In this document: one piece after another, positions 1-64,000 of the stretch
Position numbering within the stretch: the first letter of the stretch is position 1
How the letters are laid out: every line of letters starts with the position of its first letter
Source: Kineosporia corallincola
Lineage (GTDB): Bacteria; Actinomycetota; Actinomycetes; Actinomycetales; Kineosporiaceae
Assembly (NCBI RefSeq): GCF_018499875.1
Contig: NZ_JAHBAY010000005.1
Coordinates: 1-64,000 of the forward strand
Reading direction: 5' to 3'
Length of the DNA: 64,000 bases
Translations under genes and position numbers: made by a program
Notes under the pieces: generated by a model
Databases searched by the model: none
The model's input: only the letters and a program-made list of their open reading frames with translations
Told to the model about the DNA's origin: nothing

Positions 1-14587: not shown

Positions 14588-16408
14588 GTGAACATACGCA
14601 AGGGCACGACAGCCGCCGTCACCGGCGCGCTGATCACCATCGCGCCCCTCACGGCAGCCGGAACGGCCCAGGCCGCCCCGGTCTCGTACACGACCACCCC
14701 GGAAGGCGTGACGCACGAGGAGAATCCGCGCGTTCCGGAGGGCGCGGTGTGGACCGAGGTCTATTTCCCCTCCAGCGACGGCAGTGGCGTGGAGCTGCAC
14801 GCCGACGTCCTGCGTCCGGCCAACCTGTCGGCCAGCGCCAAGACACCCGTGATCCTCTCCGTGGGGCCCTATTTCGGGCACGCCGGTCAGACCGAGCCGG
14901 AGGACTGGACCGAGACCGGACCCTCCAACCGCTTCGAGGACTTCACCAGCGGCGCTGACCTCTTCGCCAACGGTTACACCTTCGTCATGGCCGACCTGCG
15001 CGGCTTCGGCGGCAGCACCGGCTGCCTCGACGGTACCGGCCCCGGCGAGCAGGCCGACGTGAAGGCCGCCATCCAGTGGTCGGCGTCGCAGTCGTGGTCC
15101 ACCGGCAAGGTCGGGCTGTACGGCAAGTCCTACGACGCCGGCACCGGCCTGGTCGGCAACGACCTGAAACTGCCCGCCCTGAAGGCGGTCGTGGCCCAGG
15201 AGCCGACGTGGAACAAGTACAACTATCTGTTCAGCAACGGGGTGCCGCGCCCCAACGCCACCTCCTCCCCCGCGGCCTACAACTCCATCGCCACCATCGC
15301 CCCGCTGGCTGACGACACCGCGCACTACCAGGCCAATGCGACCTACGAGGAGAGTCACCCCGAGTGCCTCTCCGACAACCTCTCCGACAGCTACAACCCG
15401 GACGAGGACTCGGCCTTCTGGCAGGAACGTAACCTCGCGGCCAAGGCGGCGGGAACGAGCACGCCACTGTTCGTCACCCAGGGCTTCATCGAGAACAACA
15501 CCAAGCCCGAGGACATGGAGCTGTACCTCGACAACCACCAGGGTGTGGAACGGGGGTGGCTGGGGCAGTGGCAGCACGTGCGCGGCAACGAAACCGACGA
15601 CGAGGGCAACCTGCTGCAGGGCCGGGCCGGGTTCTTCGACGAGGTCATGCGCTTCTACGACCAGTACCTCAAGGGTGTCCGGCCGACCGTGGAGGACCCT
15701 GCCTACGCCATTGAGGACAGCACCGGCGCCTGGCGCGCCCAGAGCACCTGGCCGGTCTCCGACTCGTCACTGACGACGTCCCTGCCGGACGGCGAGTACC
15801 TGGACGACGGCGCCGCCTCCACTCTGAGCGCCACGACCACGACCGAACGAAGGGCAGCCCAGCAGCAGGACGACGAGCACGCCGTCGACCCGGCCCCGCC
15901 GGCCGGCCGCAGCGAGTCGACCCTGCAGGCGGAAGACACCACCAGCAGCTACTTCCGCTACTCCACGCCGGCGTCCACGCGTGTGCGGATCACCGCCACC
16001 CCGCGCATCACGCTCGACGCCAGTGCCCAGGGCAACGTCATGGTGCGTCTGTGGGACGTCGCCGCCGACGGGAGCGCCGTGATGTTCGACGAGAACGTCT
16101 CCCTCATCGAGCAGGCGGGTCAGGTCTCCCTCGACCTGAAGTCGACCGACTGGACGCTCGAGGCGGGGCACCAGCTCGGCGTCCAGATCGGCACGATCGA
16201 CAGCACGAGCTGGCTGGACACACCCAGCGACGCCACCATCCAGGTCACCGGCACCAAGCTCGATCTGGAGCTGCAGAACCCGGCGTCCGACGTGCCGACC
16301 CAGGGTGACCGCTCGCCGTACCTGGACACCTATCTCACCCAGTACACCCGCACCCTGACCGACGTCGACGAGGGCACCTTCTCCCTCGACGCGGACAGCG
16401 AGTCCTGA
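14588..16408 (+). CDS. Secreted S15/CocE-family hydrolase (X-Pro dipeptidyl-peptidase-like)
   Basis: This 606-aa exported alpha/beta hydrolase has a signal peptide (about 1-30, ending AAGTAQAAP), an S15 catalytic domain with the nucleophile in GLYGKSYDAG (Ser181) and the His in GQWQHVRGN (His330), and a C-terminal jelly-roll XPDAP_C-like domain (about 440-600, TRVRITATPRITLDA ... GHQLGVQIG). The acid position, usually Asp in GFxDxNT, reads GFIENNTKP, so Glu may replace it. Predicted substrates are peptides with Pro at position 2 or related esters/amides. The GTG at 14588 follows a perfect AGGAGG with a 4-nt spacer. A 19-bp hairpin follows the gene. Confidence 0.9.
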   Translation: MNIRKGTTAAVTGALITIAPLTAAGTAQAAPVSYTTTPEGVTHEENPRVPEGAVWTEVYFPSSDGSGVELHADVLRPANLSASAKTPVILSVGPYFGHAGQTEPEDWTETGPSNRFEDFTSGADLFANGYTFVMADLRGFGGSTGCLDGTGPGEQADVKAAIQWSASQSWSTGKVGLYGKSYDAGTGLVGNDLKLPALKAVVAQEPTWNKYNYLFSNGVPRPNATSSPAAYNSIATIAPLADDTAHYQANATYEESHPECLSDNLSDSYNPDEDSAFWQERNLAAKAAGTSTPLFVTQGFIENNTKPEDMELYLDNHQGVERGWLGQWQHVRGNETDDEGNLLQGRAGFFDEVMRFYDQYLKGVRPTVEDPAYAIEDSTGAWRAQSTWPVSDSSLTTSLPDGEYLDDGAASTLSATTTTERRAAQQQDDEHAVDPAPPAGRSESTLQAEDTTSSYFRYSTPASTRVRITATPRITLDASAQGNVMVRLWDVAADGSAVMFDENVSLIEQAGQVSLDLKSTDWTLEAGHQLGVQIGTIDSTSWLDTPSDATIQVTGTKLDLELQNPASDVPTQGDRSPYLDTYLTQYTRTLTDVDEGTFSLDADSES

Positions 16409-16421
16409 CCCGAACCGCATC

Positions 16422-16464
16422 AGGTGTGCCCCGCCGGGCCGGTACGGCCCGGCGGGGCACACCT
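16422..16464. terminator. Bidirectional 19-bp hairpin
   Basis: A perfect inverted repeat (AGGTGTGCCCCGCCGGGCC, loop ggtac, then its complement) lies between the convergent hydrolase and acyl-CoA-dehydrogenase-like genes. It has no U-tract but a very stable stem, and can end transcription from both sides. Confidence 0.75.
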
Positions 16465-16477
16465 GCACGTCCATCCT

Positions 16478-17734
16478 TCAAGGCCGCGGCCCGACCGGCT
16501 CCAGTCCGGGGACCGAGCGGATGGCGCTGCTCCGGCCGGCATCCGTCCCGGGGTCGCGGGCCCGCCCGATCAGCATCTGCCCGTAGGACTCGTAATTGCG
16601 CTCGCTCAGAACCACGTGCTGTGCGGCGACAATGACGTCACGGGCATTGCGCCGCAGCGGGTCGGAAAGATACGCCGCATCGTCACCGCGAAGCCGCATG
16701 GCCGTCACGGTGATCTCCGCGGCGACGTCGGCCAGGTGCGTCATCACCGCCATCAGCCGGACATGCTCGTCCTTCGAGGGCGGAGACCCGGCATGCGCAG
16801 CGGTCCAGACCTCCGTCAGTGTCTGGTAGGCATAAGCACGCGCTGCAGCGAGCTTGATGTCGAGCTCCGCGAGAGCCCGCTGCCCGTGCTGTCTTCCAGA
16901 GACATCTCCGGGTCGCTGCGGAGCGCCCCGCACGGCGCCGACGTGCTCACGAACCGCCGCCAGCCCGTGCCGGGCCGCACCGGCCAGCAGACCGATGGTC
17001 GGCGTGAGGCTGAACTCCATCACCGTGTGCCGGGGACCGCCCCGCCGCGACGCCGGGGGGAACGGGATGATCCGGTGATCCGGGACGAACAATTCCTGCG
17101 CGGTGACCGAGCAGCTCCCGGTACCGGCCACCCCAACCACCTGCCGCTCGTCGGTGAGGCTCAGGCAGGTGGTGGGCGCCACGCCGATCGTGAGGGTGCC
17201 AGAATGCCGGGCTCCGAAGAACACCCAGTCCGAGTGCCGCACGCCGGACATGAAGGACCAGGTCCCGGTGAAGGTGTAGCCCCCCTCGACGCGTCGCGCG
17301 GTCTGGGTGGTGACGGTCGCGTTCCCCGCTGCCGCAGGCCACTGACCGCCGAAGATCTCCTTCACCGCCCGTTGCGAGCAGAGGGTTGCCAGAGAACCGA
17401 CGGCGGAAATCCCGATCATGGCGGTCCAGGCGGTGGATGCGTCGGCGGCAGCGAGCTCCTCGATCACCTCGGCCTCGGTGACCGGATCGACAGCAAGGCC
17501 GCCGATGTCGCGCGGCGCCGCCATCCGGAAGAACCCCGGTCCGCGCAGCGCGCCCAGAACCTCGGCCGCCAAGGTCCGGTCCTTCCCGGCCCGGGGCGCG
17601 TGACGACGGACGACATCGCGCAGGGAGGCGGCAGCCTCGACAAGTTGAGGGCGCTCCGGGGACCGCAACAGCGCCGGAGCCCGGGTACTTCTGGGGACCA
17701 GTGGCGTGGCGGCAGCGAGCATGGCGATGCTCAA
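16478..17734 (-). CDS. Acyl-CoA dehydrogenase-like flavoprotein (HsaA-type monooxygenase family)
   Basis: This 418-aa member of the acyl-CoA dehydrogenase fold has an N-terminal helical domain with the FFRMAAPRDIGGLAVDP segment, the middle beta domain (YTFTGTWSFMSGVRHSDWVFFGA) and a C-terminal helical domain (TMRL-type helix near AEITVTAMRLRGDDAAYL ... RNARDVIVAAQHVV). This subgroup includes flavin-dependent hydroxylases that use FMNH2 or FADH2 from a separate reductase. No reductase or CoA gene is adjacent, so the substrate is unknown. The start is TTG 17734 or ATG 17722; GGGAGG lies just ahead of both. It reads convergently toward the S15 hydrolase. Confidence 0.85.
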   Translation of the reverse strand: MSIAMLAAATPLVPRSTRAPALLRSPERPQLVEAAASLRDVVRRHAPRAGKDRTLAAEVLGALRGPGFFRMAAPRDIGGLAVDPVTEAEVIEELAAADASTAWTAMIGISAVGSLATLCSQRAVKEIFGGQWPAAAGNATVTTQTARRVEGGYTFTGTWSFMSGVRHSDWVFFGARHSGTLTIGVAPTTCLSLTDERQVVGVAGTGSCSVTAQELFVPDHRIIPFPPASRRGGPRHTVMEFSLTPTIGLLAGAARHGLAAVREHVGAVRGAPQRPGDVSGRQHGQRALAELDIKLAAARAYAYQTLTEVWTAAHAGSPPSKDEHVRLMAVMTHLADVAAEITVTAMRLRGDDAAYLSDPLRRNARDVIVAAQHVVLSERNYESYGQMLIGRARDPGTDAGRSSAIRSVPGLEPVGPRP

Positions 17735-18009
17735 TCCTCCCGGTCCCGCAGAAGGGACGGGCCTCCCGCAGCTGATCGCCCGCGTCCCACGAGCAGTAGG
17801 TCCTCACCGGGAACCGGACCGCAGCAGGCGTGGCTTTCCCGGCCTCGTCGTGCGACTCTCATGTGAGTCCTCCGTTGCTTCGCAACCGTGCCCCGTGCAC
17901 GAGTCACGACGATCCTGCCCGGCCGTGTAGAGCGGTTCCAGGAATCCGCACGATCCCGTACGGCCTGATGCTGAACCTTTTCCGCGCGCCGGACGTCCGA
18001 GAGGGATCG

Positions 18010-20622
18010 CTAGCCCGGCGGGTCCTCCGCGGCGCCCGGACGGCGGGTGGACAGTTCGCGGGCGGATCGGGCCGCCTCCGTCTTGTTGATCTTCAACCAG
18101 AGCCGGTGTGCCTGCTGCTTGTGCTCGTAGGCCAGCTGAGAGTCGCCAAGGCGCTGGTATGCCTCGCCGAGCCCGGCCTCGATCAGCGCCAGCCGCTCCA
18201 CATCGACGACGCCCTCGTTACGGGCTCCGTCATGCGCGACCAGATATTCACGGACTGCGGCCTCCGGGTTGCCTTGTGCCAGGGCGACATCGCCCAGCCC
18301 GACGTACGCGGCCAGCTGGGCCGAGCGGTGGTTCCCCTCTTTCAGCACCTCGAGACTCTCCCGGAAAAAGGTTTCCGCCCGCCGGTAATCGCCCTGCTCC
18401 TTGTAGACGTCCCCGAGATTGAGCTGCGCGACTCCCTCGGTGGTGCGGAAGGCCAGGGTCCGGGCATTCTCCAAGGCCTCGAGGAGATGGGCCTCGGCCT
18501 CGGCCAGCCGGCCCAGCTTCACCTCCGTCCCCCCGAGGTTGCACAGGGAAACCGCCTCCAGCCAGGCGTCCCCGTGACGTCGCGCCAGGGTCATGGCCTC
18601 CTCCAGGTTCTTGGCGGCCTGCTGGTAGAGCCCCATCCCGAATTCGGCGCCGGCCAGATTCTGCAGCGTACGGATCGTCTCCGGCCCGTCACCGGTACGG
18701 CGCCGGATGGCCAGCACGGCCAGCAGGTTTCGCCGGGCCGCCCGGGCCTGCCCGGTCCTGGCCTCGGCCACTGCCCGGTAGGACAGCACGCTGAGCAGAC
18801 CGGTTTCGTCGTCGCACCGTTCGTACAAGTCCCCGGCCACCTTGAGGTGGGCCAGGGCCTCGGGAAAGGCGGAGCGCCGCATCTCCGTCATGGCCAGCTG
18901 CATCACCGCATCGGCCTCTCCATGGAGGTCGCCCGCCTCCCGAGCCACGCGGACGGCCTGTTCGTGCACGCTCAAGGCGATCTTGTCGAGTCCGCGCATC
19001 CCCAGGTAGCGGTGCAGCGCCGCACTGAGACCGCCCGCGTAGCCCTGCCGGTCATGGGACGACAGAGGCATCTGGGCAGTGGCCACCAGATTACTCAGCT
19101 CCAGATCGAGCCAGGCACCCGGCGCCTCGGAATCCTCCGGCCGCCCCTCGGACGAAGGCCGCTCGGGCGACGCTGCTGACGAGGACGCCTGTTCCACCCG
19201 CTCGGTCTCCCGCACCGTCCGGGTCAGATAGTGATCCAGCAGACGGTTCAGGGCTTGCCTGCGATCGACACGGCGGTCCTCGTTCACCGCGAGCGCGGCC
19301 ACGAACTCCCGGATCAGGTCATGAAAAGTGTATCGGCCGGGGCTTTCCTGCCGGATGAGATGCTGCGCCGCCAGGTCTTCCAGCAGGCCGGTCATGGTCT
19401 GCACGTCGAGGTCGGCCAGGGCTGCCGCGGCGGCGGTGTCGAAGGACTGCCCCGGATGCAGGGTCAGAGCCCGCAGCACCCGCCGGCTCCCGGGCGGGAG
19501 ACTGCGGTAGGAGACCTCCAGAGCCAGGGCGACGCCCGACTCGAACTGCCCGGTCTCGCGGCGCTCGTCGAGCCAGTCGGCATGATCGGTCGGTGTCCAG
19601 CCGCTCCTGGCCCGCATCTGACCGGTGGCCAGGGCGAGCGCCAGCGGCAGGTGCCCACACCGCTCGGCGATGCGGTCGACGGCGCGAGCGTCTTCAGACG
19701 TCGCCGTGCGGCCCAGTGCGTCGGTGATGTAGAGACGGGATTCCGGGGGCGTGAACGGGTCGAGCTGGACGGGCTCCGCCTGCGGTACGGCGAGTACCCG
19801 CCGGCTGGTGATCAGCACCAGGCACTGTGGTTCCTGCGGAAGCAGTGGTGTCACCTGCTGCTGGCCGCCGGCGTTGTCGAGCAGGATGAGCATCCGCCGG
19901 CCGGCGACGCGTTCCTGGTAGAGGGCCTGCCGGTCGGCTGTGCGCACCGGGATCTGCTGTCCGGGCACGCCCAGCAGCCGCAGGAGACTGTCCAGCACCG
20001 CGTCGGGGTCGGCGGGTGGCTGTGACTCGTGGAAGCCGCGCAGGTCGACGTAGGCCGCCTCGTCGAGCACCCCGTCGGTGAGCAGGAGATGCGCGAGATG
20101 CACGGCAAGCTGGGTCTTGCCGGCGCCGGCCATGCCTTGCACGGTGAAGACGAGTGGCGTCCTGCGCGGGTGCCGGGACGGCGATGCCGGGTCACCGGCC
20201 AGGTGCCGCACGTGCGCGATGATGTCCTGCCGCCCGACGAAACCGCCGCTCACACCGGGTAGGCCGTGGAGGACGCGCACGTGGTCCGGGGCCTTGCTCG
20301 CGCCGGTCCGGACCTTCAGCGCCTGCCGCCAGTGATTGACATATCCCGGGTCGGGGTGCAGTGCGCCGACCACCGACGTCACCAGGTCGTGGTCGAGGCG
20401 TCGCCGGCCGGGACGGAAGCAGTCCACCACCGTGGAACGGCCGACCCTCTCCCCCGGTGGGCGTGCCTCGTTGACCCGCCTCGTGATCGTCTCGTAGGAG
20501 GGCGCACCGGCCCACTGCTTCAATTGCAGCAGCTGCTCGGCGATTTCGTCGAGCGTCGACGCCTGCCCTGGATCGGGAAGACCGTCCAACCAGGTTTGCA
20601 CCGCCACTCCCAGGTCACCCAC
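18010..20622 (-). CDS. NB-ARC/TPR STAND regulator with N-terminal HTH
   Basis: This large signal-transduction ATPase of about 870 aa has an N-terminal helix-turn-helix-like domain (ETITRRVNEARPPGERVG ... VGALHPDPGYVNHWRQAL) and an NB-ARC domain. The NB-ARC part shows P-loop VQGMAGAGKTQLAVHLAH, Walker B-like RRMLILLDNAGG, CLVLITSRR and GHLPLALALATG motifs. A winged-helix-like segment (YTFHDLIREFVAALAV) and a C-terminal array of TPRs (about residues 560-860) follow. It fits the actinobacterial SARP-like/AfsR-type regulators but lacks the BTAD domain. The frame is open to 20658, but GTG 20622 is preferred because GCGGA precedes it and the similarity begins there. It is divergent from the DUF6493-like gene. 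A regulatory role is more likely than defence because of the HTH. Confidence 0.88.
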   Translation of the reverse strand: MGDLGVAVQTWLDGLPDPGQASTLDEIAEQLLQLKQWAGAPSYETITRRVNEARPPGERVGRSTVVDCFRPGRRRLDHDLVTSVVGALHPDPGYVNHWRQALKVRTGASKAPDHVRVLHGLPGVSGGFVGRQDIIAHVRHLAGDPASPSRHPRRTPLVFTVQGMAGAGKTQLAVHLAHLLLTDGVLDEAAYVDLRGFHESQPPADPDAVLDSLLRLLGVPGQQIPVRTADRQALYQERVAGRRMLILLDNAGGQQQVTPLLPQEPQCLVLITSRRVLAVPQAEPVQLDPFTPPESRLYITDALGRTATSEDARAVDRIAERCGHLPLALALATGQMRARSGWTPTDHADWLDERRETGQFESGVALALEVSYRSLPPGSRRVLRALTLHPGQSFDTAAAAALADLDVQTMTGLLEDLAAQHLIRQESPGRYTFHDLIREFVAALAVNEDRRVDRRQALNRLLDHYLTRTVRETERVEQASSSAASPERPSSEGRPEDSEAPGAWLDLELSNLVATAQMPLSSHDRQGYAGGLSAALHRYLGMRGLDKIALSVHEQAVRVAREAGDLHGEADAVMQLAMTEMRRSAFPEALAHLKVAGDLYERCDDETGLLSVLSYRAVAEARTGQARAARRNLLAVLAIRRRTGDGPETIRTLQNLAGAEFGMGLYQQAAKNLEEAMTLARRHGDAWLEAVSLCNLGGTEVKLGRLAEAEAHLLEALENARTLAFRTTEGVAQLNLGDVYKEQGDYRRAETFFRESLEVLKEGNHRSAQLAAYVGLGDVALAQGNPEAAVREYLVAHDGARNEGVVDVERLALIEAGLGEAYQRLGDSQLAYEHKQQAHRLWLKINKTEAARSARELSTRRPGAAEDPPG

Positions 20623-20796
20623 TTGTCCGCATCGGCCGCGACACGCTACCAGGCACACCTTTGTGTGCCCTTGAGCGCTTGTTCGTGCTCAGGACGGCGA
20701 CAGGCTGCTGAACCTCACGCCACCGTGCGTGCGTAGTCCCACCGGGCGGGTCCGCCGCCTCGACGGACGGCAGGTGATCCGGAAAGGACTGTGATC

Positions 20797-22059
20797 ATGA
20801 GCATTCAGACGGAGACACTGTTCAGGCATCTGACAGGTCATCACATCGGGTCCACGGCAGCATTGCTGACCCGGGTGAGCGCCGAGGAACGCGAGACGCT
20901 GGCCGAGCAGCTGTCCCAGCACGTACGGCGCGAAGGGCCTGAGGGCAGGCGGTCGGGATCCCCGCTGACCTCTCCCCTCCCGGCGGCCGCCGTGGCCGCC
21001 GTGGCGCTGATGCCCTCGGCCGCTGAGGCCGCGGCGTTGCTCACGCGCCCCTCGCTGCGCCCCGACTGGTCGCATCTGCCGGTGGAGCGCCTGGTCTCCA
21101 CCGCTGCCCGCCGTGGTGTCTCCTGGCTCCCCGACCTGGCCGTGCGGATGGCCGCGGAGATCCGGCCCGGCGATCTGGGTCAGGAGTGGCGGTCCGTGGC
21201 CCGGCTCGTCACCGCCTGTGCCGCAACGGTTCCCGACGACGTGCGGTTCGTGACCGGCTGGGTCGCCTGGTTGCTGTCCCCGACCCGGTTGTGGGGGTGG
21301 CCGTCGGACGAGAACTGGCAGGTCGTCCTGATGTCGCAGCGTCTGGTGGACGGCCCGTACCTGAGTGCTCTGCTCCCGCAGCTCTTCCGGATCCCGGGTC
21401 TGGGCGTCCTGCTGTCTTCGAAGGGAGCGGCCCTGGCACCGTCGCTGGCCACGCTGGCGGCCACCGGCCAGGTGGACCGGGCGCAGTTGCTCGACGGCTG
21501 CCTCGACCGCCTGCGGCAGGGTGACCGCCCCGCCGCCCTGCGCTTCTTCACGACTCTGCACGATCTCCTGAGCCCCACGGACGACGAGCGCGCCGCACGG
21601 GCCGGCGACTATGTGGCCCTGGCCGAGAACGGGGATCCCCGCACCGCCCGGTTCGGCCTGCGTCATCTGCACGGTCTGCTGCGCTCCACGCGGCTGGATC
21701 CGGAGCTGCTGCTCGAGCACGCCCCGCGGTTCCTGGCGCGGTCGGAAAATACGGTCTCCCGCGACAGCGTGCACCTGCTGGACTTGGCTGCTTGCCAGAA
21801 CCCCGCACAGGCAAGGGCTTTCGTCGGGATCCTGATCGATCATCTCGCGATCCTGCCGCCCACGGTGCAGGACCAGGCGCTGGACCTCGTCCTGGTCCAG
21901 GCTCGGCGACTGGGCCCCCAGGTGATGGACCTCCTGGCGCGCTCGGCCTCCGCGCTGCCGCCCGGGTTGCAGGAACGGGTTCACCACGAGCGCCTCGGCA
22001 CCAGGGTCACGCGTTCCGACCTGCCCACCGAACCCGTGACCGAGCAGGTCGCCGGGTGA
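20797..22059 (+). CDS. DUF6493-like helical repeat protein, short form
   Basis: This 420-aa Leu/Ala/Arg-rich, HEAT-like helical protein has no signal or membrane helices. Segments such as LLDGCLDRLRQGDRPAALRF, LLSPTDDERAARAGDYVALA and RLDPELLLEHAPRFL resemble the N-terminal part of DUF6493 proteins, which are usually about twice as long. This copy ends after about 420 residues with a normal stop and may be a natural short form or a 3'-truncated gene. The ATG at 20797 has GGAAAGGA 8 nt upstream; GTG 20791 is an alternative. It is divergent from the NB-ARC regulator and followed by three palindromes. Function unknown. Confidence 0.75.
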   Translation: MSIQTETLFRHLTGHHIGSTAALLTRVSAEERETLAEQLSQHVRREGPEGRRSGSPLTSPLPAAAVAAVALMPSAAEAAALLTRPSLRPDWSHLPVERLVSTAARRGVSWLPDLAVRMAAEIRPGDLGQEWRSVARLVTACAATVPDDVRFVTGWVAWLLSPTRLWGWPSDENWQVVLMSQRLVDGPYLSALLPQLFRIPGLGVLLSSKGAALAPSLATLAATGQVDRAQLLDGCLDRLRQGDRPAALRFFTTLHDLLSPTDDERAARAGDYVALAENGDPRTARFGLRHLHGLLRSTRLDPELLLEHAPRFLARSENTVSRDSVHLLDLAACQNPAQARAFVGILIDHLAILPPTVQDQALDLVLVQARRLGPQVMDLLARSASALPPGLQERVHHERLGTRVTRSDLPTEPVTEQVAG

Positions 22060-22164
22060 GGGGCCGGCGCAGCCTGCCCACGGGCGTGGCTCGCGGCGGA
22101 TCTTGCTGAACCGGGTGCGGTCGGGTGCGGTCGACGTCTCGCCCGGCCGGGCCCCGCTCGGTCG

Positions 22165-22256
22165 CCGGCATCTGTTCCCCCGAGCGGAACAGATGCCGGT
22201 CCCGCGCGAAGTGCCTTGACGCTCAGGCCATTCGCGCGGGCCTGCCGCGCGGCAGG
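22165..22256. terminator. Cluster of three palindromes between convergent genes
   Basis: Three perfect inverted repeats follow each other. The first pairs CCGGCATCTGTTCC with its complement (22165-22178 / 22186-22199). The second pairs CCCGCGCGAA with TTCGCGCGGG (22201-22210 / 22231-22240). The third is CCTGCCGCGCGGCAGG (22241-22256). They lie between the convergent DUF6493-like and SGNH genes and probably act as bidirectional terminators. Confidence 0.65.
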
Positions 22257-22267
22257 AGCCGGAGGGG

Positions 22268-22990
22268 TCAGTGGCCGGTGCCGGCCAGAATCGGTTCCAG
22301 GGCGTCGAACCAGGCCTGGGCGATCTTGGTGTAGCCGCCGTCGTTGGGATGGATCTTGTCGCTGAGGATGTCGTCGGTGGTCAGAACCGCGTTCAGGTCA
22401 ACCAGGTGCACGTTCGTGGCGCCGGCGGCGACCTTGTCCGCCACCACCGTCCTGGCCCCGGCGTTGAACTCGTCCACCTGGGCGTCGTCGGTGGCGTCCC
22501 GCGAGGGCTGAAGGGTTCCCACCATCAGCGTCACTCCGGGCCGGGCATCGAGGATTTCGTCGATCAGTGCCCCCAGGCGCGCCGGGGCGTTCGGCAGGTC
22601 GTAGTTCTGCAGGGTATCGTTCGTTCCGGCGGCCAGCAGAACGACGTCCGGCTGGTACGTGGCCAGCCAGTTCTGAGCGCCGGCGGCGACCTGGTCGATG
22701 CGGTAGCCCCCATGCCCCTCGTTCTCGGGGTCGCTCATGGTTCCCGAACTCAGGGAGCCGACAAAGTCGACCGCCACCCCGGCCTCGGTGAGCTCGTCCC
22801 GCAGCTCGGCCCGGTAGCCGTTGCCGGTGGTGGACCCGGTTCCGTAGGTCATCGAGGCCCCGAGCGGCATGATCTTCACCGGTTCCTGGGCCGCCACCTC
22901 GTCGGCCTGAGCGTTCGGCGAGAGCCCGAGAATCCCCAGCGCCGTGATCCCCACGACGGCCAGACACCTACTGGTAGAGGGACGAAACAT
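22268..22990 (-). CDS. Secreted SGNH/GDSL-type esterase (GASxT subfamily)
   Basis: This 240-aa exported esterase has a signal peptide (about 1-30). Its SGNH blocks are block I KIMPLGASMTYG (Ser46), block II Gly region HGGYRIDQV, block III LLAAGTNDT and block V SDKIHPNDGGY (Asp and His). GAS instead of GDS in block I is usual for the subfamily that resembles carbohydrate esterases and fungal-type acyl esterases, so activity is expected. Likely substrates are acetylated polysaccharides or other esters outside the cell. Its ATG is preceded by AGGAGG. It stands alone, converging on the DUF6493-like gene. Confidence 0.92.
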   Translation of the reverse strand: MFRPSTSRCLAVVGITALGILGLSPNAQADEVAAQEPVKIMPLGASMTYGTGSTTGNGYRAELRDELTEAGVAVDFVGSLSSGTMSDPENEGHGGYRIDQVAAGAQNWLATYQPDVVLLAAGTNDTLQNYDLPNAPARLGALIDEILDARPGVTLMVGTLQPSRDATDDAQVDEFNAGARTVVADKVAAGATNVHLVDLNAVLTTDDILSDKIHPNDGGYTKIAQAWFDALEPILAGTGH

Positions 22991-23427
22991 GATTGCCTCC
23001 TGGCGAGGTCGGATCCGTATGGCTCATTTCTGGCACCTGTCAGTAGCCAGCAGCGCCACCGGCGGGGCCGATGTGCGCCAGCCTGATTCACGGACGGGGG
23101 CAGCACCAGGTTCAGTGCCGGCCCCCGAGACGGTCGCCGGAATCTGGGCACGCCCCGACCCCCACCCCGAATCTTCCAGGCCACAGGCTATTTCGCGATC
23201 CGCGCGGTCGTCACAGGTCCGCACTCAGACCGCTCCTCACGCAATCACCGACGACGAAAGACGAGACGACTGCGGACACTACCGCCACGATCTGTCAAAA
23301 GGTCCATGAAGAGCTGGCATTCGATATCAGCGGGTCATAGCATCCCTTGAGAACTTCCGCATCTCGCCGGGAGCCACACGCTCTGCACTGCCAGGACAGA
23401 CGGCCTACCGGCCCGAGCCCGCAGTGA
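22991..23427. other. Intergenic region, no gene recognised
   Basis: This 437-bp stretch lies between the SGNH esterase start and the GntR regulator end. Short open frames exist on both strands, but codon use is poor, no ribosome sites precede them and no family motif is visible. It probably contains the esterase promoter close to 23000. Confidence 0.5.
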
Positions 23428-24096
23428 TCACGGACCCGGGGCGTCCTTCTCCAGTGCCGTGATCACACTCGCCAGATGCGCCCGCGCCGCCGCCTCGGCG
23501 GCCGCCGGGTCACGGGCCACGATCGCGTCGATGACGGCCAGGTGCTCGCCCAGCGACACCTGCGGCCGCCCCGCCCGCATCGCCAGCCGGAACTGGTGGC
23601 GCACCAACTGCGCGTTGAGGCGGTCCAGCAGCCGGTCGGCGACCGGCTGGTCGGCGATCTGCCGCACCCGCCGGTGCATCTCACGGTTGCAGGCCGAGTA
23701 GACGGCCGGCTCGCCGTTCTCCACGGCGGCGCGCATGCGGGCGCCGATGCCGAGCAGCTCGGTGTCGTCCTGTTCCGTGGCCAGCTGGGCGGCGCGGGCG
23801 GCGCACAGGCCTTCGAGCACCATCCGGCACTCGGTGATCGCGATCGCCTCGGCGACCGAGATGATCCGCACCCGGGCGCCGCGGTTCGGGATGCGCTCGA
23901 CCAGGCCCTCGGCGGTCAGGTCGATGAGGGCCGCCCGCACGCTGGCGCGGGTCACTCCGTAGGCTTCGGCCAGCTCGGCCTCGATCAGCCGCTGCCCGGG
24001 TGACAGGTCGCCCCGGCCCAGCGCCTCCCGCAGGGCGCCGATCGCGAGCTGGGTGCCGACCGCCCCCTCTTGCAGACCCTCAGCCAACCCGGCCAC
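23428..24096 (-). CDS. GntR-family (FadR/FCD) transcriptional regulator
   Basis: This 222-aa regulator has an N-terminal winged HTH (ALREALGRGDLSPGQRLIEA, ELAEAYGVTRASVRAALIDL, EGLVERIPNRGARV) and a C-terminal all-helical FCD ligand domain with the metal-site pattern (MHRRVRQIADQP and GEHLAVIDAIVARDP, where His residues normally bind metal). Such proteins repress catabolic genes and respond to small carboxylates. It starts with GTG 24096. No obvious target lies next to it; the alpha/beta hydrolase begins to its right on the same strand and is upstream of it by about 100 nt. Confidence 0.92.
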   Translation of the reverse strand: MAGLAEGLQEGAVGTQLAIGALREALGRGDLSPGQRLIEAELAEAYGVTRASVRAALIDLTAEGLVERIPNRGARVRIISVAEAIAITECRMVLEGLCAARAAQLATEQDDTELLGIGARMRAAVENGEPAVYSACNREMHRRVRQIADQPVADRLLDRLNAQLVRHQFRLAMRAGRPQVSLGEHLAVIDAIVARDPAAAEAAARAHLASVITALEKDAPGP

Positions 24097-24194
24097 CTCG
24101 CCGCATGCTCCTACCCCTGTTTTCGCACACCGTCAGACAATGTCAACAATATCGTCAGCATTCTCGGGCGCGTGTGGAAGGGCCGTTCAGCGGT

Positions 24195-25091
24195 TCATGT
24201 CGACTCGATGTGCCCGACTCCGGACTCCGCTCCGGTCAGCGTGAGCGGCCAGGCCGCGGCGTCCACCCCGAGCGCCCACCGCAGGTAGGCCAGGGTGGTG
24301 CGGCGCAGCAGGCCGAGCACGGCCGGGTTCTCGTCGGTGGTCTCGGCGGCCTCGTACCCGGGGATGCCGCCCAGCGAGTGCTCCGCGCCGAACAGCGTCA
24401 GCAGGCTCTTCGGGCCGGGGCTGAGACGGTAGGCGTCGGTCATCCAGTCCGGGCCGCGCAGGCTCAGCGGGGAGTCGTCGCGGTCGCCGGCGACGATCAG
24501 TGCGGGGGCCCGCATCCCGGTGAAATCCGGGTTGATGAACGGGAACCGCTCAGCCGACTCCGGGGTGAGGTCCGCGCCGCTGCCGGCGGTGGCCAGGAGC
24601 ACGCCGGCCCTCACGCGCGGGTCGGACAGGTCCTCGGCGTCCCCGGTTCGGCGGTCGGGAACCCGCAGCCCGAGCAGGCTTCCGGCACTCTGCCCGCCGA
24701 AGGAGTGCCCGGCCACCGCGATCCGGCCGGGATCCAGACGCCCGCGCAGGCCGGGGACGGCGGCCTCGAGGCGGCCGAGATCGTCGAGCACACGCCGCAG
24801 GTCGTCGACCCGCGAGCGCCAGATGCCGGGCACGCGCGGGTCGCCGGGTTCCAGGCCGACGGTGCGGGAATCGAGGAAAGTGGGCTGCACGACGGCGAAT
24901 CCGTGGGCCGCCCAGTAGTCGGTCAGCGGGTGGTAGGCGTGGTGCGAGGAGCCGTAGCCGTGAGCGAACAGCACCACGGGCAGCCCGCCGCCGTGCACCG
25001 GCGCGGACACCCGCACCTGGAGGTCGGTGCCGCGGCCGGGCGCGGGGACCACCAGGGGCTCGACCGAAACGACAGGGATGCTCTCGGGCAT
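24195..25091 (-). CDS. Alpha/beta hydrolase (chlorophyllase/PAF-acetylhydrolase-like)
   Basis: This 298-aa cytosolic hydrolase has the strand PVVLFAHGYGSSHHAYHPL (oxyanion HG), the nucleophile elbow AVAGHSFGGQSAG, the acid region LIVAGDRDDSPL and a C-terminal His near LFGAEHSLGGIPG. Substrate not predictable. ATG 25091 has GGAGAGG upstream; the open frame continues upstream but is antisense to the TetR gene and not coding. The divergent TetR gene and two TetR-like operators lie within 95 bp. A promoter (TTGTCA, 17-nt spacer, TATCTT on the minus strand) is overlapped by those operators, so this gene is very probably repressed by that TetR protein. Confidence 0.9.
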   Translation of the reverse strand: MPESIPVVSVEPLVVPAPGRGTDLQVRVSAPVHGGGLPVVLFAHGYGSSHHAYHPLTDYWAAHGFAVVQPTFLDSRTVGLEPGDPRVPGIWRSRVDDLRRVLDDLGRLEAAVPGLRGRLDPGRIAVAGHSFGGQSAGSLLGLRVPDRRTGDAEDLSDPRVRAGVLLATAGSGADLTPESAERFPFINPDFTGMRAPALIVAGDRDDSPLSLRGPDWMTDAYRLSPGPKSLLTLFGAEHSLGGIPGYEAAETTDENPAVLGLLRRTTLAYLRWALGVDAAAWPLTLTGAESGVGHIEST

Positions 25092-25119
25092 GACAAGGCC
25101 TCTCCGGCAACGAGTATGA

Positions 25120-25171
25120 AAACGGGACGTCGTCCCGTTTCGAAGATATGGGACAGCGTCCCGGTTGACAA
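25120..25171 (-). promoter_or_regulatory. Promoter of the hydrolase gene with two TetR-type operators
   Basis: On the minus strand, TTGTCA (25166-25171) and TATCTT (25143-25148) are separated by exactly 17 nt, a good primary-sigma promoter. Operator 1 is AAACGGGACG-T-CGTCCCGTTT (25120-25140), a perfect 10-bp-arm palindrome downstream of the -10. Operator 2 is GGGAC-agc-GTCCC (25150-25162), sitting inside the spacer. The shared GGGAC/GTCCC core suggests one repressor binds both, and a third half site GTCCC lies next to the TetR start. Confidence 0.75.
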
Positions 25172-25184
25172 GTAGGCTGTCCCG

Positions 25185-25766
25185 GTGAGCCCGGACCAGA
25201 CCGCGCGCCCCCGCCGGGCCGACGCGCGCCGTAATCAGGAGGCCCTGCTCGCGGCGGCGGCCGGCGTCTTCGTGAGCTCGGGCGTCGAGGCGCCGATCCG
25301 CGAGATCGCGGCCCGGGCGGGCGTGGGCACGGCCACCATCTACCGGCACTTCCCCACCCGGGCCGACCTGATCGTCGCGGTCTACCGGCACCAGGTGGAG
25401 GCGCTGGCGCTGTCCGGCCCGCAATTGAGGACGACGAACACCGGCCCGCACGCGGCGCTGGCCGAATGGCTCGGCGAGTTCGTGGATTTCGTGATCACGA
25501 AGCAGGGCCTGCCGGCGGTGCTCCAGTCCGCCGACCCCTGCTACGACCCGCTGCACACCTACTTCGTGGAGCGACTGGAACCGGTGTGCCGCGAGCTGCT
25601 CGACGCCGCGGCCGAGGCCGGCGAGATCGCCCCCGGCCAGGACGCCTACGAGCTGATGCGGGGCATCGGCAGCCTGTGCGCCGGGGCGGGCACGAACCGG
25701 CGCTACGACGCCCGGCACCTGGTCGGGCTGCTGGTGGCGGGGCTACGGGTGGAGCCCCGCCGGTAG
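25185..25766 (+). CDS. TetR-family repressor
   Basis: This 193-aa repressor has an N-terminal HTH (ALLAAAAGVFVSSGVEAPIR, EIAARAGVGTATIYRHFPTR) and a C-terminal helical ligand domain. The GTG at 25185 lies directly after the operator region, with little leader. Divergent placement and the two GGGAC/GTCCC palindromes indicate that it controls both itself and the alpha/beta hydrolase; the inducer may be that enzyme's substrate. A long terminator hairpin follows. Confidence 0.92.
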   Translation: MSPDQTARPRRADARRNQEALLAAAAGVFVSSGVEAPIREIAARAGVGTATIYRHFPTRADLIVAVYRHQVEALALSGPQLRTTNTGPHAALAEWLGEFVDFVITKQGLPAVLQSADPCYDPLHTYFVERLEPVCRELLDAAAEAGEIAPGQDAYELMRGIGSLCAGAGTNRRYDARHLVGLLVAGLRVEPRR

Positions 25767-25794
25767 CCCGGTGCCCGATGCCCGGGAGAATCCA

Positions 25795-25848
25795 GAAGGA
25801 TCTCGGCACCGATCGGGGTGAGTGTCCCGATCGGCGCCGAGATCCTTC
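25795..25848. terminator. 23-bp terminator hairpin
   Basis: The left arm starts GAAGGATCTCGGCACC (25795-25817) and pairs with 25826-25848 with a single mismatch around an 8-nt loop. It lies between the convergent TetR and small membrane-protein genes and probably serves both. Confidence 0.8.
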
Positions 25849-25864
25849 CGCGGAACCGGTCCGC

Positions 25865-26203
25865 TCAGACCCCGGCACCGGCTCCCGGGTCCGCCGGCTG
25901 CGAGGGGCCGCCGGCGCCGGCCACGGGCACCAGTTGCCCCGCCCAGCCGGGTATCACCAAGGCCTGCGGGCCGGGCGTGATCGTCGCACCCCGGTGCGAC
26001 GCCGCCGTGACGACCGGCTCGTCCCGCGCGTTCCCGCCCGCCAGCTGTTCCATCAGCATCCCGATCGTCGTGACCAGACAGGCCACGACCTCCTCCGGGA
26101 CCTCCACCCGCCGGGCATGAGCCAGAGCGAGCAACGCCCCGACGGCCACCGGAATCAGGCTCCGGCGGCGGAATCGAAGGCGTATCGTGAGTTGCACGAA
26201 CAT
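25865..26203 (-). CDS. Small hypothetical protein with one hydrophobic segment
   Basis: This 112-aa protein of unknown family has a basic N-terminus (TIRLRFRRRS), a short hydrophobic stretch (LIPVAVGALLALAHA), a helical region with EEVVACLVTTIGMLMEQLAG, and a Gly/Pro/Ala-rich tail. The ATG at 26203 is preceded by AGGAGG at good spacing, the main reason to accept it. It could be membrane-associated. It faces a shared terminator on one side and a gene-free 340 bp on the other. Confidence 0.6.
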   Translation of the reverse strand: MFVQLTIRLRFRRRSLIPVAVGALLALAHARRVEVPEEVVACLVTTIGMLMEQLAGGNARDEPVVTAASHRGATITPGPQALVIPGWAGQLVPVAGAGGPSQPADPGAGAGV

Positions 26204-26543
26204 GGGTTCCTCCTGTGGTCGGGGGCCGCTGCCCGCTCTTGGTAGGGGATGGCAGCGGCCTCTAGGGTTTTGTCCTGCTCCGGCGCCTCATGAATGCGTC
26301 ACATTCCAGTCACCTCCCCTGATCGACTTTTCTTGATGGTGCTCCGTCCGGGTACGACAAGTCACGGCGGGCAGACCGTCACCGACGGGTTCACCAAGTC
26401 ACTGAATTACCGCCAGAATCCTGTCATCATGTCCGGAAGGCCGTACGGACATGGACGGACAATGACGGACGACCCCAGACCTGAGTGGCATCAACCGGTG
26501 GTGAGAAGTTCCTGCGCCGCCGTCGGCCGAGGGGACCGCCACC
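26204..26543. other. Intergenic region with short GGAC repeats
   Basis: No gene is seen in 340 bp. Near 26445-26475 the motif GGAC recurs (GGACATGGACGGAC, then TGACGGACGAC), a possible binding region for the downstream HTH regulator. The divergent promoters of the small membrane protein and the regulator must lie here. Confidence 0.35.
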
Positions 26544-27497
26544 GTGCCCGATGAGAAGCTCGCTGAGCTGACGAAAGAAGAAGTAGTCGACCGGTTCGCC
26601 GCGCGGCTTCGCGAATTCCGGCACCGGCTGGCCGAATCCGGGTCGCAGCGCACGCTGGAAGAGATCGGCGAGCACAGCGGTGTGGCCCGCAACACCGCCC
26701 GGGCATGGATCGAGGGCGACCGGCTTCCCCCGTCCCGCGACCTGGCTCAGACCGTCGCCCTCGCCTGCGGGGCGAGCCACGAGGAGGCGAGGGCCGCGGG
26801 CATCGCCTGGACAGCGGCCAACCGGGAACTGCTGCGCCGCCGCGACGAGTCGAACCGGGCCCGTCAGCGCAGCATCCGCCGGATGCCCGAGCCCGGGCCG
26901 GGACCGATCGGGGCGACGGCTCTCCCGTCGTCCACCGACTTGCTCCTCGGACCGAACGAGGAGACGAGCGTCGTCACCCGTTACCGCAACAACTCGGAGT
27001 TCTACCGTGCGGCGCTGGCCGACGCCGCGACCGCGGAGAGCGTCAGAGTGACCTACATCCGCCAGCATTCGCCGGACTACGTCACCAGCGAGGCCTCCAG
27101 CGCCTACTTCGCCGGGCTGCTGCAATGGGCGCGGGACGATGGCGCGCACGACCTCCGCCGCATCATCGGCATCCCGATGACCGGCGACCGACACGACCCA
27201 CGCATCCTCGCCTGGATGCGCGCCCACGCGCAGGAGACGGCCGACCTGAGAAACTACGAGGTCAAGGTCATCCCCTGGATGAGCCGCGGCGACGGTCTGA
27301 ACATGTGTCTCGTCGACGACCGCACGTCGTACGTCGCGGTGTCCGACGGCACCCGGCAGGGACTGTCCGGCGGTCGCGTGCAGGGCCCCCTCTTCAACGG
27401 GATGCTTCGCACACACTTTGACCAGTTATGGCAGTGCGGCGAGGTTTTCGAACGGTTCCTGGAGTCCGTACCGGTGACCCCCAGCCAGAGCGACTGA
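26544..27497 (+). CDS. XRE-type HTH regulator with C-terminal effector-like domain
   Basis: This 317-aa protein has an N-terminal HTH (RTLEEIGEHSGVARNTARAW, IEGDRLPPSRDLAQTVALAC) followed by a basic linker (RRRDESNRARQRSIRR). A C-terminal domain of about 170 residues (NSEFYRAALADAATAESVRV ... DDRTSYVAVSDGTRQGLSGG) may sense a ligand; its family was not recognised. It starts at GTG 26544 with AGGGGA upstream. It converges on the transporter remnant and HxlR genes. Target unknown. Confidence 0.82.
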   Translation: MPDEKLAELTKEEVVDRFAARLREFRHRLAESGSQRTLEEIGEHSGVARNTARAWIEGDRLPPSRDLAQTVALACGASHEEARAAGIAWTAANRELLRRRDESNRARQRSIRRMPEPGPGPIGATALPSSTDLLLGPNEETSVVTRYRNNSEFYRAALADAATAESVRVTYIRQHSPDYVTSEASSAYFAGLLQWARDDGAHDLRRIIGIPMTGDRHDPRILAWMRAHAQETADLRNYEVKVIPWMSRGDGLNMCLVDDRTSYVAVSDGTRQGLSGGRVQGPLFNGMLRTHFDQLWQCGEVFERFLESVPVTPSQSD

Positions 27498-27510
27498 CCC
27501 GCCGCGCACA

Positions 27511-27672
27511 TCACCTCATGTCGCCTCGGCCCGGAGGCACCCGCACTGCGGAGGTGAAGTCGAGCCCGAGGTCGTCGCGCGTGGGCATCACCCTGATGAA
27601 CAGCCCCGCCCCGACGGTGTTCACGAGCGCGGCGGCGGCCATCCAGCGTGGCGGGGAGGACGTCGACGGCAT
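27511..27672 (-). pseudogene. N-terminal remnant of a membrane transporter
   Basis: This 53-codon frame, MPSTSSPPRWMAAAALVNTV followed by GAGLFIRV, reads like the first transmembrane helix of a major-facilitator transporter and then stops after an unrelated-looking tail. It begins 20 nt after the HxlR stop codon on the same strand, so it once may have been the second gene of that unit. Call based only on the hydrophobic start and position. Confidence 0.35.
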
Positions 27673-27692
27673 CGTTCCGGCTTCGTTCCGGC

Positions 27693-28094
27693 TCAGGAGG
27701 AGACCCGCGTGTCGTACTCCTCGCGGTGGGTGAACACCTCGTCCATGTTCTGCTGCGCCCAGGAGCGCAGGCCACGGGTCATCTGGTGCAGCGAGCGCCC
27801 GAGGGCGGTGAGCTCGTAGGTGACGGTGACCGGGACGGTCGGGGTGACGCTGCGGGTGAGCAGGCCGTCGCGCTCCAGCGAGCGCAGCGTCTGGGTGAGC
27901 ATCTTCTGGCTCACGCCGGCCAGGAGCCGGGACAGGCCGGAGTAGCGCATCGGGGTGGGCACGCCGGTGCCGTCCTGGGCGTCGCCGCCCAGCGCGCAGA
28001 GGATGAGCACGACCCACTTGTCCGAGATCCGGGCCAGCAGCTGGCGGCTGGGGCAGACCGCCAGGAACGCGTCGTACTGGGCCTTGGTGCTCAT
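27693..28094 (-). CDS. HxlR-family winged-helix regulator
   Basis: This 133-aa regulator has typical HxlR features: a Cys near the N-terminus (FLAVCPSRQLLARISDKWVV), LILCALGG, the recognition-helix segment SRLLAGVSQKMLTQTLRSLE, the wing (DGLLTRSVTPTVPVTVTYEL) and TALGRSLHQMTRGLRSW. Members often sense aldehydes or electrophiles through the Cys. It is divergent from an aldo/keto reductase, a common target arrangement, and a GCACT/AGTGC inverted repeat lies between them. Confidence 0.93.
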   Translation of the reverse strand: MSTKAQYDAFLAVCPSRQLLARISDKWVVLILCALGGDAQDGTGVPTPMRYSGLSRLLAGVSQKMLTQTLRSLERDGLLTRSVTPTVPVTVTYELTALGRSLHQMTRGLRSWAQQNMDEVFTHREEYDTRVSS

Positions 28095-28110
28095 GGTGCC
28101 GCCTCTCGTG

Positions 28111-28140
28111 GTGCCTTACGCACTCTGAAGTGCCTACTTC
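28111..28140. promoter_or_regulatory. Candidate HxlR operator
   Basis: GCACT (28120-28124) and AGTGC (28129-28133) form an inverted repeat with a 4-nt spacer. They are framed by two direct copies of GTGCCTAC/GTGCCTTAC, about 20 nt before the HxlR start and 85 nt before the reductase start. Confidence 0.45.
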
Positions 28141-28218
28141 CCGCTGGGGAGCTGCTCTCCAATACTCATGCAGGCAGGCGCCCGGCGCCATCCCGGTCCA
28201 CGACGAGAGGCTCCACCG

Positions 28219-29109
28219 ATGAACGCGATCTCCCCCTCCCTGCCCGGCGGCACCTGGACGCTGGGTGACACCACGGTCAGCCGCTTCGGCTACGGGGCCA
28301 TGCAGCTGGCCGGGCCGTGGGTGATGGGCCCGCCCGCCGACCGGGACGGCGCGCTGGCGGTGCTGCGTGCGGCGGCCGGGCTGGGCATCACCCACCTCGA
28401 CACCAGTCAGGCGTACGGGCCGGCCGTCACCAACGAGCTGATCCGCGAGGCGCTGCACCCCTACCCGGACGCGTTGTTCGTGGCGACCAAGGTCGGGGCC
28501 GACCGGGACGGGCAGGGCGGCTGGCCGGTGGCCCGGGGCCCGCAGGACCTGCGCCGGCAGGTGCACGAGAACCTGCGCAGCCTCGGGGTGGAGCGGCTCG
28601 ACCTGGTGAATCTCCGCATGGGGAACGCCCAGGGCCGGCTTCCCGGATCGGTCACCGAGGCGTTCGGCACGCTCGCGCAGCTGCGCGACGAGGGCCTGAT
28701 CCGGCATCTCGGCGTCAGCAACGTCACCGCCGGGCAGGTCGAGCAGGCGCGCGGCATCGCGCCGGTGGTGTGCGTGCAGAACATGTACAACCTGGCCCAC
28801 CGCGAGGACGACGCCCTGATCGACGCCCTGGCCGCCGACGGCATCGCCTACGTGCCGTTCTTCCCGCTCGGCGGTTTCACCCCGCTCCAGTCCGGGACGC
28901 TGTCGGCGGTCGCCGCCCGCCGGGGCTCGACCCCGATGGCGGTGGCGCTGGCCTGGCTGCTGCACCGCTCGCCGAACATCCTGCTGATCCCCGGAACGTC
29001 GTCCACGGAGCACCTGCGCGAGAACGTGGCCGGTGCGGGCCTCGAGCTGTCGGAGGCGGACCTGGCCGAACTGGACTCGATCGGCACAGGAAACCCGGTC
29101 GGGGCATGA
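28219..29109 (+). CDS. Aldo/keto reductase
   Basis: This 296-aa NADPH-dependent oxidoreductase of the aldo/keto reductase fold shows RFGYGAMQLAG at the start and the catalytic Asp and Tyr in LDTSQAYGPAVTNELIREAL. Lys is in LFVATKVG, LRMGN stands where most members have LHR, and IPGTSSTEHLRENVAGAG is the cofactor loop. The usual catalytic His site (LHRxD) reads NLRMGN here, so kinetics may differ from standard members. ATG 28219 has GAGAGG upstream. It is divergent from the HxlR gene, which probably controls it, and is similar to the second aldo/keto reductase at 34538-35371. Confidence 0.92.
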   Translation: MNAISPSLPGGTWTLGDTTVSRFGYGAMQLAGPWVMGPPADRDGALAVLRAAAGLGITHLDTSQAYGPAVTNELIREALHPYPDALFVATKVGADRDGQGGWPVARGPQDLRRQVHENLRSLGVERLDLVNLRMGNAQGRLPGSVTEAFGTLAQLRDEGLIRHLGVSNVTAGQVEQARGIAPVVCVQNMYNLAHREDDALIDALAADGIAYVPFFPLGGFTPLQSGTLSAVAARRGSTPMAVALAWLLHRSPNILLIPGTSSTEHLRENVAGAGLELSEADLAELDSIGTGNPVGA

Positions 29110-29113
29110 GAAA

Positions 29114-29134
29114 GGCGGGGTCGCATCCCCCGCC
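29114..29134 (+). terminator. Short terminator hairpin
   Basis: GGCGGGG (29114-29120) pairs with CCCCGCC (29128-29134) around a 7-nt loop, directly after the aldo/keto reductase stop codon. Confidence 0.5.
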
Positions 29135-29144
29135 ACTACCTACG

Positions 29145-29178
29145 TTATAGCGGGTGGGGGGCCTTGCGGCAAGGCCCC
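29145..29178 (+). promoter_or_regulatory. Candidate rifamycin-associated element (RAE) and -10 box of the helR-like gene
   Basis: GGGGCCTTGC (29158-29167), a central G, and GCAAGGCCCC (29169-29178) make a perfect 21-bp palindrome. It closely resembles the RAE, the GGGGCTTGCGGCAAG-type inverted repeat that precedes rifamycin-induced resistance genes in actinobacteria, as I recall it. A TTATAG box (29145-29150) lies just upstream. The element is 46 nt before the start of the HelR-like gene. Confidence 0.7.
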
Positions 29179-29223
29179 GGGCAGGCCCCACAATCGGGCG
29201 GTCGAGGATCGGAGTCCCCTCCC

Positions 29224-31452
29224 ATGAACACCCCCACCCGCAGCGCGTTCGCCCTGCCCGGCGATCTGCGCGCCAAGGCCGACCCGGCCCTGATCGGTTC
29301 CGACGAAAGGCATTTCGCGGCGATCGAGCAAACCCTGGAGCAGTCGATCGGCGACCTGTCCGCCCGCCTGGACGAGCAGCGCCGGGCCCCGGGCGGCGGC
29401 GGGCCGCGGGCGCTGGAACGCGACACCGAGATCCACCGGCTCACCGCCCGCCTGCGCACGCTGCGCCGCTTCGGCCTGGACCTGTGCCTGGGCCGGATGG
29501 TGCCGGACGGCAACGGCCTGCCGGCAGGTGAGCGAGCGGGCGAGCAACCCGGCGAACCGGTGTACGTCGGGCGTCTGGGCCTGACCGACCGGGACGGCCG
29601 GCGCCTGCTGCACGACTGGCGCTCGCCGGTCGCCGAGCCGTTCTTCGGTGCCACGCACGGCAATCCGATGGGTCTGGCCAGCCGCCGCCGCTACCGCTGG
29701 ACCCGCGGGCGGATCAGTGACTACTGGGACGAGGTGTTCACCGCCGAGGGTCTGGAGCGGGCGAAGGCGGGTCACGCCGCCCTCGACGACCAGTCCGCGT
29801 TCATCGCCGGCCTGGGCGAGAACCGCTCGCCACGCATGCGCGACGTGCTCGCCACCATCCAGGCCGACCAGGACGCGATCATCCGGGCCGGATCGCGCGG
29901 CACCCTGGTGGTCGACGGCGGGCCGGGCACCGGCAAAACCGTGGTCGCGCTGCACCGTTCGGCCTATCTGCTGTACTCCGACCCCCGGCTGGGGCACCGG
30001 CGCGGCGGCATCCTGTTCGTCGGCCCGCACCAGCCCTATCTGGACTACGTGTCCGACGTGCTGCCCAGTCTGGGCGAGGAGGGCGTGCAGACCTGCACGC
30101 TGCGCGACCTGACCCCCGAGGGGGCGTCGGCGCGGCCGGAGACCGACCCGGAGGTGGCCCGGCTGAAGTCGTCGGCGCACGTGACCGGCGTGATCGACGC
30201 CGCCGTGCGGTTCTACGAGGACCCGCCGGCCGAGGGCCTGGAGGTGTCCACCCCGTGGGGCGACGCCTGGATCGGCCCGGGTGAGTGGGCCGCCGCCTTC
30301 GCCGCGCCGCCGCCCGGCACCCCGCACAACGAGGCGCCCGCGATCATCCTCGACGAGCTGACCTCGATCGTCGCCGCCCAGTACCCCCAGGACGACGGAA
30401 CCGGGGACGACGCGACAACCGGTGAGGTCTCCGCGCCGCCGTCCCCGGAACTGCTGCGCCGGGCCCTGCGGCAGAACGAGGAACTGGCCGGCGCGCTCAA
30501 CCGGGCCTGGCCCTACCTGGAGCCGGGCGACCTGGTGGCGGACCTGTGGAGCGTGCCGGCCTACCTGCGCCGCTGCGCGCCGCACCTGGACCGTGACCAG
30601 GTGCGGCTGCTCCAGCGTCCCCGCCCGCGCGGGTGGACGGAGTCCGACCTGCCGTTCCTGGACGCCGCCCGGCACCGGCTGGGCGATCCGGCCTGGGCCC
30701 GGCGCCGCGAGCGGCAGCAGGCCGCGATCGCCGCCGAGGCCGGCCGCCGGGCCGACGTGGCCGCCGAGATCGTCCAGGCGGACGACGATTTCGAGGGCGC
30801 CGTGACGATGCTGACCGGGCAGGACCTGAAGGACGCCCTGATCGACGAGGCCGGCCGGCCCACCAGCACACCCGACCGGCTGGCCGGGCCGTTCGCGCAC
30901 GTCGTGGTGGACGAGGCCCAGGAACTCACCGACGCGCAGTGGCAGATGCTGTTGCTGCGCAACCCCTCCCGCAGTTTCACCGTGGTCGGTGACCGGGCCC
31001 AGGCCAGCCACGGCTTCACCGGCACCTGGAGGGAGCGGCTGGAACGCGCCGGGCTGGACCGGATCGAGCTGGCGTCGCTGAGCGTCAACTACCGCACGCC
31101 GGAGGAGGTGATGACGGAGGCCGAGCCGGTGATCCGCGCCGTTCTTCCGGATGCGAACGTGCCCACGTCGATCCGCCGGAGCGGTCTTCCCGTCGTCCAT
31201 GGTTCGCCCGGCGACCTGACCGACGTGCTGGACGCGTGGCTGGAGCAGAACCAGGACGGAACGGCCTGTGTGATCGGCGATTTCCGGTTCCGGCCGCGGC
31301 CGCGGGTGCGCTCGCTGACCCCCGAGCTGGCCAAGGGGCTGGAGTTCGACCTGGTGGTGCTGGTCGACCCGGAGAAGCTCGGCGCGGTGGACCGTTACGT
31401 CGCGATGACGCGGGCCACCCGTCAGCTGGTCGTGCTCAGCGACGAGACCTGA
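29224..31452 (+). CDS. helR: HelD/HelR-type RNA polymerase-associated helicase
   Basis: This 742-aa UvrD/Rep-like superfamily 1 ATPase has a long N-terminal coiled segment (about 25-85). Motif I is VVDGGPGTGKTVVALHRSAY (P-loop at about 231-239), Walker B is HVVVDEAQELTDAQW, motif III is FTVVGDRAQASHGF, and C-terminal motifs are SVNYRTPEEV, LAKGLEFDLVVLVDP and RYVAMTRATRQLVVL. HelD proteins remove stalled or inhibited RNA polymerase from DNA; the HelR subgroup also displaces rifamycins and gives resistance. The RAE-like palindrome upstream supports HelR. ATG 29224 is chosen over the longer frame from 29164 because the alignment starts there. The 3' end overlaps the convergent ribokinase-like gene by 31 bp. 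Confidence 0.9.
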   Translation: MNTPTRSAFALPGDLRAKADPALIGSDERHFAAIEQTLEQSIGDLSARLDEQRRAPGGGGPRALERDTEIHRLTARLRTLRRFGLDLCLGRMVPDGNGLPAGERAGEQPGEPVYVGRLGLTDRDGRRLLHDWRSPVAEPFFGATHGNPMGLASRRRYRWTRGRISDYWDEVFTAEGLERAKAGHAALDDQSAFIAGLGENRSPRMRDVLATIQADQDAIIRAGSRGTLVVDGGPGTGKTVVALHRSAYLLYSDPRLGHRRGGILFVGPHQPYLDYVSDVLPSLGEEGVQTCTLRDLTPEGASARPETDPEVARLKSSAHVTGVIDAAVRFYEDPPAEGLEVSTPWGDAWIGPGEWAAAFAAPPPGTPHNEAPAIILDELTSIVAAQYPQDDGTGDDATTGEVSAPPSPELLRRALRQNEELAGALNRAWPYLEPGDLVADLWSVPAYLRRCAPHLDRDQVRLLQRPRPRGWTESDLPFLDAARHRLGDPAWARRRERQQAAIAAEAGRRADVAAEIVQADDDFEGAVTMLTGQDLKDALIDEAGRPTSTPDRLAGPFAHVVVDEAQELTDAQWQMLLLRNPSRSFTVVGDRAQASHGFTGTWRERLERAGLDRIELASLSVNYRTPEEVMTEAEPVIRAVLPDANVPTSIRRSGLPVVHGSPGDLTDVLDAWLEQNQDGTACVIGDFRFRPRPRVRSLTPELAKGLEFDLVVLVDPEKLGAVDRYVAMTRATRQLVVLSDET

Positions 31453-32120
31453 TCGCGGGTGGGCAGCGCGCCGCGCGGGCCCGGGGCGGTGGCCGACCAG
31501 GCCGCCGCCCGCACCGCGGTGTCCACGGCCTCGGGCAGCGGGACCTTCTCGGCCAGCAGCACCGCCAGCACCCCGCGGAAGCAGTCGTCGGCACCGGCGG
31601 TGTCGACGACGCGCACCGGCGGCGCCGGCACCAGCCGGGGCCGGGCGCCCTGCGCCGCCATCAGGGCCCCCGAGGCACCCATCGGCACGATCACGCTCAC
31701 CCGCAGCCGCTCGGCCAGATCCCGCGCCTGCGAGAACAATTCGTCCACCGTGGTGCCCGGGGCGGTGCGGGAGAGCACCCCGACGGTCGGCGGGTCGGGC
31801 ACCAGCACGTGCACGAACGGCGCGAGAACGTCCACCCAGGCGGCGATCTGGTCCGGGTGGTCGCCGTACGACGGGGTCGGGTCGAGCATCACCTTGCCCC
31901 GGGCGTGGTACAGCGCGGTGCGCACCACGTCGGCCGGCACGTCCAGGTTCACCAGCAGCGCGTCGGCGTTGGCCACCGTGTCGGCGCTGACGTCGGCCGG
32001 GCAGACCGGGTGCCCCGACCCGTCGACGGTGGCCACGCCCGGGCCGTCCAGGAACGCCGCGGCGGCGACGGCCTGATCGGCACGCATGCCGACGATCACG
32101 ACATGGTTCATCCGGCTCAT
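31422..32120 (-). CDS. PfkB/ribokinase-family protein, shortened
   Basis: This 232-aa protein is well below the roughly 300 aa of ribokinases. The C-terminal half keeps the family pattern: ALLVNLDVPADVV, KVMLDPTPSYG, VIVPMGASGALMA, and the anion hole/base motif DTAGADDCFRGVLAVLL, with the catalytic Asp kept although GAGD is changed to GADD. The N-terminal half, which normally carries the sugar-binding lid and GGKGAN motif, is compressed to MNHVVIVGMRADQAVAAAAF. It may be inactive or have a changed substrate. ATG 32120 has GGGAGG 9 nt upstream; ATG 32111 is an alternative. Confidence 0.7.
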   Translation of the reverse strand: MSRMNHVVIVGMRADQAVAAAAFLDGPGVATVDGSGHPVCPADVSADTVANADALLVNLDVPADVVRTALYHARGKVMLDPTPSYGDHPDQIAAWVDVLAPFVHVLVPDPPTVGVLSRTAPGTTVDELFSQARDLAERLRVSVIVPMGASGALMAAQGARPRLVPAPPVRVVDTAGADDCFRGVLAVLLAEKVPLPEAVDTAVRAAAWSATAPGPRGALPTRDQVSSLSTTS

Positions 32121-32329
32121 GCGACCAGGCCTCCCGACGGGGATCAGGGTCCGATCGTAGGGGGCCGCCGGGGCACGGGCCCGGGCTGTCATGCTCCCGG
32201 CCCAGCGCCCGCGGGCCCGCCGCAAGCCGGGCCCGCGTGCGGCGTCACCCGTTCGGCCGTACCGAATCGGGCGCGCATGGCCTACTTTGGCGCGTCCGCC
32301 CGGATTCGCAGCACAGAAGCAGAGGACAC

Positions 32330-32482
32330 GTGGACGCCGGAATCATCATCGCCCTGGCGGTGGCACTGCTGGTCGTCGCCGTCGTCGTGCGCAAGATCCT
32401 GGTCTCCGGGCTGATCCTGCTGATCGCCGTGCTCGCCGTCGCCGCGGTGGCCCTCGACCAGTTCGGCGTCATGAACATCTGA
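32330..32482 (+). CDS. 50-aa membrane protein with two hydrophobic helices
   Basis: This short protein starts at GTG 32330 behind AGAGGA. It has two strongly hydrophobic stretches (GIIIALAVALLVVAVVV and SGLILLIAVLAVAAVAL) split by the basic turn RKIL, and it ends FGVMNI. It is predicted to be a small integral membrane hairpin. Such proteins are common in actinobacteria and usually uncharacterised. It stands alone, ending 13 nt before the convergent SDR gene. Confidence 0.65.
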   Translation: MDAGIIIALAVALLVVAVVVRKILVSGLILLIAVLAVAAVALDQFGVMNI

Positions 32483-32494
32483 CGCCTCATGCCT

Positions 32495-33472
32495 TCATGC
32501 GGTCGGGCCGGACACCCCGGTCAGTTCGGCCGACAGCGTCCACAGCCGGGCCGCCTCGCCCGGGTCGATCGCGTGCGGCATGACGCCGGGCCGGGTGTAG
32601 TCGAACTCCGTCGTCACCTCACTGACCTCGCAGTCCTCCAGGTACACCCCGCCCAGCCCGTGCAGTTGCGGCGACGTGGCGGCCCACACCGACGTCGCCG
32701 CGCCCTGCGAGGGCGTCTTGAAGGCGTGCCCCGGGGGCGGTGTGCCCTCGGCGGTGAGCCAGCCCATCGCGATCTGCTCGCTGACCGGCAGATGCCGTTG
32801 CAGATGCGTGTCGACCACGCCGGGGTGCACCGCGAACGCCCGCACGTTCGCCTCCCGGCCGAGGGCGTCCAGATGGACGGCGAACAGGCTCACCGCCGAC
32901 TTCGACTGCCCGTACGCCGTCCACTTGTCGTAGGCGTCGTGCTCGAAGTTCCAGTCGTGCCAGCGGATTCCGCCGGCCCTGTGGCCGCGCGAGGAGACCG
33001 TGACCACCCGGGCCCCGCCGTCCGCCCGCAGCGCCGGCCACAGCCGGTTGACCAGGGCGAAGTGCCCCAGATGATTGACGGCGAACTGTGACTCCCAGCC
33101 CGGCCCGACCCGCTCCAGCGGCGGGGCCATGATCCCCGCCGAGGCGACCAGCAGGTCCACGCTCCGCCCCTCGAACCGCTCCGCGAACGCCCTCACGCTC
33201 TCCAGGTCGGCGAGGTCCATCGGCACCACCTCGACGCCGTCCACCCCCTCCAGTTCCTTACCTGCCGTCTCCGGACGGCGGGCCGGCACCACCACCCGGG
33301 CCCCCGCCCCGGCCAGGGCCAGCGTCGTCGCCAGCCCCACCCCGGAGTAGCCGCCGGTGACGATCGCCAGCCGCCCGGTCAGGTCGATGCCGGCCAGCAC
33401 GTCGCCGGTACTCGTGGTCGCCCCGAAACCGGAGCCGATCTTCTTCTGCGGTGTCTGTGGTGTCGTGTTCAC
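32495..33472 (-). CDS. Short-chain dehydrogenase/reductase (retinol-dehydrogenase-like)
   Basis: This 325-aa SDR has the cofactor motif LAIVTGGYSGVGLATTLALA, with NADP preference suggested by VVPARRPETA, and LLVASAGIMA in place of NNAG. It also shows AVNHLGHFAL, the Ser region VVTVSSRGHRAGG and the catalytic YGQSKSA (YxxxK). The extended form with WHDWNFEHDAYDKWTAYGQS is typical of the WW-oxidoreductase/protochlorophyllide-reductase-like branch. It starts at GTG 33472 behind GAGGGG. It is divergent (100 bp) from an MmyB-type regulator that probably controls it. Confidence 0.9.
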   Translation of the reverse strand: MNTTPQTPQKKIGSGFGATTSTGDVLAGIDLTGRLAIVTGGYSGVGLATTLALAGAGARVVVPARRPETAGKELEGVDGVEVVPMDLADLESVRAFAERFEGRSVDLLVASAGIMAPPLERVGPGWESQFAVNHLGHFALVNRLWPALRADGGARVVTVSSRGHRAGGIRWHDWNFEHDAYDKWTAYGQSKSAVSLFAVHLDALGREANVRAFAVHPGVVDTHLQRHLPVSEQIAMGWLTAEGTPPPGHAFKTPSQGAATSVWAATSPQLHGLGGVYLEDCEVSEVTTEFDYTRPGVMPHAIDPGEAARLWTLSAELTGVSGPTA

Positions 33473-33571
33473 CCCCTCAGCCAATCCGGCCCGTGGGCCG
33501 GGCGACAGATCCTGCGAAGGGGGTACCGCGGGTGTCTGTCCCAGCCTCGGCGGGGCGCCTATCGTGCCGGG

Positions 33572-34528
33572 GTGGGAGACAGCACTCAGGCCCGGGCGCA
33601 CGTGCGCCGGCAGATCGGCGAGTTCCTGACCACCCGGCGCGCCGGCCTGCACCCCGCCCAGGCCGGGCTGGCACCGGGCCGCAACCGGCGGGTGAAGGGC
33701 CTGCGCCGCGAGGAGGTCGCGGCCCTGGCCGGGATCAGCGTCGAGTACTACGTGCGGCTGGAACGCGGCCAGGCCACCGGCGCCTCGGACGGGGTGCTGG
33801 AGGGCGTCGGCCGGGCCCTGCGCTTCGGCGACGACGAGCGGGCCCACCTCACCGACCTGCTGCGTTCCGGCAGCGGGGTGCACCCGTGCCGGCTGCTCCC
33901 CTCGCCGTCCACCGTCCGGCCCGCCGTACGGCGCATCCTCGACTCGATGACCGCCACGCCCGCCCTCGTGCTGAACGGGCGCCTGGAGATCGCCGGCGCC
34001 AACGACCTGGGCCGGGCCCTGTACGGGCCGCTCACCGGACCACCCGAGAAGCCGGTCGGATGGCCGGAAAGCATTGCCCTGAGCACCTTTTCCGATCCCG
34101 GCGCCCGCACGTTCTGGCGGGACTGGCCGGCGGTGGCCACCGGCGTCGTCAATCATCTGCGCGCCCAGGCCGGGCGCAACCCCTGCGACCACGTGCTCAC
34201 CGGCCTGGTCGACGACCTGTGCTCGCGCAGCGAGGTCTTCCGGGACCTGTGGGCCCGGCACGAGGTGCGGGTGCCCCGGGCCGGCCTGCACCGGGTGCGT
34301 CACCCCGTGGCCGGCGACCTGGACCTGCCGTTCGAGAGCGCCCCGCTCGATCCCGGGCTGACGCTGCTGATGTACAGCGCCGAGCCCGGGACCGCCTCGG
34401 ACGCCGCGCTCAGGAGGCTGGCGAGCCCTCCTGCCCGGCGCGCATGTCGTCCAGAACCTGCGGGCAGAAGCCGAACCGCCGCTCCCCCAGCACCCGGCGG
34501 CACACCTCGGACTCCGACGCCGGGCTGA
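33572..34528 (+). CDS. MmyB-like XRE regulator with read-through C-terminal tail
   Basis: The N-terminal HTH (GLRREEVAALAGISVEYYVR, LERGQATGASDGVLEGVGRA) is followed by the MmyB-like ligand-binding domain (PALVLNGRLEIAGANDLGRA ... LTLLMYSAEPGTASDAALRR). The family normally ends a few residues after this. Here about 33 further codons (nt 34430-34528) follow with poor third-position GC, while the opposite strand over the same bases has excellent GC3. The natural stop has probably been lost, or the tail is not conserved. It is divergent from the SDR gene. Start GTG 33572. Confidence 0.85.
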   Translation: MGDSTQARAHVRRQIGEFLTTRRAGLHPAQAGLAPGRNRRVKGLRREEVAALAGISVEYYVRLERGQATGASDGVLEGVGRALRFGDDERAHLTDLLRSGSGVHPCRLLPSPSTVRPAVRRILDSMTATPALVLNGRLEIAGANDLGRALYGPLTGPPEKPVGWPESIALSTFSDPGARTFWRDWPAVATGVVNHLRAQAGRNPCDHVLTGLVDDLCSRSEVFRDLWARHEVRVPRAGLHRVRHPVAGDLDLPFESAPLDPGLTLLMYSAEPGTASDAALRRLASPPARRACRPEPAGRSRTAAPPAPGGTPRTPTPG

Positions 34529-34532
34529 ACAC
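34410..34532 (-). CDS. Possible 40-aa protein, unrecognised
   Basis: A 40-codon minus-strand frame starts at GTG 34532, 6 nt after the aldo/keto reductase stop, and begins MFSPASESEVCRRVLGERRF. Third-position GC is near the level of real genes here, whereas the overlapping plus-strand frame is poor. It may be a small gene co-transcribed with the reductase or the end of a decayed gene. No family recognised. Confidence 0.3.
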   Translation of the reverse strand: MFSPASESEVCRRVLGERRFGFCPQVLDDMRAGQEGSPAS

Positions 34533-34537
34533 CCCCG

Positions 34538-35371
34538 TCACAGCGCCGTCAGCTCCTCGGCCTGCTCCGCGGTCAGGGCGATCCCGGCCGCCGCCACGTT
34601 CTCCTCCAGGTGGGCCGGGTCCGAGGTGCCCGGGATCGGCAGCACATTCGGCGCCCGGTGCAGCAGCCAGGCCAGCGCCAGCTGGGCCGGGCTCACCCCG
34701 TGCTCGCGGGCGGCGGCATCGAGAACCCCGCCCGGGCGGGCCAGTTCACCGGTGGCCATGGGAAACCACGGGATGAACGCCAGCCCGTTCGCCTCGGCGT
34801 ACCGCAGCACGTCCTCGGCGTCCCGGGTGGCCAGGTTGTACAGGTTCTGCACCGAGACGACCGGCGCCGTCGCCCGGGCCCGCTCCAGCTCGGCCACGCT
34901 CACCTCGGACAGCCCGATGTGCCGGATCTTGCCCTCCTGCCGCAGCTTCTCCAGCTCGCCGAGGCTCTCCTCCAGCGGAACGTGCGGGTCGACGCGGTGC
35001 AGCTGGTACAGGTCGATCGTCTCCAGACGCAGCCTGCGCAGGGAACTCTCGAGCGCCTGGCGCAGGTACTCCGGGCGTCCCAGCGGGATCCACACGTCCG
35101 GGCCGGTGCGCACCACACCGCCCTTGGTCGCGATCACCAGGTCGTCCGGGTAGGGGTGCAGCGCCTCGGCGATCAGGTCCTCGGCCACGAAAGGACCGTA
35201 GGCGTCGGCGGTGTCGATCAGGTTCACCCCGAGATCCACCGCCCGGCGCAGCACCCGCACGGCCGTGGCGTGGTCGCGGGGCGGGCCCACGTAGCCCGGG
35301 CCGACGATCTGCATCGTCCCGTACCCGATGCGGTTCACCGTCAGGTCGCCGCCGATGCTCATCGTGATCAT
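34538..35371 (-). CDS. Aldo/keto reductase
   Basis: This 277-aa aldo/keto reductase has the start NRIGYGTMQIVGPG, Asp/Tyr in LIDTADAYGPFVAEDLIAEA and Lys in LVIATKGG. The catalytic His region is LYQLHRVDPHVP (intact LHRxD), and IPGTSDPAHLEENVAAAG is the NADP loop. ATG 35371 is chosen because AGAAGGAA lies 7 nt upstream. It is divergent from an MmyB-type regulator at 35502. It resembles the reductase at 28219-29109, but here the His motif is complete. Confidence 0.93.
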   Translation of the reverse strand: MITMSIGGDLTVNRIGYGTMQIVGPGYVGPPRDHATAVRVLRRAVDLGVNLIDTADAYGPFVAEDLIAEALHPYPDDLVIATKGGVVRTGPDVWIPLGRPEYLRQALESSLRRLRLETIDLYQLHRVDPHVPLEESLGELEKLRQEGKIRHIGLSEVSVAELERARATAPVVSVQNLYNLATRDAEDVLRYAEANGLAFIPWFPMATGELARPGGVLDAAAREHGVSPAQLALAWLLHRAPNVLPIPGTSDPAHLEENVAAAGIALTAEQAEELTAL

Positions 35372-35501
35372 GTCGCGTTCCTTCTCTCCAATCGGGGACG
35401 ACGAGGAGCCTGCGCCCCGCCCGGCGTGATCAGCCAGACCGTGGCCGGGGTATCCCTGGCAGGGGCAGGCAGGCCGGCGCCGGATGCCCGAGACTGGGGG
35501 C

Positions 35502-36365
35502 ATGACCAGCACCGCCGGGCCGCTCGGTGAGGCCCTGACCGCCTGGCGTGCGCGCCTGACCCCCGAAGCCGCCGGGCTGCCCACCTACGGCGAGCGCCGC
35601 CGGGTGTCCGGCCTGCGGCGGGAGGAGCTGGCCCTGCTCGCCGGGGTCAGCGCGTCGTACTACACGCGGCTGGAACAGGGGCAGTCGCGTAACGCCTCGG
35701 TCGAGGTGCTGGACGCGATCGCGGGCGCGCTGAACCTGACCGGCGCCGAGCGTCAGCACCTGGGGGCGCTGGCCGAGGGCTCGCGGCGCCGGGTGCGGCC
35801 GCGGCGCCCGCCGGTGGAGCACGCCGACCCGGCGCTGGCCGCCCTGGTGGAAGACCTGGGCGACGTGCCCGCCGTGGTGCTGGGCCGGCGCAACGACGTC
35901 CTCGCCTGGAACGCCCTGGGTCATGCCCTGCTGGCGGGGCACGTGGAGCGCGGCACGCCGGACGACCCGCGGGCGCGGCCCAACCTGCTGCGGATGCACT
36001 TCCTGGATCCGCACAACCGCGAGCTGTACGCCGACTGGGCGGCGAAAGCGCAGGCGGTGGTGGGGAATCTGCGGCTGACGGCCGGGCAGCATCCGGACGA
36101 CCCGTTGCTGGCGGAGCTGATCGGGCAGCTGTCGATGAGCAGCCCGGAGTTCAGCCGGCTGTGGGGCGATCACCGGGTGAAGCCCTGCCCGACGGCCGAC
36201 TACGAGCTGCGGCATCCGCTGGTGGGCTCGCTGACGGTGACCCAGCAGTCGTTGCGGGCGGTGCAGGCGCCGGAGCAGATCCTGGTGACCTGCACGGCGG
36301 CGCGGGGGTCGGGGTCGGCGCGGGCGCTGGCCTTGCTGGCCCAGCTGGTGCACGCCGGGCGGTAG
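35502..36365 (+). CDS. MmyB-like XRE-family regulator
   Basis: This 287-aa regulator has an HTH (GLRREELALLAGVSASYYTR, LEQGQSRNASVEVLDAIAGA) and the MmyB-like ligand pocket (PAVVLGRRNDVLAWNALGHA ... HRVKPCPTADYELRHPLVGS). It ends as expected (ALALLAQLVHAGR), unlike the paralogue at 33572. ATG 35502 is preceded by GGGGG. Divergent placement to an aldo/keto reductase repeats the regulator/oxidoreductase arrangement seen 2 kb to the left, consistent with control of that enzyme. Confidence 0.93.
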   Translation: MTSTAGPLGEALTAWRARLTPEAAGLPTYGERRRVSGLRREELALLAGVSASYYTRLEQGQSRNASVEVLDAIAGALNLTGAERQHLGALAEGSRRRVRPRRPPVEHADPALAALVEDLGDVPAVVLGRRNDVLAWNALGHALLAGHVERGTPDDPRARPNLLRMHFLDPHNRELYADWAAKAQAVVGNLRLTAGQHPDDPLLAELIGQLSMSSPEFSRLWGDHRVKPCPTADYELRHPLVGSLTVTQQSLRAVQAPEQILVTCTAARGSGSARALALLAQLVHAGR

Positions 36366-36375
36366 ATTCGCGCGG

Positions 36376-36637
36376 GTGCCCCCGATCCCTCTGTGCGTCG
36401 TGCTCGACGGCCCGTCGGCGGTCGGGAAGTCGACGCTGGCCGGCGATCGTCGAACTGCGGGTGGACGACGATCCGCTGGCCGGGCGTCAGCGCCGGCACG
36501 AGCACCCGGCCGGGCTCTCGTTGCACCAGAACTCGCTGCCGCGGCAGGCTTTCGCCCCGGATCTGGTGCCGGACACGTCGCGGCTGGACGCCGGCCGGGT
36601 GGCCGATCAGGTGTGTGCCCGGCTGTCGGGGGCCTGA
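36376..36637 (+). pseudogene. Remnant of a P-loop kinase/phosphotransferase gene
   Basis: The first codons read PLCVVLDGPSAVGKSTLAGD, a clear Walker A of small P-loop kinases of the chloramphenicol-phosphotransferase/zeta-like type. The frame then becomes meaningless. From about 36450 a different frame reads VELRVDDDPLAGRQRRHEHP and continues to DAGRVADQVCARL with a stop at 36637. A large internal deletion plus a frame change is the simplest reading. Its end overlaps the convergent monooxygenase gene by 31 bp. Confidence 0.7.
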
Positions 36638-37755
36638 GCCTCGGACGCCTGGACCTCGGACGTCTGGGCAGGACGGGTGAAAAAGCGCACCATGTCGTCC
36701 AGCGCGGTGGGCGACAGGAGCCTGCGCTCCAGGCGGGCACAGGACTCGGCGACCGGGCCGATCCGTCTCCACATGCGGGCCTCGAAGCGGGCGATGGCAC
36801 CGGCCTGGTCGTGCGGGTTCGCGGCCAGCTCGGCGGCCAGGTCGGCGGCATCACGCAGGGCCTGGTTGGCACCCTCGCCGGTCGGGGCCATCAGGTGCGC
36901 GGCGTCACCGATCAGCGTGAGGGCGGGGTGCGACGGCCAGCGCATGTCGGCCGGGGTGCTGCGGATCTCGAGCGTCGTCACCGGTTCCGCGGCGGCCTCG
37001 ATCAGGGCGGTCAGGGTGGGCGACCAGTCGGCGTAGCGGGCCAGCACGTCGTCGCGGCCGGCCGGGTGCCAGGGGTGGGCGTCGCGCACGCTGGCGGCTA
37101 CCCGTACCTGACCGGTGCTCTCTCGCTGAGCGACCAGGTTCTGGTTGTCGCCGAGCGCCCAGAGGGTGCCCTGGCCGACCAGGCAGCCCAGATCCGGCCG
37201 GGTGCGGTCGATGTCCGGGATGACCATGTAGCTGTACGAGCGCAGGTAGCTGGTGGCGGCCCCGACCAGGAGCGGACGCAGCACCGACCGGCCGCCGTCG
37301 GCGCCGATCAGCAGGTCGCACGTGGTCTGGGTTCCGTCGGCCAGGTCCAGCCGGAATCCTTCTCCAGGAGTCTCTTTCGCGGCGACCACCCGTGCGCCCC
37401 AGCGCAGCGTGCCGGGCGGCAACGAGCCGATGAGCAGGTCGCGCAGGTGGGTGCGGTCGATCTCGGGCCGCCCGCCGGGAACCTCGGGCACGTGATGCAC
37501 GAGCAGTTCGCCGGCCGGGCTGAAGATCTTGTGCTCCTCCCCCTCCGGCCGCGACAGCTCGTGGAAGTCCTCGATCAGCCCGGCCGCTTCCAGGGCGTAC
37601 TGCCCGGACTCCGGATGCAGGTCGAGGGTTCCGCCCTGGGATCGCGCGTTCGGGGCGGAATCTCTTTCCAGCAGTAGGGTTTCGATGCCGTGCAGGTGCA
37701 GGATGCGGGCGAGCGCGAGACCGGCGACTCCGGCCCCGACGATGGTGACGCGCAT
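36607..37755 (-). CDS. FAD-dependent monooxygenase (TetX-like)
   Basis: This 382-aa class A flavoprotein hydroxylase has the FAD Rossmann motif VTIVGAGVAGLALARILHLHG and the glycine-rich RSQGGTLDLHPESGQYAL segment characteristic of TetX-like enzymes. DLLIGADGGRS is the DG motif and LTLIGDAAHLMAPTGEGANQ the GD motif. It may hydroxylate a tetracycline-like or other aromatic compound using NADPH and O2. It is divergent from a TetR-type regulator whose candidate 30-bp operator lies in the 53-bp gap, the same arrangement as many drug- or flavonoid-inducible monooxygenases. Confidence 0.92.
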   Translation of the reverse strand: MRVTIVGAGVAGLALARILHLHGIETLLLERDSAPNARSQGGTLDLHPESGQYALEAAGLIEDFHELSRPEGEEHKIFSPAGELLVHHVPEVPGGRPEIDRTHLRDLLIGSLPPGTLRWGARVVAAKETPGEGFRLDLADGTQTTCDLLIGADGGRSVLRPLLVGAATSYLRSYSYMVIPDIDRTRPDLGCLVGQGTLWALGDNQNLVAQRESTGQVRVAASVRDAHPWHPAGRDDVLARYADWSPTLTALIEAAAEPVTTLEIRSTPADMRWPSHPALTLIGDAAHLMAPTGEGANQALRDAADLAAELAANPHDQAGAIARFEARMWRRIGPVAESCARLERRLLSPTALDDMVRFFTRPAQTSEVQASEAQAPDSRAHT

Positions 37756-37777
37756 GGTTCACCTCTCATCATTCAAC

Positions 37778-37807
37778 CGATACAGCGTATCGCGATACAC
37801 TGTATCG
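37778..37807. promoter_or_regulatory. 30-bp near-palindromic operator between monooxygenase and TetR genes
   Basis: CGATACAG-c-GTATCG-CGATAC-a-CTGTATCG (37778-37807) is symmetric except for one position pair and contains four GATAC/GTATC half sites, enough for two TetR dimers. It ends one base before the ATG of the TetR gene at 37809, so that transcript is probably leaderless or starts inside the operator. Confidence 0.8.
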
Positions 37808-37808
37808 C

Positions 37809-38522
37809 ATGAGCCCGGAACAGCCGTCCCCCGTCATCTGGGAACGCCCCGAACCCGACGAGCGCCGGGCCGCCGCCCCCCTGCCCCGAGCCCACCTGGT
37901 GCAGGCCGCCGTCCGGCTGGCCGACGCCGAGGGCCTGACCGCCGTGTCGATCCGCAATGTGGCCACCGCACTGGGGATTCGCCCCATGCGCCTGTACAAC
38001 CACGTCGCCGGTAAGGACGACCTGCTCGCCCTGATGATTGACGAGGTCTACGCCGAGGTGGCCCGGGACCTGCCGCGGGCGAGCGACCCCTGGAGGGAAC
38101 GAGCGCTGGCTGTCGCCCGGGCCACCCGCCGGGCGGTACTGCGTCATCCCTGGGCGATCGATCTGCTGGGCGGCCGGCCGTATCTCGGGCCGAACACGCT
38201 GGAGGTGTCCGAGGCGACGGCGGCCGCCCTGTCCCAGGCCCCCGGCCGCGGCGAGCCGCAGGCCCTGCGCGTGGCCGTGGGCCTACTCAGTTCCTACCTG
38301 CTCGGCGCACTGCGCCGGGAGATCGGCGAGCTGCGGGCGAGCGCGGACAGCGGGCTGGACACCCACCAGTGGCAGGTCACGCTGGGCCCTTACCTGGGCC
38401 GGCAGCTGGCCACCGGGCGGCTGCCGATGATCGAGAGGATCGTGCGTGCTCCCGACCCGGACGCCACGCAGGCATTCGAGTCCGAGATCGCTCTGATCCT
38501 GGACGCTCTCGGCCGTGGGTGA
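37809..38522 (+). CDS. TetR-family repressor with TetR_C-type ligand domain
   Basis: This 237-aa protein has a shifted HTH (LVQAAVRLADAEGLTAVSIR, NVATALGIRPMRLYNHVAGK) and the helical C-terminal domain of the TetR_C class (LGPNTLEVSEATAAAL ... GPYLGRQLATGRLPMIERIV). The ATG touches the 30-bp operator. It presumably represses itself and the divergent TetX-like monooxygenase until the substrate binds. The following 275 bp carry no gene I can support. Confidence 0.92.
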   Translation: MSPEQPSPVIWERPEPDERRAAAPLPRAHLVQAAVRLADAEGLTAVSIRNVATALGIRPMRLYNHVAGKDDLLALMIDEVYAEVARDLPRASDPWRERALAVARATRRAVLRHPWAIDLLGGRPYLGPNTLEVSEATAAALSQAPGRGEPQALRVAVGLLSSYLLGALRREIGELRASADSGLDTHQWQVTLGPYLGRQLATGRLPMIERIVRAPDPDATQAFESEIALILDALGRG

Positions 38523-38797
38523 GGTGGTTCGGCCGCCTGGCGCCGCGCCGTGCACCGCGACCAGCCCACTGCCACCTGCCGCTCACTGCTGATGGACACC
38601 ACCGGTCCAGAGATCATCTGGACGCCGGGCTGAGGCTGCTGACCGCGGGTGAAATTGCGGACAGCGCGGACCTGCACCAGGGTCGGACCGCACAGGCCGG
38701 ACCGTGAGCGACTGGATCGTCTCCCGTCGTCCGGGGTGTGTCGCGGGTCCAGCAGCGGCCGGCTCCCCGATGCCGGTTCTCCGAAAGGACCCACAAC

Positions 38798-39595
38798 ATG
38801 CCGTTCGAACCCCGTCGCGCCATCGTGACCGCAGGCGATTCCGGAATCGGCCGCGCCGTGGCCGTGGCCCTGGCCGCCGCCGGCATGGACGTCGCGCTGA
38901 CCTGGCACTCCGACGAAGGCGGCGCCCGGCGCACCGCCGAGGAGATCCAGGGCCTGGGTCGTCGTGCCGTGACCGCCCAGCTGGACACCAGCGACCTGCC
39001 CGGGTGCGGTGCGGTGATCGACGATCTCATGGACCAGCTGGGCGGCCTCGACGTCTTCGTCAACAATGCCGGAACCGGTGACGGCAAACCCTTCCTCGAC
39101 CTGGACTACGAAACCTGGCGCAGCACCGTGGCCACCGACCTGGACGGGGCCTTCGTCTGCATCCAGCGGGCGGCCCGGCGCATGGTCGCCGACGGCGGGC
39201 AGGGTCGGATCATCGCGATCACGAGCGTGCACGAGACCCAGCCCCGGGTCGGGGCGGCGGCCTACGACGCCGCCAAGCACGGTCTGGGCGGCCTGATCAA
39301 GACCGTCGCCCTGGAGCTGGGGCGGCACGGCATCACCGCCAACAGCGTGGCCCCGGGCGAGATCGCCACGCCGATGACCGGCCAGACCGACCAGGACCCG
39401 CACGCCGTGCGGCGGCCCGGCGTGCCCCTGGGACGTCCCGGCGACGCCCGTGAGATCGCAGCCGTAGTCACCTTTCTCGCCTCACCGGCCGCCAGCTACG
39501 TCACCGGCGCCTCCTGGGCGGTCGACGGCGGCATGCTGAACATGGGACCGCAGGCCGGTTCCCACCTCACCAGCGACGACTGGCGTGAGGCCTGA
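38798..39595 (+). CDS. SDR-family oxidoreductase
   Basis: This 265-aa short-chain dehydrogenase has the cofactor motif RAIVTAGDSGIGRAVAVALA and DVFVNNAGTGDGKPF. Ser is in IIAITSVHETQ, the catalytic Tyr/Lys in AAYDAAKHGLGG, VAPGEIATPM follows, and the usual end is ASYVTGASWAVDGGMLNM. NADP use is suggested by the Ser after beta-2 (WHSDEGGARR). GAAAGGA lies upstream of ATG 38798. No obvious operon partner; the paralogous 150-aa pair follows on the opposite strand. Confidence 0.93.
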   Translation: MPFEPRRAIVTAGDSGIGRAVAVALAAAGMDVALTWHSDEGGARRTAEEIQGLGRRAVTAQLDTSDLPGCGAVIDDLMDQLGGLDVFVNNAGTGDGKPFLDLDYETWRSTVATDLDGAFVCIQRAARRMVADGGQGRIIAITSVHETQPRVGAAAYDAAKHGLGGLIKTVALELGRHGITANSVAPGEIATPMTGQTDQDPHAVRRPGVPLGRPGDAREIAAVVTFLASPAASYVTGASWAVDGGMLNMGPQAGSHLTSDDWREA

Positions 39596-39646
39596 CGGCA
39601 GCGCTCCGGTCTCGGTGATGCCGTAAGCGTCCCGATCAGGATCCTG

Positions 39647-40099
39647 TCAGCGACCCGGCTCGGAGTCGGGCACCGGGGAGGAGTAGTTCTCCCGTGCCCA
39701 CTCCCCGATCTTCGATGCCCGCGCGGCAACGGCGTCCTGCTCGGTGAAGTGCGAGACCGGAAGGGTCGAACCGTATTCCTCGACATCAGCCAGCATCGTC
39801 ACGAAATCGTCCACGGCACTCATGAAATCCTGCTTCGTCACATAGGGGCCCGGCGTATCGAGGAGCCTGGTGAAATGCGGCAGCGCCATCCCGTTCAGGC
39901 CGAGGAACATCTGGAGGTCGAGAGAGGGCGCCACGCTCAGCTGCCGATTGACGTTGGGGATCTCAATGAGCTCACGGCACAGGACATCCCGGAACGTGGA
40001 TCGTTCCTGCACGCTCTTGGCCAGGATGGCTTGATACATGCCTTCGAACAACAACCTGATCCCGTCGCCCATCGTGTCGTTGTAACCGCAGACCACCAT
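39647..40099 (-). CDS. Unknown 150-aa protein, paralogue A
   Basis: This 150-aa cytosolic protein begins MVVCGYNDTMGDGIRLLFEG. It is largely helical, with HFTRLLDTPGPYVTKQDFMS and AVDDFVTMLADVEEYGSTLP, and has an acidic/polar C-terminus. The start is set by GGAGGAGACAGC before ATG 40099 and by the equal start of its neighbour. About three quarters of residues are identical to the gene at 40327-40779, and both have the same length and the same AACGTATACGTT palindrome 71 nt before the start. No known family recognised. The near-identity and conserved upstream DNA point to a recent tandem duplication under purifying selection. Confidence 0.8.
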   Translation of the reverse strand: MVVCGYNDTMGDGIRLLFEGMYQAILAKSVQERSTFRDVLCRELIEIPNVNRQLSVAPSLDLQMFLGLNGMALPHFTRLLDTPGPYVTKQDFMSAVDDFVTMLADVEEYGSTLPVSHFTEQDAVAARASKIGEWARENYSSPVPDSEPGR

Positions 40100-40169
40100 G
40101 CTGTCTCCTCCGGTCTCAGGCGCCTGGCTGCCCGGCCCGACCGTCCCAGGCCCAGAATCTTTGTCCTGC

Positions 40170-40181
40170 AACGTATACGTT
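40170..40181 (-). promoter_or_regulatory. AACGTATACGTT palindrome upstream of paralogue A
   Basis: This perfect 12-bp palindrome, extended GCAACGTATACGTTCC, lies 71 nt before the start of the gene at 39647-40099. An identical copy sits at the same distance from paralogue B, with further similarity around it (GGCCCAGAA on one side). It is a candidate regulator site; the TATACG inside could also serve as a -10. Confidence 0.55.
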
Positions 40182-40326
40182 CCTCCGGGCACGATCCAGC
40201 AGAACGTCTTCAACGCCATCAGGTCTGCCCGTTGAGTCGTGCCGGACAGCCCGCGCGAACGTGCCTCACGAGTACGGCCGAGACACGACCGGCAGCAGTC
40301 CAGCTCACCGGTGGGCGACTTCTGCC

Positions 40327-40779
40327 TCAGTGACCGGACATTGGATCAGTGACCGAGGGCGCGTAGTGATCCCGCGCCCACTTCCCGATCTTCGCTGCCC
40401 GCTCCTCGACAGCGTTGCCCTGGGTGAAGTGGAAGGCCGGAAGGGTCGAACCGTACTCCTCGACATCAGCCAGCATCGTCACGAAATCGTCCACCGCCGC
40501 CATGAACTCTTCCTTCGGCACGTGAGGTCCCGGACCGTCGAGAAGCCTCGTGAAATGCGGAAGCACCATCCCGTTCAGGCCGAGGAGCATCTGCAGGTCG
40601 GGAGAGGACGCCACGCTCAGTTGCCGATTGACATCGAGCATCCCAAACAATTCACGCCGCAGCACGTCTCGAAACGTGGACCGCTCCTGCTCGCTCTTCG
40701 TGAGGATGGCTTGATACATGCCTTCGAACAAGAGCCTGATCCCGTCGCCCATCGTGTCGTTGTAACCACAGACCACCAT
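40327..40779 (-). CDS. Unknown 150-aa protein, paralogue B
   Basis: This tandem copy of the preceding unknown gene has the start MVVCGYNDTMGDGIRLLFEG (identical to A over the first 26 residues), the middle GLNGMVLPHFTRLLDGPGPH and the end WARDHYAPSVTDPMSGH. ATG 40779 is preferred over ATG 40785 because GGAGAGG is correctly spaced for it and it matches paralogue A. Substitutions are scattered and mostly conservative, with the Cys, the GYNDTMGD block and the VDDFVTMLADVEEYGSTLP block fully kept. It lies 227 bp upstream of A on the same strand, each with its own palindrome. Confidence 0.8.
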   Translation of the reverse strand: MVVCGYNDTMGDGIRLLFEGMYQAILTKSEQERSTFRDVLRRELFGMLDVNRQLSVASSPDLQMLLGLNGMVLPHFTRLLDGPGPHVPKEEFMAAVDDFVTMLADVEEYGSTLPAFHFTQGNAVEERAAKIGKWARDHYAPSVTDPMSGH

Positions 40780-40849
40780 GCTCATCCTCTCCGGTTGCAG
40801 CCACCTTGACCGCCCGACCGTCGCTCCAGGCCCAGAACTCAGGCCCAGC

Positions 40850-40861
40850 AACGTATACGTT
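40850..40861 (-). promoter_or_regulatory. AACGTATACGTT palindrome upstream of paralogue B
   Basis: This is the second copy of the palindrome, again 71 nt before the start codon, within GCAACGTATACGTTCC. Conservation of both sequence and distance in the duplicated upstream regions supports a real regulatory site. Confidence 0.55.
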
Positions 40862-41435
40862 CCGTGGAGCCGGATCCACCAGAGTGTCCGCGAGGTCATC
40901 ATGACTGCCCGTCGAGTCAACCCCGACCAGCCCCGCACGACCGCGACTCACGGCTCGTTCGTCGCAGGGACGACCCGTGCCGCAGCACCAAGGTATCGTC
41001 GTCCCGGGCAGTCACTTCACGAATACCGACTCTCAGCAATGGCTTTGCGTCATCCTGCCGCCCAGGAGGCGCCAGCTGATCGCCCGTCCCCGGCCGGCCA
41101 GGGATACCCCGGGCTACCGGGCGCGTCGAGCGCAGAAGCGCACTCTGTCGTCCTGGGCGATCGAGCGGGTCCCTTTCCACATGCCGGTCTCGTGGTGGCG
41201 ATTGAGCCGGCCGGGTCGCGCGGGGTCGCGGAAGCTCGGCGGCCGGTCCGGGACTGCGCTGATTCTGGATGTTGTCGAGCGTGGGTGAGCTCTCCGCTCG
41301 CCTGACCAGCCTGGCCACTCGTCCTTGTTCGCGTCCCGTACTGCCTGCTCACCGCGCTGTCCCGGGGCGGACGGCTCACGGACGGACAGCCGCCGTCGCC
41401 TGAACCACCAGGCGGGCATCCCCGTGAGTGGATGC
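40862..41435. other. Intergenic region without a recognisable gene
   Basis: This stretch of about 570 bp lies between paralogue B and the lectin-like gene. Several frames are open on both strands (for example 40977-41288 plus), but none has convincing codon bias with a ribosome site or a known motif. The piece 41100-41290 could be a decayed gene end; unresolved. Confidence 0.4.
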
Positions 41436-43256
41436 ATGAGGTCGTCCGAAAACCTGTCTCCGTCGCCGAACCGACCCGATGAGTTGCGGCTCGGTGAGTA
41501 CCTGCACGGTACGTCCATCAGCTCACGGTCGGGGCGCTTCGCCTTCCAGAACGTCAGGGGCGCCGCGACCCGGCTGTACGACAATGCCTCAGGTGCGGTG
41601 CTGTGGACCGTCCCGGACGACAGACCTCGTGACAGCAGCAGTTTCGTCGTAGGCCTGGACGGTGACCTGGTGGTCAGGAACCGCTCCCGGCTTCCCGTCT
41701 GGCGGGCCGCCACGGCCGGGCTCGGTGGCGTGGTGTTACGGCTGACGGACAGCGGGGAGCTGGAGCTGCTCGACGAGGACGGCCGCAAGGTGTGGGGCAG
41801 CGGCACCGCCGGCGCGGTCGAGCCTCTGGCTCACTCCCCGATCGTATTCGGGTGGGGGTCGGTGCTGCGCCGGGGGCAGTCGCTCCGGCATCAGTCCCTG
41901 GTGAGCCCCGACGGGCTGAGCGTGCTGGCACACACCGAGAGAGGGGTCAGTTTTTTCGTTACCGGCGAGGGGGATCACTGGGCGCATGCTGACGACCGGC
42001 CCGGCAGCGCCCTTGAGTTGGGTCTGGACGGAGTTCTGCGCCTGCGGGCGGGCGAGGAGGTGCTGCACGAGTTCGGCGGCCCGGCTGAGGAATTGCAGGT
42101 GTGGGGCCGCCGCGCCGAACTGGTGCAGGCCGATGGCGACGTGGTGTGGGCCACGCCGGCGCACGTCCGGTACGGGCAGGACCCCGGTGACCGGCTGGTC
42201 CGGAACCCACCGCATCAGGCGGTGCTGGAACGGCGGTTCATGTCCCTGGCGCCCGATCACGGCTACACGGTCGCCGTCGTCAAGAAGACCCGGCCGGACG
42301 AGGTGCTGCGCCGCTGGGACGTCCAGGACGTCTCGGTGACGACCTGGCAGCGCCTGCAGGCGTCGCGCCCGGACGGACAGGTGCCGGTGGCCGCCGTGCC
42401 GCTCGGCGACGACACCCTGCTGATGGCGGGAGCCCCCTGGCTCCCGGGCGAGCGGCTCTCGACCGGGACCACGGTCGCGCGCGAGAGTTACGACGCCCTC
42501 CGTGAGGGATGGCCGCAGGAGTGGGCCCTGCACGCCGACGGCCGGACCGTCGCGCACGTGCGGCAGGCGTACCCGAGGATCCGCATGGGCGTGACCCGCC
42601 CGGACGTCGAGAAGGCCGCCCAGAGGGTCGACGTGCCGACGTACCTCCAGGGCAGCGTCGACTGGCTGGCCGTGTGGGCCGGCCTGGAGCTGACGTTCCG
42701 GGCGGCCGGGGTCTGCCCCGAGGTGGGCGACCTGAACGGTGAGATGCTGGGTGGCTTCGTGGCGGCGTCGCTGGCCCGGCCGCCCCGCGGGCCGCAGGTG
42801 CTCACTCCGCCCGGGCGAGCGCCCTTGCCGGAACTGGACTTCCTGCTGGTGCGGACCGACTTCTCCGACGACGCGGAATGGGACGCCCTGCTGCGGGAGC
42901 TGACCGGCCATGAGTCCTTCGGGGACGCCGAGGAGCATCCGGTGAACGACAGGTCCTGGGAGGGGGCCAGCCTGGACGAGGTGATGGCGGCCGTGCCGAA
43001 CCCGGAGCAGATTCCCGCCGTGCACATCGCCGACTCCGTCTCCATGACCGGCCGGGGGCATCCGGTGCTGACGGTCAGTACCAGCATCCCGGCCGCGAGC
43101 GAGACCTACGAGCCGGACGAGAACTCGCCCCGCAGCATCCGCGTCGCCGCCGACTCGGTCTGGACCGTGCACGCGAACCTGGAGATCGCCAACATGGACT
43201 GGGAGGAGTTCGTCCCCGATCCCGACGGGCCGGATCCGGTCTACCGGGACAGCTGA
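41436..43256 (+). CDS. B-lectin domain protein fused to DUF6924
   Basis: The N-terminal about 240 residues consist of short beta-repeats typical of bulb-type (mannose-binding) lectins: LRLGEYLHGTSISSRSGRFA, AVLWTVPDDR, LVVRNRSRLPVW, LELLDEDGRKVWGSG, and a second round with LRRGQSLRHQSLVSPDGLSV. A middle region (about 300-480) has no clear family. The C-terminal about 130 residues match the DUF6924 pattern (FLLVRTDFSDDAEWDALLRE ... WTVHANLEIANMDWEEFV). No signal peptide is visible, so it is probably cytosolic. ATG 41436 lacks a strong ribosome site. The combination suggests a glycan-binding or polymorphic effector-like role; not established. Confidence 0.8.
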   Translation: MRSSENLSPSPNRPDELRLGEYLHGTSISSRSGRFAFQNVRGAATRLYDNASGAVLWTVPDDRPRDSSSFVVGLDGDLVVRNRSRLPVWRAATAGLGGVVLRLTDSGELELLDEDGRKVWGSGTAGAVEPLAHSPIVFGWGSVLRRGQSLRHQSLVSPDGLSVLAHTERGVSFFVTGEGDHWAHADDRPGSALELGLDGVLRLRAGEEVLHEFGGPAEELQVWGRRAELVQADGDVVWATPAHVRYGQDPGDRLVRNPPHQAVLERRFMSLAPDHGYTVAVVKKTRPDEVLRRWDVQDVSVTTWQRLQASRPDGQVPVAAVPLGDDTLLMAGAPWLPGERLSTGTTVARESYDALREGWPQEWALHADGRTVAHVRQAYPRIRMGVTRPDVEKAAQRVDVPTYLQGSVDWLAVWAGLELTFRAAGVCPEVGDLNGEMLGGFVAASLARPPRGPQVLTPPGRAPLPELDFLLVRTDFSDDAEWDALLRELTGHESFGDAEEHPVNDRSWEGASLDEVMAAVPNPEQIPAVHIADSVSMTGRGHPVLTVSTSIPAASETYEPDENSPRSIRVAADSVWTVHANLEIANMDWEEFVPDPDGPDPVYRDS

Positions 43257-43293
43257 TCCCTGCCGCTGGAAGGGCCCGGTGAGTGGGGCCGCG

Positions 43294-43845
43294 TCATGCC
43301 TGGCCCGGCCGCGACGCGCCCCACTCGTGGGCCAGGACCGAGTAGAGATTGGAGTCCCGCCACTCACCGTTGGTGAAGACATGATCGCGGATCCGGCCCT
43401 CGTAGGTCATACCGAGCTTCTCGGCGCCCTTCATCGAAGCCGTGTTGCTTGGGCCGATCGCGGCCGAAACCCGGCGCAACCCCAAGCTGGAGAATCCGAA
43501 ACTTACTAGAAGCCGACCAATTTCAGTACCGTGACCGAGATGCCAGTGATCCGCGCGCAGAGCGCAGAACAGCTTGGCCGACTTCGCCCTCCCGAGGAAA
43601 AGCCGGCCCATGCCGATCAGGACGCCGTCGGCCTCGGCCGCCAGGGCGTATTCCACGCGCGGCTCGGCCACTGCCATCTCGACGATGTCGGCGATCATGC
43701 GAACCGTCTCGGCCCTGCTGCGGCTGTCGAAGGCCAGCCACCGGGTGACCTCATCGCTCCCGAGAAACGCGTGCGCCGCCTCGGCGTCCTCGATTCGGAA
43801 CTCCCGGAGCCGGACGGCCGGGCCGGAGAGCGTCACCGGATGCAT
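43294..43845 (-). CDS. GNAT-family N-acetyltransferase (RimJ/RimL-like)
   Basis: This 183-aa acetyltransferase of the GNAT fold has VRLREFRIEDAEAAHAFLGS, the beta-4 strand ADGVLIGMGRLFLG, an acetyl-CoA loop region HWHLGHGTEIGRLLVSFGF (a variant of the Q/RxxGxG/A motif), RVSAAIGPSNTASMKGAEKL and GMTYEGRIRDHVFTNGEWRD. The last two blocks are typical of RimJ-type enzymes that acetylate protein N-termini or small amines. The substrate cannot be told. It converges on the lectin gene and is divergent from the RiPP cluster. Confidence 0.92.
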   Translation of the reverse strand: MHPVTLSGPAVRLREFRIEDAEAAHAFLGSDEVTRWLAFDSRSRAETVRMIADIVEMAVAEPRVEYALAAEADGVLIGMGRLFLGRAKSAKLFCALRADHWHLGHGTEIGRLLVSFGFSSLGLRRVSAAIGPSNTASMKGAEKLGMTYEGRIRDHVFTNGEWRDSNLYSVLAHEWGASRPGQA

Positions 43846-44036
43846 CGCGCGATGCTAACAGCCTGTTCTCACTGGGCCATGCCCTGTCGGCGCGAAGTGG
43901 CCGGCCATCGTCGCTCCCGCTGAGCAGCGAGGTGCCCGCTTTTCCGGTGCATCCATCCCCTCGTCTCGCTTACCTGCTTCACCTGACTGCCACCGGGCCG
44001 CGTTCTCACGGGCACCCGAATCCGCCCAGAAGGGTA

Positions 44037-44065
44037 TTGATGGCATGCATGTGCGGGCTTAGGAT
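44037..44065 (+). promoter_or_regulatory. Candidate promoter of the radical SAM gene
   Basis: TTGATG (44037-44042), a 17-nt spacer and TAGGAT (44060-44065) fit a primary-sigma promoter, placed 25 nt before the start codon of the radical SAM gene at 44091. The spacer contains the palindrome GCATGC. Confidence 0.5.
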
Positions 44066-44090
44066 TCAGTGCAGATGGGACGAGGAGCTC

Positions 44091-46007
44091 ATGCGCATCA
44101 CGCTGGTCAATATGCCCTGGCACGTACTCGACTGGCCGTCCATGGCCCTGGCAACGCTTGACGGAACGCTCAGCAACCTCGGGCACCAGGTGAGCCACCT
44201 GTACGAGAACATCCGGTTTCCCGAATATCTCCTGACGGCCAGCGGTGGCCGGATCACTCCGGATGACTACATCACGGTGAGTCTGTCCGGTTATGAAGAT
44301 GGTGTCGGGGAGTGGATATTCAGCTCAGCGCTGTCGTCGCCGGGTCGGCATGAGGACGCGTATGTGCGGTGGTTGCGCGACAGGGAATACGGCCCCGTCG
44401 CCCAGGCCACCGGCATGCACCGCCTGGTTCCGGAGTACATCCGGCAGGCAGCCGACCGCGTCCTGGCCGGGAAACCTGATCTGGTCGGTCTGACCAGTAC
44501 CTTCGAGCAGAACGTACCGTCACTCGCGCTGGCGACCGAGCTGAAACGCCGCCAGCCCGCTCTCCCGGTAGTGATGGGCGGCGCGAACTGTGACGGCGTC
44601 ATGGGCGCGGCCCTGCACCGAAACTTCACCTGCCTCGACTACGTGGTCCGCGGCGAGGGTGAACAGCCGGTGACCGAGCTGATGGAGGCGCTGGAGGGGC
44701 GGCGCGATCTGGCCGATGTCAGCAGTCTGTGCTGGCGCGACCGCGACGGCCGCTCGGTCGAGAACCCCTACCGGCCCTCTCTGACCCCCGGCGACCAGAT
44801 TCCGGTGCCGCATCTGCGACCGTACTTCGCCGACATGGAGACCTCGCCCGTCCGGAACTGGGTCGGCCGCCTCCATCAGCGACTGGAGTCCTCCCGCGGA
44901 TGCTGGTGGGGCGAGAAGCGCCAGTGCACCTTCTGCGGGCTCAACGGTGGTGCCATGAAGTACCGGTCCAAGCCGCCCGAGCGTGTCTGGGCCGAGATCG
45001 AGCAGGCAGTACACGAGCACCAGGTGCTCGACATCGCCTTCACCGACAACATTCTCGATCCCGCATACCTGGACTCCTTACTCCCCCGCGTTTCCGCTGC
45101 GGGATGGGACCTGAGAATCTTCTACGAGGTCAAGTCCAATCTCAGACCGGAGCAGATGCGCGCACTGTCCGCCCCCGGCGTCACCGTGGTGCAGCCCGGC
45201 ATCGAGAACCTCTCCTCCGGACCGCTGGAGCTCATGGACAAGGGCACCACCGGCGCCGCCCAGGTGCGGGCCCTGCGGTTGTTCCTTCAGCACGGCATCT
45301 TCCCGGGCTGGAACTATCTGTACGGCTTCCCTGGTGAGCAGTGGCACCAGGACTACGCCGACGTCGTGCGGCAGATGCCCGCCCTGGTCCATCTCCCCCC
45401 GCCCAGTCATGCCATCCGCTTTTCCCTGGAACGCTTTTCGCCGCTGTTCGACCGGCCTGAGCTGGGCATCGACGACCCACGGCGTGCCCTTGGCTGGTAC
45501 CGGCTCGTCTATGACCTACCGGACGATGAACTTGTCGATCTGGCCTATATTTTCGAGTACCAGCCACGGGGTATCAGCGAGGCGCAGGCCAGGGAACTGC
45601 ATTCGGCCGTGGATCAGTGGAAAGCCGGTTACGAGCACTCCAGCCTGTCGTTGCGGGCCTGCGGCGACAGCCTGACCATCAGGGACCGGAGGGCCGGCTG
45701 GGCATCCGCCGACCACGTGCTGAGGAACGATGAGGCAATCGTTTACAGCACTCTCGAAAGGCATCTCAGTCTTCCGGGTCTGAAGGCAGCCCTGCGGGCC
45801 GGCGGGTGCGACATACCCGAGAAAGAACTGTCCGTCCTTCTCGGCGACTGGCTCGAAGCCGGTCTGGTGTATCGCGACGTGTTCCGGCGGCAGGAGAACT
45901 GGGTGGCCCTCGCGGTTCCCGCCGATCCGCGCCGTCGCAACGGCGCGTCGGACATCGGCCCACCGACCGCCGACGAGGAGAGTCTTAATGCCTTCGCCAC
46001 CGGATGA
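44091..46007 (+). CDS. RiPP maturation radical SAM enzyme with B12-binding-like domain (TIGR03975 type)
   Basis: This 638-aa enzyme has an N-terminal cobalamin-binding-like Rossmann region (about 1-200; DLVGLTSTFEQNVPSLALAT, LPVVMGGANCDGVMGAALHR, CLDYVVRGEGEQPVTELMEA). A radical SAM domain follows, with Cys271, Cys279 and Cys282 in RGCWWGEKRQCTFCGLNG. This CX7CX2C spacing is the hallmark of the RiPP maturation radical SAM protein 1 family rather than the standard CX3CX2C. Further radical SAM features are AFTDNILDP and GIENLSSGPLELMDKGTTG. Such enzymes install C-methyl groups or other changes on peptide precursors. ATG 44091 has GAGGAG upstream. The 3' end overlaps the DUF5825-like gene by 20 bp, and a precursor-like ORF follows, making a compact operon. 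Confidence 0.92.
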   Translation: MRITLVNMPWHVLDWPSMALATLDGTLSNLGHQVSHLYENIRFPEYLLTASGGRITPDDYITVSLSGYEDGVGEWIFSSALSSPGRHEDAYVRWLRDREYGPVAQATGMHRLVPEYIRQAADRVLAGKPDLVGLTSTFEQNVPSLALATELKRRQPALPVVMGGANCDGVMGAALHRNFTCLDYVVRGEGEQPVTELMEALEGRRDLADVSSLCWRDRDGRSVENPYRPSLTPGDQIPVPHLRPYFADMETSPVRNWVGRLHQRLESSRGCWWGEKRQCTFCGLNGGAMKYRSKPPERVWAEIEQAVHEHQVLDIAFTDNILDPAYLDSLLPRVSAAGWDLRIFYEVKSNLRPEQMRALSAPGVTVVQPGIENLSSGPLELMDKGTTGAAQVRALRLFLQHGIFPGWNYLYGFPGEQWHQDYADVVRQMPALVHLPPPSHAIRFSLERFSPLFDRPELGIDDPRRALGWYRLVYDLPDDELVDLAYIFEYQPRGISEAQARELHSAVDQWKAGYEHSSLSLRACGDSLTIRDRRAGWASADHVLRNDEAIVYSTLERHLSLPGLKAALRAGGCDIPEKELSVLLGDWLEAGLVYRDVFRRQENWVALAVPADPRRRNGASDIGPPTADEESLNAFATG

Positions 46008-46791
46008 TGCGGCGCCGCACCGACGACGCCCTCTCCCGCTCGCGCACACGCCCCGTCTGCTACGGGCGCGGGGCGCGGGGCGCGTGGTCGCGCCGGCTCT
46101 GCCGTTCACCGAACCTGAGCCCTTGCTGGCCGAACTCGCTCGCATCGCAGCTGTCCTACCAGGCCCGTTGCCGGACGAGATCACCATCGACTCCCGGGCC
46201 TCCGACCTGGCCAGGATCGCCGGTGTGCTCGGCCGAGTGGGCCCGGCCGGCCTCACGATCACCGTTCGCACACCCACCGTGCCTTTGAACGCCGGCATCC
46301 CGGCCGTCGTGGGTGTACTGGCTCACGCGCAGGTTGCTGCCCTGGAGATCACCAGGGAGCTCGTGGTCGGCGGCCCCCTCGCGGTCGCCTGGACCGAGCT
46401 GGCCAAGGCCGCGCTCTCGCACGGGTTACCCCTGCGTTGGTCGGGGGCAGCCGATTCGCTTCTGCTGGAACACTTCACGCACCTGGTGCCGCCGCAACGT
46501 TCACATGACTGGCGCCGGGCCTGGCGTTACGGAGCCCTGACCTGGCGTCGTGGACCTGGATTCGCTCTCGTGAACGACGATCGGAACGAGCAGGACCGGC
46601 GTCGTCATACTGTCGATCTGTTGCTGCTGACCGGCATTTTCGGCCCTGACCTGGACCGGCCAGCTCAGACCTCCGCAGATCCGGGCCCCGTCATCGACGA
46701 GCTGATCCACCTCGGCCTGGCAGCTCGGCTACCGAACGGAGTCGTGTGGTTGCCCTACCGAATGCGCCGCTTTCCGGCAGCCCCTCCCTGA
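45988..46791 (+). CDS. DUF5825-like partner protein of the RiPP radical SAM enzyme
   Basis: This 267-aa protein resembles DUF5825 members commonly found beside RiPP radical SAM methyltransferases. It has EPLLAELARIAAVLPGPLPD, SDLARIAGVLGRVGPAGLTI and TELAKAALSHGLPLRWSGAA, a segment WRYGALTWRRGPGFALVNDD, and a C-terminal part (RRRHTVDLLLLTGIFG ... PVIDELIHLGLAARL) that looks like a winged or PqqD-like recognition region. No catalytic motif or membrane helix is seen. ATG 45988 is inside the end of the radical SAM gene (20-bp overlap). It may bind the precursor or assist the enzyme. Family name from memory of the pattern; moderate certainty. Confidence 0.75.
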   Translation: MPSPPDDAAPHRRRPLPLAHTPRLLRARGAGRVVAPALPFTEPEPLLAELARIAAVLPGPLPDEITIDSRASDLARIAGVLGRVGPAGLTITVRTPTVPLNAGIPAVVGVLAHAQVAALEITRELVVGGPLAVAWTELAKAALSHGLPLRWSGAADSLLLEHFTHLVPPQRSHDWRRAWRYGALTWRRGPGFALVNDDRNEQDRRRHTVDLLLLTGIFGPDLDRPAQTSADPGPVIDELIHLGLAARLPNGVVWLPYRMRRFPAAPP

Positions 46792-46871
46792 AGCGACCGG
46801 ATCCCGTTGATGAAGTGCAACTGGTCGCCTATGGTCGTCATCAGTCCTACACCGCTCCCCCGGAGGTTCAC

Positions 46872-47009
46872 ATGCCGAAGCTGCCCGAACACCCCGACCG
46901 GACCGAAGACAAAGCCGCCCCCTCAGCGGTTCTGCAGACGACGTCACTCGTCTCCTCATCCACCCAGGACTCGCACTTCGGTTTCGATTACGGTCTGACC
47001 GCCCGATAG
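46872..47009 (+). CDS. Candidate RiPP precursor peptide (45 aa)
   Basis: This short gene starts at ATG 46872 behind GGAGG at good spacing, 80 nt after the DUF5825-like gene on the same strand. The peptide has a charged leader-like half (MPKLPEHPDRTEDKAAPSAV) and a polar/aromatic C-terminal half (LQTTSLVSSS then TQDSHFGFDYGLTAR) that would be the core. Aromatic and Ser/Thr residues are plausible sites for radical SAM chemistry. A 15-bp hairpin follows the stop by 20 nt. It belongs to no precursor family I recognise. Position, length and ribosome site are the evidence for it. Confidence 0.7.
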   Translation: MPKLPEHPDRTEDKAAPSAVLQTTSLVSSSTQDSHFGFDYGLTAR

Positions 47010-47028
47010 ACGAGGGCGTAGCCCGATG

Positions 47029-47075
47029 AAGTGGTTCAGAGAGCTGACTGCCAAAGCTCGCTCTCTGAACCACTT
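47029..47075 (+). terminator. Terminator of the RiPP-like operon
   Basis: AAGTGGTTCAGAGAG (47029-47043) pairs perfectly with CTCTCTGAACCACTT (47061-47075) around a 17-nt loop, 20 nt after the precursor stop codon. Confidence 0.75.
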
Positions 47076-47293
47076 CTCCGGCAGACCGTCTGGACACCCA
47101 GCGCCCGGAGCACTGCCCCGAGGCGGTCAGGTCCGGGCGTCATCGCAAGCCTTCGCCAAGTGGGCGCCGTTCGCGGATCACGGGCCCACTGCTACGGTCC
47201 GGCCGAGGAGTTGCGGGCGTTGCGCGAGACCACGGCCGACACCGCCGCCATGCTGGGACACCCCGGCTGATCCGGTCCGCTCGGATTCTCGGC

Positions 47294-47400
47294 TCAGAGC
47301 CGGAACCGTCCCACGGCCGTCCGCAGTTCGGCCGCCACGCGGTCCAGCTGCTCGACCGCGACGTCGGCCTCGGCCGGGGTCGCGGTGGTGCTGCGGGTGC
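47294..47400 (-). pseudogene. 3' fragment of a methyl-accepting chemotaxis receptor gene
   Basis: About 107 bp on the minus strand encode the receptor C-terminus ([20 protein letters not shown] then RFRL stop) almost exactly as in the full receptor gene at 49272-50930, including the same stop and the downstream CAGAGCCGGAACCGTCCCAC at DNA level. Nothing of the receptor remains upstream. It is the scar of a duplication or recombination. The preceding 200 bp (47080-47290) also look decayed, with a short high-GC3 frame ending ALRETTADTAAMLGHPG. Confidence 0.8.
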
Positions 47401-47538
47401 GTGGCCCGGGGCCACGGGTCACGGTCACGGTGACGCCCCGTTCCCCGGCGGCCGGGCCGACCGGCGGCCCTTCAGATCCGGACGGGCGGGTGGCCGTCCC
47501 GGAGGCGCGCCTGATCCGCGGGAGTACCGTGTCAGGCC

Positions 47539-48444
47539 ATGATCTCCTCGTTCACCGCCTTCCAGCGCCGGTGGGACGCGATGATCGGCAAGGACTTCCG
47601 GTTGCCGACCTTCGCCCCGGCGACCGTCAGCGGATGGCACGGCGCGGACCCGCTCGCCCGTCTCGACGACGTCATCATCAGCCGGGTCAGCGGCACCCCG
47701 GGCATCACGACCACGGACATGCCCGAGGACACCGCCGGGCGGGTGCGGCTGTGGATCGTGCGGTCGGGCGGCTGGACCCTGCACGACCCGCGGCGAGGCA
47801 GTGCCTACACCGTGTCCGCCGGGCAGTTCCTGCTGCATCACGGACCGGCCGAGCGCTTCGTGTCGCAACCGAACACCAGTTCCCTGCACGTGGCGATGCC
47901 CGCCGACGCCTTCGACCCGCGCCCGGCGGCCGGCCCGGTCACGACGCCTGAAATCCGTCTGGTCACCGCGCACGCCGAGATGCTGCACCTGGCCCATCGC
48001 GGTCTCGGCCCCGCCGGGCGCCGGGCCGCGCGGGACACTCTGGTGGAACTCGCCCGGGCCGTGCCCCGGGGTGGTTTCGACGACGCCGAGCCCCAGTTGG
48101 CCCCCGCCCTGGCCGAGGCCGCGAAACGGCTGGCCCGCGAGCGGCTCGCCGACCGCGACCTGACCCCGGCGATGCTGGCGCGGGAGTTCAGCGTGTCGCT
48201 GCGGACGCTGCAACGCGCCTTCGCCGACAGCGGGACGAGTGTCGCCTCCTACCTGCGCGAGGAGCGGCTGGAGCGGGCCCGCCGTGACCTCGAGGCGGGC
48301 CTGAGCGTCACCCAGACTGCCGCGCGCTGGCACTTCGCCGACAGCAGCCACCTCACCCGGGTCTACAAACGCCGGTACGGCCACACACCGAGCACCGCCA
48401 TGTCAGCCGCCGATCAGCCGGCCACCGCTCAGTCGCTCGTGTAG
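47539..48444 (+). CDS. AraC-family transcriptional regulator
   Basis: This 301-aa regulator has an N-terminal cupin-like AraC_binding_2 domain (VRLWIVRSGGWTLHDPRRGS, AYTVSAGQFLLHHGPAERFV) and a C-terminal double HTH (LTPAMLAREFSVSLRTLQRA, SVTQTAARWHFADSSHLTRV, YKRRYGHTPS). It converges with a 16-bp overlap on an SDR gene. A paralogue at 54026-55000 is also linked to SDR genes, so both probably regulate oxidoreductases or their pathways. Confidence 0.93.
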   Translation: MISSFTAFQRRWDAMIGKDFRLPTFAPATVSGWHGADPLARLDDVIISRVSGTPGITTTDMPEDTAGRVRLWIVRSGGWTLHDPRRGSAYTVSAGQFLLHHGPAERFVSQPNTSSLHVAMPADAFDPRPAAGPVTTPEIRLVTAHAEMLHLAHRGLGPAGRRAARDTLVELARAVPRGGFDDAEPQLAPALAEAAKRLARERLADRDLTPAMLAREFSVSLRTLQRAFADSGTSVASYLREERLERARRDLEAGLSVTQTAARWHFADSSHLTRVYKRRYGHTPSTAMSAADQPATAQSLV

Positions 48445-49142
48445 CGGTCCGAGATCACCACGGGGGCGTCGGCGAGGTCCTCGTAGTAGAAGTCCGCCTG
48501 GTCGCGGTCGACGTGGAGCTTCCAGTACTCCTCGGCGATGACGTCCGGTTCCGAACCGGGCCGTCCCTGGCCGATGTTGGCGGCGATCGACACGTGCGCC
48601 GCGTGCACACCGGTCCCGGCCAGACCGGCGTTCAGGTTGAGCGCGTAGGCCCGCAGCGCGCTGACGGCGATGCTCACGTTGGTGATGGCCGGCACGACCA
48701 TCCGGCTGGACACGGCCCCGGCGGTCAGCAGCACGGTGCCGCGCCCGCGTTCGATCATGCCGGGCAGCACCTGCTGCACGGCCGCCACGCTGCCGTACAG
48801 GTGCAGCTCGACGTGCGGCGCCAGGGTCTCGACGGTCGTCTCCGCCGCGCCGGTGAACGGCGAGACGGCGAGGTCGGCCCGGCGCGGGGTCGGCGAGAAC
48901 TCCAGCACCTCGATCGGCCCGAGCTCGGTCTCGGCCCGGGCCAGGGCCCGGCTCAGGGCCTGGCGATCGGTGATGTCGGCCGGGAAGATTCCTACCCGCA
49001 CGCCCTGGATGTCGTCCGCGACGGCCTTCAGCGCGTCCGGGTCACGGGCGATCAGCGCGACGTCGAAACCGCCTGCCGCGAAACGCCTGGCGATGGCGCG
49101 GCCCATCAGGGAGCCCGCGCCGACGATGGCAATAACACTCAT
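48429..49142 (-). CDS. SDR-family oxidoreductase
   Basis: This 237-aa Rossmann protein starts VIAIVGAGSLMGRAIARRFA with VALIARDPDALKAV. Unlike classical SDRs it lacks a clear YxxxK: the region after LLTAGAVSSRMVVPAITNVS reads IAVSALRAYALNLNAGLAGT, so the catalytic Tyr and Lys seem absent. It may act as a divergent SDR or NAD(P)-binding protein without dehydrogenase activity. It overlaps the convergent AraC gene by 16 bp. Confidence 0.85.
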   Translation of the reverse strand: MSVIAIVGAGSLMGRAIARRFAAGGFDVALIARDPDALKAVADDIQGVRVGIFPADITDRQALSRALARAETELGPIEVLEFSPTPRRADLAVSPFTGAAETTVETLAPHVELHLYGSVAAVQQVLPGMIERGRGTVLLTAGAVSSRMVVPAITNVSIAVSALRAYALNLNAGLAGTGVHAAHVSIAANIGQGRPGSEPDVIAEEYWKLHVDRDQADFYYEDLADAPVVISDRYTSD

Positions 49143-49271
49143 ACCGCCACGCTAGGAGCACGACCCCGGCACGAGCTTGGACACCCGCGTCAGATTCCCG
49201 GGACATCCGCGCCATCGACCGGTGCGATGTGCCGGGCCCAGCCGGCAGGGACCTGGGCCCGGCCCACAGTC

Positions 49272-50930
49272 TCAGAGCCGGAACCGTCCCACCGCCGTGC
49301 GCAGCTCGGCCGCGACCCGGTCCAGCTGCTCGACGGCGGCGTCGGCCTCGGTCAGGGTCGCCGTGGTGCTGCGGGTGGCCTCGGCGACCGAGGCGATGTT
49401 GCCGGCGATCCCGGTCGCTCCCTGCGCGGCGTCACCGACGCTGCGGCTCATCGTCGTGGTGGTGGCGCTCTGCTCCTCGACGGCCGCGGCGATGGTGGTC
49501 TGGAAGTCGTTGATCTGCGCGATGACGGTGCCGATCTCGCTGATCGCGGTCACCGCCTCACCGGTGTCGGCCTGGATCGCCTCGACCCGGTTCGCGATGT
49601 CCTCGGTGGCCCGCGCCGTCTCCTGGGCCAGCTGCTTGACCTCCTCGGCCACCACCGCGAAGCCCTTGCCGGCGTCCCCCGCCCGGGCCGCCTCGATGGT
49701 CGCGTTCAGCGCCAGCAGGTTGGTCTGCTCGGCGATCTGGGTGATCGCCTTCACCACGTTGCCGATCTCGGCCGAGGACTCCCCCAGCTTGCTGATGGTC
49801 GCGTTGGTGCTCTGGGCCCGGGCCACGGCCGTGCCGGCCACGTCCGCCGCCAGCTGCGCGTTGCGGGCGATCTCGCCGATCGAGGCGCCCATCTCCTCGG
49901 CGCCGGCCGCGAGCGTCTGCACGTTCGCCGACACGTCCTCGGACGACGAGCTGACCACCCCGGCCCGCTCGTTGGCCAGCCGGGCCCCCTCCCCGATCCG
50001 GCTGGTCACCGCACTCAGCTGGGCCGCACTGCCGGACACCGTCTCGGCCCCGCTGACCAGGGTGGACAGCATGCCGCGGAAGGCCCGCACCGCCTCGTTC
50101 GCCATCGCGGCCATCCGGCCCAGCTCGTCCCGCGAGGAGATCTCCGCCTCCTGGGTCAGGTCGCCCTCGGCCAGCCGGGCCAGCGACCCGGACAGTGCCT
50201 GCACCTGGCGCAGCAGCAGCCGCAGCACGAACAGAGCCAGGCCGGCGGCGAGCAGGAGCCCGATCAGCAGCGAGGCGACGACCGCGATCCGGGCGCTGCG
50301 GAAGTCGGCGGCGGCCTCCGCCGTGGCCGCCTGCGAGGCCGTGGTCTCCAGCGTGGCCAGGGCCACCACGCCCTCGTTCAGCTGGGTCTCCGCGTCACCG
50401 AAGGCCGTTCCCAGGTCGTCGGGCATCTCGAACCCGTCCGGCGGGGCCTCCCCGAAGATGATCACGTCACGCAACGTCCGGTAGGTCTGCGCGGCCGTGG
50501 CGACCTGCTCGATCTGTGCGTCCCGCCCGCCGCCGGTGCCGGCGACCTTCTCGTACTTCGCCAGCGCTGCGTCCAGCGCGGTGTCGGCGGCCTCGGCCGT
50601 CGGCAGCCAGGTGGCCTTCGCCGACTTCTGGTCGCCCTGCGCGCCCGTCACCTCGTAGAGGAACTGGGCCCGGTACATCTGGCTGAGCTGATGGTTGAGC
50701 TCGTTCAGTGCCTCGACGCCGGCCATCCGCTGTTCCTGGAGGGCGTGGATCCGGGTGTTCATCGTGCTCAGCCGCTGGAGCGAGGTGGCGCCGACCCCCA
50801 CGGCGACCAGCGCCATCACCAGGATCGGGGCCAGGATCTTGGCCTTGACACTGCGGTCCCTCAGCCATCCCGCCCGGGGTGCGGGGGACGATGACGCGGA
50901 ACGGGCAGCGACGTTCGGGGCGAGCGACAC
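49272..50930 (-). CDS. Methyl-accepting chemotaxis protein
   Basis: This 552-aa transmembrane receptor has TM1 ([20 protein letters not shown], about 30-49) and an extracellular four-helix-bundle sensor (about 50-215, with [20 protein letters not shown] and [16 protein letters not shown]). TM2 ([20 protein letters not shown]) and a HAMP domain ([20 protein letters not shown]) follow. A long cytoplasmic signalling helix bundle has the conserved hairpin ([35 protein letters not shown]). It interacts with CheW/CheA at the membrane and implies that the organism has a chemotaxis system elsewhere. Its last about 36 codons are duplicated at 47294-47400. Confidence 0.95.
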
Positions 50931-51113
50931 CTAAACTCCTGACGGTCGGGAGTCTTCTTCTCGGCAGATCCGGCCGCCGTTGAAGCTCTGGGCGACGTGT
51001 CGCGCGTCATGGACCCGGCCCGGGAGGCGGGCGGGATCAGGGACGTCCCCGATGCGCGGGCGCCGGAACCTTGATGTGCTGACGACGCCGCGCGTCCCGG
51101 GAAGGAGATTGTC

Positions 51114-51157
51114 ATGATCGCCATGCACCCGGTCTAGCGACGGCCCCGTCCGGGGCC
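51114..51157 (+). promoter_or_regulatory. Possible leader peptide and attenuator-like hairpin
   Basis: A 7-codon frame, MIAMHPV then TAG (51114-51137), is preceded by GAAGGAG at ideal spacing. It is followed 4 nt later by GGCCCC-gtcc-GGGGCC (51142-51157), a compact hairpin 24 nt ahead of the next gene (51182). Leader ORF plus hairpin could attenuate transcription or reinitiate translation. Suggestive only. Confidence 0.3.
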
Positions 51158-51181
51158 TCGCGGAACCGAAAGGTGACCGGA

Positions 51182-51484
51182 ATGAGCAGAACCGACAAAC
51201 ACCGCCCCTACTGGGTGCGGCTGGCCGACACCCCGCTGCGGACCAGCCAGGCACATCACGACCACCGCTCCGGGCCCTGCACGCTGCCCGGTGAGGTGAC
51301 GCCCGCGAGCACCCGCAGCGCCCACGGCACCTGCTACTGGACGTTCGGGCCCGAGCTGTACGGGGTCCGCCTGGACAGCTGCGGGGCCGAGGCGACCCGC
51401 TGGGCGGCCGAGGCCAACCACCGGGACCGTCGCGAGACGCGGCGTCTCCTGCGCCATTACCGGGGCCGTATCCGGCCCGCGTGA
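51182..51484 (+). CDS. Small His/Arg-rich conserved-type hypothetical protein
   Basis: This 100-aa basic protein starts MSRTDKHRPYWVRLADTPLR and contains HHDHRSGPCTLP, GTCYWTFGPELYGVRLDSCG and a basic helical end (RDRRETRRLLRHYRGRIRPA). Three Cys and a His cluster could bind metal. Proteins starting with SRTDKHRPYWV-like sequence occur widely in actinobacteria as uncharacterised short proteins, as far as I recall. ATG 51182 is chosen, with AAAGGTGACCGG upstream. Function unknown. Confidence 0.65.
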   Translation: MSRTDKHRPYWVRLADTPLRTSQAHHDHRSGPCTLPGEVTPASTRSAHGTCYWTFGPELYGVRLDSCGAEATRWAAEANHRDRRETRRLLRHYRGRIRPA

Positions 51485-51551
51485 GAGATGCCTCTGGTGG
51501 GCGGGCGAGCGCCGTCCACCGGAGGGGCACCGGCGGGATCATGCTTCCGGT

Positions 51552-52241
51552 GTGGGCGAGCGCCGACCCGGCACACGGGGGGTGGGCGAACGCGCCCTCG
51601 TGGTGGCCAGCGACACCTCCTCCCCCGACGACCGGGCCGCGCTCGCGGAGCTGGTCCGCTCCGGGTTCGGCTTCCTGGACCTGCTGTTCGCCAACGCCGG
51701 GATCACCGGAGCGAGCGAGCCGTTCACCCAGGTCACCGAGTCCCGGTTCGACGAGGTCTTCGCGATCAACGCCAAAGGCCCGTATTTCACCGTGCAGAGC
51801 CTGGTCCCGCTGATGCCTGCCGGGAGCAGCGTGGTGCTGACGACCTCCGCGGCGAACCGGATGGGCATGCCGATGATGAGCGTGTACTCGGCCAGCAAGG
51901 CGGCGCTGCGCTCGATGGCCCGCACGCTGGCGACCGACCTGATGCCCCTGGGCATCCGGGTCAACGCGGTCAGCCCCGGCCCCATCGACACCGGCATCCT
52001 GCACCGTTCCATGCCCACCGAGCTCGCGGACCAGCTGATGGCCTCGATGCGGGAGGAGAACCTGATGAAGCGCTTCGGCACCGAGGACGAGGTGGTCCGG
52101 GCCGTGCTGTACCTGGGGTTCGAGGCGACCTTCAACACTGGGGCTGAGCTGGCCGCGGACGGTGGCGGGCTGCTTGGCCGGCTGGCCGCAGGCTGGTTCG
52201 TACATGGGCCCGAAATCTGCGATCGGCCTGTGAACTTCTAA
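51552..52241 (+). pseudogene. 5'-truncated SDR oxidoreductase gene
   Basis: The frame carries SDR features from the middle onward: LDLLFANAGITGASEPF (NAG motif), VVLTTSAANRMG (Ser), YSASKAALRSMA (catalytic Tyr/Lys) and RVNAVSPGPIDTGI. The N-terminal cofactor-binding strand and the TGxxxGxG motif are absent. It starts abruptly after what would be beta-3, and the C-terminus (FNTGAELAADGGGLLGRLAA ...) runs on beyond the normal end. No proper ribosome site exists at any start. It is most likely a non-functional remnant. Confidence 0.7.
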
Positions 52242-52421
52242 CGTGGCGTTCTGGCCAGCGTCGCCAGGCTCAGCAGAGACCGGCTTCGGTCGGTCAGGGC
52301 GGTAAGCCATCTCTGGACGGCCTCGACCAGCCAATCGGTCGGTGCTGGTGCGTGGTCAGCATCACAAGAGCGGACCAGGCGAATACCGATTCCTCGGGAG
52401 CTGCCGGTGATGTGCCGGTGC

Positions 52422-52532
52422 CGGCGGTTGGTCAACATCTATGTGGACGCCGACGACATCCGATTCCTGAAGGGAATGGACACGACAGTCATTGCGGGAC
52501 AGCGCATCACGCTCCTCAGCGCAGCGTCGGCG
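52422..52532 (+). pseudogene. C-terminal remnant of a MoaD/ThiS-like sulfur carrier gene
   Basis: The frame reads RRLVNIYVDADDIRFLKGMD then TTVIAGQRITLLSAASA, which matches the end of MoaD-type proteins (FVNVYVNxEDIRFLxGLDTxVxxGDxxxILPAVAGG). The functional C-terminal Gly-Gly is gone, replaced by SAASAIERA, and there is no upstream part of the gene. It lies between the truncated SDR and a GNAT gene, in a stretch that otherwise (52242-52552) holds no gene. Confidence 0.6.
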
Positions 52533-52552
52533 ATTGAGCGCGCCCGCGCTGG

Positions 52553-53080
52553 TCAGTCACCCAGCGTCAGTTCCCACAGCAGGCTGTCCCGCCAGGCACC
52601 GTTCAGGAAGATGTGATCGTGCGCGATCCCGTACGGGGAGAACCCCACAGCCCTCAGCACCCGCTGCGAAGCAAGATTCTCCAGCTGCGTACTCGCTTCG
52701 GCACGATGCAGCCCCAGATCACCGGACATCCGCTCCAGCAGCAAGGCACTCGCCCGCCGCGCATGCCCCCGGTTCTGATGCGGGCTCCCGATCCAATAGC
52801 CCACCGAGCCCTTCCGGAACGGGCCACCGATCACCGTGCCCACCGTGGCCTGACCGACCACGACACCGTCGGCCAGGACCACACCAGGCCACGTGCGTCC
52901 CTGCTCGTACTGCTCAAGAAGACGCCTGATCCGCGCGGACTGCCCTGCCACAGTAAAGTATTCGTCGGGCTGCGCCGGCTCCCAGCGGGCGAACGACGCC
53001 CGGTCACGCGCCAGATGAGCAGCCAAGACCTCGGCGTCCGAAACGTCGACCAAACGGATGCCTGTCTTCCCGTCAACCAT
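52553..53080 (-). CDS. GNAT-family N-acetyltransferase (RimJ/RimL-like)
   Basis: This 175-aa acetyltransferase shows IRLVDVSDAEVLAAHLARDR, GVVLADGVVVGQATVGTVIG (beta-4), SVGYWIGSPHQNRGHARRAS (the acetyl-CoA motif QNRGHA), LHRAEASTQLENLASQRVLR and GFSPYGIAHDHIFLNGAWRD. Similar in type to the GNAT gene at 43294-43845 but clearly distinct. It probably acetylates an amine or an N-terminal residue. It stands alone. Confidence 0.93.
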   Translation of the reverse strand: MVDGKTGIRLVDVSDAEVLAAHLARDRASFARWEPAQPDEYFTVAGQSARIRRLLEQYEQGRTWPGVVLADGVVVGQATVGTVIGGPFRKGSVGYWIGSPHQNRGHARRASALLLERMSGDLGLHRAEASTQLENLASQRVLRAVGFSPYGIAHDHIFLNGAWRDSLLWELTLGD

Positions 53081-53159
53081 GACACGCAGCCTAACGGCCG
53101 TCGTTCCCCAGGCTTCCGATGTCCGAGCTGAAGGCCAATTGGCGGGAAGATGTGCTGTT

Positions 53160-53948
53160 CTACACCCGGTACGGGTCCGCCTGCCCGTTCGAGGCGGTCA
53201 GGCCGCCGTCGACGGGCACCTGGGCGCCGTTGACGTAGCTGGCCTCCGGGCCGGCGAGAAACGCCACCACGGCGGCGATCTCGTGCGGATGGCCGGGCCG
53301 GCGCATCGGTACACGGTCGTCGAACCGCGCCCGCAGCGGGCTGCCCTCCGCGAGTGCCTGGCGGATGTAGTCGTGGCTCCAGGTGGTGTTCGGGTGCACC
53401 GCGTTGACCCGGACCTCGTGTCCGTGGTCGAGGGCCATCGCGTTGGTCAGGTTGGCCACCGCGCCCTTGCCGGCGTTGTAGGCCGCCTGTTGCCAGTCGG
53501 CGCGGATCCCGCCGATCGAGCCGATGTTCACGATGTTGCCCCGGGTGTTGCGCAGGTGCGGCAGCGCGGCGCGGGAGGCGAAGAAGACGCCGTCCACGTT
53601 CACGCTCATCATGGCCCGGTAGGTGGCCAGGTCGGTGGCCTCGACCGTGCCGGGCAGGGCCAGGCCGGCATTGTTGACGAGGACGTCGAGGCGGCCGAAG
53701 CGCTGCGCGATCGCGTTCATCACCCCGGTGATGGCCTCCAGGTCTGACACGTCACCGACCCACGGGTGCATGTCCGCGCCCTGCGGGCCGCGGGCGATCG
53801 CTTCGCGCAGGGTCTGTTCGGTGCGGCCCAGGAGCACGGTGGTGCAGCCGTCGGCGGCGAAGCGGTGGGCGATCGGGGCGCCCAGACCGCCTCCGGCGCC
53901 GGTGATCACGACGACGCGGCGGGCGGTGGTCTCGTTCGTTTCTGTCAC
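53160..53948 (-). CDS. SDR-family oxidoreductase
   Basis: This 262-aa classical SDR has RVVVITGAGGGLGAPIAHRF (TGxxxGxG), RLDVLVNNAGLALPG, Ser in NIVNIGSIGGIRAD, AAYNAGKGAVANLT (Tyr/Lys), VNAVHPNTTW and the end ASYVNGAQVPVDGGLTASNG. It starts at GTG 53948. It is divergent from the AraC-type gene at 54026 with a gap of less than 100 bp, and is probably its target. Confidence 0.93.
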   Translation of the reverse strand: MTETNETTARRVVVITGAGGGLGAPIAHRFAADGCTTVLLGRTEQTLREAIARGPQGADMHPWVGDVSDLEAITGVMNAIAQRFGRLDVLVNNAGLALPGTVEATDLATYRAMMSVNVDGVFFASRAALPHLRNTRGNIVNIGSIGGIRADWQQAAYNAGKGAVANLTNAMALDHGHEVRVNAVHPNTTWSHDYIRQALAEGSPLRARFDDRVPMRRPGHPHEIAAVVAFLAGPEASYVNGAQVPVDGGLTASNGQADPYRV

Positions 53949-54025
53949 GCTGCCGACCGTAGGAGGTCGGCTAGGGTCGGGTCTTGAACGAGCGCGACGT
54001 CCCCGGCTGGAAGAACTGCGACACG

Positions 54026-55000
54026 ATGAGCGGCACCACGGCGGGCACCACGGCGGTCGGCACCTCGGGAACCCAGGCCCTCGACACCCGCGAGCCGGGC
54101 GCCGGCTTCGGCGAGATGACGCGTCGCTGGCGGGATCTCACTGGTGAGTCCGTGCCCTTGCCGGCGTTCAGCGCCGGCACCCGGGCCGGGCTGCGGGGGC
54201 GTTTCCAGGCCACGCGGCTGAGTGACACCCTGGTCGTCGATTTCGCCGCCGACTCCGCGTTCCGCACCGCGGGGACGCCTGTGGCCGGGGAGGACGTCGT
54301 GCGCCTGTGGATTGTCCGGCGGGGGCAGTGGGCCCTGGGCAACTCCCGCACCGACAACGAGACCACGGTTTCAGCGGGGGGTTTCATGCTGCGGCATGTC
54401 GGCCGCCTGACCCATTTCGCTACCCCGCCGCGCACCGTCGCGCAGGTGTTCGTGCTGCCCCGCACGCTGATGCGCGAGCGCACGGTGACCGGGCCGGCCG
54501 GTACCGCCGAGCTGCGGCTGCTGGTGGCGCACGCCCGGATGGTGCGCCGCACCCTGTCCGGCCTCGGCCCGGCCGGGGTCGAGGCGGCGCGCGGCACGCT
54601 GCTCGAGCTCGCGCGGGCCGTGGCCGGGCGGCGGTTCGACGATCAGGAGCCTCTTCTCGCCTCTCCCCTGGCCCAGGCCGCGAAGGACCTGGCCGCCGCC
54701 CGGCTGAGCGATCCGGACCTGTCCGCGGCCGGGCTGGCCCGCGAGCTGCGGGTTTCTTTACGGACGCTTCAGCGCGCCTTCTCGGCTCAGGGCGAGTCGG
54801 TCACGGGTCACCTGCGTGAGCAGCGGCTGGAGGCGGCGCGGGCCGCCCTGCTCACGGCGGCGCCGGGCTGGAGCATCGCCGACGTGGCCGCGCACTGGCA
54901 GTTCGCCGACGCGAGTCACTTCAGCCGGGCGTTCAGGGCCCGCTATGCCCTCACCCCCACCGAGTATCTCCGCCAGCAGCGGGAACTCCGCGCCCGGTGA
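54026..55000 (+). CDS. AraC-family transcriptional regulator
   Basis: This protein of about 324 aa has an N-terminal sensor domain (VVRLWIVRRGQWALGNSRTD, TVSAGGFMLRHVGRLTHFAT) and a C-terminal double HTH (LSAAGLARELRVSLRTLQRA, SIADVAAHWQFADASHFSRA, RARYALTPTEYLRQ). It is a clear paralogue of the AraC gene at 47539-48444. The start is ATG 54026 or TTG 53984. It is divergent from the intact SDR (53160) and convergent with the frameshifted SDR (55027). Confidence 0.92.
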   Translation: MSGTTAGTTAVGTSGTQALDTREPGAGFGEMTRRWRDLTGESVPLPAFSAGTRAGLRGRFQATRLSDTLVVDFAADSAFRTAGTPVAGEDVVRLWIVRRGQWALGNSRTDNETTVSAGGFMLRHVGRLTHFATPPRTVAQVFVLPRTLMRERTVTGPAGTAELRLLVAHARMVRRTLSGLGPAGVEAARGTLLELARAVAGRRFDDQEPLLASPLAQAAKDLAAARLSDPDLSAAGLARELRVSLRTLQRAFSAQGESVTGHLREQRLEAARAALLTAAPGWSIADVAAHWQFADASHFSRAFRARYALTPTEYLRQQRELRAR

Positions 55001-55026
55001 CGCCATGGTCCCCGGGGCGCGAGGGC

Positions 55027-55761
55027 TCACCGCCGTAGCAGCCCGCCGTCCACGACGAACTGCGCGCCGGTCACGTACGAGGCGTCGTCCGACAGCAGGA
55101 ACACTCCCACCGCCGCGACCTCCTCGGCGGATCCGGCGCGGCCGAGCGGAACCTGCTCCAGCAGAGCCGACTCGAAGCCCGAACGCTGCTCCTGGCTCAT
55201 GAAGTCGCGGAAGTTGGTCTCCGTGGCCCCCGGAACCAGGACGTTCACGCGGATCTTCCGCGGTGCGAGCTCGGCGGCCCAGCCCCGGGCGGCCGACACC
55301 AGTGCCGCCTTCGCTGCGGCGTACAGGCTCGTCATCGGTGCCCCCCTCGTAGGCGGAGGTCGAGGAGGTGATCACCACCGAGGCGCCCTCGGCCAGGTGC
55401 GACGACAACCGGGCCAGCTGCAACGCCGGGGCCCGCAGGTTGACCGCCATCATCGCGTCGAAGCCCTCGGCGCCGACCTCTTCCAGCGGGCCGACCGCCG
55501 CGTACCCGGCGTTCAGCCACAACCCGTGCAGTTCCTGCCCGGCCACGGCCTGCACCAGGGCGTCCACCGCTCCCGGGTCCGCCGCGTCGTTGCTCAGAAC
55601 CCTTGCCTGCGAAAGCTTCCCGGCCACCGCCACCAGCCGCGCCGGATCGGTGCCGGTCGGCGTGACCCGGCCGCCCTCGTCCACGATCCGCTGTGCCCCG
55701 GCCAGCCCGATGCCGCTGCTGCCCCGGTCACCAGCACGTGCTTACCCTCAAACCTGGCCAT
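55027..55761 (-). pseudogene. SDR oxidoreductase gene broken by two frameshifts
   Basis: Read with two corrections, the gene encodes a full SDR of about 244 aa. It starts at ATG 55761 (MARFEGKHVLVTG). One base is missing at about 55721-55726 inside the glycine motif, which would otherwise read GSSGIGLAGAQRIVDEGGRV. It then runs through LWLNAGYAAVGPLEEVG and VVITSSTSAYEGG. One extra base in the 6-C run at 55341-55346 shifts it again, after which MTSLYAAAKAALVSAARGWA and YVTGAQFVVDGGLLRR end it normally. Both sites are in short homopolymers, so sequencing error is possible. Otherwise it is a fresh pseudogene, since codon use is still good. Confidence 0.85.
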
Positions 55762-56000
55762 CAGAGCCCTCTCCCGTCGGGAGCGTCGCACCAGTGGTGA
55801 ACGGTGCACCACGCTACCGACCGGAGAGGGGTGATCGCGCCGGGCAGCTACTGCGGGCCGGTCATTCCGCGACGGCATCGCCGCAGTTGGCCGCGACGAG
55901 GGCCGTCCGAACGCCGGTCCTTCACCTCCGTCACGAGTGGTGCGTCAAAATTTCTCCCGTTCCGGGTAAATGGATCAGGGCTCCCCAGCGTGAGGCCGGT

Positions 56001-56492
56001 GTGAAACGAGAGCGGGAGGATTTCGCGGAGTTCTACGGACGCTCCCGGGACGGTTGTCTGCGGGCCGTGCTGGCCGCCGGCACGCCCGACCGGGCCCTGG
56101 CCGAGGATCTCGTGGCGGAGGCGTTCGCCCGGGCCTGGTCGTCGTGGGCGAAGGTGAGCCGCCATCCCGCGCCGGCGGCGTGGGTGGTGCGCACGGCCCT
56201 GAACCTGCGGATCTCGTGGTGGCGGCGCAGCCGACGCGAGGTGGCGCTGGAGGGCCGGGACGAGATCGGGGCCGCAGACGATGTTCTGGGCGCCGACCAC
56301 CTGCTGCTGGCAGCCGTCCGCCGGCTGCCCCGCAGGCAGCGTGAGGTGCTCGTCCTGCGGATCTGGCTCGACCTGGACACCCGGACCGTGGCCGAGGAAC
56401 TGGGGATCTCCGCCCGCACCGTGCCCGTGCACCTGTCTCGCGCCCTCACGAACCTCCACACACACCTGAAACCGAGCCGGCTGGAGAGCTGA
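56001..56492 (+). CDS. ECF sigma factor (SigE-like family)
   Basis: This 163-aa ECF sigma factor has region 2 (FAEFYGRSRDGCLRAVLAAG, ALAEDLVAEAFARAWSSWAK, PAAWVVRTALNLRISWWRRS) and region 4 (HLLLAAVRRLPRRQREVLVL, LDTRTVAEELGISARTVPVH, LSRALTNLHTHL). GTG 56001 with GAGG upstream fits the family start; the open frame further upstream is not conserved. The next gene begins 2 nt after the stop and encodes a one-helix membrane protein, a likely regulator of the sigma factor. Confidence 0.93.
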   Translation: MKREREDFAEFYGRSRDGCLRAVLAAGTPDRALAEDLVAEAFARAWSSWAKVSRHPAPAAWVVRTALNLRISWWRRSRREVALEGRDEIGAADDVLGADHLLLAAVRRLPRRQREVLVLRIWLDLDTRTVAEELGISARTVPVHLSRALTNLHTHLKPSRLES

Positions 56493-56494
56493 TC

Positions 56495-57133
56495 ATGAAT
56501 GACGACGACGTGGTGGACGAGATGCGAGAGGCACTTTCGGACGTGCGGATGCACCGCCCGGTCGAGCTGATCGTGAAACGGGGCCGGGCCCGCCGGCGTC
56601 ACCGCACCCTGCTGGGCACCGCCGTCGGCGGGCTGGCCGGGGCGGCGGCCCTGGCACTGGCCGTGCCGGCGATCACCGGGAGCGGCAACGGCAACGGTCA
56701 GTCCTCGGCCCAGGCCGGCGCGCCGGCCACCGCCGAGCCGCTGCCGTCCCTGACACAGACAGCGTTCACGCTGGTCAGGCAAGGTGACGGCGCGGTGAAG
56801 CTGACCCTGGACCCGGATCAGCTGCTCGAGCCCTCCGCCCTGGAGAAGGCGCTGAAGCAGGCGGGCGTCGAGGCCACGGTCAGGACCGGTGCCTTCTGCG
56901 AGCCGAAGAAGGGCGAACTACCTCAGGCAGCCGACGTTTTCGGTGTCGGCGCGCGCCCCGGTGACAGCGGGGAGTCCCGTGAGTACGACCTGGTGATCGA
57001 CGCGGCGGAAATGCCCGCGGACAGCCAGGTGTACATCAGCGTCTTCCCGGTGACACCCGGTGACGGCTACGCGAAGACGGCCCAGTACCTGGTCGCGCGG
57101 GACGCGGCGATGAGCTGCCGTTCCATGCCCTGA
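56495..57133 (+). CDS. Membrane-anchored protein, probable anti-sigma partner
   Basis: This 212-aa protein has a short cytosolic N-terminus (DDVVDEMREALSDVRMHRPV ELI, then the basic stretch KRGRARRRH), one membrane helix (TLLGTAVGGLAGAAALALAV, about 39-58) and an extracellular domain with two Cys (AFCEPKKG; AMSCRSMP). Gene order (2 nt after an ECF sigma gene) and topology fit an anti-sigma factor, though no zinc HxxxCxxC motif is present. Its last about 54 codons and the following leader of the subtilase gene are duplicated at 60449-60703. Confidence 0.8.
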   Translation: MNDDDVVDEMREALSDVRMHRPVELIVKRGRARRRHRTLLGTAVGGLAGAAALALAVPAITGSGNGNGQSSAQAGAPATAEPLPSLTQTAFTLVRQGDGAVKLTLDPDQLLEPSALEKALKQAGVEATVRTGAFCEPKKGELPQAADVFGVGARPGDSGESREYDLVIDAAEMPADSQVYISVFPVTPGDGYAKTAQYLVARDAAMSCRSMP

Positions 57134-57190
57134 TCCGCTCCGTCCAGACGAGAACCTTCCCGCAGAGGAGAAACATGCACCCGAGAAGGC
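56963..57190 (+). repeat. Direct repeat, left copy
   Basis: The 3' end of the anti-sigma-like gene, the intergenic leader and the subtilase ribosome site recur at about 60449-60703. Shared runs include GGGGAGTCCCGTG, CAGGTGTACATCAGCGTCTT, ATGCCCTGATCCGCTCCGTC and GAGGAGAAACAT. Identity is about 80-85% by eye. The pair brackets the subtilase gene. Confidence 0.85.

Positions 57191-64000: not shown

Follow-up and report, generated by a model that had tools for sequence, protein, structure and literature searches.

A divergent DUF5825/B12-radical-SAM RiPP gene pair and a candidate 45-residue precursor peptide in Kineosporia corallincola

The stretch of Kineosporia corallincola DNA that was analysed as a whole, hereafter the window, spans 64 kb and carries a compact group of two enzyme-type genes and one short open reading frame (ORF), all on the forward strand. 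The features of the locus and its immediate surroundings are the following:

44037..44065, + strand: promoter-like site P1, TTGATG-N17-TAGGAT, 25 nt before the ATG of the enzyme gene, found by eye
44091..46007, + strand: gene 1, B12-binding radical SAM enzyme of 638 aa, matching TIGR03975 and overlapping gene 2 by 20 nt
45988..46791, + strand: gene 2, DUF5825 protein of 267 aa, matching PF19142, putative peptide-binding partner of the enzyme
46807..46835, + strand: promoter-like site P2, TTGATG-N17-TATGGT, in front of the 45-aa ORF
46872..47009, + strand: candidate precursor peptide of 45 aa behind the DUF5825 gene, with P2 upstream and GGAGG five bases before the ATG
47023..47081, + strand: strong hairpin without a T-run, a probable transcription terminator as judged from fold, complementarity and single copy
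47293..47399, - strand: 107-bp copy of the 3' end of a chemotaxis-receptor gene, 90.7% identical to 49271-49377

The product of gene 1 scored 527.9 bits against TIGR03975, the RiPP maturation radical SAM C-methyltransferase family (cut-off 281.85), and in the Pfam scan its B12-binding and Radical_SAM domains were each above their cut-offs. Its CX7CX2C motif, C271-x7-C279-x2-C282, was invariant in all 21 of the 21 aligned sequences. The product of gene 2 reached 47.3 bits with PF19142 (DUF5825) against a cut-off of 25, and its position directly after the enzyme is that found in DUF5825/B12-radical-SAM RiPP systems. An earlier reading of the letters alone, the sequence-only reading, had described three genes on one strand, the first two overlapping by 20 bp and encoding a CX7CX2C B12 radical SAM enzyme and a DUF5825-like protein, and all of this was borne out in position, strand, overlap and family. 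Note that a literature search found no paper for the descriptive names of TIGR03975. Among solved structures the enzyme profile matched four sequences up to an E value of 0.001, namely TokK, OxsB, a radical SAM core protein and a tryptophan-C2-methyltransferase, while the comparison for DUF5825 was of little use, with two sequences up to E 5, the better of them YihE at E 0.011 over 67 positions. A homologous B12-radical-SAM/DUF5825 pair makes the C-methylations in clavusporins, according to the passage on these peptides in PMC12257519. Because of this precedent and of its membership in TIGR03975, the enzyme would be a methylcobalamin-dependent C-methyltransferase, and the DUF5825 protein is presumed to be its peptide-binding partner.

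The pairing of the two genes is common in actinomycetes and nearly constant. A search with the DUF5825 family matched 16 of 394 class-sampled genomes, including that of K. corallincola itself, and an enzyme relative was present in 15 of the 16 regions fetched (locus L041 had none). For a wider comparison we assembled 137 loci, consisting of the window segment, 15 loci of the class sample (L026-L040), the best 80 of 108 relatives from an enzyme search of genome contigs (L042-L121), L127 (a repeat of L070) and a further 40 regions (L162-L201) from the family of Actinoplanes liguriensis, where 46 of 354 genomes held an enzyme relative at E below 1e-120; L041 and L126 gave no enzyme match at 1e-30, and the 137 loci are not all independent of each other, as for instance L044 and L175, whose contigs are equal in length. 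A profile that was started from L026 and extended over three rounds on these same loci placed the start of a DUF5825 ORF between -80 and +300 nt relative to the enzyme stop in 131 of the 137, the six others being L070 and L127, where the contig breaks, L110, L164, L200 and L034. Closer to the window the cluster is sporadic: among 198 relatives in its own group, own genome included, the DUF5825 protein had a match in 2, and in none of five genomes of the same genus. In the family designated f36 a match at 1e-120 was obtained in 2 of 35 genomes, the closest being no more than 46% identical. A precursor with an NDP motif (MQKDIIHNDPL-like) precedes the enzyme in 85/137 loci; in one, L076, it follows DUF5825. 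With ten further loci recognized by eye in addition to the 86 found by pattern, 96 of the 137 are of this NDP type, and in 83 of the 96 a prolyl oligopeptidase is encoded directly upstream (tblastn with the L061 peptidase, E <= 1e-10), as opposed to two of the 41 non-NDP loci (L068 and L085).

The position of the window within this family was assessed in an enzyme tree of 64 sequences, computed by a quick method with SH-aLRT support and showing some long branches outside the group discussed here. The window enzyme, that of A. liguriensis (L070/L126; 62% identical) and that of Allorhizocola rhizosphaerae (L042; 57% identical) form a branch of their own with a support of 100. This trio falls inside a set of 28 sequences (98) and apart from a set of 29 (100) that contains every sequence labelled with an NDP-motif precursor, the enzymes of the NDP-type loci being about 40-45% identical to that of the window. 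The labelled precursors in the set of 28 mostly begin in a KKVxI-like manner, L198 and the trio being no clear fits, and precursors built of repeat units occur as well (PMIRSAAT in L043, SYKV-like in L200). In both relatives the DUF5825 protein was matched to that of the window at its N-terminal part. The two disagree on the position of the precursor. In A. liguriensis an ORF of 42 aa follows DUF5825 and has, by eye, a terminator-like stretch after it; this ORF is on a second contig that was taken to adjoin, and its peptide differs from that of the window. On the other side, the enzyme gene of A. liguriensis is preceded by an ORF read as a putative LysR-type regulator, with 62 bp between the two. 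In Allorhizocola, unlike in the window, the candidate precursor precedes the enzyme, and its sequence is again a different one. The window cluster is thus probably a divergent, probably C-methylating member of the DUF5825/B12-radical-SAM RiPP kind, as far as can be judged from sequence.

The short ORF that the sequence-only reading had noticed behind DUF5825 is indeed there, at 46872-47009, with GGAGG before its ATG. Its GC content by codon position (0.62/0.51/0.76) follows a coding-like order and is close to the values for the DUF5825 gene (0.78/0.55/0.75), although 45 codons decide little. The strong hairpin reported behind the genes was likewise upheld by fold energy and shuffling: for 47010-47100 the computed fold energy is -46.9 kcal/mol (z -5.8), a value equalled by none of 200 shuffles, the 22-nt arms 47023-47044 and 47060-47081 are 91% complementary, and the core 47028-47076 is present in a single copy in the genome. 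A terminator scan did not list the hairpin 47023-47081, in which a T-run is absent.

As to the promoter that the sequence-only reading had placed in front of the genes, a scan of E. coli type found none at the cluster; what stands is the actinobacterial-type site P1 before the enzyme, recognized by eye. The second site, P2, before the peptide is absent from that reading and is also of actinobacterial type. A looser actinobacterial promoter consensus is TTGAYR-N16-18-TABRRT. Searched on both strands of the window it matched at P1 and P2 only, two sites where 0.03 were expected (order-2 Markov null, 60 simulations), the consensus having been written with P1 already in view. The narrower pattern TTGATG-N17-TAKGRT occurs exactly twice in the 8.2-Mb genome, again at P1 and P2, with no match for the reversed control; as it was drawn from the two sites themselves in order to cover both, its uniqueness marks an unusual pair and is not an independent test. 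With its sixth base taken as any of A, C or G, the looser consensus had no site in L070, L042 or L126. P1 and P2 are putative promoters, and the twin sites offer the best evidence that the 45-aa ORF belongs to the gene set.

Together with the position of the ORF, its GGAGG and the hairpin, the twin sites suggest that the peptide would be the substrate of the enzyme pair. The placement has a counterpart: a short ORF with ATG and a strong ribosome site within 350 nt behind DUF5825 was found in 6 of 131 loci, and besides the window these include L076, where a clear NDP-type precursor occupies this place, so that such an arrangement exists in this kind of system; the other four look unrelated. The sequence-only reading had proposed to look for co-conservation of the short ORF, and this was found in part, with the A. 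liguriensis ORF in the corresponding place, but the Allorhizocola ORF before the enzyme and no significant likeness in sequence. In tblastn against 99 loci the 45-aa peptide gave nothing below E 0.48 (the best value in 19 loci, the other 80 having 0.99 at best), and neither of two genomes searched with it (L042 and L043) was matched, which shows little. That the peptide shares the motif of the clade, as had been proposed by eye from AVLQTTSLVS in the window and AIVRTVKIVS in Allorhizocola, was rejected: this best peptide pair was equalled by 110 of 2000 shuffles, while 1324 of 2000 did as well as the pair with A. liguriensis, neither being significant, and the motif was reached by 678 of 5000 shuffles and by 14 of the 147 short ORFs in the window, of which the 45-aa ORF is perhaps one.

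This lack of significant likeness to the precursors of relatives leaves room for a genuine RiPP pair that acts on another substrate, encoded by an overlooked short ORF or elsewhere, with the 45-aa ORF an unrelated small gene or a product of chance. The usual place of the NDP precursor before the enzyme (85/137 loci) speaks for it, as do two short ORFs with weaker sites (GAGG and GGAG) whose starts lie 482 and 252 nt upstream of the enzyme gene, both overlapping an acetyltransferase gene on the opposite strand. Against it, no ORF in the size range of 20-90 aa has an AGGAGG, GGAGG or AGGAG site within the 600 nt before the enzyme, and the promoter-like site of the enzyme is repeated only before the 45-aa ORF. 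We regard a different substrate as unlikely, but with enough in its favor to be taken seriously, and keep the 45-aa peptide as the candidate.

Clavusporins are reportedly hydrophobic C-methylated peptides that reduce surface tension and aid the development of Streptomyces. Their biosynthesis has in common with the window a B12 radical SAM enzyme with DUF5825, a small precursor and an actinomycete host. The peptide class and the adjoining peptidase suggest that the NDP-type loci are of the clavusporin type, and it is from these that the window departs: around its enzyme no NDP-motif precursor was found, its candidate peptide lies behind DUF5825 with a promoter-like site of its own, and the prolyl oligopeptidase that adjoins most NDP-type precursors has no match in the 64-kb window (tblastn with the L061 peptidase, E <= 1e-10). 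In clavusporin biosynthesis the leader is removed by such a prolyl oligopeptidase, MpcP, as stated in a passage of PMC12951456. With this and the clavusporin passage of PMC12257519, systems of this kind are published, and the idea that the set is wholly new was rejected, since the enzyme pair is described in the latter. The sequence-only reading was right about a RiPP cluster; as for the product that it took to be new, the pair is both known and common, so that the novelty can lie at most in the type of precursor. Its remark that neither protease nor transporter is present holds for the prolyl oligopeptidase throughout the 64 kb and for a transporter among the 36 of 51 called genes of the window that were scanned against Pfam. 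The same 36 do include an S15 family peptidase (14588-16408), a subtilase (57175-60438) and an M20 peptidase (60810-61955), and an alpha/beta hydrolase with a Hydrolase_4 match lies at 24195-25718; all are more than 10 kb from the cluster and nothing links them to it.

B12 radical SAM enzymes are also a common element of the window and of the biphenomycin-like (pbs) and YHxYxY clusters. As described in PMC12257519, the PbsB enzyme of biphenomycin-like peptides needs residues hydroxylated by an MNIO and links the two aromatic residues of the motif FRF, and YHxYxY clusters contain DUF5825 along with a second enzyme of the B12 radical SAM type. The window peptide contains HFGFDYG, with aromatic residues in every second position as in the FRF and YxY motifs of that account (PMC12257519), and the pair might accordingly modify the ladder F-G-F-D-Y, for instance by cross-linking in the manner of PbsB, rather than methylate carbons. 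We consider this improbable, as the hydroxylation that PbsB requires would call for an MNIO (DUF692, PF05114), for which the genome gave no match in a search that did match 2 of 14 control genomes, and as the enzyme scores with a family named for C-methyltransferases. Neither the short ORFs in the 14-kb segment of the window nor those in 136 related loci contained the motif [YF]H[STA][YF]x[YF]; with neither PF05114 in the genome nor a motif of the YHxYxY type, MNIO or YHxYxY chemistry was not supported as a candidate.

Some 200 nt behind the hairpin lies the 107-bp copy, whose source is the chemotaxis-receptor gene at 49272-50930 and which is probably a recombination scar beside the cluster, and the bin of 44-46 kb has the lowest GC content (0.650) of the 32 bins of the window. 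Both fit a horizontal acquisition of the cluster, which we consider probable, without proving it. The adjoining partial gene copy, the low GC and the absence of a DUF5825 match in the five genomes of the same genus would also suit a decayed or silent cluster that makes nothing, but with both proteins of full length, the enzyme motifs intact and the promoter-like sites and hairpin in place this is very improbable.

The reading that we prefer, to which we assign a probability of roughly two in three, is a probably horizontally acquired DUF5825/B12-radical-SAM RiPP cluster that C-methylates a 45-aa precursor. In this scheme P1 would drive the enzyme and DUF5825, and P2 the precursor as a separate short transcript. 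DUF5825, together with the enzyme, would hold the N-terminal part of the peptide as a leader, and the enzyme would methylate unactivated carbons of the C-terminal half (about SAVLQTTSLVSSSTQDSHFGFDYGLTAR), with SAM as the methyl source and methylcobalamin as the carrier. A protease encoded elsewhere would then cut the leader. The border of leader and core, as well as any protease or exporter, are predictions of this scheme.

The cluster is thus ordinary in its enzymes and unusual in its peptide and arrangement. It is conceivable, and we offer this tentatively as a reading with the odds against it, that the three-species branch constitutes a separate RiPP class, with an unrelated leader and a polar, aromatic-ended peptide (SSSTQDSHFGFDYG) modified where no clavusporin is, and with the window precursor made from its own co-regulated promoter so that substrate is in excess over enzyme. 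An extra stretch near the N-terminus of DUF5825 might then let the enzyme read the unrelated leader. More generally, the comparison points to several unlike candidate precursors for DUF5825 pairs, the NDP, KKVxI-like and repeat-unit types and that of the window. Such a set would allow tests of how different leaders are recognized by one enzyme pair. B12 radical SAM enzymes methylate carbons that are hard for chemists to reach, and the window presents a compact case, two enzymes and a peptide of 45 aa, that is easily rebuilt in a laboratory host.

A further enzyme matching TIGR03975, the family of RiPP maturation radical SAM C-methyltransferases, is encoded elsewhere in the K. corallincola genome:
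C3:388940-390724 (8893-10731 of fetched region L023, minus strand), second TIGR03975 enzyme, 670.7 bits.
Its neighbourhood on contig C3 is devoid of DUF5825; the only PF19142 match of the genome is the DUF5825 gene of the window. A third and weaker TIGR03975 match, on contig C14, scores 75.8 bits and falls below the cut-off of 281.85 bits.

When 38 DUF5825 proteins are aligned, the one from the window (part encoded at 45988-46300) and that of Allorhizocola rhizosphaerae have a stretch in common, roughly residues 65-100, opposite which the remaining rows show gaps.

The region between the hairpin of the cluster and an AraC-type regulator holds a duplicated fragment:
47293-47399, 107-bp copy of the 3' end of a chemotaxis-receptor gene (source 49271-49377), 90.7% identical.
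This copy is probably a recombination scar.

Two peculiarities were observed among NDP-type precursors. In Streptomyces antioxidans the peptide is located 54 nt behind DUF5825 rather than in front of the enzyme, and in another fetched region (L061, about 3626-6841) a single open frame runs through both the NDP precursor and its neighbouring prolyl oligopeptidase with no intervening stop. Candidate precursors with repeated units were seen in Nocardiopsis chromatogenes (PMIRSAAT-like; L043, about 6724-6921) and in a genome from the Actinoplanes liguriensis family search (SYKV-like; L200, about 4591-4773), and B12 radical SAM enzymes may use these two peptides as multi-core substrates.
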